Assembly (NCBI RefSeq): GCF_020687745.1
Contig: NZ_JAJEWK010000010.1
Span: 248,001 to 312,000, forward strand
Direction of reading: 5' to 3'
Length of the DNA stretch: 64,000 nucleotides
Origin: Chryseobacterium sp. MFBS3-17
Lineage (GTDB): Bacteria; Bacteroidota; Bacteroidia; Flavobacteriales; Weeksellaceae
The position numbers and the translations under genes were made by a program. Below are positions 1 through 64,000 of the stretch, in pieces. Every line of letters begins with the position of its first letter. Positions within the stretch are counted from its first letter, which is position 1. The notes under the pieces were generated by a model. It searched no databases, was not told the DNA's origin, and saw nothing but the letters and a program-made list of their open reading frames with translations.

Positions 1-945
1 TTTAAAAAAATATTTAATAAAGAAGAAAAAGAAACCCTGGATCAGGGTCTGGAAAAATCTAACCGTGGATTTTTTGAAAAAATATCCAAAGCGGTTGTCG
101 GAAAATCCAAAGTAGATGATGAAGTTCTGGATGACCTGGAAGAAATTCTGATCAGCTCTGATGTAGGAGCGGCTACCACCATTAAAATCATAGAACGCAT
201 AGAAGAACGCGTGGCCCGGGACAAATATGTAGGAACTGACGAACTGGACAAAATCCTGCGCGAGGAAATCACCGGACTGCTTCTGCAAAACCCGCATGCC
301 GGCACCGGAAATATAGACCACAGCAAAAAACCATATGTCATTATGGTGGTGGGCGTCAATGGCGTAGGAAAGACCACAACAATAGGGAAACTGGCTCATC
401 AGTTTAAAAGTGAAGGAAAATCTGTAGTACTGGGTGCCGCAGATACCTTCCGGGCGGCTGCCGTAGACCAACTGGTGATCTGGAGTGAGCGCGTGGGCGT
501 GCCTGTTGTAAAACAGGGAATGGGCTCAGACCCCGCTTCCGTAGCCTTTGACACCGTACAAAGTGCGGTGGCCAATCAGGCCGATGTAGTCATTATAGAC
601 ACCGCAGGGAGACTCCATAATAAAGTAAACCTCATGAACGAGCTGACCAAAATAAAACGGGTCATGCAAAAAGTAATTCCCGATGCTCCCCACGAGATCC
701 TTCTGGTACTGGACGGCTCTACCGGCCAGAATGCTTTTGAGCAGGCAAAACAGTTTACCGCAGCTACCGAAGTCAGCGCACTGGCCGTAACCAAACTGGA
801 CGGAACAGCCAAGGGCGGCGTGGTAATAGGAATATCTGATCAGTTTCAGATTCCGGTAAAATATATAGGTGTAGGAGAAAAAATGACGGATCTGCAACTC
901 TTTAACGGGGAACAATTCGTAGATTCTTTCTTCACAAGAAAGTGA
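1..945 (+). CDS. ftsY: Signal recognition particle receptor FtsY (5' end outside window)
   Basis: SRP-receptor GTPase that docks ribosome/SRP complexes at the inner membrane for co-translational insertion. The frame is open from base 1, so the start codon lies upstream; FtsY of this group begins with a short acidic/basic leader, so only a few codons are probably missing. The visible part has the helical N domain (about residues 20-100) and then the G domain: P-loop [10 protein letters not shown] near 118-127, [16 protein letters not shown] and the base-specificity motif TKLDG, followed by a conserved GVGEKMTDL near the C terminus. It ends in TGA with no clear terminator. Identification is firm. 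Confidence 0.96.
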
Positions 946-1065
946 TTTTTAAAATTTCTCCATTTTCTTATAAGATTTCAATTAAATATTTTAGGATTAA
1001 AAAAAAGGCCTAACTTTAGCTTACTAAAATCACAAAATATTACTAACATTTAAAAATTTAAAATT

Positions 1066-1320
1066 ATGGGAATTTTCACTTGGATTATCTTCGGATTGAT
1101 TGCAGGGGCTTTAGCCAAATTAATTATGCCAGGAAACCAGAACATGGGTTGGCTGATGACCATTATCCTCGGAATTATAGGTGCTTATGTAGGCGCTTTT
1201 GTAGGCCAGCTGCTGGGAATGGGAGACGTCACCGGATTTAATTTCGGAAGCATGGCGCTGGCCGTGGTCGGGGCACTGATTATATTATGGATATACGGAC
1301 TGGCCACCAAACGGAGTTAG
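1066..1320 (+). CDS. GlsB/YeaQ/YmgE-family small membrane protein
   Basis: An 84-residue, almost wholly hydrophobic protein with three predicted transmembrane helices separated by short Gly-rich turns (GLIAGALAK, GIIGAYVGAFVGQLLG, ALIILWIYGLA). This is the pattern of the GlsB/YeaQ/YmgE ('transglycosylase-associated') family, often induced by stress but of unknown biochemical role. It is monocistronic, starts at an ATG behind an AT-rich 120-bp leader, and is closed by a hairpin terminator shared with sppA. The family call rests on length and hydrophobic pattern. Confidence 0.85.
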   Translation: MGIFTWIIFGLIAGALAKLIMPGNQNMGWLMTIILGIIGAYVGAFVGQLLGMGDVTGFNFGSMALAVVGALIILWIYGLATKRS

Positions 1321-1340
1321 TATTTCCAATCTAAAAGTTA

Positions 1341-1377
1341 AAAATCCTCTCTGCACATTTGCAAAGAGGATTTTTTT
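1341..1377. terminator. Bidirectional terminator between the GlsB-like gene and sppA
   Basis: An inverted repeat AATCCTCT/AGAGGATT flanks a loop and is followed by a run of T on the plus strand; the minus strand also shows a T run. It can end both convergent genes. Confidence 0.75.
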
Positions 1378-1397
1378 GTAAGCCATACCGGAAGGGT

Positions 1398-3152
1398 TTA
1401 CTGCAGTTTGATCTGATAAGGCATGCCCATCATGACAACGCTTTGTAATTTAGGATCGGTTACCCGCTCGAACAATTCATAATTCTCCTTCCCTATTTTT
1501 CTACTGATAATTCTGGCAGCAACTTCATTTTCCTCAAAATCTTTCAGAAATATCTCGAACTGCGATCTCTTTTTCGGGAATGCAGATACGTTATAATCTG
1601 ACACCTTCGCTTGCTTGGCTGCATAAGCGATGGCATCATTCAGTGTACCCAGTTCATCTACCAGCCCCAGTTCTTTTGCGCGGGTACCGGACCATACACG
1701 GCCGCCGCCAACTTCATCTATCTGCTGGAAACTTTTCTTTCTGTTTTGAGTAACAAAATGCACAAACCGGTTATAGGTGCCTTCCACACTTTGGGTCAGA
1801 ATACTCACCGTACCCGGAGAAAGACCATTAATCATGGAAATATGATTGGAATTGGCATTCGTAGTGACTGCGTGGGTATAAATCCCATTTTTATTGGCCG
1901 CTTCTTTCAAATAAGGAATCATTCCAAACACCCCAATGGAACCTGTGAGCGTATTCTTTTCTGAATAGATTTTATCTGCAGCCATGGCAATATAATACCC
2001 GCCAGATGCCGCATAATCTCCAAATGAAACCACCACCGGTTTTTTCTTTTTCAGTTTTTGCATTTCAAATAAAATCTCATCTGAAGCGTTGGCACTTCCG
2101 CCCGGCGAATTGATGCGCAGCACGACTGCTTTTACATTCTTATCCTCGGCAAGACTCTGAATTTCTTTTACAAAATTTTCCGCATAGATACCGTCATACC
2201 CTTCACCCCCATAGATGGCTCCGGATGCATAAAGAACCGCTACCTGGTTATCTTTTTTACCTTTATCACTAAAGGAGCTGATGTATTTTGAAATGGAAAT
2301 TCTGTTCAGATCCTTATCCTCTTTCACTTTAAGTTTCTGTTTCAGCAAATCATTATATTCAGATTTCTGAACCAGCTTGTCTGCCAGTTTATGCTTGATA
2401 CTGAGTTCGGGAATCACACCATACAGACTATCCACTACAGTTTTGAAATCATTCTGATGGATTTTTCGGGAAGCTGAAATTTTGGAGGCAGTATCACTCC
2501 AGATATCATTGAGGATAGTGGACAACTGCTCGCGGTTTTCCGGTGACATATCATCCCGCATATAAGGTTCTACTGCAGATTTGTACTTTCCGTGGCGGAT
2601 AATCTCCAGCCCGATGCCATACTTCTCTGCAAAACTCTTCATATACATGACCTCTGCAGAAAGACCTTTCAGTTCTATGCCGCCTGCCGGATGCAGGTAA
2701 TACTGGTCTGCCACAGATCCCAGATAATAGGCAGCCTGAGACACATTATTGCCATATGCAGTTACAAACTTTCCGGATTTTTTAAAATCTTCCAGTGCGG
2801 CACGCACATCATCCAGCTGGGTGATTCCTGCACTGATGAAATCTGTTTCTATGCTGATTCCTTTAATTTTATCATCAGATTTAGCTTTCTTAATTGCTTC
2901 TACCACATCATAAACCATGACATTATTATTCTTGCTCTGAAAAGAAAATATGCCTGCCTGCCCATCATTAGGACCATCTACAATACTCGTATGATAATCC
3001 AGTGTGAGCACCGAATCTTTCTTCACATGTGCCTTTTTATTGCCGGTGGCAGCACTCATGAGCATCAGAACTGTAAAAAAAATAAAGAAAATACCGCCCA
3101 AGAGCAAGATTGCCACGATATTTGCTGCTACATTTCGAATAAAATTTTTCAT
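1398..3152 (-). CDS. sppA: Signal peptide peptidase SppA (67K type)
   Basis: Membrane-anchored serine protease that degrades cleaved signal peptides. It has 584 residues, the long double-domain form. One N-terminal membrane helix (about 10-34) is followed by two tandem ClpP-like domains. The catalytic Lys is predicted at K191 in the KYKSAVEP block of the first domain and the Ser at S383 in DYAASGG of the second, the split Ser-Lys dyad of E. coli-type SppA. INSPGGS near 348-353 forms the expected oxyanion strand. It is divergent from folK with only 22 bp between start codons, so the two promoters must overlap or lie inside the genes. Confidence 0.94.
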   Translation of the reverse strand: MKNFIRNVAANIVAILLLGGIFFIFFTVLMLMSAATGNKKAHVKKDSVLTLDYHTSIVDGPNDGQAGIFSFQSKNNNVMVYDVVEAIKKAKSDDKIKGISIETDFISAGITQLDDVRAALEDFKKSGKFVTAYGNNVSQAAYYLGSVADQYYLHPAGGIELKGLSAEVMYMKSFAEKYGIGLEIIRHGKYKSAVEPYMRDDMSPENREQLSTILNDIWSDTASKISASRKIHQNDFKTVVDSLYGVIPELSIKHKLADKLVQKSEYNDLLKQKLKVKEDKDLNRISISKYISSFSDKGKKDNQVAVLYASGAIYGGEGYDGIYAENFVKEIQSLAEDKNVKAVVLRINSPGGSANASDEILFEMQKLKKKKPVVVSFGDYAASGGYYIAMAADKIYSEKNTLTGSIGVFGMIPYLKEAANKNGIYTHAVTTNANSNHISMINGLSPGTVSILTQSVEGTYNRFVHFVTQNRKKSFQQIDEVGGGRVWSGTRAKELGLVDELGTLNDAIAYAAKQAKVSDYNVSAFPKKRSQFEIFLKDFEENEVAARIISRKIGKENYELFERVTDPKLQSVVMMGMPYQIKLQ

Positions 3153-3174
3153 TATATTTAATTGATTTCAACAT

Positions 3175-3594
3175 ATGTCGCAACAAACAGCCATTTTGTT
3201 ACTCGGAAGTAATTTGGGTGACGTTAAAAAAAACATAGATACTGCGGTTCAGCAAATTGAAAACAGCGGATGTGTTATATTAAATAAAAGTAAATATCTT
3301 ATAAATAAACCCGTTGAATTTGACAGTATTAATTATTTTTGTAATATTGCAATATCAATAAATACGCAGCATTCGCCCATGCAGCTACTTTCAAAATTAA
3401 AGAAAATTGAGCAGGATATGGGCAGAATAAGCGATTCTGCTGCGTCCGGACACTATACAGACCGTATCATCGACATTGATATAGTTTCCATAAACAAATT
3501 GACTTTTTCTTGTGAAAAACTTAAAATCCCTCATCACAAGCATTTGTATGAGCGTAAGTTTTCCAGAGAGTTGATTGAAGAATTGGGTATGTAA
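3175..3594 (+). CDS. folK: 2-amino-4-hydroxy-6-hydroxymethyldihydropteridine pyrophosphokinase
   Basis: Transfers pyrophosphate from ATP to 6-hydroxymethyl-7,8-dihydropterin in folate synthesis. At 139 residues it is slightly short for HPPK. The N-terminal LLLGSNLGD motif and the metal-binding block DRIIDIDIV (about 98-106) identify the family. Its codon use looks more AT-rich than sppA or the OmpA genes on either side. The first OmpA-like gene begins 17 bp downstream with no terminator, so they may be co-transcribed, although the functions are unrelated. Confidence 0.9.
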   Translation: MSQQTAILLLGSNLGDVKKNIDTAVQQIENSGCVILNKSKYLINKPVEFDSINYFCNIAISINTQHSPMQLLSKLKKIEQDMGRISDSAASGHYTDRIIDIDIVSINKLTFSCEKLKIPHHKHLYERKFSRELIEELGM

Positions 3595-3610
3595 CCAAAA
3601 AACATAACGT

Positions 3611-4705
3611 ATGAAATTAATTTTATTAGCCTTAGTATCTTTGCCTATAGGGATGTATGCACAAGATAGTATAGCTTTAGCGCAGACTGAATACCCAAAC
3701 ACGTATTCATCTGGATCGGCTTACGTTCAAAAGTTTGATAATTCCGCCAGAAGATTTAATGACTGGTCTGTATCTGTAGGGGGTGGCGCTGCCTTTTTGC
3801 CTCATGCGGATCTCACCTCATTCTATGACGGAAAAGTAAACTGGGGCTGGACTGCTTATGCCGGCCTGAACAAGCAAATCACCCATACTTTCGGCATGGG
3901 ATTGCAGTATCAGGTAGGCCAGACCAACCAGCAGGGAATGCTGAGCGGCCAGGAAGGAGTTCTGGCTGGCGTAGCAGATGCCTGGACAAAGTTTCATCAG
4001 ATCTCTCTGATGGGCGATGTAAATTTCTCTAATTTACTAAGACGCGTAGACAATCATTCACCTTACAGATGGGCCTTTCACGGCTATGCCGGGATTGGTT
4101 TTCAGAAGTACAAAACCTTGCTGATTGATCAGAATGCATCCAGATGGAATGACCACCCGCCCCGGGTACCAATTGAAATTGATCAGGATTTTGCAGTCGG
4201 GTCATTGTTCTTTCAGGGAGGCCTGGGCGTAAAATACAAAGTATCTAAACTGATTGACATAGAAGCGCGCACCATGTACATCATTACCGGCGATGAAGAA
4301 TTTGACGGTGGTGGATGGACCAGAGAGCAGGCTCCTATCGTTAATTATAATATGCTGAATGATTCTTTTTCAGACAATATGTGGACGGCAACCCTTGGCC
4401 TGAACTTCAAGCTGGGGAACAAACTTTCTCATCTGGCATGGCATGACCCACTGCAGGAAGCATACGGCAGAATCAATACCTTGGAAAACATTCCGGTGGA
4501 ATTTGAAGTTTGTGAAAGCGGCGACGGCGATAATGACGGCGTTTGCGATGACTGGGACAGACAACTGGATACACCAGCAGGAGCCAGAGTTGACGGCGCA
4601 GGTGTGGCCCTGGATATGGACCTGGACGGTGTCATAGATCTTTACGACAAATGTGTAACCGTACCCGGACCCGTAGAAAACGACGGATGTCCTACAAATC
4701 AATAA
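3611..4705 (+). CDS. OmpA-like beta-barrel protein lacking the peptidoglycan-binding domain
   Basis: A 364-residue outer-membrane protein. A Sec signal peptide ends at about residue 18 (MYAQ/D). An eight-strand-like barrel with alternating aromatic segments follows (about 40-290). The protein ends in a calcium-loop region of the thrombospondin type-3 kind (GDGDNDGVCDDWD through DKCVTVPGPVENDGCP). It closely parallels the next gene but stops where that protein enters its OmpA domain, so it should span the outer membrane without binding peptidoglycan. This looks like tandem duplication with loss of the C-terminal domain. Confidence 0.88.
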   Translation: MKLILLALVSLPIGMYAQDSIALAQTEYPNTYSSGSAYVQKFDNSARRFNDWSVSVGGGAAFLPHADLTSFYDGKVNWGWTAYAGLNKQITHTFGMGLQYQVGQTNQQGMLSGQEGVLAGVADAWTKFHQISLMGDVNFSNLLRRVDNHSPYRWAFHGYAGIGFQKYKTLLIDQNASRWNDHPPRVPIEIDQDFAVGSLFFQGGLGVKYKVSKLIDIEARTMYIITGDEEFDGGGWTREQAPIVNYNMLNDSFSDNMWTATLGLNFKLGNKLSHLAWHDPLQEAYGRINTLENIPVEFEVCESGDGDNDGVCDDWDRQLDTPAGARVDGAGVALDMDLDGVIDLYDKCVTVPGPVENDGCPTNQ

Positions 4706-4739
4706 TTACCACTACAAACATTAAATAAAATATAACATT

Positions 4740-6191
4740 ATGAAAATTATTAAAACAATTGTGGCATTAGCTTTCACAATTCCTGTAGCTGCACTTGCAC
4801 AGGACTCGATAGCTGTGACAACAGATGAGTACCCTAATACCTTCTCTTCCGGATCTGCGAATGTTTATCCTTTTACGCAGCAAAGCAAGAGATTTAATGA
4901 CTGGTCCATCTCTGCGGGTGCAGGTGTACCCTTGGTTCAGTCTGCAGATTTAACTTCACTGAAAAATGGTAATGGTTCCGGGAAAGATATTTTCGGATAC
5001 TCTGCTTATTTCAGTGTAGACAAAGCCATAACGCACGCATTCGGTCTGAAATTGCAATATGACCGTGGCGAAACCAGACAAGGCTGGTTCAACACCAAAA
5101 AAGAAGATCCTACATCTACGGGATTTCAGGAAGTGGGTGCCAGAACGCAATATGATGCAATTTCATTAATGGGAGACATCAACTTCTCTAATTTACTGAG
5201 AAGAGTAGATAACAAATCTCCGTACAGATGGGCACTACACGGGTATGCCGGTATCGGTACCCTGGCCTACAGAGCTTATCTGGAAGATCTGAACGGACAA
5301 AAGATGATGAAAGAAGTAAAACCTTTCTCCATGAGTTCCCTGTTCGGGCAAGCCGGTGGGGGTCTGAAATACAAAGCAAGCCGCAGAGTAGATATTGAAG
5401 GTAGAGTCATGTATGTAGTGACCGGTGATGATCAATTTGATGGTGGTGGCGCACAGTACAGCAGCATCAACAGAAGAGAAGATCAGGTTTCTGATAACTT
5501 CATCAATGCTCAACTGGGACTTACCGTAAAACTGGGCAAGCACCAATCTCACCTGTTCTGGCATGATCCGCTGCAGGAAATCTACTACAAACTGGATGTA
5601 CTGGCAGAAAAAAACAGAGATGTTGAAGTGTGTAAAGCCGGAGATAATGATAACGACGGTGTATGCGATGATTGGGACAGAGAACTGGATACCCCTGCAG
5701 GTGCAAGAGTTGACGGTGCAGGTGTAGCACTAGATACAGACCTGGATGGTGTCATAGATCTGTACGATAAGTGTGTAACCGTTCCCGGACCTGTGGAGAA
5801 TGACGGATGTCCTACTACCACTACCGGAATCATTACTGATGATACCAGAACACTTGAAGGTATTGAGTTTGATCTGGATTCTGACAGAATCCTGCCGTCC
5901 AACACTCCTATTCTGAACAATGCAGTAAATTACATTAACTCTACTCAGGGATCTTACAGAGTAGTAGGTGCTACAGATACCAGAGCTTCTGACGCTTACA
6001 ACCAGAGACTATCTGAAAGAAGAGCCAACAATGTGAAGAACTATCTGATTCAGAACGGTGTAGAAAGCGGCAAACTGGAAGCAGTAGGAAGAGGTGAAAA
6101 AGACCTGAAATACCCTGAATGTAACCCTGCTACCAAATGTCCTGAATGGAAAAACAGAGCAAACAGAAGAGTTTATTTCGAAGCGAAATAA
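4740..6191 (+). CDS. OmpA family outer-membrane protein
   Basis: A 483-residue major porin-like protein. Signal peptide (cut near ALAQ/D), N-terminal beta-barrel (about 40-290), Asp-rich thrombospondin type-3-like repeats (about 300-365), then a C-terminal OmpA/MotB domain (about 375-483). In the domain the peptidoglycan-binding Asp and Arg are visible in GATDTRAS and QRLSERRA; the usual His of the GHTDN motif is Ala. The domain tethers the outer membrane to the cell wall. The gene follows its shorter paralog by 34 bp and ends at a perfect terminator. High expression is likely but not shown. Confidence 0.92.
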   Translation: MKIIKTIVALAFTIPVAALAQDSIAVTTDEYPNTFSSGSANVYPFTQQSKRFNDWSISAGAGVPLVQSADLTSLKNGNGSGKDIFGYSAYFSVDKAITHAFGLKLQYDRGETRQGWFNTKKEDPTSTGFQEVGARTQYDAISLMGDINFSNLLRRVDNKSPYRWALHGYAGIGTLAYRAYLEDLNGQKMMKEVKPFSMSSLFGQAGGGLKYKASRRVDIEGRVMYVVTGDDQFDGGGAQYSSINRREDQVSDNFINAQLGLTVKLGKHQSHLFWHDPLQEIYYKLDVLAEKNRDVEVCKAGDNDNDGVCDDWDRELDTPAGARVDGAGVALDTDLDGVIDLYDKCVTVPGPVENDGCPTTTTGIITDDTRTLEGIEFDLDSDRILPSNTPILNNAVNYINSTQGSYRVVGATDTRASDAYNQRLSERRANNVKNYLIQNGVESGKLEAVGRGEKDLKYPECNPATKCPEWKNRANRRVYFEAK

Positions 6192-6210
6192 ATCCGGAAA
6201 ACTATTGATA

Positions 6211-6240
6211 AAAAAGGTCACGCAATTGCGTGACCTTTTT
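6211..6240 (+). terminator. Rho-independent terminator of the OmpA pair
   Basis: A perfect 30-bp palindrome with core GGTCACGCAATTGCGTGACC flanked by A5 and T5. Confidence 0.9.
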
Positions 6241-6272
6241 ATTATCCCCATATATTTTAGTAATTTTATCAC

Positions 6273-8171
6273 ATGGTAACGCCCAATGATCTGAAACAAC
6301 TTAAAACACTGACCCTCAGCCATTTCTGGGGGCATGACGCCTTCAGGGAAAATCAGGAGGCCATCATTGATGCAGTGATCGCAGGCCATGATACCGTAGC
6401 GCTTCTGCCTACCGGGGCAGGAAAGTCATTGTGTTACCAGTTACCCGCCCTGATTCTGGAAGGAACCTGTATCGTCATCTCTCCGCTGCTTGCTTTAATG
6501 CGGGATCAGGTCATGCAGCTGCGGAACAGAGGCATAGAAGCAGAATTTATCTCTTCGGACATGGATGAATTTGAACTTGAAAACGTATTCTCCAAATGCA
6601 AAGAAGGCCTGACGAAACTGCTGTATGTATCGCCCGAAAGACTCACCAATCCGCAGTTTCTGCAAAATATGCAGGAGGTACAGGTTTCATTCATTGCCGT
6701 AGATGAGGCGCACTGTATCTCGGAATGGGGACAGGATTTCAGACCCAGCTATCAGAACATTAAAAATTTCAGAACAGATCATTCCGGATTGGCCTGTCTG
6801 GCACTTACGGCGACCGCTACACCAAAAGTTTTGCAGGAAATCATTCAGAAACTGGAGTTCCGGCAGCCCAAAATTTTTCAGAAAAGTTTCAAAAGAGATA
6901 ATATTAAAATCTACATTGATCAGGTAGGCGATAAATACCAAAGAATTTTTGATCTGCTCCGGTACAATAAAAACACAGGCATCATCTACACCCGAACCCG
7001 CAAAGAAGCCGAAGATCTGACCCGATTTCTGAAACAAAACCGTCTGGAGAACGTAGATTACTTTCATGCCGGCCTTACTACCGCAGAAAAAAAACAGCGA
7101 CAGAAAAAATGGATTTCCGGTAATGACCAGGTACTGGTGGCCACCAACGCTTTCGGAATGGGTATCGATAAAGACAATGTGAGGCTGATCATTCATTATT
7201 CCGTACCGGCCAGTCTGGAGAACTATTACCAGGAAATAGGCCGCGCGGGCCGAGACGGTGCCCTCAGCTATGCGTTTATGCTTTGGAACGAGCAGGAACT
7301 GGATCAGTATAACCAACTCCTGCAATATCAGATTCCGAACCGAAAAGAATTTTGTGATGTAATCACTTATCTCTATTCTGTTTTTCAGATTGCAGACGCA
7401 GACCTTCCGGAAAAAACGTTTCAGTTGCAGATTGAAAAGCTGACCCGGCTAAGCAGAACCTCATCCGGAAAAGTAAAAAACATCCTGAACTTCCTTCATA
7501 ACCAGGAACTGGTTTATGTGAATAATAATAAAAGTCTCTCTGCCCTGCAATTGAACATCAAACCAGAAGAAATGGATCTGCTGCCGAAAAAGGACAGTTA
7601 TTTCATAGAACTTTTGCTCAGAAATCTTCCCGGAATTGCCATCCACAGGGTACTCTTCAGTGAGCACAACCTCGGATTAAAAATCGGGGCAGATGCCCTG
7701 CTTCTGAAAGAGAGAATCCGGGAATTGCAGGCACAGGGACATCTGGAATATACAGACGGCGCCCTGGCCAGCATCAATTTTCTGAAACCCCGGGATGACC
7801 GCTCTGTAAAAGGCCGTTATTGGCAACTTTTTCAGCAAATCCAGCAGAATAAACTGCAGAAATGGGAGGAAATGAAATTCTTTGTACACCAAAAAACCCA
7901 TTGTAGAATGAGGCTTATCTTGGCTTACTTCGGCGAGAAAAATTCCAAAAACTGTGGTCAGTGTAATACCTGTGAGGCCAGAACCCCTGCTGCGCCGGCA
8001 AGTATTCCGGACGAAATTCTGAATATTTTGCGAAACGGTGCAGGAACAGCAGATGAAATTTCAATTCAGCTGAATTTCATTCCGAGGGAAAAAGTTCTGG
8101 AAAACCTTATCCTTCTCCTGGATGCCGGAAAAGTAAAAATGCTGAATTTCAGAACCTATGCACTGGCCTGA
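6273..8171 (+). CDS. recQ: ATP-dependent DNA helicase RecQ
   Basis: Superfamily 2 3'-5' DNA helicase for fork repair and recombination. It has 632 residues. Motifs in order: Walker A LLPTGAGKS (about 46-54), DEAH at 144-147, SAT-like TATAT, motif V FGMGIDKDNVR, and motif VI QEIGRAGRDG. A Zn-binding RQC region follows, with Cys in GQCNTC near 570, then a short helix-turn-helix-like tail. I see no HRDC domain, which marks the shorter of the RecQ forms common in Bacteroidota. It starts at the ATG 31 bp after the OmpA terminator. Confidence 0.93.
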   Translation: MVTPNDLKQLKTLTLSHFWGHDAFRENQEAIIDAVIAGHDTVALLPTGAGKSLCYQLPALILEGTCIVISPLLALMRDQVMQLRNRGIEAEFISSDMDEFELENVFSKCKEGLTKLLYVSPERLTNPQFLQNMQEVQVSFIAVDEAHCISEWGQDFRPSYQNIKNFRTDHSGLACLALTATATPKVLQEIIQKLEFRQPKIFQKSFKRDNIKIYIDQVGDKYQRIFDLLRYNKNTGIIYTRTRKEAEDLTRFLKQNRLENVDYFHAGLTTAEKKQRQKKWISGNDQVLVATNAFGMGIDKDNVRLIIHYSVPASLENYYQEIGRAGRDGALSYAFMLWNEQELDQYNQLLQYQIPNRKEFCDVITYLYSVFQIADADLPEKTFQLQIEKLTRLSRTSSGKVKNILNFLHNQELVYVNNNKSLSALQLNIKPEEMDLLPKKDSYFIELLLRNLPGIAIHRVLFSEHNLGLKIGADALLLKERIRELQAQGHLEYTDGALASINFLKPRDDRSVKGRYWQLFQQIQQNKLQKWEEMKFFVHQKTHCRMRLILAYFGEKNSKNCGQCNTCEARTPAAPASIPDEILNILRNGAGTADEISIQLNFIPREKVLENLILLLDAGKVKMLNFRTYALA

Positions 8172-8213
8172 TCAATAAACGAAAACACCTAATAAAACCG
8201 TATAATTTTTTGA

Positions 8214-9161
8214 ATGAAACCACTTAAAGTAATTTTCTTCGGAACACCGGAGTTTGCCAGGACAGCATTACAGGCCATTCATGAGTCGCACCATGAAATA
8301 GCAGCCGTAGTCACGGTAGCAGACAAAGCCAGCGGCCGGGGCCAAAAAATAAACCAGTCGCCCGTAAAAATGTATGCAGAAGAACAGCACTTGCGGGTAT
8401 TGCAGCCGGAGAAACTCAGAAATCCTGAATTCTTAGAAGAAATAAAGGCACTGAATGCAGATGTATTTGTAGTAGTAGCCTTCCGGATGATGCCCAAAGT
8501 CCTGTTTGAGATCCCGCCGCTCGGAACGTTCAATCTTCATGCATCATTACTGCCGGATTACCGGGGTGCGGCACCCATTAACTACGCCATCATTAACGGA
8601 GAAACCAAAACCGGTGCAACCACCTTTTTCATTAATGAAAAAATAGACGAAGGCCATATGCTTCTGCAGACCGAGGTGGAAATTCTGCCGGACGAAAATG
8701 CCGGCCAATTACATGATAAACTGATGACCACCGGTGCTGCACTTATTGTAAAAACGCTGGATGGACTGGCCGCAAACAGCCTTACCACTACACCGCAGCC
8801 ACATACAGAGAAGCCGAAAAATGCTTTTAAAATCTTCAAAGAGGATACGCGCATCAACTGGAATCAGAAGTCTGAGACCGTTCATAATTTCATCCGCGGC
8901 ATGTCTCCGTACCCTGCTGCTTTTACCACGATTAAAATGGGAGACGAAGAGAAATTTCTTAAAATTTACACCGGAAAGTATGAAATCACAGACGCACATA
9001 CAATTCCCGGCACTGTGAAAGCAGATAAAAACAGCATCAGAATACACACGGCAGACGGATTCTACTGCCCGCTGGAAGTTCAGCTGGAAGGCAAAAAGAA
9101 GATGCCTGTAAAGGATTTTCTGAACGGACTGCGCAGTTTTGATGACCTCAGTATCGCATAA
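8214..9161 (+). CDS. fmt: Methionyl-tRNA formyltransferase
   Basis: Formylates initiator Met-tRNA using 10-formyl-tetrahydrofolate. At 315 residues it has the normal length. The N-terminal formyltransferase fold begins VIFFGTPEFA; the catalytic block NLHASLLPDYRGAAPI (about 105-120) carries the Asn-His pair and the SLLPxYRG signature. The C-terminal OB-like tRNA-binding domain starts near 205. It follows recQ by 42 bp, probably in one transcript, and is closed by a 16-bp hairpin. Confidence 0.95.
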   Translation: MKPLKVIFFGTPEFARTALQAIHESHHEIAAVVTVADKASGRGQKINQSPVKMYAEEQHLRVLQPEKLRNPEFLEEIKALNADVFVVVAFRMMPKVLFEIPPLGTFNLHASLLPDYRGAAPINYAIINGETKTGATTFFINEKIDEGHMLLQTEVEILPDENAGQLHDKLMTTGAALIVKTLDGLAANSLTTTPQPHTEKPKNAFKIFKEDTRINWNQKSETVHNFIRGMSPYPAAFTTIKMGDEEKFLKIYTGKYEITDAHTIPGTVKADKNSIRIHTADGFYCPLEVQLEGKKKMPVKDFLNGLRSFDDLSIA

Positions 9162-9198
9162 AAAAGCTCTGTCACCTCACCTGGTGACAGAGCTTTTT
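9161..9198. terminator. Bidirectional terminator after fmt
   Basis: A 16-bp perfect stem (AAAAAGCTCTGTCACC with its complement) around a 6-base loop. A runs at one end and T runs at the other let it also end the convergent DUF5606 gene. Confidence 0.92.
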
Positions 9199-9222
9199 GC
9201 TTAAACAAAAAACCTTACTTTA

Positions 9223-9771
9223 TTAGCCTTGTTTTCTGTGTGTGGACTTCGGTGCTGACTTGGCAGCAGAAGTGGCTGCTTTGGCCTTTGGCGCTGCAGA
9301 TTTTTTTGCTTTCGCTTCGGCAGGCTTTGGTGCTTCTGTTTTTACTTCTGCGGCTTCTTCGGTGTTCTGTTCAGGTTTTACGAAGCTTTCTTCTGTAATG
9401 TATCCCGCAGCGTGCAGGATATTGTACCACTGAGCCAGTTTTTTGATGTCTGAAACATATACCCGTTCTGTATCATAATTGGGTAAAGCCACATCCATAA
9501 AAGTTCTCAGTTCTGCTTCGTCTGATTTGTGAGATACCGTAGCCTGATACCCGTTATCTTTAGCAATATTTTCAAAAACATCAAACAACGGAACTTCCTG
9601 GTCAAATGTGAACATGGCAATATTGTCTAACAGGCTTACCTGGCTAGAATTTCCTATACTTAGTTTTTTCTTAGAGGTAATATCCTCAATGATAAATCCG
9701 TTTCTTAATTGTGATACCAGTTTAAAGAGACCTGGTTTTCCCGAAATTGAAATAATTTTCTCTAACTCCAT
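9223..9771 (-). CDS. DUF5606 protein with Lys/Ala-rich histone-like tail
   Basis: A 182-residue protein. Residues 1-128 match the Bacteroidota family DUF5606: an opening EKIISISGKPGLFKL, a central VPLFDVFENIA, and a final SDIKKLAQWYNIL. The function is unknown; the domain looks small, globular and cytoplasmic. Residues 130-182 are low-complexity, made almost wholly of Ala, Lys, Pro, Glu and Ser and ending THRKQG. Such a tail resembles histone H1-like proteins and should be disordered and basic. It could bind nucleic acid, but this is inference. Confidence 0.8.
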   Translation of the reverse strand: MELEKIISISGKPGLFKLVSQLRNGFIIEDITSKKKLSIGNSSQVSLLDNIAMFTFDQEVPLFDVFENIAKDNGYQATVSHKSDEAELRTFMDVALPNYDTERVYVSDIKKLAQWYNILHAAGYITEESFVKPEQNTEEAAEVKTEAPKPAEAKAKKSAAPKAKAATSAAKSAPKSTHRKQG

Positions 9772-9842
9772 AAATATAACTTTTATAGTGCCACGCCCCG
9801 CATGGCTGTTTTATCTTTATTTTCTAAATTCTATCTGAATGG

Positions 9843-10415
9843 TTATTTAGGAAACCGCATCGTGTAATTCACGTTCACATCACCATTCATAATTTTGTTC
9901 AGTTTCCCTTTTACCAGTTTTTTCTTGAGCGATGAGAGATGATCTGTAAACAAAATTCCTTCTATATGATCATACTCATGCTGAATAACGCGGGCACGAA
10001 TATCGGAAAAAGTTTCGGTATGCTTCACAAAATTCTCATCAAAATACTCAATCAGAATGGTTTCTTTGCGTTTCACATCTTCGCGTACATCCGGAATAGA
10101 AAGGCAACCCTCATTAAATTTCCACTCTTCACCACTTTCTTCCAGGATTCTGGCATTGATGAATACTTTCTTAAAATCCTTCAGGTCTTCTGCAATATCA
10201 GCGTAGTCTTCGTCTTCTGCCAGGGGCGAAACATCTACACAAAACAGACGGATATCCAGTCCTACCTGTGGTGCCGCCAGGCCTATACCATTGGCAGACT
10301 CCATGGTTTCGTACATATTTGCAATCAATTCCTTTAGGTTTGGATAATCCGGGCCTATGTCCTGCCCTACTTTCCTTAAAACCGGGTCTCCGAAAGACCG
10401 AATTGGTAAAATCAT
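9843..10415 (-). CDS. def: Peptide deformylase
   Basis: Removes the N-formyl group from nascent proteins; a ferrous or zinc metalloenzyme. All three class motifs are present in its 190 residues: GIGLAAPQVG (about 44-53), EGCLSIP (about 105-111, metal Cys) and the HExxH-type QHEYDHIEG (about 148-156). Its ATG overlaps the TGA of ruvX, implying translational coupling. Function complements fmt, which lies on the opposite strand just downstream. Confidence 0.96.
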   Translation of the reverse strand: MILPIRSFGDPVLRKVGQDIGPDYPNLKELIANMYETMESANGIGLAAPQVGLDIRLFCVDVSPLAEDEDYADIAEDLKDFKKVFINARILEESGEEWKFNEGCLSIPDVREDVKRKETILIEYFDENFVKHTETFSDIRARVIQHEYDHIEGILFTDHLSSLKKKLVKGKLNKIMNGDVNVNYTMRFPK

Positions 10416-10828
10416 TTCTTTATCTTTTCTAAAAAATTCTGTAATATAATCGTGGCACTTACCTTATCAATCAGCCCTTTGTTTTGCCTTTCCTTTTTGG
10501 ATTTTCCGCTCTGCGAAATAAAAAAAGATGCCATTTTTGAGGTAAACCGTTCATCTAAACGGTGCACCGTGATGCCGGGATACTGCTCACTGAAAGTTGC
10601 AATAAATTTCAGGATATCTGCTTCTACCTCAGAGAGATTCCCCTTCAGATCTGTGGGAAGTCCTACTACTACCTGTTCCACTTCATTTCCGCGGAAATAT
10701 CGTGCAAGAAAGTCAAAGAGTTTCACCGTTTCCACCGTATCCAGACCACTTGCAATCATCTGTAAATCATCTGTTACAGCAATTCCGGTCCTCTTCTTTC
10801 CATAATCAATGGCCATGATTTGCCCCAT
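10412..10828 (-). CDS. ruvX: Holliday junction resolvase-like protein RuvX/YqgF
   Basis: RNase H-fold protein of the YqgF family, implicated in pre-16S rRNA processing and, by fold, Holliday-junction resolution. It has 138 residues counted from the ATG at 10828; a longer frame would need a TTG three codons earlier. Motif I MAIDYGKKRTGIA supplies the first Asp; VVGLP and DERFTS hold the other conserved positions. A CAAATTTA box (reverse TAAATTTG) lies 6 bp before the ATG, suggesting an almost leaderless transcript that continues into def. Confidence 0.92.
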   Translation of the reverse strand: MGQIMAIDYGKKRTGIAVTDDLQMIASGLDTVETVKLFDFLARYFRGNEVEQVVVGLPTDLKGNLSEVEADILKFIATFSEQYPGITVHRLDERFTSKMASFFISQSGKSKKERQNKGLIDKVSATIILQNFLEKIKK

Positions 10829-10834
10829 AAGGTG

Positions 10835-10842
10835 CAAATTTA
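10835..10842 (-). promoter_or_regulatory. Putative -7 element for ruvX-def
   Basis: TAAATTTG on the minus strand fits the Bacteroidota TAnnTTTG consensus. It ends 6 bp before the start codon. Confidence 0.45.
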
Positions 10843-10937
10843 AACATTTTTAGCGGTTCTTTTGGTTGATGTTGATGTTCTGCATGCGTAAAATCAAAAA
10901 TTATTTATAATTTTATTTCCCCAAATCCAAAAAACAT

Positions 10938-11414
10938 ATGAAAAGACTTATCCTTGTTCGCCATGCCAAAAGTGACTGGCCGGAACACACCGAAGATTTC
11001 GACCGCCCCCTTGCGGAACGCGGTCTGCACGATGCGGCCAGGATGTCGCAGTTTTTGAAAAACCAGCAGATTTCCATAGACCGGCTCATTTCCAGCCCTG
11101 CCGTGCGTGCCTTCACTACTTCCGAAATTTTTCATCAGACGCTGCAAACGCCTATGTTTACAGATGAAAAACTATACCAGCCTACAGAGCGCAATCTGCT
11201 CTCCGTCATTCACGATATAGAAGACAGCATCAGTTCGGTAGCGCTCTTTTCACACAATAACGGGATTTCCAATTTTGCGAATACCATGACGGAAGATGTA
11301 TTTCTGTTCCCTACCTGTGGTGTAGCGGGTTTCGAAATCAACTGTACCTCCTGGTCAGAATTTGAAGGGGCAGAAAAGAAACTGGTATTTTTTTACGAGC
11401 CCAAACACCTTTAG
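10938..11414 (+). CDS. SixA-type histidine phosphatase
   Basis: A 158-residue member of the histidine phosphatase superfamily, closest by pattern to phosphohistidine phosphatase SixA. The catalytic RHAKSDWPE block (R7-H8) lies at the extreme N terminus; LISSPAVRAFTTSE carries the second Arg, and SHNNGIS provides the C-terminal catalytic His. SixA-like enzymes dephosphorylate phosphohistidine in phosphorelay proteins, but the substrate here cannot be read from sequence. Its stop overlaps the rsmD stop by 3 bp in convergent orientation. Confidence 0.85.
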   Translation: MKRLILVRHAKSDWPEHTEDFDRPLAERGLHDAARMSQFLKNQQISIDRLISSPAVRAFTTSEIFHQTLQTPMFTDEKLYQPTERNLLSVIHDIEDSISSVALFSHNNGISNFANTMTEDVFLFPTCGVAGFEINCTSWSEFEGAEKKLVFFYEPKHL

Positions 11415-11980
11415 TCCTCTGCTGCAGTTTCTTCTGCTTTGAACAGCGAGAAACTTACATTTCCATATTTCCTGGTTTCTGAAAGCCGGGAATCATCTGG
11501 CGCGTTTTTCGTTTGATGTTCTACCACCAGCAGCCCGTTTTCTTTCACGTAATTATTATTGAGTATCAACGCAATCAGTTCCTGGTATTTTTTAGCATCC
11601 AGATCAAAAGGCGGATCTGCAAAGACAATATCGTATTGTTTTCTGCCGCGGTTTTTCTTCAGCCATTCGAACACATCTCCGCGCTGAATATTCATCTGTA
11701 TGGCCATATCCAGGTCACCGGCCGTACTGTTGATGAATGCACAATGCTTCGGGTTCATCTCTACTGAAGTAACATCCGGACAATACCTTGAGGCAAACTC
11801 CAGCGAAATAGAACCGATGCCGGCAAACAAATCCAGCACTGCCACAGATTCCAGATCAAAACGATGCTCCAGAATGCTGAACAAGGCTTCTTTGGCAAAA
11901 TCTGTGGTAGGTCTTACATCAAAATTTTTGGGTGCTGCAATTTTCTTTGCTTTCCATTTTCCGGCGATAATTCTGTACAT
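11411..11980 (-). CDS. rsmD: 16S rRNA (guanine-N2)-methyltransferase RsmD
   Basis: SAM-dependent methyltransferase acting on 16S rRNA G966 (E. coli numbering). It has 189 residues. The hallmark N-terminal RIIAGKWK (about 3-10) and RPTTDFAKEALFSIL are followed by SAM motif I LDLFAGIGSISLE (about 51-63) and the catalytic ADPPF (about 121-125), as in N2-G methyltransferases. DUF3822 lies 20 bp upstream in the same orientation, a frequent pairing in Bacteroidota. Confidence 0.94.
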   Translation of the reverse strand: MYRIIAGKWKAKKIAAPKNFDVRPTTDFAKEALFSILEHRFDLESVAVLDLFAGIGSISLEFASRYCPDVTSVEMNPKHCAFINSTAGDLDMAIQMNIQRGDVFEWLKKNRGRKQYDIVFADPPFDLDAKKYQELIALILNNNYVKENGLLVVEHQTKNAPDDSRLSETRKYGNVSFSLFKAEETAAED

Positions 11981-12000
11981 ATAGGAGAAGATTCTGATGT

Positions 12001-12717
12001 TTAATTGTTGATAAGGAATTTTTTCTTCGGTAGATTGTCATAAACAATTTTCAGTTGCTTTACAAATTTCTGCAATTCTGAAATGAATGTTTCGTTTTCG
12101 GAAGTCTCACCATAGACGTAAAAACGGGTTTCATTAATGCCAAAATCTATTTTACTGAGGCTGAACATAATGAAATACAGAAAATCCACTTCCGAAGTCA
12201 TATCCAGATTGTTATAAAGCTTAATTTTCTTGCCGTTCAGAGCAAAAAACTCACACTGGTTATGATGCAGGTTGATGTGGATCTCTTTTCCGCTGCGGGG
12301 CGAAATTGAACTCAGGAACTTTTCTCCGGAAAAATTAAAGTTGACCGGGATATTTTTACCTTTCAGCCTATGATAGAGATCTTTCGGAAAAGTATAGTAA
12401 AACTGTACGCCGTATTTTTTGTTCACGGCAAGCATCAGTTCCTCCTTATCTGCATCTATTCCGGCATTCAGGGCAATCAGGTCATAGCCGGCATCGTGCT
12501 GGCTGAATCCTTCCGGAACCATGGTAAAATGATTCAGGGCAGAAATGACGGTAATCCGGTCTGTTTTCTTTTCCAGAACCGCATTCAGTTTTTCCAGTAC
12601 GGAATCCTGCAGAACTTCATCATCCGGAGTAAAAGATGATTCTTCCTTTACGCTTTTACTGCGCATGAACTGATAAAACACCGAATCTTTGGTAAAGAGT
12701 AAATTTAATTTTTCCAT
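12001..12717 (-). CDS. DUF3822 family protein
   Basis: A 238-residue soluble protein without signal peptide. I chose the ATG at 12717 (MEKLNLLFTKD) over a TTG five codons upstream. The pattern matches DUF3822 of Bacteroidota: a middle segment with FTMVPEGF, a YTFPKDL stretch, and a C-terminal actin/ATPase-like region (YNNLDMTSEVDFLYFIMF). Its position immediately upstream of rsmD is the usual one for this family. The function is unknown; genomic context suggests a link to RNA modification or translation, which is inference. Confidence 0.78.
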   Translation of the reverse strand: MEKLNLLFTKDSVFYQFMRSKSVKEESSFTPDDEVLQDSVLEKLNAVLEKKTDRITVISALNHFTMVPEGFSQHDAGYDLIALNAGIDADKEELMLAVNKKYGVQFYYTFPKDLYHRLKGKNIPVNFNFSGEKFLSSISPRSGKEIHINLHHNQCEFFALNGKKIKLYNNLDMTSEVDFLYFIMFSLSKIDFGINETRFYVYGETSENETFISELQKFVKQLKIVYDNLPKKKFLINN

Positions 12718-12849
12718 CGTTGAAGACAGCAAATTTATTAAATAATTCCCGGCCTGAAAAATATCATGTCCGGAAGCGGCAAATCTTTGGTCAGACCCGG
12801 ATATTGAAAGGATAATATGCTTACATTTATACTGTTTAAAAATACCGTT

Positions 12850-13164
12850 ATGAAAAAGTTAATTCTGTTTTTGTCCCTTTGCGTTTCTGTAGTGATGTTT
12901 GCGCAAAAAAAAATCACCAACCAGGTTGTAGAGGCTTCCTGTGGCATGTGTCAGTTTAATCAAAAATCGGACAAAGGTTGTTTTCTGAATGTGAAAATAG
13001 ACCAGAAAATATACGAGGTAGTGGGAACCACCATCAATGATCACGGTAATGCCCATGCAGATGATGGTTTCTGTAATAAAGTACGGAAGGCGAAAGTGAC
13101 CGGCGTGATTAAAAAAAATCAGTTTGTAGCCTCTAGTTTCACCCTGCTTCCGGAGAAGAAATAA
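12850..13164 (+). CDS. DUF6370 family secreted small Cys protein
   Basis: A 104-residue exported protein. I chose the ATG at 12850 because it opens a clean Sec signal peptide (MKKLILFLSL to VMFAQ). The mature part has CGMCQ, a CFLNV strand, then DHGNAHADDGFCN. This Cys/His/Asp arrangement is typical of DUF6370, a small family of unknown function found in Bacteroidota and other bacteria. The three or four Cys suggest a metal site or disulfides in the periplasm. Its TAA directly abuts the stop of the convergent Smr gene. Confidence 0.8.
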   Translation: MKKLILFLSLCVSVVMFAQKKITNQVVEASCGMCQFNQKSDKGCFLNVKIDQKIYEVVGTTINDHGNAHADDGFCNKVRKAKVTGVIKKNQFVASSFTLLPEKK

Positions 13165-13659
13165 TCAACGGAACAGCACCGATACCGAACCCGACTGGTG
13201 GCGCAGGATTTCATTGTGGTGAAAATCCAGGTTGATCTGGCTTTCCAGTACATCCAGCACCATATTCTGCAGCGTTCCGTCTCCGATGCCGTGGATGATT
13301 TCCAGACGTTTCAGGTTATTTCTGCGGCAAAAGTCCAAAGTTTCCTGCAACTTTTCCTTCTGAATGAATAAACGTTCAAAACTGCTGTATGCAGCCGGAT
13401 CATCCACTAAGTTTTCAAAGTGAAGATCCAGAATCAGCGGTTTTTTATTGTGCTTTTTTGAGACCGGTTTATCCGTTTCCTTTTTCCGGACCACCGGTGT
13501 GGCTTCATACAGATCTTTTTGGTGCATCACCAGGTTCTTCCGGTGATACTCGTGGGTAAAACCGTGTTCATCCTTCAGCACCACGGTTTCTCCTTTCACA
13601 GAAGTCACGATTCCGGAAAGATTCTCATCCAGCACAGATACTTTGTCTCCTATTTTCAT
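13165..13659 (-). CDS. Smr-domain protein (short MutS2-like)
   Basis: A 164-residue protein. The N-terminal part (1-50) looks like a small beta-barrel of the kind preceding Smr domains (MKIGDKVSVLDENLSG). The C-terminal Smr domain carries LDLHFENL (the LDxH motif, about 77-84) and HGIGDGTLQ (HGxGxG, about 119-127), the residues linked to nuclease or RNA-binding activity. It overlaps the phosphodiesterase gene by 4 bp (ATGA), so the two are translationally coupled. Confidence 0.87.
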   Translation of the reverse strand: MKIGDKVSVLDENLSGIVTSVKGETVVLKDEHGFTHEYHRKNLVMHQKDLYEATPVVRKKETDKPVSKKHNKKPLILDLHFENLVDDPAAYSSFERLFIQKEKLQETLDFCRRNNLKRLEIIHGIGDGTLQNMVLDVLESQINLDFHHNEILRHQSGSVSVLFR

Positions 13660-14153
13660 GTTCTTGATCCCAGTTCTATCACTTCCAGATTTTTAATCTC
13701 CTTTCCTTCTATTTCAAAACGCATCATGGTGCGCACTTTGTGCCAGCCGGATTTGCCGCAGGCGCCGGGATTCAGATGCAGCAAGTCATACTTTTCATCA
13801 TACATAGCTTTCAAAATATGAGAATGTCCGGAGATAAACAACCCGGGAGATTTCGCTTGAATTTCTTTCCTGGCCAGTGGCGTATATTTTCCCGGATAGC
13901 CGCCTATGTGAATCATGAGCACTTCTACTTCTTCGCAAAAGAAACGGTTTACTTCCGGCACAGATTTGCGCACATCTGCACCGTCTATATTGCCGTACAC
14001 TCCTTTCATGGGTTTGATGGCAGCCAGTTCATCCAGAACCTCCACCGTACCAAAATCACCGCAATGCCAGATTTCATCAACCTGCGAAGCATAATCTCTG
14101 ATACGGTCGTCCAGATGGGAATGAGTGTCCGAAAGGAGCAGGATTTTTTTCAT
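13656..14153 (-). CDS. YfcE/MJ0936-type metallophosphoesterase
   Basis: A 165-residue calcineurin-like phosphodiesterase. Metal-binding motifs are in order: LLSDTHSH (DxH, about 6-11), HCGDFG (GD), GNID (GNxD variant of GNH), and SGHSH (GHxH, about 112-116), the layout of the YfcE family. A CAAAATTA box only 4 bp before the ATG suggests a leaderless transcript. Physiological substrate unknown. Confidence 0.88.
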   Translation of the reverse strand: MKKILLLSDTHSHLDDRIRDYASQVDEIWHCGDFGTVEVLDELAAIKPMKGVYGNIDGADVRKSVPEVNRFFCEEVEVLMIHIGGYPGKYTPLARKEIQAKSPGLFISGHSHILKAMYDEKYDLLHLNPGACGKSGWHKVRTMMRFEIEGKEIKNLEVIELGSRT

Positions 14154-14157
14154 TGCA

Positions 14158-14165
14158 CAAAATTA
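14158..14165 (-). promoter_or_regulatory. Putative -7 element for the phosphodiesterase-Smr operon
   Basis: TAATTTTG on the minus strand, 4 bp before the ATG. Confidence 0.42.
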
Positions 14166-14225
14166 GGCAATTTAAGCAGACCGAAACAATGGTAAAATGA
14201 CCCGCTGTTCTCCTGAAAATTTCCT

Positions 14226-14233
14226 TAAATTTG
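14226..14233 (+). promoter_or_regulatory. Putative -7 element for the aminotransferase
   Basis: TAAATTTG, 17 bp before the ATG at 14251. Confidence 0.45.
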
Positions 14234-14250
14234 CATAAATTATTTTTACA

Positions 14251-15456
14251 ATGCCAAAGATTTCAAAAAGGGCTCAGGAAATGCCCGCTTCACCGGTACG
14301 AAAACTGGTTCCCTATGCCCTGAAAGCCAAGGAAAGAGGAATAAAAGTGTATCACCTGAACATTGGTCAGCCCGATATTGAAACCCCGCAAACTGCGATA
14401 GACGCATTAAAAAATATAGACCTGAAAGTGCTGGAATACGCCCTGTCTGAAGGTAATCTGGAGTACAGAACCGCGCTGCGGGATTACTACCACCGGCTGG
14501 GATTTACAGATCTTACTACCAATAATTTTATTGTCACCAACGGCGGATCTGAAGCCCTGAACTTTGCGCTCTCTACGCTTTGTGATGACGGAGACGAAGT
14601 CATCATTCCCGAACCGTACTATGCCAACTATAACGGCTTTACCAACGCACTGAATGTGAATGTGGTTGCCATACCCTCTACCATAGACAGTGGTTTTGCC
14701 CTGCCGCCGATGGAAGAATTTGAAAAGAAAATCACCGCGAAGACCAAAGCGATCATCATTTGTAATCCGGGGAATCCTACCGGATACCTGTACACCCGCG
14801 AGGAACTGCAAAAACTGGCAGATATCGCCCTGAAACATGACATCGTGATTATTTCTGACGAAGTGTACCGGGAATATGTGTATGACGGGAAACAGCAGGT
14901 TTCTATCTTTGATTTCCCGGAGCTGGCCGAACACGCCATCATCATCGACTCTGAATCCAAGCGGTATTCCATGTGTGGTGCGCGCATTGGTTGTCTGATT
15001 ACCCGCTCAAAAAGGATTCATGATGCCGCCATGCTCTTTGCACAGGCACGTTTGTCGCCGGTACTCCTGGGTCAGATTGCGGCCGCTGCGGCACACGAAA
15101 ATGACACCGCTTACATCATGAGTGTTCGCGAAGAATACACCAAAAGAAGAAATTTACTGGTAGATTTACTGAACGGAATTCCCGGAGTCATTTGCCCCAA
15201 GCCGAAAGGCGCTTTCTACTGCGGCGTAGAACTTCCGATAGACGATTCTGACAAGTTTGCGCAGTGGCTGCTGGAAAAATATTCTCATCATAACGAAACC
15301 GTGATGGTAGCGCCAATGAGCGGTTTTTACAGCAATCCGGAACTGGGCAAAAAGCAAGTTCGCATCGCCTACGTACTGAAGGAAGAAGACCTCAGAAGAA
15401 GTGTAGAACTGCTGAACGATGCCCTGCAGAAATACAGAGCAGAATTTAATCTCTAA
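14251..15456 (+). CDS. Class I/II PLP-dependent aminotransferase
   Basis: A 401-residue fold-type I aminotransferase resembling aspartate or aromatic aminotransferases. Visible are the N-terminal LNIGQPDIETP, the PLP-phosphate contact GGSEALNFAL, the NPGNPTGYLYT motif (about 172-182), the Asp of ISDEVYREYV, and the Schiff-base Lys at K237 in SESKRYSMCGARIG. RIAYVL near 370 supplies the carboxylate-binding Arg. The substrate cannot be fixed from sequence. It is transcribed alone and closed by a hairpin. Confidence 0.9.
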   Translation: MPKISKRAQEMPASPVRKLVPYALKAKERGIKVYHLNIGQPDIETPQTAIDALKNIDLKVLEYALSEGNLEYRTALRDYYHRLGFTDLTTNNFIVTNGGSEALNFALSTLCDDGDEVIIPEPYYANYNGFTNALNVNVVAIPSTIDSGFALPPMEEFEKKITAKTKAIIICNPGNPTGYLYTREELQKLADIALKHDIVIISDEVYREYVYDGKQQVSIFDFPELAEHAIIIDSESKRYSMCGARIGCLITRSKRIHDAAMLFAQARLSPVLLGQIAAAAAHENDTAYIMSVREEYTKRRNLLVDLLNGIPGVICPKPKGAFYCGVELPIDDSDKFAQWLLEKYSHHNETVMVAPMSGFYSNPELGKKQVRIAYVLKEEDLRRSVELLNDALQKYRAEFNL

Positions 15457-15478
15457 AAACTGAACAAATTATCACAAA

Positions 15479-15500
15479 AAAACGGGTTACAGCCCGTTTT
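15479..15500 (+). terminator. Terminator after the aminotransferase
   Basis: AAAACGGG/CCCGTTTT stem of 8 bp around TTACAG, with A and T runs at its ends. Confidence 0.75.
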
Positions 15501-15538
15501 CTGATTTTGAACCGCTTCATTAACCAACGGAAATACCC

Positions 15539-16555
15539 ATGATTCAGGAAAATGTTTCTTTAAAAAATTACAATACGTTCGGCGTAGATGTCAATGCACA
15601 ATTCTTTGCTGAAATCACCAATCTGCAAGAACTGCAGCAGGTTTTAGATTTTGCCCGCACCGCATCCCTCGAACTGCTTTTTTTGGGTGGCGGCAGCAAT
15701 GTTTTGTTGACGTGTGACTTTGCAGGTTTGGTGATTCAATTGAATTTAAAGGGGATTTCCGTAGCCGAAGAAACTGAAGGACATGTCCTGGTGACCGCTC
15801 AGGCAGGAGAAAACTGGCATCAGTTTGTTCAGTTTTGCCTCAGCCATCAGTACGGCGGACTGGAGAATCTGTCGCTGATTCCCGGTAATGTGGGCACATC
15901 TCCCATGCAGAACATCGGTGCATACGGTACTGAAATCAAGGACTGCTTCGTACATTGCCTGGTGCTGAATCTGGAAACCGGCAATACAAAAGTTTTCAAT
16001 CATGAACAATGCCGGTTCGGATACCGTGACTCCGTTTTCAAGCAGGAAGGCAAAGGAAAATATGTGATTCTGGAAGTGACCTTCAGGCTGACCACCAAAA
16101 ACCACAGGATTCGTATAGAATACGGCGCTATACAATCTGAGCTGACCAATGCTGGAATCGTGAATCCCACCATTCAGGATGTTTCCCGTGCCGTCATCGC
16201 CATCCGCCGCAGTAAACTGCCCGATCCGGAAATCATGGGTAATGCCGGCAGTTTTTTTAAAAACCCTTCCATTCCTGCAGCACAGTATGATACATTAAAA
16301 CAAACATTTCCGCAAATACCGGGTTATCCCGGCGGACAGCTCGTGAAAGTACCTGCCGGCTGGCTGATTGAGCAATGCGGATGGAAAGGAAAACAAATTG
16401 GAAATGTGGCCACTCATGAACTGCAGGCTTTGGTCATCATCAATAAAACCGGAAAGGCCACCGGGCAGGAAATCTATGATTTCTCCGCCATGATTATAGA
16501 ATCCGTACAGGAGAAATTCGGTATTACGCTGGAGCGCGAAGTAAATATAATCTGA
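15539..16555 (+). CDS. murB: UDP-N-acetylenolpyruvoylglucosamine reductase
   Basis: FAD-dependent reductase for the second committed step of UDP-MurNAc synthesis. At 338 residues it is the E. coli-like type I form. The FAD-binding GGGSNVLL (about 44-51) and PGNVGTSPMQNIGAYG (about 118-133) are clear. The catalytic Ser is in GNAGSFFKNP (about 236-245), and HELQALVI is near the C terminus. It starts with ATG just after the aminotransferase terminator. Confidence 0.95.
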   Translation: MIQENVSLKNYNTFGVDVNAQFFAEITNLQELQQVLDFARTASLELLFLGGGSNVLLTCDFAGLVIQLNLKGISVAEETEGHVLVTAQAGENWHQFVQFCLSHQYGGLENLSLIPGNVGTSPMQNIGAYGTEIKDCFVHCLVLNLETGNTKVFNHEQCRFGYRDSVFKQEGKGKYVILEVTFRLTTKNHRIRIEYGAIQSELTNAGIVNPTIQDVSRAVIAIRRSKLPDPEIMGNAGSFFKNPSIPAAQYDTLKQTFPQIPGYPGGQLVKVPAGWLIEQCGWKGKQIGNVATHELQALVIINKTGKATGQEIYDFSAMIIESVQEKFGITLEREVNII

Positions 16556-16585
16556 TTTCTGCAGAGCATCTTCCCATTAAATCCT

Positions 16586-16593
16586 TATTTTTG
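16586..16593 (+). promoter_or_regulatory. Putative -7 element for the RsmB-like gene
   Basis: TATTTTTG, 44 bp before the ATG. Confidence 0.42.
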
Positions 16594-16637
16594 CAGCGTG
16601 TGATTTTTTGCACGCTTTTAATTTTTAAACATCTATT

Positions 16638-17843
16638 ATGGAACTCATACACAGAAACTTACTGATCGGAATTCACGATGCCCTGCAGGAAACCTTCTTT
16701 CAGGATAAAAAATATGCAGACAAAGTCATCGAACGCCTGCTGAAGTCCCACAAAAAATGGGGCAGCGAAGACCGCAAAGTGGTTTCAGAGATATTTTACA
16801 ACATCATTCGCTGGAAAAAACGGCTGGAATACTATATGGGCGAAGGCGTAAAGCCCAATAATGTCTATAAGCTCATCCTCGCCTATCTGCTTTGGAGCAA
16901 AACCCACTACAAAAAATTTGAAGAGTTTGACGGAATAAAAATCGCAGACATCCTTAATAAATTAAAGAAAGGGACGGTCCCCACAAAAGCGATTGAACAC
17001 TCCATTCCCGATTGGCTGGCCGAAACCCTGGAGAAGGAACTGGGTCCCAACTGGGAGCGCGAAATGAATGCTTTAAACGAACAGGCGCCTACCGTTCTGC
17101 GTGCCAACACGCTGAAGACCTCTGCCAGAGAACTGGTCTCTGACCTGAAACATGAAAATGTGGAAAGCTTTCAGATTCGTGACTATCCGGATGCTGTGCA
17201 ACTGGAGGAGAAGAAAAATGTGTTCCTGACCACAGCTTTCAAAGAGGGGCTTTTTGAAGTTCAGGATGCCTCTTCACAAAAAATAGGAAAACTATTGGAT
17301 GTTCAGGAAGGCATGCGCGTGGTCGATGCCTGTGCCGGTGCAGGTGGCAAAACGCTGCATCTGGCCGCTCTGATGAACAATAAAGGACAAATCATTGCGC
17401 TGGATATTTACGAATGGAAACTCGCTGAACTGAAACGCCGTGCCAAAAGAGCCGGTGCCCATAACATAGAAAACCGCCTGATTACCGATAACAAAGTGAT
17501 CAAAAGATTACACGGCACCGCAGACCGCCTGCTGATTGATGCCCCGTGCTCCGGACTGGGCGTTTTAAAAAGAAACCCCGACAGCAAATGGAAAATTGAC
17601 GCCGATTTTATAGCGCGTATTAAAAATGAACAGCAGCAGATTCTTCAGGACTACTCCAAAATGCTGAAAAAAGGCGGAAAAATGATTTACGCCACCTGTT
17701 CCATTCTGCCTTCTGAAAACAATGAGCAGGCTGCACTCTTCCTGAAAAACAATCCGGAATTCTCACTGCTGAAAGAAGAAAAAATAATGCCGAGCGAAGG
17801 CTATGACGGTTTCTATATGGCTCTGATGCAACGCAACGCCTGA
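16638..17843 (+). CDS. RsmB/NOP-type rRNA cytosine-C5 methyltransferase
   Basis: A 401-residue SAM-dependent RNA m5C methyltransferase. An N-terminal NusB-like helical region (about 1-150) is followed by the Rossmann domain: DACAGAGGKTLHLA (SAM motif I, about 232-245), the catalytic-base motif DAPCSGLG (about 299-306) and the nucleophile Cys of YATCSI (about 351-356). Both Cys needed for m5C chemistry are present. It likely methylates 16S rRNA, but the exact position cannot be assigned. Confidence 0.9.
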   Translation: MELIHRNLLIGIHDALQETFFQDKKYADKVIERLLKSHKKWGSEDRKVVSEIFYNIIRWKKRLEYYMGEGVKPNNVYKLILAYLLWSKTHYKKFEEFDGIKIADILNKLKKGTVPTKAIEHSIPDWLAETLEKELGPNWEREMNALNEQAPTVLRANTLKTSARELVSDLKHENVESFQIRDYPDAVQLEEKKNVFLTTAFKEGLFEVQDASSQKIGKLLDVQEGMRVVDACAGAGGKTLHLAALMNNKGQIIALDIYEWKLAELKRRAKRAGAHNIENRLITDNKVIKRLHGTADRLLIDAPCSGLGVLKRNPDSKWKIDADFIARIKNEQQQILQDYSKMLKKGGKMIYATCSILPSENNEQAALFLKNNPEFSLLKEEKIMPSEGYDGFYMALMQRNA

Positions 17844-17950
17844 TGTAAAACCCAACAAATATTATCGTTTACAATCCGCCGAGGTAACTCCTTTGTACCC
17901 GCTTTTTGAGATACCGGAGCGACCCGCAATGAATACAAATGTACAAACAT

Positions 17951-17988
17951 AAAAAATCCGCCCTTTAAAAAAAGGCGGATTTAATTTT
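17951..17988. terminator. Bidirectional terminator between the RsmB-like gene and tig
   Basis: AATCCGCC/GGCGGATT stem with A and T runs. The 107 bases before it (17844-17950) hold no gene that I can recognise. Confidence 0.8.
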
Positions 17989-18001
17989 TCCCGGTTGGGA
18001 A

Positions 18002-19336
18002 TTATTTTTTAAGAATCTCCAGGAACTCGTCATGAGAGATCTTGGTTTCCTTTTTAGTGGCTTTTTCCAGAATGACATCTTTAAGTTTTGCCATGGCCAC
18101 TTCAGATGAAATCTGACGAACCTGTTCTTCTTCTTTCAGCATTTCTACTGCATACTTCTGAATTTCTTCATCCGGCAAATGGTGAATACCATAGATCGCC
18201 AGCTGATTTCTTACCAGTTGTTCTGCCTGTGCCAGTACATCTGCATAGTCCAGTTTAATCTCATTATCGTTCATCAGTTTCCCTTCAATAATCTGGTGTT
18301 TGATGGCCGCTTTTTCATTTTCCAGAACTTCTGCTGCCTGCTCTTCAGTCTGAATACCTTCATTGCTGAACATCAGCCATTTTTTCAGGAATGTTTCCGG
18401 AAGCTGAATTTCTTCTTTCTCTGTAATCTGCTCCAGAACATTATTTACGAAATAAATATCTGCGTTCTGCTGGAAATACTCATCCAGTTCAGTTTTCACT
18501 TTTGCTTTCAGTTCTTCCTCACTGTTTACCGTTCCGGCACCATAAACTTTATCAAAAAGCTCCTGGTTCAGTTCGTGATTATTCAATCCGTAGAAATCTT
18601 TCACAGAAACTTCCACTTCATCATGGTGCAGGTGCTCCACATCTGCCTTGCTGAAGCCCAGTTCTTTTGCCAGATCCTCATCTGCCAGCAGCGTTTCTTT
18701 GGTCACCTTTACAGATTCATCCATTTTCAGGGACTTTACCAATTTGAAAGCCGCTTTGTTCTCTGCGTTGATGGTTACATTTTTTGCCGGATGGTGGTGT
18801 TCTCCTTCTGCATCTTCTTCCACTACCTGCGCCACCTCCAGTGCCACATAACTGTCCTTACCTATCTTCTCCTGTGGTACCTGCTCTGCAAAACGCTTCT
18901 GCATGTTTTCAACAGATTGTGTAATTTCTTTATCAGACGCTTCTACCTTGTAATGAGGAGCTTCATATTTAGCAAGGTCTATGGTTACAGCAGGTTCATA
19001 CCCTACTTCAAAAGCTACAGAAAGCTGCTCTGCATTGTGATCAAAATCATCTACAGGCTGCGGAACCGGCTGGCCCACCATTCTAAGGTTATTTTCTGTA
19101 ATATAGTTGTTCAGACCTTCATTGACCAGTTTATTGATTTCTTCAAAGGCTACGGGCGCTTCGTACTGACGTCTCACCATGCCCATAGGCACTTTTCCTT
19201 TTCTGAAACCCGGAACCTGCGCATTTTTTGCGTAGTTGTGAAGTTGCTTTTCTACTTTGTCCTTATAATCTGCTCTGTCTACCGTTACGGTAAGTAAAGC
19301 GCTAACCTCATCGTGGTTTTTTGCTGATACATTCAT
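18002..19336 (-). CDS. tig: Trigger factor chaperone
   Basis: Ribosome-bound chaperone that meets nascent chains. It has 444 residues. The N-terminal ribosome-binding domain carries a variant of the GFRxGKxP signature, GFRKGKVPM (about 42-50). A PPIase-like middle domain (about 150-240) appears degenerate and includes an acidic-His insert EGEHHHP near 173. The C-terminal helical arms (about 250-440) bind substrate. A CAAAAGTA box 26 bp before the ATG is a likely promoter. Confidence 0.93.
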   Translation of the reverse strand: MNVSAKNHDEVSALLTVTVDRADYKDKVEKQLHNYAKNAQVPGFRKGKVPMGMVRRQYEAPVAFEEINKLVNEGLNNYITENNLRMVGQPVPQPVDDFDHNAEQLSVAFEVGYEPAVTIDLAKYEAPHYKVEASDKEITQSVENMQKRFAEQVPQEKIGKDSYVALEVAQVVEEDAEGEHHHPAKNVTINAENKAAFKLVKSLKMDESVKVTKETLLADEDLAKELGFSKADVEHLHHDEVEVSVKDFYGLNNHELNQELFDKVYGAGTVNSEEELKAKVKTELDEYFQQNADIYFVNNVLEQITEKEEIQLPETFLKKWLMFSNEGIQTEEQAAEVLENEKAAIKHQIIEGKLMNDNEIKLDYADVLAQAEQLVRNQLAIYGIHHLPDEEIQKYAVEMLKEEEQVRQISSEVAMAKLKDVILEKATKKETKISHDEFLEILKK

Positions 19337-19361
19337 TGTTCTATCGAAATTTTAAGAGATG

Positions 19362-19369
19362 CAAAAGTA
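19362..19369 (-). promoter_or_regulatory. Putative -7 element for tig
   Basis: TACTTTTG on the minus strand, 25 bp before the ATG. Confidence 0.5.
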
Positions 19370-19420
19370 TGCATTTTTTTTAAATTTATATGCCTGAATA
19401 ATGGTAAAAAATCCTTAAAA

Positions 19421-19966
19421 TCAGTCAGTAATATCAAAAAAGGCAACGGCATCTGTCTCACCACCCGTCACGCTGCCCCAGGCGGTTCCGTTCTGTCCCT
19501 CATCTACCGTTACCGGATCATGATAAAGCGTCAGTTCCAGCCTCGCATCTGTGGTGGCAATCTGATTAACCGTCCATTGCACCGCAATCCCCAGGCGTTT
19601 CCCGTCATTGCGGATTTCTGCATCTGTACGGACCAGACTGATCTCTGCATTTTTAAAGTCATAAATCAGAAAATGCTCGTCCCGTTCCTCTATAATTTCC
19701 TGTGTAATGTCTTCTGAACCATTCCGGAAGATGACCTGCACATCGTAGATTTTGCCCGTTTCCAGATGCAGATGCGGATAATGAGCGGCATTGGCCACAT
19801 ACGTATAGCTCTGTACCACACCGGTTCCCTGCTCCTCTACTGCCAGGATTACAGAGGATACCTCTTCCTGAGCCAGCACATCGGCATTTTCATCGGCACG
19901 GCTGCATCCCTGTATCATGAGAAGGGTAAAGGCCAAAAAAAGTGATTTTATAATAGTATTCTTCAT
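19421..19966 (-). CDS. Lipoprotein linked to the TonB receptor
   Basis: A 181-residue exported protein with a lipobox (MIQGC, Cys at about 21). The mature part looks like a beta-sandwich and contains HYPHLHLETG, a His cluster that could bind metal, and a C-terminal EGQNGTAWGSVTGGETDA. I do not recognise a named domain. It lies 8 bp after the TonB receptor and must share its mRNA, so I infer a surface or periplasmic role in uptake of the same ligand. Confidence 0.75.
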   Translation of the reverse strand: MKNTIIKSLFLAFTLLMIQGCSRADENADVLAQEEVSSVILAVEEQGTGVVQSYTYVANAAHYPHLHLETGKIYDVQVIFRNGSEDITQEIIEERDEHFLIYDFKNAEISLVRTDAEIRNDGKRLGIAVQWTVNQIATTDARLELTLYHDPVTVDEGQNGTAWGSVTGGETDAVAFFDITD

Positions 19967-19974
19967 GAGTTGGT

Positions 19975-22359
19975 TTAAAATTGAAAGGTAAGGTTAAAGA
20001 TCATGTTACGGCCGGACTCATCAGCAAAATAGCGCATCCGGTTCAGATAATCCCGGTAACGGGTGTCAAAAATATTATGCAGCGTAAGCCCTGCCGACCA
20101 GTTCCGGGAAATCTGTACCCCGGCCTGCACATTCCACAGCGAATACCCGGCAGGCGGCGTAGAAAGATCCAGTTCGCGGGCTACATCCTGATGGTTCTCA
20201 TGCGTCCAAAGCACCGGATTGTAAAGCGGATACCGGTTCTGACTCAGGAAGGTCTGATTCCAAAGCCTCAGAAAAAGTTTATTTCTTTCCGGATTTCTGA
20301 ATTCCAGCGCATTTACAAAATTGGCAGGTTGCATCAGCATCAGCGGCTGATTGTGGGAACGGTCGGTACCGTGTACATACGCGAAATTTCCTTTATAACT
20401 CCATTTATCAGTAACCTGCAGTGCCAAATCTACATCTACTCCCCACATCGTTGCTTTAATCTGCTCATACGTCCACACCGGGAAAATGCCGCGGATGGTA
20501 TTCTGAATGCCGGTGGGCACCTGATTGATAAAATGGTCGGAATGGAGATAATACGGATTTACCGACACGCTGAGACCTTCCAAAACATCAAATTTGGAGG
20601 CAACTTCAAGGTTGACCTGGTGGCTGACTTCATTCTGCAGCATCAGATCTCCCTTCTCTATCACCGCTGCGGAATGATGCAGACCGTCTGAAAACAATTC
20701 TGCAATATTGGGCGTTCTGGAAGAGCGGGTGTAGTTCAGTTTCACATCCAGATGATTGCCCGGATTATAGTTAAGTCCGGCATTGTAAGACAAATTATCA
20801 AAATTCAGCTTCGGAATGGTGAATACCCTTCCGCCCTCAGTTTCATACTGAAAAAACTCCGGGAAAAATTCACCGTAGCCATGCTCCCAGTCGTGATGAT
20901 CATACCACATTTTTACGGTATAATGCGTTCGGTCATACCGCAAACCTGCTTCGGCACGCAATTCCGGCAAAACGTGATATTTAAAAACCGAAAACAGGCC
21001 GCCGGAATATTTGTGATAATTGGGCACCAGCCGGCGTGCCATAGTTTCGGCCGATGAATAATTGTACTGATACGCCAGGTCTGCTCCACTTTCAAGATTC
21101 CACAAGGTTCTCTCCAGCAGATGATTCAGGTGAAACTGATTGGTAAAAAGTTCCAGATCCAGCACCGGAAGCCCGGAATAACTTTCCCTGCGGATGTCAT
21201 ATTCTTTTCGTTGATTGTACTGAAAACTGTATTCAGCAGAAATTTTTCCGGCTTTTTCAAACCTTTTGTACCAGCTGGCTTTGGCAAGATGGTGACTGAC
21301 CTCTTGTTTCGGGTGGTCTATATCATAGCTGAAATCCCGCACATACACAGGTTTTCCGGAAGCCATGACCTGCTCAAAATCTTCCAGATTCCCGATGTGC
21401 GAACCTCTGAAAATCCCCGCTTCCTGCTGAGTAAGCGCATAATACAGCTGAAATCCCTGCATAAAATCGCTTTTTCCGGTCCGGAAGCTGAAAGCATGGG
21501 ATTCTGCGCCGGTATTCCAGAGGTAGTAATCCGGAGTGCGCAAGTCTCCGAGTTTTTTATAACTGCCCTGAGCCGAAAGATACCAGCTGTTTTCCCAAGT
21601 GCGGGTCAGCTGAGCATCCATAGCAGCACCACGGCCGTTTGAGATACCGGCAAGGTTGATGCGCCCTTTCAGCGTATCTGTTTTCCTGAAGGTTTCCGGT
21701 TGCAGCAAAATGACTCCGCCGGCAGATTCTGCACCGTATTTCAGGGCAGAAGCCCCTTTGATGACATCTACGTGATCAAAAGCGGTGACATCTACATTGG
21801 GCGCATGCTCCACTCCCCATTCCTGTTCGGCCATTTTTGCGCCGTTGTTCAGAATAGAAATCCGGCTGCCGTATAAACCATGTATAATGGGTTTAGCCAC
21901 ATTATTTCCGGTTTTCAGTGTACCCACACCCGATAAAGAGGACAGAATATTTCCCAGATTTTCTGTGGCATTCCTTTGAATTTCGTCCTGCTCCAGTGTG
22001 CGCACCACCACAGAACCGGTGCTTTGGTGGCCACCGTGCAATACCACCTCCTGAATTTCGTCATAATGATGCTCCAGGTTAATGGTTAAAAACAAATCGC
22101 GGTTTACCTGTACTTCCCTGCGGAAGGGTTCACATTCGGGATGTGTCACCTGCAAACCGTAGGTTCCGGCAGGCACATGGGCTAAGTTAAAACTACCGTC
22201 TGCAGCAGAGACAGCCTGTACATTTCCCAGTTGAATCTGTGCGTTGGCCAGGGGACTGCGGTCATGAAAATCGTACACAATACCTTTCACCTGAAAAGTT
22301 TGTGCCGGTATAATGATGAAGCCGCAAAGCATCATCAATATCGAAAAGATGGATTTCAT
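19975..22359 (-). CDS. TonB-dependent receptor, probably for zinc or another metal
   Basis: A 794-residue outer-membrane receptor. Signal peptide to about residue 19, then a carboxypeptidase-regulatory-like domain (about 22-95) common in Bacteroidota, a plug domain (about 110-215) with SGVGTLKTGNNVAKPIIHGLYGSR in pieces, and a 22-strand type barrel ending in aromatic Phe (LTFQF). The barrel has many His, and the segment RTPNIAELFSDGLHHSAA resembles the site where ZnuD-type zinc receptors carry RAPNxxExxxxGxH. Metal uptake is therefore likely but the metal is inferred. It sits in an operon between a small His/Cys gene and a lipoprotein gene. Confidence 0.85.
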   Translation of the reverse strand: MKSIFSILMMLCGFIIIPAQTFQVKGIVYDFHDRSPLANAQIQLGNVQAVSAADGSFNLAHVPAGTYGLQVTHPECEPFRREVQVNRDLFLTINLEHHYDEIQEVVLHGGHQSTGSVVVRTLEQDEIQRNATENLGNILSSLSGVGTLKTGNNVAKPIIHGLYGSRISILNNGAKMAEQEWGVEHAPNVDVTAFDHVDVIKGASALKYGAESAGGVILLQPETFRKTDTLKGRINLAGISNGRGAAMDAQLTRTWENSWYLSAQGSYKKLGDLRTPDYYLWNTGAESHAFSFRTGKSDFMQGFQLYYALTQQEAGIFRGSHIGNLEDFEQVMASGKPVYVRDFSYDIDHPKQEVSHHLAKASWYKRFEKAGKISAEYSFQYNQRKEYDIRRESYSGLPVLDLELFTNQFHLNHLLERTLWNLESGADLAYQYNYSSAETMARRLVPNYHKYSGGLFSVFKYHVLPELRAEAGLRYDRTHYTVKMWYDHHDWEHGYGEFFPEFFQYETEGGRVFTIPKLNFDNLSYNAGLNYNPGNHLDVKLNYTRSSRTPNIAELFSDGLHHSAAVIEKGDLMLQNEVSHQVNLEVASKFDVLEGLSVSVNPYYLHSDHFINQVPTGIQNTIRGIFPVWTYEQIKATMWGVDVDLALQVTDKWSYKGNFAYVHGTDRSHNQPLMLMQPANFVNALEFRNPERNKLFLRLWNQTFLSQNRYPLYNPVLWTHENHQDVARELDLSTPPAGYSLWNVQAGVQISRNWSAGLTLHNIFDTRYRDYLNRMRYFADESGRNMIFNLTFQF

Positions 22360-22439
22360 TTAAAAAATTGGATTTTCGTAAAACAATAAACCCGGGAAAC
22401 TGAACAGCAGCATCCCAGACTAAAAAAAGTGAACTTTGT

Positions 22440-22799
22440 TTAAACGAAAAAGGCCGGCGGACCGCGCAGGTAAAAGGCGTGAAATACCACTCCGGCAAAG
22501 CGCTGTTCCCATGAGAACACCTGCTGAGTAAAAATCACATCGCCAAAAAAATGATAGCTGAACTCCTGAGGAACCAGTACCTTGGCCTGATGCAGGAGAT
22601 GACAGGAAAGACAGTCTGTAAAATCTGAGGCATGCTCATCTGTCGCCTGCAGAGACTGCTCTGCTTTCTGAAACTGAAAATCCTTAAAAACCGAACCACT
22701 GCTGTGGCGGTGCATATTGAACGCAAAAAAAGCCATGAAGAGGTAGATCCCCGTAAGGAGTACTGCTGCGCGGCTTTTATTTTTTGCAGAAATTTTCAC
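22440..22799 (-). CDS. Small His/Cys-containing membrane protein upstream of the TonB receptor
   Basis: A 119-residue protein starting at GTG (22799). One N-terminal hydrophobic helix (about 10-27) is followed by a periplasmic part with HRHSS, HASDFTDCLSCHLLHQ, and a C-terminal LRGPPAF motif. Small proteins with a CxxCxxxH-like stretch and a terminal R/GPP motif often precede metal-related TonB receptors in Bacteroidota. I know no assigned function. A CAAAGGTA box lies 4 bp upstream, so it is probably the first, leaderless gene of the three-gene operon. Confidence 0.68.
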   Translation of the reverse strand: MKISAKNKSRAAVLLTGIYLFMAFFAFNMHRHSSGSVFKDFQFQKAEQSLQATDEHASDFTDCLSCHLLHQAKVLVPQEFSYHFFGDVIFTQQVFSWEQRFAGVVFHAFYLRGPPAFFV

Positions 22800-22803
22800 G
22801 ATT

Positions 22804-22811
22804 CAAAGGTA
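22804..22811 (-). promoter_or_regulatory. Putative -7 element for the metal-uptake operon
   Basis: TACCTTTG on the minus strand, 4 bp before the GTG start. I did not find a convincing operator by eye. Confidence 0.42.
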
Positions 22812-22816
22812 CGAAT

Positions 22817-24751
22817 TTATTCTTCCAGTTTCAGGGCGAGCTCCTCCCACAAATCCATGGTCTCCTGCAATTCGGTCTTCAGTTGCTCATACTGAGCGAG
22901 TTCTTCGGCAGTAGGGTTGGTTTTGCCAAAATAATCTTCCAGCTTCTGAATTTCGTCCTCGTAACTGCTGATTTTCTCTTCTGCTTTCTTTATTTTACCC
23001 TGAATTTGCTTTTGCTCTTTAGAGACAAACTGATTTGCGGTGGCAGGTTGCGGAAGTGATTCTGCAGCCGGTTCAGTTTTTTTTATTTCTTCCGGTTTCT
23101 GATCCAGTTTGGCTTTCTCTGCAGAAATCTCGCGCAAACTTTCTTTCTCGCGGTATTCCAGATATTCATCTACCGTTCCCAGAAATTCCTTCATGCGGCC
23201 ATCGCGGAATTCGAAAATTTTATCAGCAAGTCCCTGCAGAAACTCCCGGTCGTGAGAGATCACAATCAGCGTTCCCTGAAATTTCTGAAGGGCAATTTTT
23301 ATAATTTCTTTAGACTGAATGTCCAGGTGGTTGGTCGGTTCGTCCATAATGAGGGTATTGAACGGACGCAACAACAGTTTACACAATGCCAGACGGTTTC
23401 TTTCGCCTCCGGACAGAACCTGCGTTTTCTTTTCTACATCTTCACCGGAGAAGAGGAAACTTCCCAGCAAGTCGCGGACCCGTGGTCTGGTTTCTTCGGT
23501 AGCGGCATCTTCTGCTTCCTGCAATACGGTTTTGTTGGGAGTCAGCACTTCTTCCTGATTCTGCGCAAAGTAGCCGATGTTCACATTATGACCCAGCTTC
23601 CAGCTTCCGGAATAATCTGTAATGCTTCCGGAGAGAATCTTGGCCAGCGTCGTTTTACCCTGTCCGTTTTGTCCCAGTAAGGCAATCCGGTCACCACGCT
23701 CCACAAAGAAATCCACCTCATCAAAAATCTGTTTGCTGCCATACGCTTTTCCCAGATTTTCTGCTTCAAAAATCACTTTACCGGGCACCACCGACTGTAC
23801 AAAGCGGATGTTAAATTTGGAAACATCTTCATTATCCAGCTCTATGCGTTCTATTTTTTCCAGTTTCTTGATCAGTGACTGGGCAAAAGAAGCCTTGGTA
23901 GCAGACGCGCGGAATTTGTTGATGTTGTCTTCCATCTGCTTGATTTCTGCGTCCTGATTCTTCTTAGCCTGCTCCAGTTTTTCGCGGCGTTCCCTTCTCA
24001 GTTCCAGGTATTTGCTGTAATTGGCTTTATAGTCGTCAATTTTACGGTTATTCACATCAAAAGTACGGTTGCAGACTGCGGTCATGAACTGCTTATCGTG
24101 ACTTACCAGGACTATGGCACCGCTGTAATCCTTCAGGAAATTCTCCAGCCAGATGATGCTTTCCATATCCAGGTGGTTGGTAGGCTCATCCAGCAACAGC
24201 AAGTCATTATTCTGCAACAGCAGTTTGGCCAGTTCAATCCGCATGCGCCATCCCCCGGAAAATTCATCGGTGAGCCGCTGAAAATCATCCGCCTTAAAAC
24301 CCAGACCCAGCAATACTTTTTCCATATCGCCTTCCAGGTTGTACGCATCATGATGGTGCAGAATATCATTCAGATCCGTCATGCGGTGAATCAGGTTGCT
24401 GTACTCGTCAGATTCATAATCCTCACGGGTGGCCAGCTGGTGATTGACCTCTTCCAGTTCTGTTTTCCAGAGATTAATCTGCTCAAACGCCTGCAGGGTT
24501 TCCTGCCATACGGTGCGGCCTTTCACAAAGTCCAGATCCTGCTTCAGAAAGCCGATGGTAATATTTCCTTCCGGCACTACATTTCCTTCATAGAAGGTAA
24601 TTTCATTGGACAGAATTTTGAGCAAAGTAGATTTCCCGGCACCGTTTTTTCCTACGAGGCCAATTTTATCGGCCCGTTTGATGGTGAAATTGACGTCGCG
24701 GAACAAGTAATTTCCTGAGTGATGAAGGCCTAGACCCTGAACTGACAGCAT
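22817..24751 (-). CDS. ABC-F family ATPase (translation factor type)
   Basis: A 644-residue soluble protein with two ABC domains and no membrane segment. The first has GKNGAGKS (about 36-43) and signature FSGGW; the second has GQNGQGKT (about 364-371) and signature LSGGERNR. The interdomain linker is rich in charge and contains the ABC-F tandem helices (about 240-310). The C terminus is a coiled coil (about 560-640). ABC-F proteins bind the ribosomal E site. A resistance-type role is possible but not indicated by context. Confidence 0.92.
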   Translation of the reverse strand: MLSVQGLGLHHSGNYLFRDVNFTIKRADKIGLVGKNGAGKSTLLKILSNEITFYEGNVVPEGNITIGFLKQDLDFVKGRTVWQETLQAFEQINLWKTELEEVNHQLATREDYESDEYSNLIHRMTDLNDILHHHDAYNLEGDMEKVLLGLGFKADDFQRLTDEFSGGWRMRIELAKLLLQNNDLLLLDEPTNHLDMESIIWLENFLKDYSGAIVLVSHDKQFMTAVCNRTFDVNNRKIDDYKANYSKYLELRRERREKLEQAKKNQDAEIKQMEDNINKFRASATKASFAQSLIKKLEKIERIELDNEDVSKFNIRFVQSVVPGKVIFEAENLGKAYGSKQIFDEVDFFVERGDRIALLGQNGQGKTTLAKILSGSITDYSGSWKLGHNVNIGYFAQNQEEVLTPNKTVLQEAEDAATEETRPRVRDLLGSFLFSGEDVEKKTQVLSGGERNRLALCKLLLRPFNTLIMDEPTNHLDIQSKEIIKIALQKFQGTLIVISHDREFLQGLADKIFEFRDGRMKEFLGTVDEYLEYREKESLREISAEKAKLDQKPEEIKKTEPAAESLPQPATANQFVSKEQKQIQGKIKKAEEKISSYEDEIQKLEDYFGKTNPTAEELAQYEQLKTELQETMDLWEELALKLEE

Positions 24752-24789
24752 AATTTGCAGTGAATTTGTTTGTGTGAATTTTTCCGCTG

Positions 24790-24797
24790 CAAAAGTA
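24790..24797 (-). promoter_or_regulatory. Putative -7 element for the ABC-F gene
   Basis: TACTTTTG on the minus strand, 38 bp before the ATG. Confidence 0.48.
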
Positions 24798-24850
24798 GTG
24801 ATTTTTTTGGTTGAAGAATTGAAACGGCAAAGTTTGAAAATCCGGACGTT

Positions 24851-25567
24851 TTAGCGGTCCCTCATCTCAATTTTCTTTCCCGAATCAGAAATGGTGGCCG
24901 GATTCTCCAGAAGGAAATTTTTAGAACTCAGGAGTTCGGTCAGGAGTGTGCGCATCTGCTCTGCAGCAACCTCAGGAAGATGGGATTTCCGGGCTGCCTC
25001 TATGACCTGCTGCTTGCTGTTGTGCTGTATTTTAGCCAGATCTTCCTTGCTGAAGAGATTAAAGAACTGCTCTTCTATATTATAATATTTGTAATCGGTT
25101 TCGGTAGAAAGGATTTCGGGTGCGGGAAAATCTACCAGTTTTACGGTTTTGTGCAGTTCGTCTATTTCCCATTTCAGCTTTTCAAAATCATAGCCCACCA
25201 GCACTTTGGCCTGAACGATGACCAGTGCTTTCTTTTTCTGAGGAATAAATTTCAGCAGCTTGCTGGTTTCCTCGTAATTATAAATTTCCTGAAAATGACC
25301 TTCGGCAGAGACAATTTTAAAAACTTTGCGCATGCTTTCGGCAATGGTGTGGGAACTTTCTGTAACCACCGGCGGCTCAGACTTCAGTTTGCCTGAAGCC
25401 AGAAAAGCAATCACACCGCCCAGCACAAGTCCCAGCAGCAGCATGAGAACAATAAGGAGTGCATTGCCGGATTCTGCCGTGGCCAGCTGGTACAGGAACA
25501 ACCCTAAAATCCCGACTGTTACCATTCCCAAAATCCACAACACCGTTTTTATTTTTCCGGATTTCAT
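24851..25567 (-). CDS. DUF4230 membrane protein
   Basis: A 238-residue protein with two N-terminal transmembrane helices (about 8-27 and 37-58), the second Gly-rich. The remainder is a soluble domain that matches DUF4230 by pattern: LVIVQAKVLVGYDFEKL followed by VDFPAPEILSTE and a Phe-rich helix EEQFFNLFSKED. The function is unknown; the fold of the family resembles membrane-bound scaffold domains. It stands alone between the ABC-F gene and the divergent aquaporin gene. Confidence 0.78.
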   Translation of the reverse strand: MKSGKIKTVLWILGMVTVGILGLFLYQLATAESGNALLIVLMLLLGLVLGGVIAFLASGKLKSEPPVVTESSHTIAESMRKVFKIVSAEGHFQEIYNYEETSKLLKFIPQKKKALVIVQAKVLVGYDFEKLKWEIDELHKTVKLVDFPAPEILSTETDYKYYNIEEQFFNLFSKEDLAKIQHNSKQQVIEAARKSHLPEVAAEQMRTLLTELLSSKNFLLENPATISDSGKKIEMRDR

Positions 25568-25712
25568 CTGTTAAATTTTTGTAAAGATAAACATTTTGAA
25601 GAGGCCGTAAAACGGGCATTTCTTTTTCATCTTATAATAATCTATCCCTTAAAAATTTCATTTTTTCAGTTAAAATGTTAAATTTGATACACATTAAAAA
25701 ACAAACGAGCTT

Positions 25713-26426
25713 ATGACAAAGAAATTAGCAGCCGAATTTTTCGGCACGTTTTGGTTGGTTTTCGGTGGTTGCGGAAGCGCAGTTTTCGCGGCCGGAGTTC
25801 CGGATATCGGCATCGGACTGGTGGGCGTTTCACTGGCCTTTGGTCTTACCGTTCTTACCATGGCTTACGCTGTGGGGCACATTTCCGGCGGGCACTTTAA
25901 CCCTGCCGTATCCTTTGGTCTGCTGGCCGGCGGAAGATTCAGCGCCAAAGATTTAATTCCCTACATTGTAGCGCAGGTAGCAGGTGCCGCCGCCGCAGCG
26001 GCGTGTCTGTACACCATTCTGAATGGTGCCGGCGCCTTTTCTGCAGAAGGTCCGGGTGCATTTGCCACCAACTTCTATGATATGCCGGGCTATCATGACC
26101 GAAGTTACTCCATGGGAGCCGCTTTCCTGGCCGAGTTTTTACTTACCGCATTCTTTCTGGTCATCATTATGGGCGCTACGGACAAATGGGCGAATGGTAA
26201 ATTTGCCGGCATTGCCATCGGTCTGGCGCTGACTCTGATTCACCTGATTTCTATTCCGATTACCAATACTTCGGTAAATCCTGCCAGATCTACTTCACAG
26301 GCAATCTTCGTGCAGGGCGCAGCGCTCTCTCAGTTGTGGCTGTTCTGGGTAGCACCGGTTCTGGGCGGTATTGCGGGCGGATTGATCTACAAATTCCTGC
26401 TGCAGAGAAACGAAGCGGAGGCGTAA
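25713..26426 (+). CDS. aqpZ: Aquaporin Z
   Basis: A 237-residue water channel of the inner membrane. Six transmembrane helices and two half-helices are visible. The two NPA boxes are HFNPAVSFG (about 62-70) and VNPARSTSQ (about 189-197). The His and Arg of the selectivity filter are consistent with a strict water pore rather than a glycerol facilitator. It is monocistronic, with a GC content higher than the flanking accessory region. Confidence 0.95.
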
Positions 26427-26514
26427 TGAGCACAGTCTATTTCACATGAATCCTCTTTCTCTCATTAAAACGATTTCTTTTTTATCGCTGTTTCAGGACA
26501 GAGGGGGCACACTG

Positions 26515-26542
26515 AAAATCCATCGCAATTGCGGTGGATTTT
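26515..26542 (+). terminator. CGCAATTGCG-type terminator hairpin, copy 1
   Basis: AAAATCCA-YCGCAATTGCGG-TGGATTTT inverted repeat. The same core with different outer stem recurs at 29404. It stands before, not after, an XRE fragment, so it belonged to a gene now lost. Confidence 0.65.
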
Positions 26543-26551
26543 GTGTTTTAT

Positions 26552-26582
26552 CCGCTCAAAGTCACAGACTTTGCGCAGCGGG
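26552..26582. repeat. Palindromic CAAAGTC/GACTTTG element, copy 1
   Basis: Hairpin CCGCTCAAAGTC..GACTTTGCGCAGCGG. A related copy lies at 29438. Both sit just after a CGCAATTGCG terminator and in both cases an adjoining gene is broken there. Confidence 0.6.
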
Positions 26583-26585
26583 GGG

Positions 26586-26873
26586 GTAGATAAATCTACT
26601 TACTCCAAAATTGAAAAAGGATTAAGAGAACTTACGGTTTCGGAACTTAGTAAAATGGCTAAACTTTTTAATCTTACCACAGATCAGATTATCAATTACA
26701 ATGAAAATATAATTCCTAAAGAGATTGTAATTGAAGATAAATCTACTCTTGAACAAATGGAACTCATTCAGCAGCTCGACGAAGAAGATAAAAGCACGGT
26801 CTTTAAAATGATTGACACCTTCATCAACCAGAAAAAATTCAAGGATTTCGTAAAACAAAATGTAGCACTATAA
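26586..26873 (+). pseudogene. XRE-type regulator, N-terminally truncated
   Basis: The frame from VDKSTYSKIEKG reads as the second half of a helix-turn-helix (recognition helix, then LTVSELSKMAKLFNL), followed by a short acidic linker and a C-terminal helix ending FKDFVKQNVAL. About 25-30 residues with the first helices are missing; the reading frame upstream runs into the palindromic repeat. A TTG 19 codons before could open the frame but would encode the hairpin. Related in its tail to the fragment at 29319. Confidence 0.72.
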
Positions 26874-26876
26874 AAT

Positions 26877-26906
26877 TACAAAGCCACTCATCGAGTGGCT
26901 TTATTA
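26877..26906 (+). terminator. Terminator of the truncated XRE gene
   Basis: AAAGCCACTC-ATC-GAGTGGCTTT stem followed by an AT-rich run. Confidence 0.8.
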
Positions 26907-26952
26907 TTTTTGTTTAATAAAAGAAATTAGCAGGTTTGAAACATGCCCCGAA

Positions 26953-27468
26953 TTATCGATACAACTTTTCTATAACAGCTTGACTGTTTTTTTTATAGAT
27001 TACGTAATATAACCAATGCTTTCCATCGTCATCATTTTTAGAAAAACGACTTTCTTTATTATTCTGAAAATTATTCCAATCATTGGTAACTTCTTTCACT
27101 AATCCATCACTAAAAATATCACAATGACCAGAATTTGCATTGCCGGTTTTTGTGTTATAAGTAAACATACATTTTCTTAAATCCCTGCCTCTTACGGAAT
27201 TGAAAATAATAAAATCAGTTTCTTCAATGTTGTTCAATGAGTCTAATGACTTTTGGGTGTAATCTGAAAATTCAAAAAAGAAAGCATTAATATCTTTACA
27301 AGCTTTACTTTTATTTTCTAAAAGGTTAAAGTCATCAATTTTTAAACATTTACTATAACTTTCATTATATTCATTTTCAAAGTATTTCCTTGTTTCTTGA
27401 CTAGCGCAAGAGTGGGTTAAGAAGAACGCTAAAAAACAGCATAAAACGCGTTGAAGAAATATTTGCAT
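26953..27468 (-). CDS. Putative exported immunity protein for Rhs module 1
   Basis: A 171-residue protein with an N-terminal hydrophobic stretch and a Cys after LTHS (about residue 21), fitting a lipoprotein or signal peptide. The mature part is polar, with few hydrophobic segments, and I recognise no family. It begins inside the 3' end of the Rhs gene (68-bp overlap in another frame), which implies coupled expression. By position directly after a toxin-like C terminus it is the expected immunity gene. Low GC compared with flanking core genes agrees with transfer. Confidence 0.62.
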   Translation of the reverse strand: MQIFLQRVLCCFLAFFLTHSCASQETRKYFENEYNESYSKCLKIDDFNLLENKSKACKDINAFFFEFSDYTQKSLDSLNNIEETDFIIFNSVRGRDLRKCMFTYNTKTGNANSGHCDIFSDGLVKEVTNDWNNFQNNKESRFSKNDDDGKHWLYYVIYKKNSQAVIEKLYR

Positions 27469-29239
27469 CTTTATTATAATTAAAACGGTTAGAGAGATTA
27501 TACTTCGAACTATTTTCTTTAAATGAACTCAGCATTAAGTTTAAAGTTTTTCCATCTCCGTATTTTAAATTCATCTTCTCATTTTTATCAAAATATCTAC
27601 TGTTTCCATGTTTATCAGCAACAAGAGATAAATCATCCCATCCAGTTCCTGTATTTGTATATTTATTTCTCAAGGAAAGTCCCCATTCACTTCTCAATTT
27701 ATTTTCAACATGGGTAGCAAATATTTCTCCAGTTGTAGCAGGAGGGTTTACATAAGTAAGCCAATTTAAAGAAATACTGGAAGGATCCATCCCATGAGCC
27801 ATCTCATGACCTAAGTTAATAAATGTAGGACTAATGCTAGAAGTATCTCCCATGTCAAGGTAAGCCGTCCCACTCTGATAATAACTTCCATCGGTTGTTT
27901 CCATGATTTTGATATTATTTTGAGCATTATCAAAATGATTTATCATTCCACCTCCAGTTCCACCTCCCGTTTCAAGCATAAACAGTGACGCGACTACACT
28001 TACAGCAAAATCTGATAATTGTACGCTTTGATCAATATTTACCCATTCTCCCTCTACTTGATGCTGTGTTGCTCCATTATGGTATCTATACTCCTTATCG
28101 CCATCCCAAAATGTAATCCACATTCCGTTAGGATCGATAAACATGATTGGATTGTTTCCTGCGTAATTGTAAGGAGACATTTCTGTGTAAAGTTCTGCAA
28201 CAGGATCCACAACTCCCCACCGTCCGATATCCGCCATGTACATTCTTGCTCCGTAGTCGTACATTCCCGTTTCTTGGAGTTCCTTACCGTTGTACTTATA
28301 ATTCTGGTAAGATCCCACACCAAAAACGGCTTCTTCTTCTTCGTTTCTCACAAAGCTCATCCCGAAAGGGTAATAGTCATTACTATCTGTTACCTGCGGG
28401 TTTTGGTAGCCATCATCTTTATAGCTTAGCCGCACATTTCCCAGGTGGTCTTTGTATTGGTAAATATATTCATTATTTTTGAAATCATAAAAGCCTTCGG
28501 CAGTAGGGAAAAACATCAGCTCATCGGTCAGGTTTTGCTCATTGACAAAACTGATAAATGCTTCCATCTCATAGGCTTGCCCGCCTGCTTCTGAAAACAA
28601 TTCCCAAAGCTCCTCATCTCCCACAGAAGAGGTGTAATGAAAACCATCTATATATTCCGTGGAAGTAGAAAACATTTGTCCACCCGGGCCTGTAGATACA
28701 TAATTCTTTTTCAGCTTTGTTCCATCTGCCCGGTAAAGGTAGTTCATCCCGATGCTGGAGCCGTCAATGTCAAAATTCACCGGCAGGTTCAGATGGTTGT
28801 ACTGTATCTCCTCTATTGATTTATCCAGAAGTGCGGTCATATTTCCGTTATCATCGTAGGAAATAACGTTCCCCCCGCCTTCATACCCTGTGGGGTTTCC
28901 GCTGTAATCGGTAATGGAGATTAATCTGTTACCGGTGTAGGTGTAAGACAGATCATCAATCAACTCGGGATAGTTGTTATAAAATGAGGGGGCATTTCTT
29001 TTCAGGCTGGTAATATTCCCATTGAGGTCATAGAATATATCTTCATTGTAGAATTCAGTAGAAGGAAGGGTCACATTGGGCTCAGAGAAGTATGCATTGG
29101 TAAGCCGGTTCAGAGAGTCGTAAGAGTAGCTATACCGTCTGATGGTGGGTTCATTATAGCCTGTGGCTTTTGCCCAGTCTACCTCGGCAATATTTCCGTT
29201 AAACCGTGCAGTGGCTTCTTCATGAGGTTGGTATTTCAT
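27401..29239 (-). CDS. Rhs module 1: truncated core with HEMAH metallopeptidase-like C-terminal domain
   Basis: A 612-residue product from the ATG at 29239; an in-frame stop lies four codons upstream, so the usual long N-terminal part of an Rhs protein is absent. Residues 1-372 are YD-repeat and Rhs core sequence, with DHLGNVR, YPFGM, GMYDYGARMYM and NNPIMFIDPNG. After this the sequence changes to a variable domain. It contains HEMAH at 478-482 (HExxH zinc motif), and about 20 residues later GEIFATHVENKLR. The downstream Glu/Asn/Arg block recalls M91/NleD-like Rhs peptidases, so E505 or E512 may be the third zinc ligand. Toxin function is inferred. Confidence 0.75.
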   Translation of the reverse strand: MKYQPHEEATARFNGNIAEVDWAKATGYNEPTIRRYSYSYDSLNRLTNAYFSEPNVTLPSTEFYNEDIFYDLNGNITSLKRNAPSFYNNYPELIDDLSYTYTGNRLISITDYSGNPTGYEGGGNVISYDDNGNMTALLDKSIEEIQYNHLNLPVNFDIDGSSIGMNYLYRADGTKLKKNYVSTGPGGQMFSTSTEYIDGFHYTSSVGDEELWELFSEAGGQAYEMEAFISFVNEQNLTDELMFFPTAEGFYDFKNNEYIYQYKDHLGNVRLSYKDDGYQNPQVTDSNDYYPFGMSFVRNEEEEAVFGVGSYQNYKYNGKELQETGMYDYGARMYMADIGRWGVVDPVAELYTEMSPYNYAGNNPIMFIDPNGMWITFWDGDKEYRYHNGATQHQVEGEWVNIDQSVQLSDFAVSVVASLFMLETGGGTGGGMINHFDNAQNNIKIMETTDGSYYQSGTAYLDMGDTSSISPTFINLGHEMAHGMDPSSISLNWLTYVNPPATTGEIFATHVENKLRSEWGLSLRNKYTNTGTGWDDLSLVADKHGNSRYFDKNEKMNLKYGDGKTLNLMLSSFKENSSKYNLSNRFNYNKDANISSTRFMLFFSVLLNPLLR

Positions 29240-29320
29240 AACCAAATCCTATTCCTACATCATTTAAATTTTCGTTAATCATATCAAAAGATGATTTTAG
29301 TGATAACATTAGAAATCTAT
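29220..29320 (-). pseudogene. Possible C-terminal relic of an immunity gene
   Basis: A minus-strand frame reads into a protein-like tail ending GFGYEIPTS before TGA at 29220, overlapping the start of Rhs module 1. Its upstream edge is the XRE tail at 29320. In an array of displaced modules the gene just upstream of a core fragment should be the immunity gene of the previous module, so this may be its remnant. The evidence is only the frame and the position. Confidence 0.3.
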
Positions 29321-29399
29321 GGTCTTTAAAATGATTGACACGTTTATCAACCAGAAAAAATTTAAAGATTTCTTTAATAAAAATGTGGCTGCTTTATAA
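29319..29399 (+). pseudogene. XRE regulator 3' fragment
   Basis: Encodes VFKMIDTFINQKKFKDF and NKNVAAL before TAA, closely matching the last 26 residues of the XRE fragment at 26586-26873. No helix-turn-helix precedes it. It marks a second breakpoint in the array. Confidence 0.7.
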
Positions 29400-29403
29400 A
29401 ACA

Positions 29404-29432
29404 AAAACCCCTCGCAATTGCGAGGGGTTTGT
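29404..29432 (+). terminator. CGCAATTGCG-type terminator hairpin, copy 2
   Basis: AAACCCCTCGCAATTGCGAGGGGTTT stem directly after the XRE tail, followed by a T-rich stretch. Confidence 0.8.
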
Positions 29433-29437
29433 TTTTA

Positions 29438-29470
29438 TCTGCTCAAAGTCGGGAGACTTTTCGCAGCGGG
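29438..29470. repeat. Palindromic CAAAGTC/GACTTT element, copy 2
   Basis: TCTGCTCAAAGTCGGGAGACTTTTCGCAGCGGGA, related to 26552-26582 with changes in the loop. Confidence 0.58.
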
Positions 29471-29488
29471 AGCTAAGATTTTGGTCTG

Positions 29489-29950
29489 TTAGAGGGAGCT
29501 GGGAGCCTTGTAACACAACCCGATCAAATTTGGAGTACTGTATATATTATCCATGCCTCTATCTCTGCATATCTCTGTTTGCTCATCAAATTTAATACAA
29601 TCTGGCACAAACTCTAAAGGACTTCCTGTTTTTACGTTTTTAGGTATATAGTCTTCAGGTTTGATTATTCTTTCGAGATTAAAGTAACTATACTGATCTC
29701 CTTGTTTAATTATTTCACATTTAGTTGTTAATTCTTTTTTTGAAATAACTTTATAATTCTTCTCTTTAAAATTTAAATAAATCAGATAGTAATTGTTAAT
29801 TGAATCAATTTTATACACGGTATAATTTTCCTTGTTGCTTATTTCTGTATTTACAATTGCATTGTTGGCAATACAACTAACCTGCAATCCCAAGAAACAA
29901 AAAATAAATAAATGAGGAATGTACTTTTTAATATGGTGTAAATGTTCCAT
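29489..29950 (-). CDS. Putative lipoprotein immunity protein for Rhs module 2
   Basis: A 153-residue protein with a hydrophobic N-terminal helix and lipobox LQVSC (Cys near 26), so probably anchored in a membrane facing the periplasm. The mature part is rich in Lys, Tyr and Asn. I recognise no family. It overlaps the Rhs module 2 stop by 23 bp and is the only gene between that module and the XRE fragment, which supports an immunity role. Confidence 0.62.
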   Translation of the reverse strand: MEHLHHIKKYIPHLFIFCFLGLQVSCIANNAIVNTEISNKENYTVYKIDSINNYYLIYLNFKEKNYKVISKKELTTKCEIIKQGDQYSYFNLERIIKPEDYIPKNVKTGSPLEFVPDCIKFDEQTEICRDRGMDNIYSTPNLIGLCYKAPSSL

Positions 29951-31436
29951 CTGGATATTTTGTAAAAATTATTCTACCACTTGACATAAATTGAGCTTTT
30001 TGAACATTTGTACCCGAAGTCCCCGTAGTAAGTCCTGTTGGGTTTTTAAAAATTAATCCATCATTTGTCATGTAGTAAATTTCAAGACTTCCTCCTGGTT
30101 GTTTAACGGCTGCGTTATGGGCTCGAGAATAAACACTTGTGGGATCTAGTGCATCACTTTGGGTAGCAGGTCCGACAAAATTACTTTCAGTTCTAGATAT
30201 CAAGCTTCCTTCGTATGCCTCTGAAACTTCATGCAATACACCTTCTCCTGGCTTGCTGGCAAAATCACCCATTCTTCCCAATATTTCTGGATTAATTGCT
30301 TGTTCCGCAGTAACAATTCCTGTGGAAGAGTCTAATGAGTTACCTAAAAAAGCTCCTCCATTATGAGTAGCACCACTACTAGTAGTAAGTGTGTTTTCAG
30401 CCGCCACATTAACTAAAACCGAATGATCATTAATAATTTTTGCCACTTCTGATGCATTACCCGATAAAGCTCCTGTAGTGTTTTGGGTGTAAGTAACATT
30501 TCCTGTCGTAGCGTCTCGTGAAAGTGTAATATCAGTACCCGCAGATTTTTGTAATTCCGCTAGTGCCTTATCGGAAGCTCCACCATTTATCCTAATATCA
30601 GCAACACCACGACCATCCGGATCTATAAATCTAATAGGATTATTTACTACGTAATTATATGGACTATGACGTCTGTAAATTTCCGCCAGTGGATCCACCA
30701 CACCCCACCTTCCAATATCTGGCATATAGAATCTCGCACCATAGTCATACATTCCACTGTCTGATTGATATTCCTTGGAGTTGTATTGGTATTGGTAGCT
30801 TCTGTTTCCTGCATATCCTGATTCGTTTACATAATGGCTAAGCCCAAATGGATAGTACTGATTGTCTTTAATGATCTCTGCGCCGCCATTACCGGAATAA
30901 TACGTAATTCGTACATTTCCCAGGTGGTCTTTATACTGGTAAATGTACGTATTATTTTCAAAATTGTAGTAGCCTTCCGCGGTGGGTACAAATTGTAAAC
31001 CTTGGGGAAATATTGAACCGGGGTCACCACCTGTGGTGTGTGAGTACTGAAAGCCATCCAGATAGTCGGTGGTTTCTATAGTGTCATATCCTTGTAATTG
31101 TCCGGTAAAAAACAAATGTTTCTTTTGCAACTTAGTACCATCTGCACGATAGGTATAATCTGTGGTTTTATTAACCCCATAGCTTCTGCCACCACTGTCT
31201 CCACCACCTCTCATTACAAAATCATTGAAAATGAGGTGAGTTGGCAAATTCAGAAAATTGTAACTGATATTCAGAATTCCTTTATCCTCATGTTGGGTCA
31301 TATTGCCATTGGCATCATAGGTCATTGGGATTCCGGAGGTATCAGGATAGCCCTGGTAATTGGCAGATGCATCTGTAACCGTGTTCAGCCTGTTGCCGGT
31401 GTAGGTGTAGGAAAGATTGTCTATCTGTTCTGCCAT
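29928..31436 (-). CDS. Rhs module 2: truncated core with HEVSEAY-containing C-terminal domain
   Basis: A 502-residue product from the ATG at 31436, with a GTG two codons earlier as alternative. The N terminus begins abruptly inside YD-repeat sequence (NLSYTYTGNRLNTV). The Rhs core (YKDHLGNVR, YYPFGL, GMYDYGARFYM, NNPIRFIDPDG) ends near residue 276. The remaining 226 residues differ from both other modules. They contain VLHEVSEAYEG at about 400-410, a His-Glu cluster resembling but not equal to HExxH, and SRAHNAAVKQPGG downstream. I cannot name the family; a hydrolase using this His/Glu pair is an inference. Confidence 0.72.
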   Translation of the reverse strand: MAEQIDNLSYTYTGNRLNTVTDASANYQGYPDTSGIPMTYDANGNMTQHEDKGILNISYNFLNLPTHLIFNDFVMRGGGDSGGRSYGVNKTTDYTYRADGTKLQKKHLFFTGQLQGYDTIETTDYLDGFQYSHTTGGDPGSIFPQGLQFVPTAEGYYNFENNTYIYQYKDHLGNVRITYYSGNGGAEIIKDNQYYPFGLSHYVNESGYAGNRSYQYQYNSKEYQSDSGMYDYGARFYMPDIGRWGVVDPLAEIYRRHSPYNYVVNNPIRFIDPDGRGVADIRINGGASDKALAELQKSAGTDITLSRDATTGNVTYTQNTTGALSGNASEVAKIINDHSVLVNVAAENTLTTSSGATHNGGAFLGNSLDSSTGIVTAEQAINPEILGRMGDFASKPGEGVLHEVSEAYEGSLISRTESNFVGPATQSDALDPTSVYSRAHNAAVKQPGGSLEIYYMTNDGLIFKNPTGLTTGTSGTNVQKAQFMSSGRIIFTKYPDGTFTPY

Positions 31437-31487
31437 AACCACGCGAAGGGATTGACACAGTCGAATTTTATTTCGCGGGAGCGGTGA

Positions 31488-31916
31488 CTACCAACAATCT
31501 TTAAAAAAAGAATAATTAGCTCTTAAATCTCTTGCAAGATTTCCTTCTTCATCGTAATAATACTCACTTTTACCATCTTTTTTTATAATCCAAGCTTTTA
31601 AACTAAAATCCGCATAAACTGTATCGTTGCCTTTCGAGTTAGGTATTAAAAAACAATAGTTATGATCTTTAAATGATTTGGAATTAGACTTAAGTAGATT
31701 ACTAACTCTAGCCCTAATATCAATTGCATGCTGGTACATATAAGCATGCTCATCTTCGTACGCCCAAAACATTTTTTCCCCATAATCAGCAGCATGATCT
31801 CTTGAATACATAAATTTAATAACTTTTGTATCAGTATTTTGTGAATCAGCAGACTTTGTATTAAATATAATGATTGGTAAAATAGTGACAAGAATTGCGG
31901 TAATCAGTTTTTTCAT
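31488..31916 (-). CDS. Putative exported immunity protein for Rhs module 3
   Basis: A 142-residue protein with a clear Sec signal peptide (MKKLITAILVTILPIIIF, cleavage near residue 22-25) and no lipobox. The mature part has YEDEHAYMYQHAIDIRARV and ends FFKDCW. I recognise no family. The ATG lies one base after the stop of Rhs module 3, the tightest spacing in the array, so the two genes are expected to be translated together. Confidence 0.62.
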   Translation of the reverse strand: MKKLITAILVTILPIIIFNTKSADSQNTDTKVIKFMYSRDHAADYGEKMFWAYEDEHAYMYQHAIDIRARVSNLLKSNSKSFKDHNYCFLIPNSKGNDTVYADFSLKAWIIKKDGKSEYYYDEEGNLARDLRANYSFFKDCW

Positions 31917-31917
31917 T

Positions 31918-33069
31918 TTACTTGGATTTTATAATATTTGAGGTAGGACTAGTTACAGGAACGGGATATGCACGGTGATTCTTCCGTATAATGATATTTG
32001 GATAGACTTTTTTCAGATTCATATCTATTTGTTGAGATATACCATTTACTCTTTTCTCTTCAGCATTTCTAAAATATGGTGAACCTTTTCGAGTAGAAAG
32101 ATCGTTCTGTCTCACCGCATGTTCACTAGGATTGGTAGCATGACCATAAGCATGGCCAATTTCATGGCCTAATGCATGAAGTGGAGTTGCAACTTTTAAA
32201 CCTTTTAAATCGTTCTTTTCATATTTTGCTTTCAAATCCTCATAATTTAAATCATTTTTATCATCAAACAATACTCCCATTCTAGATTTAAAATTAAGAG
32301 CTCCAATATGTGTTGATGGTTCAAATTTTCCATCCTTTGTTTTTCCCCAACCGAAATCAGTAAATGTCTTATCGTTATGATTATCGAATATAGAAAGTTC
32401 CCTTGGGTTTTCAATTAAACTTTGAATTAGATTAACATCCTTACCATCGATATTTATATTTGATGCTTCATAAAGAGCATCTAAAACTTTATAAGTATCT
32501 GTCAAATAATCTGGCATATTTAATTTCGAATAGTCTCTGTCCTTTTGATATGTATAATCAGAACTATGCTGATTATTAGTCCCATAATAAATTCGAATAT
32601 AATTTCCATCAGGATCGATATAACGTATAGGATTATTTATGGCATAATTATACCCGCTATTGTTTGTGTATTTTTCAGCATACGCATCTACCACGCCCCA
32701 TCTTCCAATATCCGGCATATAGAACCTTGCGCCATAATCATACATTCCCGTCTCTTGCAGTTCTTTGCCATTGTACTTATAATTCTGGTAAGATCCCACA
32801 CCAAAAACGGCTTCTTCTTCTTCGTTTCTTATAAAATTCATCCCGAAAGGATAAAAATCATTACTATCTGTTACCTGCGGGTTTTGGTAGCCATCATCTT
32901 TATAGCTTAGCCGCACCGAGCTTCGCTCCCAATCTTCGCCCAAAGTTGCACTTTGTTCTCGCTTGTCAAAATGGTCTTTGCCTCTCTGTTTTTTATTATT
33001 TTTAATGGAATCGGCGAACCTCCTTCGTCGGTTTGTATTGGTAAATATATTCATTATTTTTGAAATCAT
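31918..33069 (-). CDS. Rhs module 3: frameshifted core with HEIGH metallopeptidase-like C-terminal domain
   Basis: A 383-residue open frame. Only residues 52 onward are genuine Rhs core (VRLSYKDDG, YPFGM, GMYDYGARFYM, NNPIRYIDPDG, ending near 155). The first 51 residues come from inserted DNA and the out-of-frame FKNNEYIYQY segment; homology to the core continues in the shifted frame to about 33105. The variable domain (156-383) carries LGHEIGHAYGH at 301-310, a strong HExxH motif with an extra His, then NAEEKRVNG near 335-343, which may supply the third ligand. Whether this ORF is still expressed is unknown. Confidence 0.66.
   Translation of the reverse strand: MISKIMNIFTNTNRRRRFADSIKNNKKQRGKDHFDKREQSATLGEDWERSSVRLSYKDDGYQNPQVTDSNDFYPFGMNFIRNEEEEAVFGVGSYQNYKYNGKELQETGMYDYGARFYMPDIGRWGVVDAYAEKYTNNSGYNYAINNPIRYIDPDGNYIRIYYGTNNQHSSDYTYQKDRDYSKLNMPDYLTDTYKVLDALYEASNINIDGKDVNLIQSLIENPRELSIFDNHNDKTFTDFGWGKTKDGKFEPSTHIGALNFKSRMGVLFDDKNDLNYEDLKAKYEKNDLKGLKVATPLHALGHEIGHAYGHATNPSEHAVRQNDLSTRKGSPYFRNAEEKRVNGISQQIDMNLKKVYPNIIIRKNHRAYPVPVTSPTSNIIKSK
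32917..33031. repeat. Composite short insertions inside Rhs module 3 core
   Basis: Compared with module 1 (28440-28460), 115 bases stand in place of 15, shifting the frame by one. One part has CAAAGTTGCACTTTG, a hairpin like those at 26552 and 29438. The other lies between two TTTG copies at 32977 and 33032 and contains a GGCGAACCTCCTTCG stretch. They look like small non-coding mobile or REP-like sequences. Confidence 0.55.
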
Positions 33070-33138
33070 AAAAGCCTTCGGCGGTAGGGAAAAACTGCAG
33101 AATCAGGATTTTGCAGTACTCTAAAAACGTTCAGAATC

Positions 33139-33153
33139 TCCGGATTCCGGAGC
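33139..33153 (-). terminator. Hairpin after the LuxE-family gene
   Basis: CTCCGGATTCCGGAG palindrome 6 bp after the stop, with a weak T run farther on. It also marks the edge of the Rhs array. Confidence 0.5.
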
Positions 33154-33158
33154 TTTAT

Positions 33159-34163
33159 TTACGACACCAGCAAACTGCAGCCGCGGATGTCTGAATGATC
33201 AATGCGCCCCACCACCGAAAAAGCCGGATGTATGCTGTGCGCAAGGTCTGTGTGATGCAAAATTCCCAGATCCTGAGTGGCAATAAATGCGCAAGAGTGG
33301 AGATTGGCGAGGTCTATGATGTTAATGGCACCCGTACGGTCCGCCGGCATATAAGCAAACGGATCCTCCGTGTTGCGGATCAATATCCGCATCCAATCGG
33401 GCGAATAGTAGATATTTTCGCCGGTAGAATAGGCCTGAGACAGCAATTCAGTCATGGAATATTCAGAAAAAATGCGTTCACTGCGGAAGCCTTTTTGCAG
33501 TATACTGAGCAGCTGGTCTTTCGTCATTTCCTCTTTCCTTCCTTTCATGCCGCCGGTTTCTATAATGGTCAGTTGTGGATTCTGCGGAAGTTCCACATGG
33601 TTTTCTGTACAGTAATCCAGGAAATCCAACAGGGCAAATGACACGCCGAAGAGCAACACTTTCTGATGCCGCAGCGAGGCGAGCAAATCCCGCAATTCCC
33701 CATGGTTGTATAAATAGTAACCGTTCTCCGGTTTCCCGGATTTTTTCATCAGAAAATCTACCATATAGATGAGGGAAGCGTGCGGATTCTCGGAATAATT
33801 GGGCAGCAAGCCCAGAAAAACATAATCTTCCGGCGGACCTATAAACTGTGAAAAACTCTTCCCGATGCTTTGTTCATATAAATCAAAATCTGCAAGATAA
33901 TGCCGGGATCGTACCGTCTGTGTCGTTCCGGAGCTTTGAAAAAAATGCTTCGGACTGAATTTCTCATCCAGAACTTGATGGTTTTTAAACATTTCAATGG
34001 GCAGAAACGGAATTTTTTCAATGGAATCCATCTTCATTGGATCTGTGTGGAGGTAATCACAAAATCTGCGGTAAATTTCCACATGCTGGTACTGATACCT
34101 GAACACCGCAAGGCATTGTTCCCGGAATGCTGCTTGGGATGATATGTTAAAAATGTTTTTCAA
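33159..34163 (-). CDS. LuxE-family acyl-protein synthetase-like protein
   Basis: A 334-residue protein of the LuxE/PaaK-like adenylate-forming superfamily. Starts at TTG (34163). The motif FFQSSGTTQTVRS (about 93-105) is the LuxE/AMP-binding phosphate loop, and ETGGMKGRKEEM (about 206-217) matches the second conserved block; EYSMTELLSQAY is the E-T/S-E motif. LuxE activates fatty acids, but no luxC or luxD is nearby. In Bacteroidota such genes are often linked to lipid or surface-glycan genes; here lpxH is the upstream neighbour. Confidence 0.8.
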   Translation of the reverse strand: MKNIFNISSQAAFREQCLAVFRYQYQHVEIYRRFCDYLHTDPMKMDSIEKIPFLPIEMFKNHQVLDEKFSPKHFFQSSGTTQTVRSRHYLADFDLYEQSIGKSFSQFIGPPEDYVFLGLLPNYSENPHASLIYMVDFLMKKSGKPENGYYLYNHGELRDLLASLRHQKVLLFGVSFALLDFLDYCTENHVELPQNPQLTIIETGGMKGRKEEMTKDQLLSILQKGFRSERIFSEYSMTELLSQAYSTGENIYYSPDWMRILIRNTEDPFAYMPADRTGAINIIDLANLHSCAFIATQDLGILHHTDLAHSIHPAFSVVGRIDHSDIRGCSLLVS

Positions 34164-34211
34164 TGCTTTTTTGTCTGTAAGTGCGGTATATTTTCGGCAG
34201 AAAAGACTGTC

Positions 34212-35000
34212 CTATATTGTTTTTTGGGGGGCAACGAAAGTTTTCAGTTCAAAAGTTTCTCCGGCAAATTCACCATAGGTAAAATAGGAAATCCAATCGC
34301 CCAGGTTGATGTATTTGGCGTGATGTTCTCCTTCCTGCAGATCCAGCATCATGGGCAGGTGGCGGTGTCCGTAAATGAAAAAATCTATTTTCTCTGTCCT
34401 GAGTTTGGCTTTGGAATAGATGATGAGATACTCTTTGTCTTCTCCCAAAAAAGCTTTGTCCTCTTCACCGGAAATCATTTTGTTTTTGGTGGAAAGGTAT
34501 ATGGCCACCTTCATGGCAATATCCGGATGCAGCCAGCGGAATGCCCACTGCGCCAGCGGATTGGTAAAAAGTTTTTTCATCCGCTTATAGCCTTTATCGC
34601 CGGGACCCAGTCCGTCTCCGTGCGCCAGCAAAAACCGCTTGCCATTGATTTCAAAAAACTGCTTGTCGAAGAAAACCGTACATCCTATTTCATCCTCGAA
34701 ATAATTTTTCATCCACAGATCATGGTTCCCCACAAACATATACAGTTCAATCCCGGAATCTTTCAGTTCTGCCAGTTTTCCGAGTACGCGCACATAGCCT
34801 TTGGGGATTACATGGTGCCACTCATGCCAGAAATCAAACAAATCACCCATCAGGAAAAGCACCTGTGCATCTTTTTTAATCTCATCCAGCCAGCGGATGA
34901 ATTTCTCTTCCCGCACCTTGCTTTCCCGAGGTGTAGGCGCGCCAAAGTGCTGGTCTGAGGCGAAATAAACTTTTTTATGAGGTTCCAGGGTAATCTTCAT
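34212..35000 (-). CDS. lpxH: UDP-2,3-diacylglucosamine diphosphatase (LpxH-type)
   Basis: Calcineurin-fold metallophosphoesterase that makes lipid X in lipid A synthesis. It has 262 residues. Metal motifs: ASDQHFGAP (DxH, about 15-23), GDLFDFWHEW (about 51-60), GNHD (about 106-109), AHGDG, and GHRHLP near the C terminus. The GDLFDxW stretch is typical of LpxH rather than other phosphoesterases. Confidence 0.88.
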   Translation of the reverse strand: MKITLEPHKKVYFASDQHFGAPTPRESKVREEKFIRWLDEIKKDAQVLFLMGDLFDFWHEWHHVIPKGYVRVLGKLAELKDSGIELYMFVGNHDLWMKNYFEDEIGCTVFFDKQFFEINGKRFLLAHGDGLGPGDKGYKRMKKLFTNPLAQWAFRWLHPDIAMKVAIYLSTKNKMISGEEDKAFLGEDKEYLIIYSKAKLRTEKIDFFIYGHRHLPMMLDLQEGEHHAKYINLGDWISYFTYGEFAGETFELKTFVAPQKTI

Positions 35001-35029
35001 GAAGCGATATGGTATAGAAAATCAGCGGA

Positions 35030-35482
35030 TTATGAGATTGGATTGTCTTCTGCAAACCATTCCCCGTAGGAATTTTCTGTTTCGTGCAGTTTCAGATAAG
35101 CCAGTTCTACATGCTCGGGCAGTCTGGCCCGGACCTTATCTGCAATATCATACAGCATATTCTCGCAGGTAGGCTGGTAAGGGCAATAAATCACCTTGTG
35201 ACCTCTGGATTCCAGATCCTGTCCCAGTTCCAGATGTGGCGAGTTGCTGTTAATGAGCACCGCATGATCCCAGAGACTGATGATTTCTGACTTCACAATT
35301 TCTTTGATGTCCCCAAAATCCACCACCATTCCGTTTTTCGGATTCTGCAGGTCATTTACGGGAATGCCCTTTACCGTAACAAATAGTTTATAGGAATGTC
35401 CGTGCATGTTTTTGCATTTCCCGTCATAATTATACAGGACGTGCGCCGTTTCGAAGGTGAAAATTTTGGTAATGCGTATCAT
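35030..35482 (-). CDS. queD: 6-carboxytetrahydropterin synthase QueD
   Basis: Converts dihydroneopterin triphosphate to 6-carboxytetrahydropterin in queuosine synthesis. It has 150 residues and the PTPS fold. Zinc-binding His are in FETAHVL and MHGHSYKL (about 10-31), the catalytic Cys in GKCKNMHGH, and WDHAVLIN and HETENSYGEW (about 132-141) are the C-terminal conserved blocks. The gene stands apart from other queuosine genes. CAAAGATA lies 4 bp upstream. Confidence 0.9.
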   Translation of the reverse strand: MIRITKIFTFETAHVLYNYDGKCKNMHGHSYKLFVTVKGIPVNDLQNPKNGMVVDFGDIKEIVKSEIISLWDHAVLINSNSPHLELGQDLESRGHKVIYCPYQPTCENMLYDIADKVRARLPEHVELAYLKLHETENSYGEWFAEDNPIS

Positions 35483-35486
35483 TTTG

Positions 35487-35494
35487 CAAAGATA
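35487..35494 (-). promoter_or_regulatory. Putative -7 element for queD
   Basis: TATCTTTG on the minus strand, 4 bp before the ATG. Confidence 0.45.
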
Positions 35495-35520
35495 TACAAA
35501 GTTGAGAGACGAAACACGCC

Positions 35521-35660
35521 GGCCTTTGACCTCCCGTAACCTGCGTGAGCGATTGCAGTGGAAATCCCGCAGGAAGCGCCGGACTGAGCTGTGGACCGAG
35601 GAATTGCAACGGAAAGCGCGGTCTTTTGCGCAGGCCGCAGCCCGGTGAAGACACGCCCAA
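35521..35660. repeat. GC-rich intergenic repeat with two ATTGCArYGGAAA half-units
   Basis: Between queD and the ComF-like gene lies a GC-rich block unlike normal spacer. GCGATTGCAGTGGAAATCC (35549-35567) and GGAATTGCAACGGAAAGCG (35600-35618) are imperfect direct copies about 51 bp apart. This looks like a dispersed intergenic sequence, perhaps structured RNA or a REP-like element; I recall similar blocks in other flavobacteria but could not search. Confidence 0.55.
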
Positions 35661-35716
35661 GTAAAAGAAAATCGCAGCTACGGGATTTTTATGGCTAAAA
35701 ATTTTAACTTTAACCT

Positions 35717-36370
35717 ATGATTCTGGATCTGCTTTTTCCCAACAGATGTCTGCATTGCCACCGGATTATAGAGGGCAGTGAGCTGGTGTGCGGACTGTGT
35801 TTTGACCAGATTTATTTCACCCACCATCGATTTGATGAAGAAAATGTGCTGAAACAGCGGTGCCAGTTGCTTTTTCCTGTGGAGTATGCCGCAGCGCTGA
35901 TGCAGTTTGAAGCCGAAAATCTGAGCCGGAAAATTGTCCATCAGCTGAAATACGGCAGCCGGGAGCGCATCGGGAAGAAACTGGCCGAATGGACTGCAGA
36001 CCGGATCACCATGCCTGCTGAACCGCCGGATCTGATGGTGACCGTTCCGCTGCATCCCCGGAAACTGAAGGAGCGCGGCTACAACCAGCTTCATCTTTTC
36101 GCAGAAACACTGGCTTCGCAGTACGGCATTCCGCATGATGCTGCAGTGGTGAAGCGTAATTTTTATAAAAAAGCCCAGGCAAAAAAGAAAAAAGCCCAGA
36201 GAAGCACCACATCTAATCTGTTTTCGCTGGCAGAGAATTTACAGAATACGCATGTGCTGCTGATTGATGATGTCTATACCACCGGCAATACCATGAGTTC
36301 TGTTGCATGGGAGATTCTGAAGAATCCGGGCAATAAAGTATCGGTTCTGGTGATTGCGGTAGATGTCTGA
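35717..36370 (+). CDS. ComF-family phosphoribosyltransferase-like protein
   Basis: A 217-residue protein of the ComF/GntX family. An N-terminal four-Cys zinc ribbon (CLHCH and CGLCF, about 10-32) precedes a phosphoribosyltransferase fold with PRPP loop LIDDVYTTGNTMSS (about 181-194). ComF proteins are linked to DNA uptake; whether this strain is competent is unknown. The GC-rich repeat lies directly upstream. Confidence 0.88.
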   Translation: MILDLLFPNRCLHCHRIIEGSELVCGLCFDQIYFTHHRFDEENVLKQRCQLLFPVEYAAALMQFEAENLSRKIVHQLKYGSRERIGKKLAEWTADRITMPAEPPDLMVTVPLHPRKLKERGYNQLHLFAETLASQYGIPHDAAVVKRNFYKKAQAKKKKAQRSTTSNLFSLAENLQNTHVLLIDDVYTTGNTMSSVAWEILKNPGNKVSVLVIAVDV

Positions 36371-36376
36371 TGGAAG

Positions 36377-36384
36377 TATTTTTG
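36377..36384 (+). promoter_or_regulatory. Putative -7 element for the alpha/beta hydrolase
   Basis: TATTTTTG, 13 bp before the ATG. Confidence 0.45.
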
Positions 36385-36397
36385 TAATTTCGGCAGT

Positions 36398-37099
36398 ATG
36401 AAAAATATTATTCTGCTGCATGGTGCGCTGGGTCACACCAGCCATTTTGAGGCGTATGTACCGGAAACCGGCGCCGGCCACAAAGTTTTTACACCCTTAT
36501 TTTCAGGGCATGGCGGCTTGCCTTTGCCCACCGAACCCCTGACCATTCATCACTATATTGATGAACTATCCGCACTCATAGAACGTGAACAGTTGGACCG
36601 AGTCCATTTGTTCGGGCACAGCATGGGCGGTTACGTGGCGCTGAATTATGCCCTGCGAAACCCGGAAAAGGTAGATTCTGTCATCACACTGGGCACCAAA
36701 TTACACTGGACTCCGGAAATTGCTGCCGCTGAAGAAAAGATGCTGGATCCGGAACGTATGGAAGAGAAGATTCCGAAGTTTGCTGCAATGCTGGAGCAAC
36801 TTCATGGACATGCATGGAAAAATCTGGTACGGTCTGTGGCAGTCCTGATGAGGGATTTGGGCAATCATCCGCCACTTACCCCACAAACACTGTCTTCGGT
36901 TGCGGTACCGGTGAAAATCATGCTCGGTTCACTGGATCATATGGTCACCAGCGAGGAAAGCGAAGCCGCTGCCCGCGCCATTTCCGGCGGCGTTTTCAAA
37001 TTACTGCCGGACTTGAAACACCCGCTGGAAGCAGCAGATCCTGCAGTGATTCTTCAGGAAATGGATGAATTCTGGGGATTTCAGAAATCAGCGCTGTAA
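36398..37099 (+). CDS. Alpha/beta-fold hydrolase
   Basis: A 233-residue serine hydrolase. The oxyanion region LLHGALGH opens the fold, the nucleophile elbow GHSMGG is at about 73-78, the acid is probably D189 in GSLDHMV, and the His lies in LKHPLE near 217. The substrate is unknown; length and pattern resemble esterases and the BioH/MenH-like group. It overlaps the upp stop by 12 bp in convergent orientation. Confidence 0.86.
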   Translation: MKNIILLHGALGHTSHFEAYVPETGAGHKVFTPLFSGHGGLPLPTEPLTIHHYIDELSALIEREQLDRVHLFGHSMGGYVALNYALRNPEKVDSVITLGTKLHWTPEIAAAEEKMLDPERMEEKIPKFAAMLEQLHGHAWKNLVRSVAVLMRDLGNHPPLTPQTLSSVAVPVKIMLGSLDHMVTSEESEAAARAISGGVFKLLPDLKHPLEAADPAVILQEMDEFWGFQKSAL

Positions 37100-37738
37100 T
37101 TTTTCGCCGTAGGACAAATCGCCGGCATCCCCCAGTCCCGGGGTAATATAACCCTTAGACGTAAGGCTTTCATCTACCACGCCCACCCAGATTCTGGCTT
37201 CCGGATAAGCATTCTGAATGGTTTCCAGCCCCTGGCGGGAAGCGATGGCCGCTACAATATGCAGCTGTGAAGGGCGGCCGTGGTTCAGCAAATCCTTAAT
37301 GGCCTCTATAAGGCTGGCACCGGTTGCGAGCATGGGATCTGCCACAATAAGCGGTCTTCCGTCTATATTCGGGCAGGTGAGGTAATCCTGTTTGATGGAG
37401 AAATAATCATTGGCATCATGCTTTCTGTACGCAGCCACAAAACCACAGTCTGCCTGATCCAGATAATTCAGAATTCCCTGAAACAGCGGTACCCCTGCAC
37501 GCAGAATCGTGGTGATGACCGGTTGCACCGCAATTTCACGCACGGTAATTTTATCCAGAGGAGTGGTAATTTCTGTTTCTTTCTGCTCCAGACCTTTCGA
37601 AATCTCAAAGGCCGCAATTTCACCAATCCGTTCCATATTGCGGCGGAACCTCATGCGGTCGGTCTGAATTTCGGTATTGCGGAGTTCATTGATCCAGGAA
37701 TTAACCAGCGAAAACTGATCAGATAAAACGGTAATCAT
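37088..37738 (-). CDS. upp: Uracil phosphoribosyltransferase
   Basis: Salvages uracil to UMP using PRPP. From the ATG at 37738 the product has 216 residues, the family length; the longer frame to 37837 crosses the promoter box and is rejected. The PRPP loop VADPMLATGASL (about 122-133), an N-terminal MRFRRNMERIG region and the uracil-binding YITPGLGDAGD near the C terminus identify the enzyme. Confidence 0.95.
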   Translation of the reverse strand: MITVLSDQFSLVNSWINELRNTEIQTDRMRFRRNMERIGEIAAFEISKGLEQKETEITTPLDKITVREIAVQPVITTILRAGVPLFQGILNYLDQADCGFVAAYRKHDANDYFSIKQDYLTCPNIDGRPLIVADPMLATGASLIEAIKDLLNHGRPSQLHIVAAIASRQGLETIQNAYPEARIWVGVVDESLTSKGYITPGLGDAGDLSYGEKLQR

Positions 37739-37761
37739 AGTTGTACAAGGCTTTATGGAGA

Positions 37762-37769
37762 CAAAAGTA
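37762..37769 (-). promoter_or_regulatory. Putative -7 element for upp
   Basis: TACTTTTG on the minus strand, 23 bp before the ATG; supports the shorter start. Confidence 0.5.
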
Positions 37770-37837
37770 CATATTTTCCGGCAATGCCGGGTGCATAGAA
37801 TTTCTGAAGATTCGTGCAACAAAAAAATGAAATTCAT

Positions 37838-37845
37838 TATTTTTG
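37838..37845 (+). promoter_or_regulatory. Putative -7 element for the DUF4256 gene
   Basis: TATTTTTG, 16 bp before the ATG. Confidence 0.45.
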
Positions 37846-37861
37846 ATGATAAATAAAGAAA

Positions 37862-38413
37862 ATGAGTACACCTGATTTTACACCGGAAGATTTACTGATG
37901 ATCCTTGAAAAAAGATTCAATGCGAACCAGGAGCGCCATCCCGCAATTTTATGGGAAGATGTCCTGACCAGACTGAATGCAAAACCCGACGCCCTGAAAA
38001 CGCTGTCGGCCATGGAAGCCAGCGGCGGCGAGCCTGATGTAGTGGATTTTGACGCCAAAAATAACGAGTTCCTTTTTGTGGATTGCGCTGCCGAAAGTCC
38101 GAAAGGACGGCGCAGTTTGTGCTATGATCGCGCGGCATGGGAAAAACGCAAGGAACACAAGCCGGCCAGTTCTGCCATGGAAACTGCAGCGGAAATGGGA
38201 ATAGAATTGCTGAGTGAAAAAGACTACCGTGCGCTACAGGAACTGGGAACTTTTGATCAGAAAACGTCCAGCTGGCTCCGGACTCCGGCGGGCATCCGTA
38301 AGGCCGGCGGAGCTATTTTCGGGGACTTCCGGTATGGAACGGTGTTCATTTACCACAATGGTGCAGAGTCTTATTATGCTGCACGGGGTTTCCGGGGAAA
38401 ATTCCGAGTGTAG
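37862..38413 (+). CDS. DUF4256 family protein
   Basis: A 183-residue cytoplasmic protein that matches DUF4256 by pattern: an N-terminal EDLLMILEKRFNANQERHP, a central GEPDVVDFD, DCAAESPKGRRSLCYDR, and a C-terminal YHNGAESYYAARGFRG. The function is unknown. The Cys and Asp/Glu positions could form a metal or catalytic site, but I have no direct evidence. It has its own promoter and is not in an operon. Confidence 0.85.
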   Translation: MSTPDFTPEDLLMILEKRFNANQERHPAILWEDVLTRLNAKPDALKTLSAMEASGGEPDVVDFDAKNNEFLFVDCAAESPKGRRSLCYDRAAWEKRKEHKPASSAMETAAEMGIELLSEKDYRALQELGTFDQKTSSWLRTPAGIRKAGGAIFGDFRYGTVFIYHNGAESYYAARGFRGKFRV

Positions 38414-38523
38414 TTTTTTCCGTTTGTAATTGTAATGCGCATTTATTTTCCGGGCTGGCCATATGGGTCGGTCCGGAAAGGCTGTTCTTACCATACATCA
38501 AGGGTTCCGGATGTAGAATTGAA

Positions 38524-38531
38524 TAACTTTG
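38524..38531 (+). promoter_or_regulatory. Putative -7 element for the DsbA-family gene
   Basis: TAACTTTG, 25 bp before the ATG. Confidence 0.48.
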
Positions 38532-38556
38532 CCTTAAAATCTAAAAAAAGTACCTT

Positions 38557-39258
38557 ATGAAAGTGAATATATGGAGCGACATCCGTTGTCCTTTTTGTTT
38601 TGTGGGCAAGAAAAAATTTGAAAAAGCCCTGGCACAGTTTCCCCACGCGGCTGAAGTAGAAGTAGAATGGCACAGCTTCCAGCTGGATCCCTCTCTGAAG
38701 ACCCGGGAAGATGAAAATTTTTATGATTATTTCGGCAAATCCAAGGGCGTTTCCCGTGCTCAGACCGATCAGATGTTCAGCCATGTGCGGAATGCCGGAA
38801 AAGAGGTGGATATAGAATTTGATTTTGAAAATCAAAAAGTAGCCAATTCCCTGAAAGGACACATCCTCATTCAGCTGGCTAAAACCAAAAATAAATCAAG
38901 CGAAATAGAAGAAGCCTTATTCAAAGCACAACTTGTGGAAGGCAAAAATATAGATGATGTGACCGTTCTGACTGAAATTGCAGAAACTCACGGCATCACT
39001 ACAGAAGAACTGACTGCAGCGCTGAACTCCGATGAAATGGCGTATCTCGTGAATCAGGACATGCAAATGGCGGCCAAACTGGGCATTAACGCTGTTCCGT
39101 TTTTTGTGTTTAATGATAAATATGGTGCATCCGGCGCACAGCAACCCGAGTTATTCCTGGAAATTCTGGAGAAAGCATGGGCCGAATATAAAGCCGGCGA
39201 CAAAGGCCTGCAGATTATTGAAGGGGATGCCTGCGACACAGACGGAAACTGCAACTAA
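38557..39258 (+). CDS. DsbA-family oxidoreductase (FrnE-like)
   Basis: A 233-residue thioredoxin-fold protein without signal peptide, hence cytoplasmic. The redox motif CPFC is at 12-15, the inserted helical domain spans about 60-165, and the cis-Pro loop is GINAVPFFVF (about 172-181). The C terminus has CDTDGNC, a second Cys pair. Members related to FrnE act as cytosolic thiol-disulfide exchangers or 2-hydroxychromene isomerase-like proteins. Confidence 0.9.
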   Translation: MKVNIWSDIRCPFCFVGKKKFEKALAQFPHAAEVEVEWHSFQLDPSLKTREDENFYDYFGKSKGVSRAQTDQMFSHVRNAGKEVDIEFDFENQKVANSLKGHILIQLAKTKNKSSEIEEALFKAQLVEGKNIDDVTVLTEIAETHGITTEELTAALNSDEMAYLVNQDMQMAAKLGINAVPFFVFNDKYGASGAQQPELFLEILEKAWAEYKAGDKGLQIIEGDACDTDGNCN

Positions 39259-39314
39259 TTTTAAGAAAAGATCATTTCTTATCCTACATCAATCCGCAAC
39301 CGGTGCTGCCGTAC

Positions 39315-39322
39315 TAACTTTG
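39315..39322 (+). promoter_or_regulatory. Putative -7 element for the first YceI gene
   Basis: TAACTTTG, 49 bp before the ATG. Confidence 0.45.
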
Positions 39323-39371
39323 CATCATCAAACAGAAACAATAAAAAATAATTCATCCAAAATTTAAACCA

Positions 39372-39947
39372 ATGAAAAAAGTATTATCATTCCTTATGCT
39401 TACCCTGTTTACTGTAAGCGTTTTTGCACAAAAAGTCCTGGTAAATGACCCGGCGCACTCCAGAATCCAGTTTTCTGTAATTCACCTTACAGTAGCAGAC
39501 ATTACGGGTAACTTTGACACTGCAAATTTAACCATCAATGTAGATGAGAAGAACTTTGTAAACTCTACCCTGCAGTTTGAAGTAGATGTAAACTCCATCA
39601 ACACGCACATTGAAGCCAGAGACAATCACCTGAGAAGTGCAGATTTCTTTGATGTAGCCACGTATCCGAAAATGACGTTCACCTCTACCTCTATTGCCAA
39701 AGGGAATCAGAAAAACTATTATAATGTGAAAGGAAACCTGACCATGCACGGTGTTACCAAACCCGTATCTGTGGTACTGGTATACAGAGGTTCCACCATC
39801 AACCAGATGAACAAAAAACAAACACACGGATACCAGGTACTTGCTACCATCAACAGATCCGACTTCAATGTAGGTCCTAATTTCCCGGAAGCCATGATCA
39901 GCGATCAGGTAAGAATCAAAGGAGATTTTGAGCTGACAGAAAAATAA
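39372..39947 (+). CDS. YceI-family periplasmic lipid-binding protein
   Basis: A 191-residue lipocalin-like protein with a Sec signal peptide (cut near VFAQ). The family blocks are HSRIQFSVIHL, DARDNHL-like EARDNHLRSADFFDV (about 77-91), YPKMTFTSTS, and GNLTMHGVTKPV. YceI proteins bind polyisoprenoids or related lipids in the periplasm. A second YceI gene, with a lipoprotein signal, lies at 55218. Monocistronic and followed by a hairpin. Confidence 0.92.
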   Translation: MKKVLSFLMLTLFTVSVFAQKVLVNDPAHSRIQFSVIHLTVADITGNFDTANLTINVDEKNFVNSTLQFEVDVNSINTHIEARDNHLRSADFFDVATYPKMTFTSTSIAKGNQKNYYNVKGNLTMHGVTKPVSVVLVYRGSTINQMNKKQTHGYQVLATINRSDFNVGPNFPEAMISDQVRIKGDFELTEK

Positions 39948-39970
39948 TTTTCCTATCATTTATCATCACG

Positions 39971-40007
39971 AAGCAGAACCGGAACACTTTCGGTTCTGCT
40001 TTTTTTA
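39971..40007 (+). terminator. Terminator after the first YceI gene
   Basis: AGCAGAACCG/CGGTTCTGCT stem followed by T8. Confidence 0.88.
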
Positions 40008-40052
40008 TTGATTTATTTCTGACCCCATTCGGATTTTTACCGAACAATATTA

Positions 40053-40060
40053 TATATTTG
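40053..40060 (+). promoter_or_regulatory. Putative -7 element for the M1-like barrel gene
   Basis: TATATTTG, 14 bp before the TTG start. Confidence 0.42.
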
Positions 40061-40074
40061 ATTTTTAAAAAATT

Positions 40075-42894
40075 TTGAAGAAAATACCGGGAATCTTATT
40101 GTTTTTGCTCCATTTTGTGCTGATTCCGGCACAGCAGGATAGTATTTACGTGCAAGCCCGGCTTGCCGAAGACCGCCGCACCCTGCACATTTCCCAGGAA
40201 ATCATTTACCACAACAAGACTGCAACGCCTCTTTCGCAGACCACCCTGCTGAACTGGACGGCCGCTTACCAGAACCGCGACACCGGTCTCTATCACCGGA
40301 AAATTGAAGACCGGAACAAGAATCTGCATTTTGCAGCACCTGAAGATCTGGGCGCACTTCACAATCTCAGCATAACCGTAAACGGTCAGCCTGCCGCAGA
40401 TCCGTTCAACACAAAATCTGAAAACCTGCCCGTCCGTTTTCCGGAAGACCTGCAACCCGGTCACCGTGCCATTCTTCAGGTGGATTACACCCTGCAACTG
40501 CCGCTGGCCAACTTCACCGGATACGGAACCTCGGAGAAAAACATCACACTGAAATACTTTTTCCCGGTACCGGATGGCTTTGCCACCTCCGGAAACTCCG
40601 CCAGAAAGTATCTGGACATTGAAGAAACCGGCAGCCACAGTATTTACTGGACCATCAATCTGGATTTACCGGCAAACTATTACTCCAAAAGTAATCTCAT
40701 ACAACAGCAACCCAATTATTTCTCCGGAGTACTAAAAGGAGATCCCGAATTACTTATTTCTGCACAGAATTATTCCCGGATTGTGGTCAATGTGGATGCT
40801 GCGCCGGTTCTGGTAGACTTCGGCTATCACATCTCGCCGGAAGAGCGGACCCATCTGGAATTTTATCTTCCTCTGCATCTGGATTTTATTTACCGCCGAA
40901 CAGGCCTGAGGCCGGCCAAAATTTTCATTTCGGAGAAATTCCGGAAGAAGGAGGATTTTTTCGGGAATGATGATATTGAATTCTGGAAGTTCAGATTTCC
41001 CCTGTTCACAGCGGCCGAAAATACGGATCTGAATTATTTCAGCATCATCTCCAAAAAAGTGGTGGAGCAGGAAATGATAAGCCATAAAGAGGAAGATCAC
41101 TGGTTTAAAAACGGTATCAAAACCTATCTGGAACTCCAGTATCTGAAGAAAAATTACGGAGATTACAAACTTTTGGGGCAGCTTACCGAAGCAAGGATTT
41201 TCGGGGTCAGACCGCTGAAACTTTTCCATGCATCGCGCCTGAAACTGGCAGAACGATACGGCATCGCCTATCAATACATGATGACTCAGAATCTGGATCA
41301 GAAAATTGATGGCGACTTTAAAGACCTCAGCAATTTCAACCAGATGATCATCAGTAATTTTGAGACCGGGAGTTTATTCAATTTCGTGGCCGAGAAAATG
41401 GGCACGGATGCATTTGAAAATTTCCTGACCGCATACATCAGAAAAAATCAAAACCAGCAGATTGATACCGGAGATTTCCTGGATCAGCTGGCCATAAACT
41501 CGCAGTACTCGTCCCTGTTTCTGGAAAAAATGATTGCCCGGAAACACCGGGTGAATTTCAATGTGAAAAAATTTAAGCGCGAAGACGGCAATCTGCTGGT
41601 AAAAGTGAAGAAAAACACGGCAGACCCGGTGCCCTTCAAACTGGAAACCATTTCACCGCAAGGCGAAACCCGCACCCATTGGTTTGGCACTCCGGAGCGG
41701 CCGTCTGCAGATTTTTATGTGGTACCCGAAGCCGATGCACAGAAAATTGTCATCAACAGTGGTCATTTCTTTCCGGAGAAAAATTACCGTGATAATTACC
41801 TGTACACGCGCGGAGTATTCTCCAACACAAAAAAAATCAGATTCAAGCTCATTAAGGATATTCCGAATTATGAATACAATGAAATCTACCTGAATCCGCG
41901 ACTGAGCTTTAATGCTTATGACAATGTGCTGCTGGGACTCAATTTCCGGAACGAATCGCTTTTCAGCCACAAATTTGCCTATTCCCTCACACCTTATTAC
42001 AGCACGGGAACCGGGAAACTTACCGGATCGGGCGGGGTTACCTACTCCATCATGCCTGCTGAGAGCTTTTTTCAGAGTCTGGACATCGGGCTTTCCGGTT
42101 CGTACTTCCATTATGACCACCATCTGAGCTACCGTAAATTTGGAACCAGCGCGGTCATGCATTTCGCCAAAAATCCGCGCAGTGCCGTGAGCAGACGGGT
42201 GGGAATTTCGCTGAATCATTACGACAAGGATGTGACTCCGGAAATGGTGCTGAACCGGGAATATGACACCTATAATCTGTGGAGTGCAAACTACGGATAT
42301 ACCAACAACCAGCTGATTCATGAACGCAGTTTCGGAGCGTACATCCAGGGCATGCAGGATTTCACCAAAATTGCTGCAGAAGCCTCCTACCGCTATGAAT
42401 ATGCACCCAATAAGAAGATTGCCTTCAGACTATTCGGCGGGTATTTCCTGAATAACGACACGCGGAATGATATCTTTGACTTCGGGATTTCTAGGGTTTC
42501 CAATTATTCATTTTCCTACGGTCTTATCGGGCAAAGTGCCACCACCGGATTGCTTTCGCAGCAGTTTATTCTGGCTGATGGCGGATTTAAATCCAGGATA
42601 GACGGTACGGCCAACCAATGGATTACCGCACTGAATGCAGATTCTCACGTTTGGAAAATGTTCAATATTTATGCAGATGCGGGTGTGTACAAAAACAAGA
42701 ATACCGATCCGAAATTCATCTGGGACAGTGGTGTAAAAGTGCGCATTATCCCCGATTTTCTGGAAGTCTATCTCCCGGTGTATTCCAGTCTGGGTTTTGA
42801 ACCTGCTGCCAGAAATTATGCAGAGCGCATCCGCTTCACCCTGGTTCTGAACCTGAATGCGGTGATTAATACGCTGCGCCGCGGCTGGTATTGA
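40075..42894 (+). CDS. M1-like (gluzincin) domain with degenerate zinc site fused to an outer-membrane barrel
   Basis: A 939-residue exported protein starting at TTG, with a signal peptide to about residue 20. Residues 30-360 resemble an M1 aminopeptidase: beta-rich N-terminal domain, then a region where the zinc motifs should lie. HExxH is not found; the nearest stretch is EMISH at 333-337. The block WFKNGIKTYLE (about 343-353) matches the WLNEGFATYLE region, but the zinc-binding Glu is Asn. The enzyme therefore looks inactive. From about 620 to the end many amphipathic strands and a final aromatic (GWY) indicate an outer-membrane beta-barrel. Confidence 0.76.
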   Translation: MKKIPGILLFLLHFVLIPAQQDSIYVQARLAEDRRTLHISQEIIYHNKTATPLSQTTLLNWTAAYQNRDTGLYHRKIEDRNKNLHFAAPEDLGALHNLSITVNGQPAADPFNTKSENLPVRFPEDLQPGHRAILQVDYTLQLPLANFTGYGTSEKNITLKYFFPVPDGFATSGNSARKYLDIEETGSHSIYWTINLDLPANYYSKSNLIQQQPNYFSGVLKGDPELLISAQNYSRIVVNVDAAPVLVDFGYHISPEERTHLEFYLPLHLDFIYRRTGLRPAKIFISEKFRKKEDFFGNDDIEFWKFRFPLFTAAENTDLNYFSIISKKVVEQEMISHKEEDHWFKNGIKTYLELQYLKKNYGDYKLLGQLTEARIFGVRPLKLFHASRLKLAERYGIAYQYMMTQNLDQKIDGDFKDLSNFNQMIISNFETGSLFNFVAEKMGTDAFENFLTAYIRKNQNQQIDTGDFLDQLAINSQYSSLFLEKMIARKHRVNFNVKKFKREDGNLLVKVKKNTADPVPFKLETISPQGETRTHWFGTPERPSADFYVVPEADAQKIVINSGHFFPEKNYRDNYLYTRGVFSNTKKIRFKLIKDIPNYEYNEIYLNPRLSFNAYDNVLLGLNFRNESLFSHKFAYSLTPYYSTGTGKLTGSGGVTYSIMPAESFFQSLDIGLSGSYFHYDHHLSYRKFGTSAVMHFAKNPRSAVSRRVGISLNHYDKDVTPEMVLNREYDTYNLWSANYGYTNNQLIHERSFGAYIQGMQDFTKIAAEASYRYEYAPNKKIAFRLFGGYFLNNDTRNDIFDFGISRVSNYSFSYGLIGQSATTGLLSQQFILADGGFKSRIDGTANQWITALNADSHVWKMFNIYADAGVYKNKNTDPKFIWDSGVKVRIIPDFLEVYLPVYSSLGFEPAARNYAERIRFTLVLNLNAVINTLRRGWY

Positions 42895-42898
42895 TGCA

Positions 42899-42990
42899 AG
42901 GGAACAATGTAACAATGTAACAATGTAACAATAAAGCAATCCAACAATGGAACAATGGAACAATGGAGCAATGGAGCAATGAAGCAATGC
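42899..42990. repeat. 9-bp minisatellite
   Basis: Units of the form AACAATGtA / AACAATGGA / AGCAATGGA follow one another about nine or ten times, with two interrupted units. Sequence drifts along the array. The rest of the 281-bp spacer up to 43175 has no gene I can support. Confidence 0.85.
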
Positions 42991-43124
42991 TGCGGGATTC
43001 TGTTCAGACCTGCCCCTTTACCATTGAATTTTAAGGCCGACATCAGCTGCTTGAACAATGCCTGATCACCGTTAAACCTCAACAGTCCAATAACCCGTGC
43101 CCACCAATACCTGATTTCAACCCA

Positions 43125-43155
43125 CAAAAAAAGCTGCTCATTTCTGAACAGCCTT
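43125..43155 (-). terminator. Terminator of the T9SS cargo gene
   Basis: On the minus strand GGCTGTTC..GAGCAGCT is followed by T7. Confidence 0.7.
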
Positions 43156-43175
43156 GTACTCATCTTTGAGATGAA

Positions 43176-43952
43176 TTATTTTTTAAGGATTTTCTGAGAT
43201 ACTGCTTTTCCTTCTACAGTTCCTGTAACAATGTACATACCTGGAGTCAGGTCAGAAGCGTCAAGAGCTGCACGATCAGATACGTTAGCTGTTTTCACAA
43301 CCTGTCCGTTCATGTTGTAGATTTTAACATCTGCTTTAGAACCGAAATGAATGAAATCTGTTACCTGAGTGTTTTTCACGAAGTTAGACTTAACCGCAGT
43401 AATATCTGTAACTGATAATGTTGAGCCATTAGCAGACCATTGTACATCATCAATTGTAACTTGCTTATTACCAGTAGAAGTTCCGGTAGGATATGAAATT
43501 CTGATAGTCACAGGACCCGCTTGATTTACTGAAGTCACCAAAGTGTGAACGGTTGGATCTGCACCAGCAGCACCAAAATTAGCAGTTGCAGGACCTTCTA
43601 CACCATTAACGAATACAGCTAAAACTCTATTATTAGTTCCTCCTGTAAAAGCTTTTCTGTAATTAAATGAAAACTGACCTACTCCATTAGGAATAACAAA
43701 CTCCACAAAACTTTGTTCGTCTACTCTACGAAGCATAATCCCTTTACCATTAATAGAATAATCGTCCGAGGTACCAAGACCTTCATCTCTACTGTGTTGA
43801 AAGTTTACTGTTACACCAGCGGTTTCACCAGTAAAAGTCCCATTAGCATAACTTGAGGTTAAAGTTGTCTGAGAGGTAAAGGTTTCCGAACCTTGCGCAC
43901 TTACTGCTACTACCATAGCAGCTACTCCTAAAATTGTAAAAATCTTTTTCAT
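43176..43952 (-). CDS. Secreted protein with type IX secretion sorting domain
   Basis: A 258-residue protein. Signal peptide (about 1-19), a beta-rich passenger domain of about 150 residues with GVGQFSFNYRKAF and VTIRISYPTG, and a C-terminal T9SS type A domain (about 183-258): VKIYNMNGQVVKT, LTPGMYIVTGTVEGK, and final Lys-rich KILKK. The C-terminal domain sends it across the outer membrane. The passenger has no catalytic motif I recognise; its jelly-roll look suggests binding to carbohydrate or cell surface. Confidence 0.85.
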   Translation of the reverse strand: MKKIFTILGVAAMVVAVSAQGSETFTSQTTLTSSYANGTFTGETAGVTVNFQHSRDEGLGTSDDYSINGKGIMLRRVDEQSFVEFVIPNGVGQFSFNYRKAFTGGTNNRVLAVFVNGVEGPATANFGAAGADPTVHTLVTSVNQAGPVTIRISYPTGTSTGNKQVTIDDVQWSANGSTLSVTDITAVKSNFVKNTQVTDFIHFGSKADVKIYNMNGQVVKTANVSDRAALDASDLTPGMYIVTGTVEGKAVSQKILKK

Positions 43953-43994
43953 AATATGAAAGGGTTTAAATTATTTTCGTTGAAATATCTTTTG

Positions 43995-44002
43995 CAAAAA
44001 TA
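43995..44002 (-). promoter_or_regulatory. Putative -7 element for the T9SS cargo gene
   Basis: TATTTTTG on the minus strand, 42 bp before the ATG. Confidence 0.45.
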
Positions 44003-44315
44003 CAAAATTTAAAATCACCCGGGCAATTTTTGCACTTTAAATTATTGTTAATAAAAACCACAATTATGAAGCACCAAGCCCACCCGCTGGCATTACCACA
44101 ACATGATAAAAATCAGTAATTTAACCAGTAAAAGGTAGGTATTATAATGAAAATACCGTGCCAATACATTTACATAATTCGTAAGAAATATTATGCAATG
44201 ATGAATATTTTTTATCAAAAATCAGAGCTTTTTGCGCTTTTAGCCACTATTGATTCATTAATGAAAGAGAGAAATAATTGATTTATATTTTCGTTACATT
44301 TACACCCTCATTTTA
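44003..44315. other. AT-rich intergenic region between divergent genes
   Basis: No supported gene, hairpin or repeat is visible. It must hold the promoter of the following large gene, but I see no clean TAnnTTTG there. Confidence 0.5.
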
Positions 44316-47300
44316 TTGTATTGCACGGTGTTCCGCTATTTTCTTTTTTTCCTGATGCTTACAGGCTTTGCCACAGTCAATGCCCAGATTTTCACCTGGA
44401 AAAACCCGAATTTGCCGGCAGATTCACTCCGCGAACAAAAAAAAGATTCCATCCTTGCTTCTAAGCTGGAACATGATATTTTCACGAAAGACACCCTGGA
44501 CTTTATCCGCACCCAGAACCGCATCGTGATAGACGAAGCCGTGCTGGTAAAAAACGACCGCCAGAAATTTCTGGGCGAACTCAATTCCAAAGGTTCCATT
44601 ATTCGCGGGGTCACATTCGGGAACAATCAGGGTTCTTCTGTACAATCTTCCATGGATTTACAGATTTCCGGAAAACTGGCGCCTGAGGTCACGGTTCTTG
44701 CCAGCATATCAGACCACAACCTGCCCATACAAGCCGACGGCTATACGCAGACGCTGGAGGAATTTGATAAAATCTATATGCAGCTCAACATCAAAGAGCG
44801 CAATATTCTGCGGGCCGGACATCTGGATCAGGTGGACGAAAGCACGTACTTTGGCAGGTATCAGCGCCGGAGCATGGGTCTGCAGTTTGAAACCATTTTC
44901 GGCCAGGAAAACAAAACCTTCCTGAATGTGGCCGGCGGCGTGGCCCGCAGTGAATTTCACCGCATCCGGTTTCAGGGAATAGAAGGCAACCAGGGACCAT
45001 ACCGGCTTACCGGGAAGAACGGCGAGAATTTCATCACCGTCATTTCCGGCTCCGAGCAGGTTTTCATAGACGGCATTCTGATGAAACGTGGGGAAAATCA
45101 GGATTATACCGTAAACTACAATACCGGCGAAATCACCTTCACCAGTTTCCGGCCTATTTTCAGACAGAATTTCATCACCATCTCCTATAATTACACCAAC
45201 CGGAATTACTCCCGCTACCTGTTCACCGGATCTATACGCCATGAAAGAGAGCGGTTCCGCACCGGACTGAACTGGTTTCTGGAGCAGGACAACAAAAATG
45301 CGCCTCTGGCTTTGAACCTCAGCGAGGAAGACCAGCAGGTTCTCGTGAATGCCGGAAATAATCCCGATCTGATGTACGCCCCATCCGGTGTGATTACGGA
45401 ATATGATGTGAATAAAATCCTCTACCGGCTGGTACCCGATCCCAACGGCAATTATTACGAATTTTCCACAGACGAAACCCAAACCCTTTATCAGGTAGCC
45501 TTTACTTACTTTGGCACTAATCTGGGCGACTATACCCTGGCGCAGACCACCAACAACGGCCGTGTTTTCCAGTATATGGGTCCGAATATGGGTGAGTACC
45601 GGGCGGTCCGCAAACTGCCTTCGCCACAGAAAGCCCAGGTATTTTCTTACCACGCAGAATACCTGCTGAGGGATGGAAAAATAGGCACCGACGTCTCGCT
45701 GAGTAATTATGACATCAACCTTTTCTCGTCTAAAGATTCCCGGGAAAACACCGGTTATGCCGCCCGAATTTATGGAAACAAAACCTTTAGCCGCAATCAG
45801 TGGCAGGGAACTCCGGCCTTTGAATATCAGCACATCAATGCCCGCTTTCATATTCTGGACCGGATTAATGATGTGGAATTTTCACGGGATTTTAACCTCG
45901 TCAATGAATTCAACCACCGTACCCAGAACCGCTTTATTGCCAGCTTCCTGAACCGCTGGAACAACCGCTCTTTCCTGAATTACCGGGCCAATTTTCTGGA
46001 TGAAAAAGACTTCTACAAAGGTTTTAAAAACGATCTGGATTTTGGCTGGATTAAAGGTAAATTTGACACCAAAGGAAATTTTTCATACCTGGACACCAAA
46101 GCTGAAGTACAGGATACCAAATTCATCCGCAGCGCTGTAGTGTCCGAATATACCGGTGAAAAAGGCAGTTGGGCTGTAGGGGGAAGCCTGGAACACAATG
46201 TGAAAAAGTTTAATGCAACCGGCTTGTTTGATGTCACCAGTTTCAGCTGGAAGGAAGTTTTTGCGCAGAAAAGAATCGGCGATTCCACCAGAACTAAACT
46301 TTCGGCCAAAATATATTTCCGGGATAATGACTCCATTCGCAACGAACGTCTGGAAGACATGAACCACATTCTGGGCGCCGTGCTGGAAAGTCAGCTCATC
46401 AAAACCGAGCGCACCACCCTGAATGCACTGGTGCACTATCGGAAATTCCACTATCAGAATCAGGATTTACTGGCACAGCTGAACAACGATTTCGTCATCG
46501 GTAACATCCTGTACAATCAGCAACTCTTCAACAACGGAATGCGGCTTCAAGCCTTCTACGAACTGGGCAACGGGCAGGAAGCGCAACGGGAGTTCCAGTA
46601 CATTAAGGTGACCGACGGGCAGGGCATCTACAAATGGACCGACTACAACGGCGACGGCGTACAGCAGCTGGATGAGTTCGAAGTGGCAGAATATGCAGAT
46701 CTGGCACAGTACATCCGGATTTACACCAATTCTGTAAACTATATTCCCTCCAACAAAAACAAACTGCAACTGGCACTGTTTGTGAATCCCAGCGTGGTAT
46801 TCAACTCAGAAAACGCTTTCCTGAAAAGATGGAATTTCAATATTTCCCTTAATTCTCAGAATTCTTATTTAAAAGAAGATCAGGTTCTGGTGCTGAGTCC
46901 GTTCCGGAAAGATGACCTTCAGATTCTTAAAAATCAAAATTTCCTGGCCTCTGCACAGTTCAATCCCACAGATGCATCCGGCTGGAACGGCAGTTACCGG
47001 TTTATTGCCAATGACAATCTGGTGAATGCCAACTTCAGCAATGAAGAACGGGAGCAGACTTCCCATTTCCTGAATATAGGCTACTGGATTACCAAAAATT
47101 TCCGTTTTGACTGGGAAAACTCCCTTCATCAAATTGAAAATGCTTCGCAGATGTTTGATACCCGGGATTATATGCTGAAAAATTTTGAAACCAAGCCAAA
47201 GGCCACCTACAAATTTTCAGACAGCATGGAAGCTGAACTTTCGGCAGCCTTACGGGAAAAGAACAGAACCGATGGTGCCGAACATCTGAAAACATTTGAT

Positions 47301-47567
47301 CTCACCGGATCCTTGCAGTGGGAAAAGGCAAAAACATCCATCCGCGGAAACTTTTCTTTCATCAACAATACCTTTGAGGGCAACAGTTTTACCATTGTGG
47401 GCAACCAGATGCTGGACGGTCTGAAACCGGGCAAAAACCAACTGTGGAGTCTTTACCTTCAGCAGGCTATCAATTCCTTTATCACGCTGGATGTGAATTA
47501 CGAAGGCCGGAACTCCGGAGACCGGACCATCCACATTGGCAGCATGCAGCTGAAGGCCAGTTTTTAA
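44316..47567 (+). CDS. Large cell-envelope protein, probable outer-membrane barrel
   Basis: A 1,083-residue exported protein. The frame opens at TTG (44316), with GTG at 44328 as alternative; both keep the signal peptide ending TVNAQ. The mature protein is beta-rich throughout. It contains DYTVNYNTGEITF near 262 and ITISYNYTNRNYSRY near 290, strands resembling those in Bacteroidota outer-membrane proteins such as SprA-related sequences, and an EF-hand-like loop DYNGDGVQQLDEFE near 770. It ends in strand and Phe (LKASF). I cannot assign a function. Confidence 0.72.
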   Translation: MYCTVFRYFLFFLMLTGFATVNAQIFTWKNPNLPADSLREQKKDSILASKLEHDIFTKDTLDFIRTQNRIVIDEAVLVKNDRQKFLGELNSKGSIIRGVTFGNNQGSSVQSSMDLQISGKLAPEVTVLASISDHNLPIQADGYTQTLEEFDKIYMQLNIKERNILRAGHLDQVDESTYFGRYQRRSMGLQFETIFGQENKTFLNVAGGVARSEFHRIRFQGIEGNQGPYRLTGKNGENFITVISGSEQVFIDGILMKRGENQDYTVNYNTGEITFTSFRPIFRQNFITISYNYTNRNYSRYLFTGSIRHERERFRTGLNWFLEQDNKNAPLALNLSEEDQQVLVNAGNNPDLMYAPSGVITEYDVNKILYRLVPDPNGNYYEFSTDETQTLYQVAFTYFGTNLGDYTLAQTTNNGRVFQYMGPNMGEYRAVRKLPSPQKAQVFSYHAEYLLRDGKIGTDVSLSNYDINLFSSKDSRENTGYAARIYGNKTFSRNQWQGTPAFEYQHINARFHILDRINDVEFSRDFNLVNEFNHRTQNRFIASFLNRWNNRSFLNYRANFLDEKDFYKGFKNDLDFGWIKGKFDTKGNFSYLDTKAEVQDTKFIRSAVVSEYTGEKGSWAVGGSLEHNVKKFNATGLFDVTSFSWKEVFAQKRIGDSTRTKLSAKIYFRDNDSIRNERLEDMNHILGAVLESQLIKTERTTLNALVHYRKFHYQNQDLLAQLNNDFVIGNILYNQQLFNNGMRLQAFYELGNGQEAQREFQYIKVTDGQGIYKWTDYNGDGVQQLDEFEVAEYADLAQYIRIYTNSVNYIPSNKNKLQLALFVNPSVVFNSENAFLKRWNFNISLNSQNSYLKEDQVLVLSPFRKDDLQILKNQNFLASAQFNPTDASGWNGSYRFIANDNLVNANFSNEEREQTSHFLNIGYWITKNFRFDWENSLHQIENASQMFDTRDYMLKNFETKPKATYKFSDSMEAELSAALREKNRTDGAEHLKTFDLTGSLQWEKAKTSIRGNFSFINNTFEGNSFTIVGNQMLDGLKPGKNQLWSLYLQQAINSFITLDVNYEGRNSGDRTIHIGSMQLKASF

Positions 47568-47701
47568 CTTTTATTTTAATGACATCCTTTGAGTGGCATC
47601 AGAATCCTGACCGCGAAAAATATCTTCAATAATCCAGGGATGATTTTGGTAACTGCCCACGGGCATTATCATAAAATGCAGGATAGAAAAATTAAAAGAA
47701 T

Positions 47702-47709
47702 TATCTTTG
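47702..47709 (+). promoter_or_regulatory. Putative -7 element for dusB
   Basis: TATCTTTG, 4 bp before the ATG; suggests leaderless mRNA. Confidence 0.45.
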
Positions 47710-47713
47710 CAAA

Positions 47714-48706
47714 ATGGTAAAAATCGGCAATATAGAACTCCCGGAATTTCCGCTGCTGCTTGCGCCCATGGAGGATGTGAGTGACCCGCCCTTCCGCAGG
47801 CTGTGCAAGATGCATGGTGCGGATCTGATGTATTCGGAATTTATTTCGTCTGAAGGACTGATCCGGGATGCCATTAAATCCAGAAAAAAACTGGATATAT
47901 TTGATTATGAACGACCTGTGGGCATTCAGATTTTCGGTGGCGACGAAGAAGCAATGGCCATGTCGGCAAGAATTGTAGAGACGGTAAATCCGGATCTGGT
48001 GGACATCAATTTTGGCTGTCCGGTAAAAAAAGTGGTCTGCAAAGGAGCAGGAGCCGGTGTTTTGAAAGACATTGACCTGATGGTTCGTCTTACCAAAGCC
48101 GTGGTACAGTCTACCCACCTGCCGGTCACGGTGAAAACCCGCCTGGGCTGGGACACTGAGAGCATTAATATAGACGAAGTAGCCGAAAAACTGCAGGAAA
48201 CAGGCATCAAAGCCCTCACCATCCATGCCAGAACCCGCGCTCAGATGTACAAGGGCGAGGCAGACTGGGAGCATATTTCACGCATTAAGAACAACCCGAA
48301 TATTGAAATTCCCATATTCGGAAACGGCGATATTGATTCACCGCGCAAAGCTCTGGAGTATAAAGAGAAATTTGATTGTGACGGAATCATGATTGGTCGT
48401 GGTGCGATAGGGTATCCGTGGATTTTCAACGAAATCAAGCATTTTTTTGCGACCGGCGAAATCCTTCCGGAACCCACCATAGAAGACCGGCTTACCGCCG
48501 TGCGTCAGCATGCAGAATGGAGCGCAGAGTGGAAAGGCGAACGCCTGGGACTTATAGAAATGCGACAACATTACAGCAATTATTTCCGCGGAATTCCGCA
48601 TTTCAAGGAGTGGCGCCGCAAGTTTCTGGAAATTTTCACACTGGAAGAAATGGACGTACTCATCAGTGAAGCCAGACAATTCTATCAGGAAAATACTTTT
48701 GCATAA
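47714..48706 (+). CDS. dusB: tRNA-dihydrouridine synthase (DusB-type)
   Basis: FMN enzyme reducing uridines in tRNA. It has 330 residues. LLAPMEDVSDPPFRRL opens the TIM barrel; the catalytic Cys is in FGCPVKKVVCKGAGA (about 100-114); VKTRLGW, HARTRAQMYKG and GNGDI mark the FMN/tRNA-binding strands. It is monocistronic and followed by a bidirectional hairpin. Confidence 0.93.
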   Translation: MVKIGNIELPEFPLLLAPMEDVSDPPFRRLCKMHGADLMYSEFISSEGLIRDAIKSRKKLDIFDYERPVGIQIFGGDEEAMAMSARIVETVNPDLVDINFGCPVKKVVCKGAGAGVLKDIDLMVRLTKAVVQSTHLPVTVKTRLGWDTESINIDEVAEKLQETGIKALTIHARTRAQMYKGEADWEHISRIKNNPNIEIPIFGNGDIDSPRKALEYKEKFDCDGIMIGRGAIGYPWIFNEIKHFFATGEILPEPTIEDRLTAVRQHAEWSAEWKGERLGLIEMRQHYSNYFRGIPHFKEWRRKFLEIFTLEEMDVLISEARQFYQENTFA

Positions 48707-48740
48707 AAAATTCCGGAGCAATTGTACTCCGGAATTTTTA
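48705..48740. terminator. Bidirectional terminator between dusB and deoC
   Basis: AAATTCCGGAG/CTCCGGAATTT stem, loop CAATTGTA, A and T runs at its ends. Confidence 0.85.
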
Positions 48741-48757
48741 TATCGTTCTTGCCCTGA

Positions 48758-49498
48758 TTAATAACCGCCTCCCGATTCCTCATTGCGCAGCAGGGCTACT
48801 GCAGATGAAGTCCCGATGCGCTTCACACCCAGTTGAATCATTTTTTCTGCATCCTCCGGCGTACGCACACCGCCTGCAGCTTTCACCGGTAATTTCCCCG
48901 AATTTTGCAGCATAATGGCAATCCCCTCAAAGGTGGCGCCGTTTGGCTTTCCGCCTTCCGTCTGATAAAAGCCCGTAGAAGATTTCACAAATACCATTTC
49001 TTCCTGTCCCGGAAATTCTGTGGTGATCCAGTGGGAAATATTTCGGGTAATTTCTGAAATCTCTTCATCGGTAAGCGCTGCGATTTCAATAATCCATTTG
49101 GCAATTTTACCATGTTTCAGACAGAGACGCGTGCAGGAAATCACCTCATCTTTTACCAGATCCATCTGGCGGTTTTTAAATGCTTCGTAATTCAGCACAA
49201 AATCCAGTTCATCTGCCCCTGCAGCAATGGCTTTCTCTGCTTCCTGCAATTTGGTGCCGGTAGCATTAGTTCCCTCATGAAAGCCAATGACGGTGCCCAC
49301 TTTCACATCTGTATTCTTTGTGGCGAGGTAATCCTTCACCTGTTTCACATAATCCGGGCGGATCATGACCGCAAAAATATGGTGTGCTATGGCTTCATCT
49401 GTAAGTTGCAAAACAACGTTCAGGGTTTCTGCTTCAGACAACCCGGACTGAGCAGGGGTCTTCAGATAAGTAGAATCCAGATATAGGTTAATGTTCAT
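48758..49498 (-). CDS. deoC: Deoxyribose-phosphate aldolase
   Basis: Cleaves 2-deoxyribose-5-phosphate to glyceraldehyde-3-phosphate and acetaldehyde in nucleoside catabolism. It has 246 residues. The Schiff-base Lys is in VFVKSSTGF (about 171-179), the proton-relay Lys in VKAAGGVRT (about 204-212), and the N-terminal barrel has DELDFVLNY. Other deo genes are not in the window. Confidence 0.94.
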   Translation of the reverse strand: MNINLYLDSTYLKTPAQSGLSEAETLNVVLQLTDEAIAHHIFAVMIRPDYVKQVKDYLATKNTDVKVGTVIGFHEGTNATGTKLQEAEKAIAAGADELDFVLNYEAFKNRQMDLVKDEVISCTRLCLKHGKIAKWIIEIAALTDEEISEITRNISHWITTEFPGQEEMVFVKSSTGFYQTEGGKPNGATFEGIAIMLQNSGKLPVKAAGGVRTPEDAEKMIQLGVKRIGTSSAVALLRNEESGGGY

Positions 49499-49518
49499 AA
49501 AATCAATTTTGATGATGC

Positions 49519-49526
49519 AAAAGTAC
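49519..49526 (-). promoter_or_regulatory. Putative -7 element for deoC
   Basis: TACTTTTG on the minus strand, 20 bp before the ATG. Confidence 0.48.
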
Positions 49527-49579
49527 GTTAAAGATTTAAAAGTACCGGTTACCGCATGACGTGAGAAATAGTACAGCAG

Positions 49580-49610
49580 AAAAAATCATCAGTTGTGGCT
49601 GATGATTTGT
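49580..49610 (-). terminator. Terminator of the Lrp-type gene
   Basis: AAATCATCAG/CTGATGATTT stem with T6 on the minus strand. Confidence 0.8.
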
Positions 49611-49635
49611 TAAATATAATTGTGATACAGGAATA

Positions 49636-50106
49636 TTATACCTTTAACTGTCGGTTAATGCTTTGCTCCAGGGAGATAAATGTTTCGGTGCGGGTTACCC
49701 CTTTCAGTTTCTGCATTTTGCCCAGCAATTGCATCAAATGATCATTGTCCCTGCACAGTACTTTCAGAAAAATGGTATAATTTCCTGTAGTATAATGCGC
49801 TTCTACCACTTCGTTTACTTCTTTCAGGGATTTAATTGCATCTGCATAATGCCCGGGTTGCTCCAGATCTACGCCAATGAAAGAAACCACCTTGTAACCA
49901 ATCTTACGCGGATTCAGGAAAGAGACAGAATTTTCTATGACTCCTGCATGTTCCAGTTTTTTGATTCTTTGATGCACTGCTGTAGTAGAAATACCCACAT
50001 TTTTTGCGATGTGTGCCAGGGAAGTTTTGGCATTATCCATCAGCATATGAATAATTTTTTTGTCTACAGCGTCAAGTTCGTACCCTATGGTTGTAGCTTG
50101 TTTCAT
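49636..50106 (-). CDS. Lrp/AsnC-family transcriptional regulator
   Basis: A 156-residue regulator from the ATG at 50106, which gives the family length; the frame extends 21 codons upstream to the stop of the next gene without added motifs. An N-terminal winged helix (about 9-60; LDAVDKKIIHML and GISTTAVHQRIKKLEHAGVI) is followed by the RAM ligand-binding domain (about 75-150; GHYADAIKSL, VEAHYTTGNYTIFLKV). The effector amino acid and targets are unknown. Confidence 0.92.
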   Translation of the reverse strand: MKQATTIGYELDAVDKKIIHMLMDNAKTSLAHIAKNVGISTTAVHQRIKKLEHAGVIENSVSFLNPRKIGYKVVSFIGVDLEQPGHYADAIKSLKEVNEVVEAHYTTGNYTIFLKVLCRDNDHLMQLLGKMQKLKGVTRTETFISLEQSINRQLKV

Positions 50107-50165
50107 TTTTAAGTTTTCGTTTTTTACTTCAGTTTTACTTCTAGATATATTATATTTACTTCCAT

Positions 50166-51125
50166 TCATATTTTTGTAAAATGTACATACACCGGGAAAT
50201 GATCACTGTATCCTCCCAGATACCGGGTGCCGGCATACGTGCGAAACGGTCTGTCCGAGAACTTCCGGTCCCAGCTTTTCAGTTTATAATGGCTGAAAAC
50301 GCCCGCCTGCTGAAACCGTAAAGCTGCTGTACCACCGAAAAAATCTTTGGACAACAACATCTGATCAAACAGCAAACCGGATCTCTGGTGAAAGGTGGAA
50401 TATTGCTGCTGCTGAAAAAGCGCCTGAAAAGGATTTCGGATTCCGATGGCCAGATCGTTATTATTCAGGAGAATTTTTACATTATCTTCATCCGGATTTT
50501 CGTTAAAATCACCCATAATCAGAACCGCTTCGTCAGTTTCCGTTCTTATTTTCCGGATGCGTTCATTTATTTCTTTGATGATCAGTTTCCGCTTGGGGTG
50601 ATTCACATCTTTTTCTCTTTTAGACGGCAAATGAAACACAAAGACATGCATGACCATATCCTGATACCGCAGTTTGACCTGCAATACATCACGGGTCGTA
50701 TCAAACCGGTCCGATTCCTTATCTTCGTCTATGGCAAAGAAAAAACTCACCGGCTCTGCACTGATGATTTCAATCTTCAGCCGGTCATAGATCAGTGCCA
50801 CATCCACGCCGCGCTCGTCCATCGATTCAAAATGCACCATTCCGAACCGCCCGCCAAATACCGGTTCATCCATCAGTTTTTCCACTACAAGTTTTCCCTG
50901 CACCTCGGAGAGTCCTGCCATCATGGGCAAAACCCCAAAATCCTCCTTCATTAGTTCAAACACATGAGCCACCTTCTTCAGTTTATTCTCAAAACGGGCA
51001 GGGTTCCAGTTTTTCAATCCTGAAGGTGCCGGATTCAGCCGGTGGCGGCTTTTGGGATCCGGACTGTAGAAGTTCTCTGTATTATAGAAAACGGCCAGCT
51101 CAGTATGTTCGGGTTGCACATCCAT
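50166..51125 (-). CDS. Endonuclease/exonuclease/phosphatase-family protein
   Basis: A 319-residue protein without an obvious signal peptide. The EEP fold motifs are present: FYNTENFY with the metal Glu (about 14-21), an internal VALIYDRLKIE, the catalytic IMGDFNENPDE (about 205-215), and GYSDHFPVYVHF at the C terminus with the general-base His. The substrate (DNA, phospholipid or nucleotide) cannot be told. The Lrp-type gene lies 59 bp downstream. Confidence 0.85.
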   Translation of the reverse strand: MDVQPEHTELAVFYNTENFYSPDPKSRHRLNPAPSGLKNWNPARFENKLKKVAHVFELMKEDFGVLPMMAGLSEVQGKLVVEKLMDEPVFGGRFGMVHFESMDERGVDVALIYDRLKIEIISAEPVSFFFAIDEDKESDRFDTTRDVLQVKLRYQDMVMHVFVFHLPSKREKDVNHPKRKLIIKEINERIRKIRTETDEAVLIMGDFNENPDEDNVKILLNNNDLAIGIRNPFQALFQQQQYSTFHQRSGLLFDQMLLSKDFFGGTAALRFQQAGVFSHYKLKSWDRKFSDRPFRTYAGTRYLGGYSDHFPVYVHFTKI

Positions 51126-51570
51126 ACCTATAATATTATTTTAAAAATAATAACTCATTATGATTAAGAATTATTAAATATAAAAATATGAGAAAAACAG
51201 CTTAAACTTAACATCCAAATTCATCCGGAATTCTGAAAAAACGATTCCGGTTTGAATCATCTCCGCACAAAAATACATTTAAATCCTTATCTTATTGCAA
51301 TTTTTGAACTTGCTATTTTAAAAAAATATTCTATGGATCAGCACCATAAGGAAAATTTCTGTTAACAACAGCAACTATCGCGTATGTATTTGTAAAACGC
51401 CCATCTGCTGACCCACAGTACTTTACTTGTTTATTTAAAGTAAAAATCTAAAGAGGCATCATTGCAATTCCCACGCATGTGATTTTTGCTAAAAAAACTG
51501 TTTTTTTTCGCTTCGCTTACGAAACTGTCAAAATACATCCTGTATTTTATAGCTCACGCCTGGGAAATAA
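51126..51570. other. Long AT-rich intergenic region
   Basis: No gene is supported. A minus-strand TATTTTTG at 51268-51275 could start the endonuclease-family mRNA with a leader of about 140 bases. A CTTCGCTTACGAAACTGTCAAAAT stretch, broken here as CTTCGCTT..TGTCAAAAT, resembles part of the insertion at 32960. Confidence 0.45.
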
Positions 51571-51610
51571 AAATCCGTCTCAGCGGGAGACGGATCAGTA
51601 TTTTTTTTTC
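51571..51610 (-). terminator. Terminator of the ferredoxin operon
   Basis: ATCCGTCTC/GAGACGGAT stem; T run on the plus strand and A/T-rich flank on the minus strand. Confidence 0.72.
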
Positions 51611-51617
51611 TAAAACC

Positions 51618-51953
51618 TTACGGATATGGTGCAATCTCTACTTCCAGGCCGTCCAGTTCCGGGACGATATGAATCTGGCAACCCAGTCTGGAATTATCCT
51701 GTACATGGAATGCTTCGGCCAGCATCGCATCTTCTTCATCACCCATTTCCGGGAGTCCTTCTACTTCGTTGATTACATATACCTGGCAAGATGCACACAT
51801 GGCCATACCACCGCAAACGCCAATGGTTCCTTCTTCTGCCAGTTCATAAGAACGAATCACCTCCATCAGGTTCATGGACATATCTGTGGGGGCAGCCACC
51901 TGGTGCACTTCTCCGTTGCGGTCTTTTATTTTCAGGCTTATATCTAAAGACAT
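51618..51953 (-). CDS. [2Fe-2S] ferredoxin (adrenodoxin-like)
   Basis: A 111-residue electron carrier. The cluster Cys are in CGGMAMCASC (about 47-56) and RLGCQIH (about 92-98), the spacing of the adrenodoxin/plant-type fold. Acidic patches follow, fitting docking to a reductase. It starts 23 bp after the ferredoxin reductase gene and should be co-transcribed, so the two probably form one NADPH-to-ferredoxin electron path. Confidence 0.92.
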   Translation of the reverse strand: MSLDISLKIKDRNGEVHQVAAPTDMSMNLMEVIRSYELAEEGTIGVCGGMAMCASCQVYVINEVEGLPEMGDEEDAMLAEAFHVQDNSRLGCQIHIVPELDGLEVEIAPYP

Positions 51954-51976
51954 GCTTTTATTACTTACAGGTCAGG

Positions 51977-53032
51977 TTAATCTATCTTTTTCACTACTGC
52001 TTTCTCGGCTTCTTTCCGGCTTCCGTCGAAACCGTCTACACCGCTTACGGTAGTATACTTCAGCACATATTTTTTACCGGGATTCATCCGGTTGTACACG
52101 CTCTGGCACATGAGTGTCGCTTCGTGAAAACCGCACAGAATCAGTTTGAGTTTTCCGGGATAGGTATTGATGTCACCTATGGCATATACGCCTTCTATAT
52201 TGGTCTGATAATCTAATGCATTATTTACTTTAATGGCATTTTTCTCAATTTCCAGACCCCAGTCTGCTATTTCTCCCAACTTCGGCGTCAGACCAAACAA
52301 CGGAATGAAATAATCGGTTTCTATATCCATACTTTCACCTTCCACATCTACGGTAATTCCCTGCAGATGGTCATCACCTTTCAGCGCGGTAACCTCTGCA
52401 GGAGTGATGAGTTTCAGTTTTCCGGCATTCTTCAGCTCCTGTACTTTCTCCACCGAATCCAGTGCACCGCGGAACTCATTTCTTCGGTGAATCAGGGTCA
52501 CTTCACTCGCCACATTGGCCAGGAAAATACTCCAGTCCAGTGCAGAATCTCCACCACCGGCGATCACCACTTTTTTATCCCTGAAATGTTCCGGTTCCTT
52601 CACGAAATATTCCACCCCATTTTCCTCAAATTTCGCCAGATTCTCCAGATGCTCAGGTTTTCTGGGCGAAAAAGTACCAAGTCCCCCGGCGATGGCTACC
52701 GCGCGGGCCCGGTGTACAGTTCCTTTATTGGTCACCACTTCAAACCAGTCGTCATCCACTTTTGTAAGCGATACTGCTGTTTCGGCCAGTGTAAATCCTG
52801 GCTGAAACTGTTTGATCTGCTCCATCAGATTATCTACCAACTCTCCGGCATTCACTGTAGGATAACCCGGGATATCAAAAATAGGCTTCTTGGGATACAG
52901 TTCCTGCAACTGACCGCCGGGTTGCGGCAAGGCATCAATAATGTGGCATTTAATCTTCAGTAAACCTGCTTCGAAAACGGCAAATAAGCCTGTAGGGCCT
53001 GCGCCTATGATAAGTAAATCGGTAGTAATCAT
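51977..53032 (-). CDS. Ferredoxin-NADP(+) reductase (thioredoxin-reductase-like type)
   Basis: A 351-residue flavoprotein from the ATG at 53032 (MITTDLLIIGAGPTG); the longer frame would put the FAD motif too far inside. FAD-binding GAGPTG (about 10-15), NADP-binding GGGDSALDW (about 159-167), and the C-terminal FAD motif YAIGDINTYPGK (about 295-306) are clear. There is no CxxC redox pair between them, which separates YumC-type ferredoxin reductase from thioredoxin reductase. The paired ferredoxin gene supports this. Confidence 0.9.
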   Translation of the reverse strand: MITTDLLIIGAGPTGLFAVFEAGLLKIKCHIIDALPQPGGQLQELYPKKPIFDIPGYPTVNAGELVDNLMEQIKQFQPGFTLAETAVSLTKVDDDWFEVVTNKGTVHRARAVAIAGGLGTFSPRKPEHLENLAKFEENGVEYFVKEPEHFRDKKVVIAGGGDSALDWSIFLANVASEVTLIHRRNEFRGALDSVEKVQELKNAGKLKLITPAEVTALKGDDHLQGITVDVEGESMDIETDYFIPLFGLTPKLGEIADWGLEIEKNAIKVNNALDYQTNIEGVYAIGDINTYPGKLKLILCGFHEATLMCQSVYNRMNPGKKYVLKYTTVSGVDGFDGSRKEAEKAVVKKID

Positions 53033-53067
53033 TAATGTATTATTATTCAATTGGTCAAAAAACAGTG

Positions 53068-53075
53068 CAAAAATA
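53068..53075 (-). promoter_or_regulatory. Putative -7 element for the reductase-ferredoxin operon
   Basis: TATTTTTG on the minus strand, 35 bp before the ATG. Confidence 0.45.
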
Positions 53076-53238
53076 CGAAATAATTGCGTAGGTCTTTTCA
53101 TGAGCAGCCGCGTAATTTGGGCTGGGAGAACTGATAATTATCGTGTTTTCTGCACTGAAAGTACTCCTAAGACCCCGTTTCTGACCTTAAGGATGCTTGA
53201 ATTGGTCTCAGCAAAAAACTTCCTGCAGCTATCTGTCA

Positions 53239-53268
53239 TTGTGGTAAAGGCTAAAGCGTTTATCTTTG
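53239..53268 (+). promoter_or_regulatory. Promoter for the DUF3108 gene (TTG-N19-TATCTTTG)
   Basis: TTG at 53239 and TATCTTTG at 53261 are 19 bp apart, the usual spacing for Bacteroidota promoters, 27 bp before the chosen ATG. Confidence 0.6.
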
Positions 53269-53295
53269 TGGCAGAGAATTTGCAAAACTCAATCC

Positions 53296-54069
53296 ATGAG
53301 AAATATTATTTCACTTTTTCTGATATTTTTTTGTATGACCGTTTCGGGTCAAAGGCTGGACAAGATCAACTCCGGTGAGTCCCTCACCTACCGCATCCAT
53401 TACGGACTGCTTACTGCCGGCAATGCCAATCTCACTGCCGTTAAAACAACTTATAAAGGACAACCTCATCTATATGTCAAAGGTACGGGAAAAACTACAG
53501 GTGCCGTGCGGGCTTTTTTCCGGGTAGATGACTTGTATGAAAGTTTCATTAATTACGAAACCGGATTGCCCAGTTTTTATGTAAGAAACGTAAAAGAAGG
53601 TGGTTACAGCCAGCATCTGGAAACGGTATTTAACCATCAGAACAACACCCTGATTTTAACCGACAAGAAAACTCCGGCCAATGGCTCTAAAGTACTGAAA
53701 TCTGTGAAAGGCGTGCAGGATATGCTTTCTGCCTTTTATCATCTGCGCGCCATGGAGCAGTCTGAACTGAAAGTAGGAACCGTAAAGAATATGAATATCT
53801 GGATTGACGATGAGATGTTTCCTTTTCAGCTGCGCGTGGTGGGCGTGGAAACCATCAATACTAAATTCGGGCGCATAGAATGTCTGAAAATCATCCCGCT
53901 GGTACAAAGCGGAAGAGTGTTTAAAGCCAAGGAAGGCGTAACGCTGTGGGTAACCAATGACCAGAATCACGTGCCAGTATCGGTAAAAGCTGAACTGGCT
54001 GTAGGCTCTCTGAAGGCCGATCTGGACCAATACAAAAACGTCAGATATCCTCTGGCATTCAGAAAATAA
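53296..54069 (+). CDS. DUF3108 periplasmic protein
   Basis: A 257-residue exported protein. I chose the ATG at 53296 because it starts the signal peptide (MRNIISLFLIFFCMTVSGQ) and lies just after a good promoter. The DUF3108 pattern is seen in LTYRIHYGLLTAGNANL, GTGKTTGAVRAFFRVDD and, near the end, WVTNDQNHVPVSVKAEL. Probably a beta-sandwich in the envelope, function unknown. Followed by a bidirectional hairpin. Confidence 0.85.
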   Translation: MRNIISLFLIFFCMTVSGQRLDKINSGESLTYRIHYGLLTAGNANLTAVKTTYKGQPHLYVKGTGKTTGAVRAFFRVDDLYESFINYETGLPSFYVRNVKEGGYSQHLETVFNHQNNTLILTDKKTPANGSKVLKSVKGVQDMLSAFYHLRAMEQSELKVGTVKNMNIWIDDEMFPFQLRVVGVETINTKFGRIECLKIIPLVQSGRVFKAKEGVTLWVTNDQNHVPVSVKAELAVGSLKADLDQYKNVRYPLAFRK

Positions 54070-54071
54070 AA

Positions 54072-54104
54072 AACGGCGGCTTCAGAAGAAGCCGCCGTAT
54101 ACTT
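54072..54104. terminator. Bidirectional terminator between the DUF3108 gene and pheS
   Basis: ACGGCGGCTTC/GAAGCCGCCGT stem of 11 bp. Confidence 0.82.
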
Positions 54105-54105
54105 T

Positions 54106-55116
54106 CTAAACCATTCTGAACTGATCCAGCATCCGTTTATCATTCTCAAAAAACATCCGGATGTCGCCAATCTGGTACAGCAGCATCACAATGCGTTCTA
54201 TACCCATACCGAAGGCATACCCGGAATATTTGTCAGGGTCTATATTTACATTTTTCAGTACCGCCGGATCTACCATTCCGCAGCCCATAATTTCCAACCA
54301 GCCGGTTCCCTTGGTGATGCGGTAATCGGTTTCAGAATTCAGTCCCCAGTACACGTCTACCTCTGCGCTGGGCTCGGTAAACGGAAAATACGAAGGCCGC
54401 ATTCTGATTTTGGATTTCCCGAAAAGTTCTGTGGTAAAAAACTGAATCGTTTGTTTAAGATCTGCGAAACTTACATTTTCATCAATATACAATCCTTCTA
54501 TCTGGTGAAAAATACAGTGCGAACGGGACGAAATAGCCTCATTACGAAACACACGGCCCGGCGCCAGAATTCTGATGGGCGGCTCATTTTTCTCCATGTG
54601 GCGGATTTGTACGGTAGAAGTATGAGTCCGCAGCAGGACATCCGGGTTCTGCTCTATGAAAAAAGTATCCTGCATATCTCTGGCCGGGTGGTATTCTGGC
54701 ATATTGAGTGCCGAGAAATTATGCCAGTCATCCTCAATTTCCGGTCCTTCGGCTACCTCAAAACCAATGGAGCGAAAAATTTCATTGATTTTATTTTTGA
54801 CCAAAGTAATGGGATGCGTGGTACCGGCTTCCAGCGGAAATCCCGGTCTGCTCAGATCCTCTTTCGCCACAGTCCCTTCCGTTTCAGAAGCAGATTTCAG
54901 TGCTTCCAGTTTTTCTGCGACGGCCTGTTTCAAGGTATTGATACGCTGTCCGTATTCTTTTTTCTGTTCGTTTGGCACCTGCTTAAACTGATCAAAAAGA
55001 TCATTAAGAATTCCTTTTTTACCATTAAATTTCAGGCGAAACTGTTCGGTTTCATCCTTTCCCGTACCGTTAAAACTGCTGACTTCCTGCAGCAATTCCT
55101 CAATCTTATCGAACAT
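54106..55116 (-). CDS. pheS: Phenylalanine-tRNA ligase alpha subunit
   Basis: Catalytic alpha subunit of the heterotetrameric synthetase. It has 336 residues. An N-terminal coiled coil (about 1-90) binds tRNA. Class II motif 2 appears as FRNEAISSRSHCIFHQIEGL (about 190-209) and motif 3 as GYAFGMGIERIVML (about 302-315). pheT is not adjacent, common in Bacteroidota. Confidence 0.95.
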   Translation of the reverse strand: MFDKIEELLQEVSSFNGTGKDETEQFRLKFNGKKGILNDLFDQFKQVPNEQKKEYGQRINTLKQAVAEKLEALKSASETEGTVAKEDLSRPGFPLEAGTTHPITLVKNKINEIFRSIGFEVAEGPEIEDDWHNFSALNMPEYHPARDMQDTFFIEQNPDVLLRTHTSTVQIRHMEKNEPPIRILAPGRVFRNEAISSRSHCIFHQIEGLYIDENVSFADLKQTIQFFTTELFGKSKIRMRPSYFPFTEPSAEVDVYWGLNSETDYRITKGTGWLEIMGCGMVDPAVLKNVNIDPDKYSGYAFGMGIERIVMLLYQIGDIRMFFENDKRMLDQFRMV

Positions 55117-55136
55117 GAGCTATTATTTGTGAAGTG

Positions 55137-55144
55137 CAAATTTA
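55137..55144 (-). promoter_or_regulatory. Putative -7 element for pheS
   Basis: TAAATTTG on the minus strand, 20 bp before the ATG. Confidence 0.45.
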
Positions 55145-55162
55145 CAACATTCACCACAAACA

Positions 55163-55197
55163 AAAAAGGACAGGTTTATTGCATGCACCTGTCCTGA
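55163..55197 (-). terminator. Terminator of the second YceI gene
   Basis: AGGACAGGT/ACCTGTCCT stem with T6 on the minus strand. Confidence 0.85.
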
Positions 55198-55217
55198 TAT
55201 TTGAAAGAAACAAAATC

Positions 55218-55886
55218 CTACTTCTGCTCCATGGCTTTAATGTACACCTGAACATTGACCTCTTCTTTTATAAGGCCGTTCTGTACCGGCAGTTGAAATT
55301 TCACGCCGAAATCTTCGCGGTTGATGTCTTTCGGTTCTGTAGCAATGCTCACTTCACCATTATTTACGGATACATTGGCATTAAACTGCACCGGTTTGGT
55401 AATGCCTTTTATGGTAAGATTGCCATCCAGTACGGTATTGTAATCGCCGGCTGTAGCCTGGGTCACTTTGGTAATCTCGTAAGACGCTGCTGGGAAACGT
55501 TCGGTTTCAAAAAAGTCTCCGGACTTCAGATGGCCTTCCAGCTTAGCTTTATTTTCTGCATCATCCTTCAAATCCACCACTTCCAGCGTCGTCATATCAA
55601 TTACAAATTTACCACTCTCCAGAGCTCCGTCTTTCACGGTGACATCTCCCCCTTCAAATTTAAGGGTTCCGAAATGGCTGGTATTATCTGTTTTAAAGAC
55701 TTTAAAGCCTTTCCATTCCGTTTTACTGTTCAGGGTATCCAGCACAAACACGCTGCCGTGCCGGGTAGTGGTGACCTGGTCTGCTTCACTGGTTACAGGT
55801 TTGTCTTTGCCACAGGAAACTGCAGCAACCGCCAGCATAAGGGATGCCGCAAAAGGAATCAATAGCTTTCTTTTCATCGGGTTCAT
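55218..55886 (-). CDS. YceI-family lipoprotein
   Basis: A 222-residue protein with a lipobox (AVSC, Cys near 25), so membrane-anchored unlike the YceI protein at 39372. After a linker, the lipocalin-like domain begins near 50 (SKTEWKGFKVF) and has KSGDFFETERFPAASYEIT and GNLTIKGITKPVQF. The product likely binds a lipophilic ligand at the envelope. Two in-frame ATG codons (55886 and 55877) are possible starts. Confidence 0.9.
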   Translation of the reverse strand: MNPMKRKLLIPFAASLMLAVAAVSCGKDKPVTSEADQVTTTRHGSVFVLDTLNSKTEWKGFKVFKTDNTSHFGTLKFEGGDVTVKDGALESGKFVIDMTTLEVVDLKDDAENKAKLEGHLKSGDFFETERFPAASYEITKVTQATAGDYNTVLDGNLTIKGITKPVQFNANVSVNNGEVSIATEPKDINREDFGVKFQLPVQNGLIKEEVNVQVYIKAMEQK

Positions 55887-56045
55887 TTTTTATATTTGAA
55901 AAGCGAAACTAAGAAATATAATTCAGAATTTCTTTAATAATTTCCCGAAAATTTTACATCCCGGCAGCACAGCACCGGGGACTTTCACCAAGTTTGCGCC
56001 GGGTATTTCGTGTACATTTCATATCGCATGTATCCCGAAAAAAGC

Positions 56046-56053
56046 TATTTTTG
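56046..56053 (+). promoter_or_regulatory. Putative -7 element for the orphan ABC ATPase
   Basis: TATTTTTG, 5 bp before the ATG; suggests leaderless mRNA. Confidence 0.45.
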
Positions 56054-56058
56054 CATCA

Positions 56059-57015
56059 ATGCTTCTGGAAATACACAATCTGCATTTTTCATACTCCGCA
56101 GAAAAGAAACTTTTCAATAACCTCCACCTTGCCGTAGAGGAAGGAAAAATCATTGCTCTGGCTGGCGAGAGCGGCTGCGGCAAATCTACATTGCTGAGCC
56201 TGATTTACGGATTACTTGACTGGCAGGAGGGCGAGATTATTTTTGAGGGCAGAAAACTCCTCGGTCCCAAAGGCAATATTGTCCCGGGTGAGCACGAAAT
56301 GAAATTTGTAGCCCAGAATTATGACCTGATGCCTTACTCCACGGTGTATGACAATGTAGGGAAATTCCTCTCCAACATTAACCTGCAGAAAAAACGTGAA
56401 CAGGTAGAAGAACTCCTGCGGGTAGTGGGCATGGAAGAGTTTGCGGGCGTGAAACCCCAGTTTCTGAGTGGCGGGCAGCAGCAGCGGGTGGCCATTGCCC
56501 GGTCACTTTCGGTACTGCCGAAACTGCTTTTGCTGGATGAACCTTTCAGCAATCTCGATTTTCCCCGGAAAATAGAACTCCGCGAGAAACTCTTTAATTA
56601 TGTCAAAGAAAAAAAAATCAGTCTGATTATATCTACCCACGAAATTCAGGAAGTAATGCCGTGGCTGGACCGGATTATTGTACTGAAAGAAGGACGCCTG
56701 ATCCAGAACGACAGTCCGCAGGAAACCTACCACCATCCTTATAATGATTATGTAGCGCGGCTTTTCGGGGAGGTCAATGTGATTTCTGACGAACAAAAAA
56801 ACAAACTTAATCTTCATAAAAGCCTCTGGTATCCGCATGAAATCATTGTGGATCATACGGGAACAGATGCGGTGATTACAGAAAGCCGATTTGCCGGAAG
56901 TCATTACTGGAACCGAATGCTTATAATGGATATTCCATTTGTCGTGTACAGCAAAACAGCCCTCTCCGGCACACAAAAAATCAGGTTTGTACAACCTGAT
57001 TCCCCAATTATTTAA
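56059..57015 (+). CDS. ABC transporter ATP-binding protein with TOBE-like tail, no permease nearby
   Basis: A 318-residue ATPase. Walker A GESGCGKS (about 34-41), Q-loop QNYDLMPYS, signature LSGGQQQRVA (about 136-145), Walker B LLLLDEPFSNLD, and switch His in STHE. Residues 235-318 form a C-terminal extension that begins GEVNVISDEQ and has the Trp-Tyr-Pro-His (LWYPHEI) step of importer regulatory (TOBE-like) domains. The subfamily resembles amino-acid or spermidine importers, but no membrane partner or binding protein is in the neighbourhood. Confidence 0.85.
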   Translation: MLLEIHNLHFSYSAEKKLFNNLHLAVEEGKIIALAGESGCGKSTLLSLIYGLLDWQEGEIIFEGRKLLGPKGNIVPGEHEMKFVAQNYDLMPYSTVYDNVGKFLSNINLQKKREQVEELLRVVGMEEFAGVKPQFLSGGQQQRVAIARSLSVLPKLLLLDEPFSNLDFPRKIELREKLFNYVKEKKISLIISTHEIQEVMPWLDRIIVLKEGRLIQNDSPQETYHHPYNDYVARLFGEVNVISDEQKNKLNLHKSLWYPHEIIVDHTGTDAVITESRFAGSHYWNRMLIMDIPFVVYSKTALSGTQKIRFVQPDSPII

Positions 57016-57031
57016 TTCTTACCGCCAATTT

Positions 57032-58390
57032 TTATAAACTGGCAAGGTAGGCATTCCAGCCTGCAATTTTGTAGTTCAGCGCCGCCGTTTCCGGATTGTC
57101 TGCTTTATAAATTCCACGTCCCACAATCATGAAGTCTGTTTTTATTTTACTAAAAACATGCTCTGGGGTGTTGTATTGTTGTCCTTTTCCGTCTCCGGCA
57201 TCTGCCAGATTCACGCCCGGTGTAAAAAGCAAAAGTTCTTCCGGCACTTCGTGCTGAGAAACTCCACCGATGACATTGGGATGAGAAACCGCCACTTTCA
57301 GTGCTTCTTCCTGGTAATTTTTATCGGTCAGTGTACCTTTGGAAGACATACTTACAATGGCGACTACCCCTACATTCCGGAAACAATCCAGAGAATCATA
57401 ACCGCCAATAACGTGCGAAGTTACGAAGTCTGCCCAGTTCGAAATCTTGTAGCTGCCATAGGTAAACTGCAGTTCCTGGGTATTTCCGATGTCTGCAAAC
57501 TTCCGGTCTTCCATGAGCAGGAAGTTGTGTTTTGCAGCCAGATCTTTGAGCGGAAGAATGGTAGCATCCGGGTCAAAGTCGGTCAGAATATCGATATGCG
57601 TTTTCAGTGCCACAATGTGCGGACCTACCTCATCTGCCAGCTTCAGCAGTTCGGCGGTGGTCATCACATCTGCAGATGCAATGAGGTTTGAATTTTTCTC
57701 AATGGCAATTTCCAGAAGTCTGGTTTTCACAGAGTGATCAGAGCATTCCAGTTTCTGCTCATAAGATAGTCTTTTTTCTTCTTTAAACTGAACCACATTT
57801 CCGTTCAGAAAATCCTGAATCCGCTTTACTTCCTCATCATCCAGATAGCCCTCTTCCTTCAATATTACACAAACTTCAGAAATGGTAAACAGTGTATGCA
57901 CGCGGTACCCTTTGTTTTCCAGCATTTCCCTGCCGCCCTGCTGCCTGTCCAGCACCACCACGATGTCAGAAACGGTAATTCCTTCATTTTCCACTTCGGG
58001 AATGGTTTCCAGCAGGGATTTTCCACTGGTAATCACATCCTCTACCAGCAGGCAGTTCTGGCCTTTGGTAAAGATTCCCTCAATCATTTTTTTGGTACCG
58101 TACTCTTTGGCTTCTTTTCTTTTGATGATAAGAGGCAGATAACTTTCCAGTGACATGGCAGTAGCCATGGGCAGCGCCGCATAAGGCACCCCGCAGATCA
58201 GATCAAAATTATCCAGCGGAAGCATTTCCAGCAAATAATTGGCGAGATGCTTTAAAATTTTAGGGTCTGATGCCAGAGGCCGTAAGTCCACATAAAAGGG
58301 ACTTTCAATACCACTTTTCAGGGTGAATTTACCAAATTTAATGATGCCGAGTTCATAGCACTCCAGAAAAAACGCTCTCTTACTTTCCAT
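57032..58390 (-). CDS. Bifunctional UMP synthase (orotate phosphoribosyltransferase + OMP decarboxylase)
   Basis: A 452-residue fusion for the last two steps of UMP synthesis. Residues 1-200 are orotate phosphoribosyltransferase with PRPP loop LLVEDVITSGKS (114-125). Residues 215-452 are OMP decarboxylase with LKTHIDIL (262-269) and catalytic DRKFADIGN (295-303; D295, K297, D300). The OPRT-ODC order and the motifs NLIASADV, LKTHID and DRKFADIGNT correspond to the eukaryotic UMPS enzyme rather than the usual bacterial PyrF. Its transcript seems to begin at TAACTTTG 18 bp upstream. Confidence 0.93.
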   Translation of the reverse strand: MESKRAFFLECYELGIIKFGKFTLKSGIESPFYVDLRPLASDPKILKHLANYLLEMLPLDNFDLICGVPYAALPMATAMSLESYLPLIIKRKEAKEYGTKKMIEGIFTKGQNCLLVEDVITSGKSLLETIPEVENEGITVSDIVVVLDRQQGGREMLENKGYRVHTLFTISEVCVILKEEGYLDDEEVKRIQDFLNGNVVQFKEEKRLSYEQKLECSDHSVKTRLLEIAIEKNSNLIASADVMTTAELLKLADEVGPHIVALKTHIDILTDFDPDATILPLKDLAAKHNFLLMEDRKFADIGNTQELQFTYGSYKISNWADFVTSHVIGGYDSLDCFRNVGVVAIVSMSSKGTLTDKNYQEEALKVAVSHPNVIGGVSQHEVPEELLLFTPGVNLADAGDGKGQQYNTPEHVFSKIKTDFMIVGRGIYKADNPETAALNYKIAGWNAYLASL

Positions 58391-58407
58391 TTACTTTTTA
58401 CTTTGCA

Positions 58408-58415
58408 CAAAGTTA
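58408..58415 (-). promoter_or_regulatory. Putative -7 element for UMP synthase
   Basis: TAACTTTG on the minus strand, 17 bp before the ATG. Confidence 0.48.
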
Positions 58416-58433
58416 CATTTTTAAGCGTAATTC

Positions 58434-59327
58434 TTACCAATACGAATATTCAAAAGTATAAACGGTGGTCTTTTTTCCGGTGGTTTTTTCTATTTTCTCA
58501 TATAATCCGTTTTCCTGATACCGGAATGTCCAGCGAGTGGTCTTGTGGTTTCGCATATCCTGAAACTCGCGGGATTCCAGTGTACCATTCACGTATTTAA
58601 AGACCGTAGTATAATGGAGCTTTCCGTTTACAAAAGTGTGATGTTCTATCCTTTTGCGGTCTTTATTATAGCCAAAAACGTCTTCGAAACCTTTTCTTGT
58701 CCTGCGGATGAGCAATCCATCCTGATATTCATTTTCTACACCTGCCGAGGGCATTGACAGGTAATAACCGCTCTCCCGCTTTTCTCTTTCGGTTTGTACA
58801 GAATCCACTTTGGAAGACTTGTTTTTTATTCTGGAAGACACCAGGCGGGGACGTTCTTTACGCAGTCTGATGATTTGTTTATGCTGTAACATGGCCGAGC
58901 TGTCTTTAATGTGCTTCACCTGTTTCAGATAAGAATTCCGGCCATAATCATCCGGATGCGGCGCTGGATTGGCATTGATAAAGTCTTTTACCGAATAATC
59001 GGTACTGATATTCCGGTTCACCATAAATCCGCTGCCGGAAGTAGCCAGGAAAACTGTCACGGTATCTCCTTTTCGGATAAAATATCGTGCTTCAAATTCA
59101 TTCGGCTTATGCACTGCGGCCTGGTAATAAAAAGAAGTGACACCTTCTGGGGTGCACTGCCTCCGGCCACTTTCCCTACCGTCCTGCAGCAGCCGGACTT
59201 CCTTCAGTCCCGGAGTATCACGGCAAGAGGCCATCAGCGAAAACAAATGAGATCCTTGCTGAGCCATACCCGGCGCCCAAGAAAGCATCATTAAAAAGCA
59301 TAAAAAATAATCCCGTACAATTTTCAT
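58434..59327 (-). CDS. Secreted protein of unknown function, paralog A
   Basis: A 297-residue exported protein. I chose the ATG at 59327 because it opens a signal peptide (MKIVRDYFLCFLMM, cleavage near APGMAQ); the longer frame reads through the previous gene's end. No known domain is recognised. The second half has Tyr/Gly turn patterns (NEYQDGLLIRR, FGYNKDRKRIEHHTF, NGKLHYTTVFKYVNGTLESREFQD) like YwqK/MORN-type repeats, and ends FEYSYW. Clear homolog of the next gene, which lies 31 bp upstream in the same orientation. Confidence 0.68.
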   Translation of the reverse strand: MKIVRDYFLCFLMMLSWAPGMAQQGSHLFSLMASCRDTPGLKEVRLLQDGRESGRRQCTPEGVTSFYYQAAVHKPNEFEARYFIRKGDTVTVFLATSGSGFMVNRNISTDYSVKDFINANPAPHPDDYGRNSYLKQVKHIKDSSAMLQHKQIIRLRKERPRLVSSRIKNKSSKVDSVQTEREKRESGYYLSMPSAGVENEYQDGLLIRRTRKGFEDVFGYNKDRKRIEHHTFVNGKLHYTTVFKYVNGTLESREFQDMRNHKTTRWTFRYQENGLYEKIEKTTGKKTTVYTFEYSYW

Positions 59328-59358
59328 AAGTTGCGTTTTAAAAATTTGAATCACTTCA

Positions 59359-60288
59359 TCACCACCAGGCATAATCAAATTGCAGCACCGTTTTCTTTCT
59401 GCCTTCCGTTTTTTCAATTCTCTGGAATCTTCCGTCTGGATGATATGTGAAATTCCAGCTGACTCTTTTTTTGTTCTGCACATTCTGAAACTCGCGGTAT
59501 GCCGGCAGACCGTTTTCATACCTGATGCTTGTAGCATAATGAAGTTTGTCGCCGGAATAGGAATTCAGTTCAATCAGTTTTCCGTCGCCGTTATAACCAT
59601 ATAAATTATCGTAACTGCCGTTTTCAAAACGAATCAGTTTATCATCTTTGTATTCCCTGTTAAATCCAGCGCTGGAACCATCAGTGCGGGTCAGCCCGGT
59701 CTTCCGGGGACTGCTTCCTTCCGCTGTTCCAAAACCCCACAAGGATCCATCTTTAAACTGGTAGGACTGCACTGTTCCGCCGGGCTTTTTAAGATCAGAC
59801 TGGATTAAAGCAGGAGTAAGTGCAAGGGTTTTCCGAACATCTTTATGGTTGATGAGCGATGAACTGTCCCGCAGGTGACGAACCTTTTTCAGCATGGCAT
59901 TGCGGCTCAATTCTGAATGCGGAACCTGCGAGTAATAATTGTGATAATATTTTACCATATTCGGAGTTTCCACAACGCGAACCACTAAAAATCCGGCGCG
60001 GGATGATGCGGAAATATGCCGTACCGTATCACCCGACGGGGCAGTGTAAGCGGCCTGGAAATCTTCACCGTCGTTAATTTTATCATGATAGTAAAAGCGC
60101 AGGCTGCCATCTTTATCGCACTGCCAGAGTCCGTGCAGCACACCATCTTTTAATATTTTCACTTCCCGGATTTCTCCACTGCATCTGGGGACAACAGACC
60201 AATGGTGAAGCGATTTCTGGGCAAACACACCCGCATGGATTGTCAGAAATACGGCCATCCCACATCTGAAAAAAATATTTTTATTCAT
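59359..60288 (-). CDS. Secreted protein of unknown function, paralog B
   Basis: A 309-residue exported protein with a signal peptide (cut near VFAQ). It shares with paralog A an N-terminal EVKILKDG-WQC-type block, a KKVRHLRDSSSLINHK helix, the C-terminal NREYKDDKLIRFENGSYDNLYGYNGDGK repeat (pieces), REFQNVQNKKRVSW and a final FDYAWW. Two genes in tandem with one signal peptide each suggest duplication. Function unknown; the repeats may form a small beta-meander. Confidence 0.7.
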   Translation of the reverse strand: MNKNIFFRCGMAVFLTIHAGVFAQKSLHHWSVVPRCSGEIREVKILKDGVLHGLWQCDKDGSLRFYYHDKINDGEDFQAAYTAPSGDTVRHISASSRAGFLVVRVVETPNMVKYYHNYYSQVPHSELSRNAMLKKVRHLRDSSSLINHKDVRKTLALTPALIQSDLKKPGGTVQSYQFKDGSLWGFGTAEGSSPRKTGLTRTDGSSAGFNREYKDDKLIRFENGSYDNLYGYNGDGKLIELNSYSGDKLHYATSIRYENGLPAYREFQNVQNKKRVSWNFTYHPDGRFQRIEKTEGRKKTVLQFDYAWW

Positions 60289-60421
60289 CCTAAATTATAA
60301 AATAAATAATATCATTCTGATCACCGATTTTGGGGAGAAGAAGCGTTTTCATAAAAATGCTTACTCAGGAACAACCGGCGAAGAAACATAATAGCTGTTT
60401 CATCAAAGTTAACCTTTTCAT

Positions 60422-60429
60422 TATCTTTG
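60422..60429 (+). promoter_or_regulatory. Putative -7 element for the serine hydrolase
   Basis: TATCTTTG, 15 bp before the ATG chosen as start. Confidence 0.45.
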
Positions 60430-60444
60430 AGAAAATTTTTTTAT

Positions 60445-61998
60445 ATGAAACATAAGTTTTCCTTCTTGCTGATTCTTTTCTCGGTGTTTACTTTTGCCCA
60501 GATTGACGAAAAGAAACTGGATAATTTGATTCTGAACACCCTCAAGACCTTTGATGTTCCAGGCATGTCCGTTGGAATTCTGAAAGATGGCAAAACGGTG
60601 TATTCAAAAGGATTTGGCACCGCATCGCTCACCACAAAGCGTGGTATGGACAGTGAAACGCTGGTAGGCATCGCATCCAATTCCAAAGGGTTTACCGCGG
60701 TGGCACTGGCGATTCTGGCAGATGAAGGCAAACTGAACTGGGACGATAAGGTTACAAAATTCATCCCCGAATTCAAAATGTATGATGCCTATGCCTCCCA
60801 GGAAGTGACAGTGAAGGATCTCATTACCCACCGCGCAGGTCTGGGTCTGGGGCAGGGCGATCTGATGTTCTTTCCCGAAGGCGGCACCCTCACCATTCAG
60901 GATATCGTACATCATGTGCGCTATCTGAAACCAGAAAACAGTTTCAGGAACACCATGGATTATAACAATATCATGTTCATTGTGGCCGGTGAAGTCATCA
61001 CCCGTATTTCCGGACTGAGCTGGGCAGAATTCATTGAACAGAAAATCATGAAACCCGTAGGGATGACCCGCAGTTTTGGCAGCTACAACCGTGCAAAAGC
61101 AGCGGGCGTTACCAATATAATAGATGCCCACGCACCGGCAGAAGGGAAAATTGTACAAATTCCTCATGACTGGAATGAAACTGCCAATGCAGCCGGCGGC
61201 ATCATCTCCAACATTAGCGATATGCTGATCTGGGCAGACTGTCTCATGAACGGTTTCACTACCAAAGACGGCAAAAAACTAGTCTCCGATAAGCAAATTC
61301 AGCAGCTGTGGCAAATTCAGCAGCCGGCGCCGGTGGCCCTGAAAAATCCGTTTGACACTCAGCATTACGGGTATGGACTCGGATGGTTCATCAGTGATGT
61401 GAAGGGACATAAACAAGTGCAGCATTCCGGTGGATTACTGGGAACCGTGACGCTGTTTACGCTGATTCCGGATCTGAAACTGGGCATTGTGGTGCTCACC
61501 AATCAGCAGAGCGGGGCAGCGTTCAGCACCATTACCAATACGGTAAAAGATGCCTATCTGGGCATTGCTGACCGCAACTGGCTGAAAACCTACAGCGAAC
61601 GGATGGCCAAACTGCATTCAGATTATGACCAGGAAAAGAAAGATGTCTATGAAAAAGCTGCGAACTTTGCCAAAAATAAAGCGATGCATCCGCGCGCGGA
61701 GCAGTTCACCGGGATTTACAAAGATGCCTGGTTTGGGGAAGTGGAAATCTCTGAACAGGGAAAAAACTACCGCATATTCTGCAAAACATCACCCAGACTT
61801 CGGGGGACCCTCATTCCCTATTCGCACAACACTTTCATTGCCAAATGGGATGACCGCAGCTATGATGCTGATGCGTTTGTTGTTTTCCAATATGATGAAA
61901 CGGGACAAGCCACTTCGGCTACTATGAAACCCATTTCCGGCATCACCGACTTCAGCTTTGACTTTGATGATCTGGATCTGAGAAAAACGAAGCCATAA
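60445..61998 (+). CDS. Serine hydrolase of the class C beta-lactamase fold
   Basis: A 517-residue exported enzyme from the ATG at 60445, which begins a signal peptide (cleavage near FTFAQ); a TTG six codons earlier is less likely because it overlaps the promoter. Active-site SNSK at 78-81 (SxxK), the YxN-type MDYNNIMF near 172-179, and the HSGG motif near 330 are visible. A C-terminal DUF3471-like lipocalin domain begins near 420. The family includes esterases and D-amino-acid peptidases; beta-lactam hydrolysis cannot be assumed. Confidence 0.9.
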   Translation: MKHKFSFLLILFSVFTFAQIDEKKLDNLILNTLKTFDVPGMSVGILKDGKTVYSKGFGTASLTTKRGMDSETLVGIASNSKGFTAVALAILADEGKLNWDDKVTKFIPEFKMYDAYASQEVTVKDLITHRAGLGLGQGDLMFFPEGGTLTIQDIVHHVRYLKPENSFRNTMDYNNIMFIVAGEVITRISGLSWAEFIEQKIMKPVGMTRSFGSYNRAKAAGVTNIIDAHAPAEGKIVQIPHDWNETANAAGGIISNISDMLIWADCLMNGFTTKDGKKLVSDKQIQQLWQIQQPAPVALKNPFDTQHYGYGLGWFISDVKGHKQVQHSGGLLGTVTLFTLIPDLKLGIVVLTNQQSGAAFSTITNTVKDAYLGIADRNWLKTYSERMAKLHSDYDQEKKDVYEKAANFAKNKAMHPRAEQFTGIYKDAWFGEVEISEQGKNYRIFCKTSPRLRGTLIPYSHNTFIAKWDDRSYDADAFVVFQYDETGQATSATMKPISGITDFSFDFDDLDLRKTKP

Positions 61999-62113
61999 AA
62001 AATCACGCTGCAGTGCTTCCCCAATCAAAAACAGGCTTCCATTAAACCAAATTCAGTTCAGCATTTCTGTTTAAAAGCCATACCATTCATTCTTCTACTA
62101 AAAAACAAATACG

Positions 62114-63616
62114 ATGCAAGTTACCGTAAGACCCCTGAGAATTGAAGACTACGAAGACCTTAAAGTTTCCATGATAGAAGCCTATGACGGCATGGGCGGC
62201 GTATGGCGCAAAGCGAATATACAAAAGCTTTTACAACTCTTTCCTGAAGGCCAGCTTTGTGTGGTGGTAGATGACCGTGTGGTAGCCTGCGCATTATCCC
62301 TGATTGTAGAATATAAACTCTTCGGAGATGAACATACCTACGAAGAAATCACGGGCAACTATACCTTTGACACCCATAATGATGATGGCAATGTACTTTA
62401 CGGCATTGAGGTTTTTGTGCATCCCGATTATCGCACTTTGCGGCTTGCTCGCAGGCTGTATGATGCCCGCAAAGAGCTATGCGAACGCCTGAACTTGAAA
62501 GAAATAAAAGTAGGTGGCCGCATACCCAACTATCACCTGTACAGTGATGAACTGAGTCCGCGTGAGTACATTAACAAAGTTAAAAGCAAGGAAATCTATG
62601 ATCCTGTCCTCACGTTTCAGTTGTCCAACGATTTTCACGTGGTGAAGGTTCTCACCAATTACCTAATAGGAGATACCGAGTCACAGGAATTCGCCGTACT
62701 TCTGGAGTGGAGCAATATCTATTATTCGCGCAAAAGAAATGCAATGCGGGACAGCATCATCCGGCTGGGACTGGTACAATGGCAAATGCGGCATTTTAAA
62801 AACCTGGAGGATTTCTACGCACAGATCGAATTTTTTGTGGATACGCTCAGCGCCTATCAGTCTGACTTTGCACTCTTCCCCGAGTTTTTCAACTCGCCGC
62901 TCCTTGCAGAATACAATCATCTGGACACGCGCGAAGCGATGCGGAGCCTGGCTGTGAAAACAGATGAAATTGTACGCAAAATCTCTGAACTGGCCATTGC
63001 CTACAATGTGAATATCATTGCCGGAACGCTCCCGGTGGTAGAAGATGAACTGCTGTACAACGTGTCCTACCTTTGCCATCGTGACGGCCGCACGAGTGAG
63101 TTCAGAAAAATACACATCACGCCCAACGAAACACGGTATTATGGCATGACAGGTGGCGATAAAATAGCGGTCATCAATACCGACTGCGGCAAAATCGGGA
63201 TTCTGGTATGTTATGATGTAGAATTCCCGGAACTCTCAAGGCTACTGGCTTTGGAAGGGATGAAAATTTTGTTTGTACCCTACCTTACCGATACACAAAA
63301 TGCTTATACGCGGGTGCGCAACTGCTCCATGGCGCGTGCCATAGAAAATGAATGTTATGTGGCCATTGCGGGCTGTGTGGGCAATCTGCCGGGCGTTAAT
63401 AATATGGACATTCAGTTCGGGCAGGCGGCAGTTTTCACTCCCTCAGACTTTGCATTTCCTACCAATGCTGTAAAAGCAGAAGCCACGCCCAATACCGAGA
63501 TGACGCTGATTGTGGATGTGGACCTGACCATGCTGAAAGAACTGCATCATTACGGGTCGGTACGCATCATGAAAGACCGCCGTACCGATTTGTATGAGGT
63601 GCGGAAACTGCGGTAA
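62114..63616 (+). CDS. GNAT acetyltransferase fused to a carbon-nitrogen hydrolase
   Basis: A 500-residue protein with two domains. Residues 1-170 form a GNAT fold (VRPLRIEDYEDL; VHPDYRTLRLARRLYDAR binds acetyl-CoA). Residues 215-500 form a nitrilase-type domain with the Glu of FPEFFN (about 257-262), the Lys of RKIHITPNE (about 330-338) and the nucleophile Cys of ILVCYDVEFPE (about 363-373). Such fusions are found in many bacteria; the substrate is unknown. The first ATG after the 115-bp spacer was taken. Confidence 0.92.
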   Translation: MQVTVRPLRIEDYEDLKVSMIEAYDGMGGVWRKANIQKLLQLFPEGQLCVVVDDRVVACALSLIVEYKLFGDEHTYEEITGNYTFDTHNDDGNVLYGIEVFVHPDYRTLRLARRLYDARKELCERLNLKEIKVGGRIPNYHLYSDELSPREYINKVKSKEIYDPVLTFQLSNDFHVVKVLTNYLIGDTESQEFAVLLEWSNIYYSRKRNAMRDSIIRLGLVQWQMRHFKNLEDFYAQIEFFVDTLSAYQSDFALFPEFFNSPLLAEYNHLDTREAMRSLAVKTDEIVRKISELAIAYNVNIIAGTLPVVEDELLYNVSYLCHRDGRTSEFRKIHITPNETRYYGMTGGDKIAVINTDCGKIGILVCYDVEFPELSRLLALEGMKILFVPYLTDTQNAYTRVRNCSMARAIENECYVAIAGCVGNLPGVNNMDIQFGQAAVFTPSDFAFPTNAVKAEATPNTEMTLIVDVDLTMLKELHHYGSVRIMKDRRTDLYEVRKLR

Positions 63617-63651
63617 CTAAGAGCGGCATATATTATACTTTTGCCCATGAT

Positions 63652-63684
63652 TATGCTCTGACCCCTACACGAGTGGGCAGAGCA
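63652..63684. other. Hairpin-forming intergenic sequence
   Basis: TGCTCTGACCC and GGGCAGAGCA can pair with a bulged A around a 10-base loop. It follows a TACTTTTG box (63636-63643). No T run follows, so it is not a standard terminator. Confidence 0.35.
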
Positions 63685-63780
63685 GGGTAAAAAATGCACT
63701 GTTGTAAAATCCTCTAACATCCCGTCTAAAGCCATCTTAGTTAACTTATACCATCATTATTTATTCAACGTTTAATGACT

Positions 63781-64000
63781 TTAATTAAATTTTTCATACT
63801 TTTTAATCAACATATTTAGAAAATACATAACTTTGCACAGCAATGCATAGTACGTATGCAAATTCAGGGCTTTGAATATCACAGGCGCCAACTTGAGTGA
63901 AAGAAATTGGCCATAAAAGGTTCTTTCACAAAACCTAAAAACTAAATAACCACCAAAACCCATCACAATGCCCGATTTGTCTAAATCAGCAATGGATTTG
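63781..64000 (-). CDS. 3' end of an unidentified gene leaving the window
   Basis: A minus-strand frame is open from the window edge to the stop at 63781, giving 72 residues that end VMYFLNMLIKKYEKF. It is hydrophobic and basic, rich in Leu, Phe and Lys, and reads like the tail of a membrane-associated enzyme. No family is recognised. The evidence is the open frame alone. Confidence 0.4.
   Translation of the reverse strand, partial: KSIADLDKSGIVMGFGGYLVFRFCERTFYGQFLSLKLAPVIFKALNLHTYYALLCKVMYFLNMLIKKYEKFN

What the first reader, a model, noticed from the sequence alone, without database searches (positions are those of the whole stretch)
31918..32600. Module 3 tip: HEIGHAYGH zincin-like domain with immunity gene one base away
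HEIGHAYGH holds HExxH plus an extra His four residues on; EEKRVNG follows near residue 337. Only one base separates the toxin stop from the immunity ATG, typical of co-translation.
Basis: partly seen in the sequence, partly recalled or inferred. Interest (0 to 1): 0.58.

Follow-up and report, generated by a model that had tools for sequence, protein, structure and literature searches.

The report
Orphan Rhs protease toxin with immunity
A bacterial gene fragment encodes a zinc-protease toxin tip, with the predicted fold of the botulinum protease domain, sitting next to a gene that looks like its dedicated antidote; together they look like a weapon between bacteria rather than against animals.

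Summary
In detail: window 31918-33069 (-) encodes a 5'-truncated Rhs core plus a 228-aa tip with HEIGHAYGH and EEKRVNG; the next gene (31488-31916) starts one base after the stop. In 14 aligned tips HExxH and the EE pair are invariant, but the "extra His" is His in only 6 of 14, so it is unlikely to bind zinc; one Glu of the EE pair is the better third ligand. All 14 tips match Pfam M91 (NleD/HopH1 type; best E 5.8e-10), the window's own copy only weakly (14.6 bits; cut-off 25). A confident model (pLDDT 90.9) resembles clostridial-neurotoxin light chains (Z about 11), a kinship already published for M91. The neighbour gene is a real partner: 15 of 15 intact full-length toxin matches in 320 same-family genomes have it immediately downstream, and the pair co-diverges. 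Its product looks exported, a lipoprotein in most relatives. Best reading: an orphan, probably unarmed, M91-like antibacterial Rhs toxin-immunity module. The toxin type is known; the exported immunity family matched no Pfam model above cut-off, and published M91 toxins have mostly been read as anti-eukaryotic. Substrate and activity are untested.

The parts
31918..33069 (-). Toxin ORF, 383 aa: truncated Rhs core plus M91-like tip (module 3)
31921..32604 (-). Toxin tip, 228 aa after DPDG; predicted gluzincin domain
32140..32166 (-). HEIGHAYGH: invariant HExxH; last His not conserved (6 of 14)
32056..32061 (-). Invariant Glu-Glu pair at the start of the next long helix; likely holds the third zinc ligand
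32605..32853 (-). RHS repeat-associated core (TIGR03696, residues 73-155)
31488..31916 (-). Immunity gene, 142 aa, signal-like hydrophobic N-terminus, no lipobox Cys in this copy
32917..33031 (-). Non-Rhs stretch that interrupts the Rhs core; part of it is repeated elsewhere in the genome
33032..33100 (-). Remnant of upstream Rhs core (96% identical to 28451-28519); the next gene upstream (33159-34163) is not Rhs

Best explanation
It is a displaced (orphan) Rhs toxin-immunity module. The tip is a zinc endopeptidase of the gluzincin type, a divergent branch joined to the M91/HopH1 group, with a fold like clostridial-neurotoxin light chains. Steps inferred: in strains where the tip is on a full-length Rhs protein, a Sec signal exports it, the tip is delivered to neighbouring bacteria, zinc held by the two His of HExxH and a Glu of the EE pair activates water, and a protein of the envelope or one met on entry is cut; the exported neighbour protein blocks the tip outside the cytoplasm of kin. 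In this genome the module has lost its 5' part, so it most likely serves as an immunity reserve and a tip available for recombination. Shown: motif and partner conservation, predicted fold, truncation, purifying selection between the window copy and its nearest relative. Not shown: activity, substrate, protection, expression, delivery.
For: Tip relatives in 15 of 320 same-family genomes by single sequence and 22 of 320 by profile. HExxH, EE, R165, Q192, R207 invariant in 14 of 14 aligned tips. PF14891 matched by 14 of 14, best 5.8e-10. Model pLDDT 90.9, pTM 0.89, HExxH in one helix and EE at the start of the next long helix; Foldseek best E 2.9e-4 and VIA Z 11.1 (rmsd 4.3, 176 aligned) to neurotoxin light chains. 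Immunity match directly downstream of 15 of 15 intact full-length toxin matches and of 22 of 27 of all toxin matches, fragments included; immunity genes remain beside decayed toxins. Toxin-immunity distance correlation 0.88 against 0.67 for toxin-core. dN/dS 0.13 (tip) and 0.26 (immunity) between the window and L009. Full-length parents of 1163-1210 aa with signal-like N-termini in L045, L046, L047.
Against: The window's own tip scores only 14.6 bits against M91 (cut-off 25) and gave no match when scanned as the whole ORF. A position three residues after R207, part of a motif described for this group, is conserved in 12 of 14 and the window copy is one of the two exceptions, so this copy may differ in activity. 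Exported immunity is common in these arrays anyway: 21 of 21 HExxH tips but also 9 of 11 other tips (p=0.11), so it does not by itself point to an envelope substrate. The immunity model was poor (pLDDT 57). Two stand-alone relatives (L055, L056) have no neighbour that the immunity profile recognises.
Confidence: 0.7

Rival explanations
1. The tip is an anti-eukaryotic M91 effector, as M91 proteins are usually read, and the neighbour is a chaperone or accessory factor rather than an immunity protein.
For: Tpe2 (M91) was predicted anti-eukaryotic without immunity (PMC9846239 passages); Tox-HopH1 is grouped with anti-eukaryotic effectors in Salmonella (PMC12994826 passages); two stand-alone relatives lack the neighbour.
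Against: 15 of 15 intact full-length matches keep the neighbour, which has its own signal-like N-terminus, shows higher dN/dS than the toxin in 7 of 7 pairs tested and remains beside decayed toxins and alone; a chaperone should not outlive its client.
Confidence: 0.15
2. A dead fragment: the module is a non-expressed relic of an Rhs gene, with no present function in this genome.
For: The 5' part is missing and replaced by unrelated sequence; no Rhs N-terminus beyond a 55-56 aa stretch at 50% identity and no VipB match in the genome.
Against: Tip and immunity frames are intact with dN/dS 0.13 and 0.26 against L009, although that average covers time before the truncation; orphan modules are a known reserve for recombination in Rhs systems (recalled).
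Confidence: 0.3
3. Metzincin-like or other zincin that uses the extra His as third ligand.
For: HEIGHAYGH has the extra His in the window copy.
Against: Position is His in 6 of 14, otherwise Tyr, Phe, Asp, Lys or Leu; spacing is not that of a metzincin (recalled); EE is invariant.
Confidence: 0.03

Closest known systems
Tox-HopH1 / peptidase M91 (PF14891; NleD, HopH1, XopG, Tpe2)
   Same: HExxH plus downstream Glu; Pfam M91 matches in all 14 tips; Tox-HopH1 is known in Bacteroidetes and with RHS repeats (PMC3482391 passages).
   Different: Window copy is below the Pfam cut-off; it has a conserved exported partner, whereas the 2012 table lists no immunity family for Tox-HopH1.
Clostridial neurotoxin light chains (M27) and the BoNT-like proteins of Chryseobacterium piperi
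   Same: Predicted fold; M91-M27 kinship was published (PMC6367388 passages).
   Different: 228 aa against roughly 400; no M27 model among the matches of the 14 tips; Rhs delivery instead of a heavy chain; immunity gene; no evidence of a SNARE substrate.
PAAR-RHS-M91 effector of Salmonella SPI-19 with a one-TM neighbour
   Same: RHS protein with M91 tip and candidate immunity downstream (PMC8867033 passages).
   Different: T6SS-linked and PAAR-bearing; neighbour is a 110-aa TM protein.
Tpe-Tpi (VgrG2b C-ter / PA0261)
   Same: Gluzincin with third-ligand Glu, acts in the periplasm, immunity exported as soluble, lipoprotein or TM form (PMC6899460 passages).
   Different: DUF4157-type domain on VgrG via T6SS; no match of our 14 tips to that domain.

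Membership tests
Peptidase M91 / Tox-HopH1 | HExxH zinc motif | tested here: met
   14 of 14
Peptidase M91 / Tox-HopH1 | Downstream Glu as third ligand | tested here: met
   EE invariant 14 of 14, 32-45 residues after the first His; ligand role inferred
Peptidase M91 / Tox-HopH1 | Profile score above the curated cut-off, window copy | tested here: not met
   14.6 bits, cut-off 25; so filed only as M91-like, joined through relatives
Peptidase M91 / Tox-HopH1 | Profile score above the cut-off, relatives in the same alignment | tested here: met
   L010 32.0, L014 40.2, L016 38.8 bits: 3 of the 7 A1 members scanned singly; the other 3 of that call's 10 proteins (L055, L056, L057) are below it or unmatched
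Peptidase M91 / Tox-HopH1 | RxxY-type motif | tested here: inconclusive
   Arg 14 of 14, Tyr 12 of 14, window copy an exception
Clostridial neurotoxin light chain (M27) | Fold | tested here: met
   Predicted model: Z 11.1, rmsd 4.3, 176 aligned
Clostridial neurotoxin light chain (M27) | Sequence family match | tested here: not met
   No M27 model among the matches of 14 members
Rhs polymorphic toxin-immunity module | RHS core followed by a variable tip | tested here: met
   TIGR03696 55.3 bits, cut-off 32.5; tips change after DPDG
Rhs polymorphic toxin-immunity module | Cognate immunity gene directly downstream | tested here: met
   15 of 15 intact full-length matches
Rhs polymorphic toxin-immunity module | N-terminal export part in this copy | tested here: not met
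   ORF lacks it; none found in the genome: orphan module
Rhs polymorphic toxin-immunity module | Toxicity neutralised by the partner | not testable with these tools
   needs bench work
Tpe-Tpi | T6SS delivery | tested here: inconclusive
   no VipB (PF05943) match in the own genome; a divergent sheath could be missed
Metzincin | Third His ligand | tested here: not met
   His in 6 of 14

The most novel reading that the evidence does not exclude
Neurotoxin-light-chain-fold (M91-like) proteases include an interbacterial lineage in this bacterial family whose dedicated exported immunity proteins are natural protein inhibitors of the fold; that would favour an origin of the fold's toxic use in warfare between bacteria, before its use on animals and plants.
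Probability: 0.35. Interest if true: 0.75.

Novelty: new variant of a known kind. Interest (0 to 1): 0.5.

Why it matters
M91 proteases have mostly been read as anti-eukaryotic effectors, in one case explicitly without immunity (Tpe2; Salmonella Tox-HopH1). A branch with a strictly conserved, co-diverging, exported partner argues for an antibacterial use and gives a concrete toxin-inhibitor pair with which to find the bacterial substrate and to ask where this protease fold came from.

Tried and rejected
Metzincin reading: dropped, extra His not conserved. Exported immunity as proof of an envelope target: dropped after the control (9 of 11 non-HExxH tips also have exported partners; the sample is of arrays near this family). 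Immunity fold: model too poor to search. A search of genome contigs by short peptide patterns gave 63 stretches, none confirmed. No match in plasmids or phages by tblastn. PDB by sequence: three hits at E 1.6-1.7 for the single tip, none for the profile. Module 1 tip against A1 gave an 18-column match around HExxH only, 32% probability, so no close kinship between modules 1 and 3 is claimed. Rfam on the loci of the repeated scar piece: nothing. Phylum-wide draw: 2 of 395 genomes, one of them the window's own; order-wide draw 10 of 395. Not-in-print claims rest only on searches, 70 of an open-licence library; no paper joining an M91/HopH1 tip to this immunity family was noticed in the listings, of which I opened six papers by passages.

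Full report
What is there. On the minus strand, ORF 31918-33069 (383 aa) is followed by ORF 31488-31916 (142 aa) with one base between them. Residues 73-155 of the first are an RHS repeat-associated core (TIGR03696, 55.3 bits). After DPDG comes a 228-aa tip with HEIGHAYGH and EEKRVNG. The ORF's first 50 or so residues are not Rhs: a stretch at 32917-33031 interrupts the core, and beyond it a 69-nt Rhs remnant (33032-33100) is 96% identical to 28451-28519 of module 1. So module 3 is a 5'-truncated orphan. The own genome (99.66% complete) gave only 55-56 aa matches at 50% identity to a full-length Rhs N-terminal part and no VipB.

Conservation. With the tip alone, 15 of 320 same-family genomes match. 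From its 16 matches I left out two fragments with stops (L017, L022) and aligned 14 tips, the window's included. HExxH, EE (tip 182-183), R165, Q192 and R207 are invariant in 14 of 14; the extra His is His in 6 of 14. A shuffled tip carries HExxH in 306 of 20000 cases and HExxH with EE in 7 of 20000. A profile of the 14 finds the family in 22 of 320 same-family genomes, in 10 of 395 drawn from the order (several weak) and in 2 of 395 drawn from the phylum, one being the window's own. None of the 3 other genomes of the genus listed has it; the nearest copy (79% identity) is in another genus (G145). The tip is AT-rich (GC 0.31, window 0.44). This fits horizontal spread.

Family. Pfam M91 (PF14891) matches 14 of 14 tips, best 5.8e-10; the window tip alone has 14.6 bits against a cut-off of 25. 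Of 10 proteins scanned singly, 3 pass the cut-off (L010, L014, L016). I therefore call the window tip M91-like, joined to M91 through relatives. The model (pLDDT 90.9, pTM 0.89) has HExxH in helix 141-157 and EE at the start of helix 181-197, the gluzincin arrangement. Foldseek and VIA-align place it next to clostridial-neurotoxin light chains (E 2.9e-4; Z 11.1, rmsd 4.3, 176 aligned). That M91 and these light chains are related was published by Mansfield et al. 2019 (PMC6367388, passages, outline), who list HExxH, a third-ligand Glu, a further Glu and an RxxY motif. In our set the Arg is invariant and the Tyr is present in 12 of 14, the window copy being an exception; that this Arg is the equivalent of the published one is inference. 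No SNARE substrate is implied.

The partner. In all 14 aligned pairs a partner gene starts -17 to +9 bases from the toxin stop. By profile, 15 of 15 intact full-length toxin matches and 22 of 27 of all toxin matches have an immunity match directly downstream; 22 of 42 immunity matches lie next to a toxin match, the others being alone, partial or weak. A divergent tip (L057) has a partner found by local profile search (E 7e-9), not counted above. Immunity genes stand beside decayed toxins and alone, as expected for immunity. Toxin and partner distances correlate (0.88) more than toxin and core (0.67). Both are under purifying selection, the partner less strongly in 7 of 7 pairs. Nine or ten of 14 partners pass a strict lipobox pattern and 12 of 14 have an SC pair at the end of a hydrophobic N-terminus by eye; the window copy and L009 have a signal-like N-terminus without that Cys. 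No Pfam family passes its cut-off for the window partner, and the few weak matches of the 14 are each to one member; NCBIfam gave none for the window copy.

Mechanism. Inferred: exported Rhs protein, delivery to neighbours, zinc-dependent cleavage of a protein outside or at entry to the cytoplasm, block by the exported partner. The closest worked-out analogue is Tpe-Tpi (VgrG2b/PA0261; PMC6899460, passages), a different domain family. A control weakens the envelope argument: in the arrays read here 21 of 21 HExxH tips but also 9 of 11 others have exported partners, so export of immunity may reflect the delivery route.

What is new. Tox-HopH1 tips, in Bacteroidetes and with RHS repeats, were known, with no immunity family listed (PMC3482391, passages). 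A Salmonella PAAR-RHS-M91 with a one-TM neighbour was proposed (PMC8867033, passages). Tpe2 and Salmonella Tox-HopH1 were read as anti-eukaryotic (PMC9846239, PMC12994826; passages). The conserved exported partner family is, as far as these searches show, undescribed. Verdict: a new variant of a known kind, real, moderately interesting, with activity untested.

Noticed in passing
27404-28120 (-): Module 1 tip is itself a Pfam M91 match above cut-off (26.7 bits) with HEMAHG; close kinship to the module 3 tip was not supported by profile comparison.
   Followed up: partly
29931-30590 (-): Module 2 tip has HEVSE and AHN; it is 82% identical in L048 directly after an M91-like module, as in the window, with a weaker relative in L049 (39% over 64 aa). 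No Pfam match; may be another metal-dependent tip.
   Followed up: partly
L049 (14 kb): Array of Rhs tips in another genus that holds relatives of all three window modules' tips.
   Followed up: partly
32977-33021: A 45-bp piece of the scar is repeated at 91% identity in three other places of the genome, at least two near contig ends; no Rfam match.
   Followed up: partly
L055 2163-2786 and L056 2301-2951: Stand-alone relatives of the tip in another bacterial family, without Rhs core or recognised immunity gene.
   Followed up: partly
G000 C6 end (L050) and C7 start (L051): Two Rhs fragments end at contig edges with the same core sequence up to DPDG, so their tips are missing from the assembly.
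   Followed up: no
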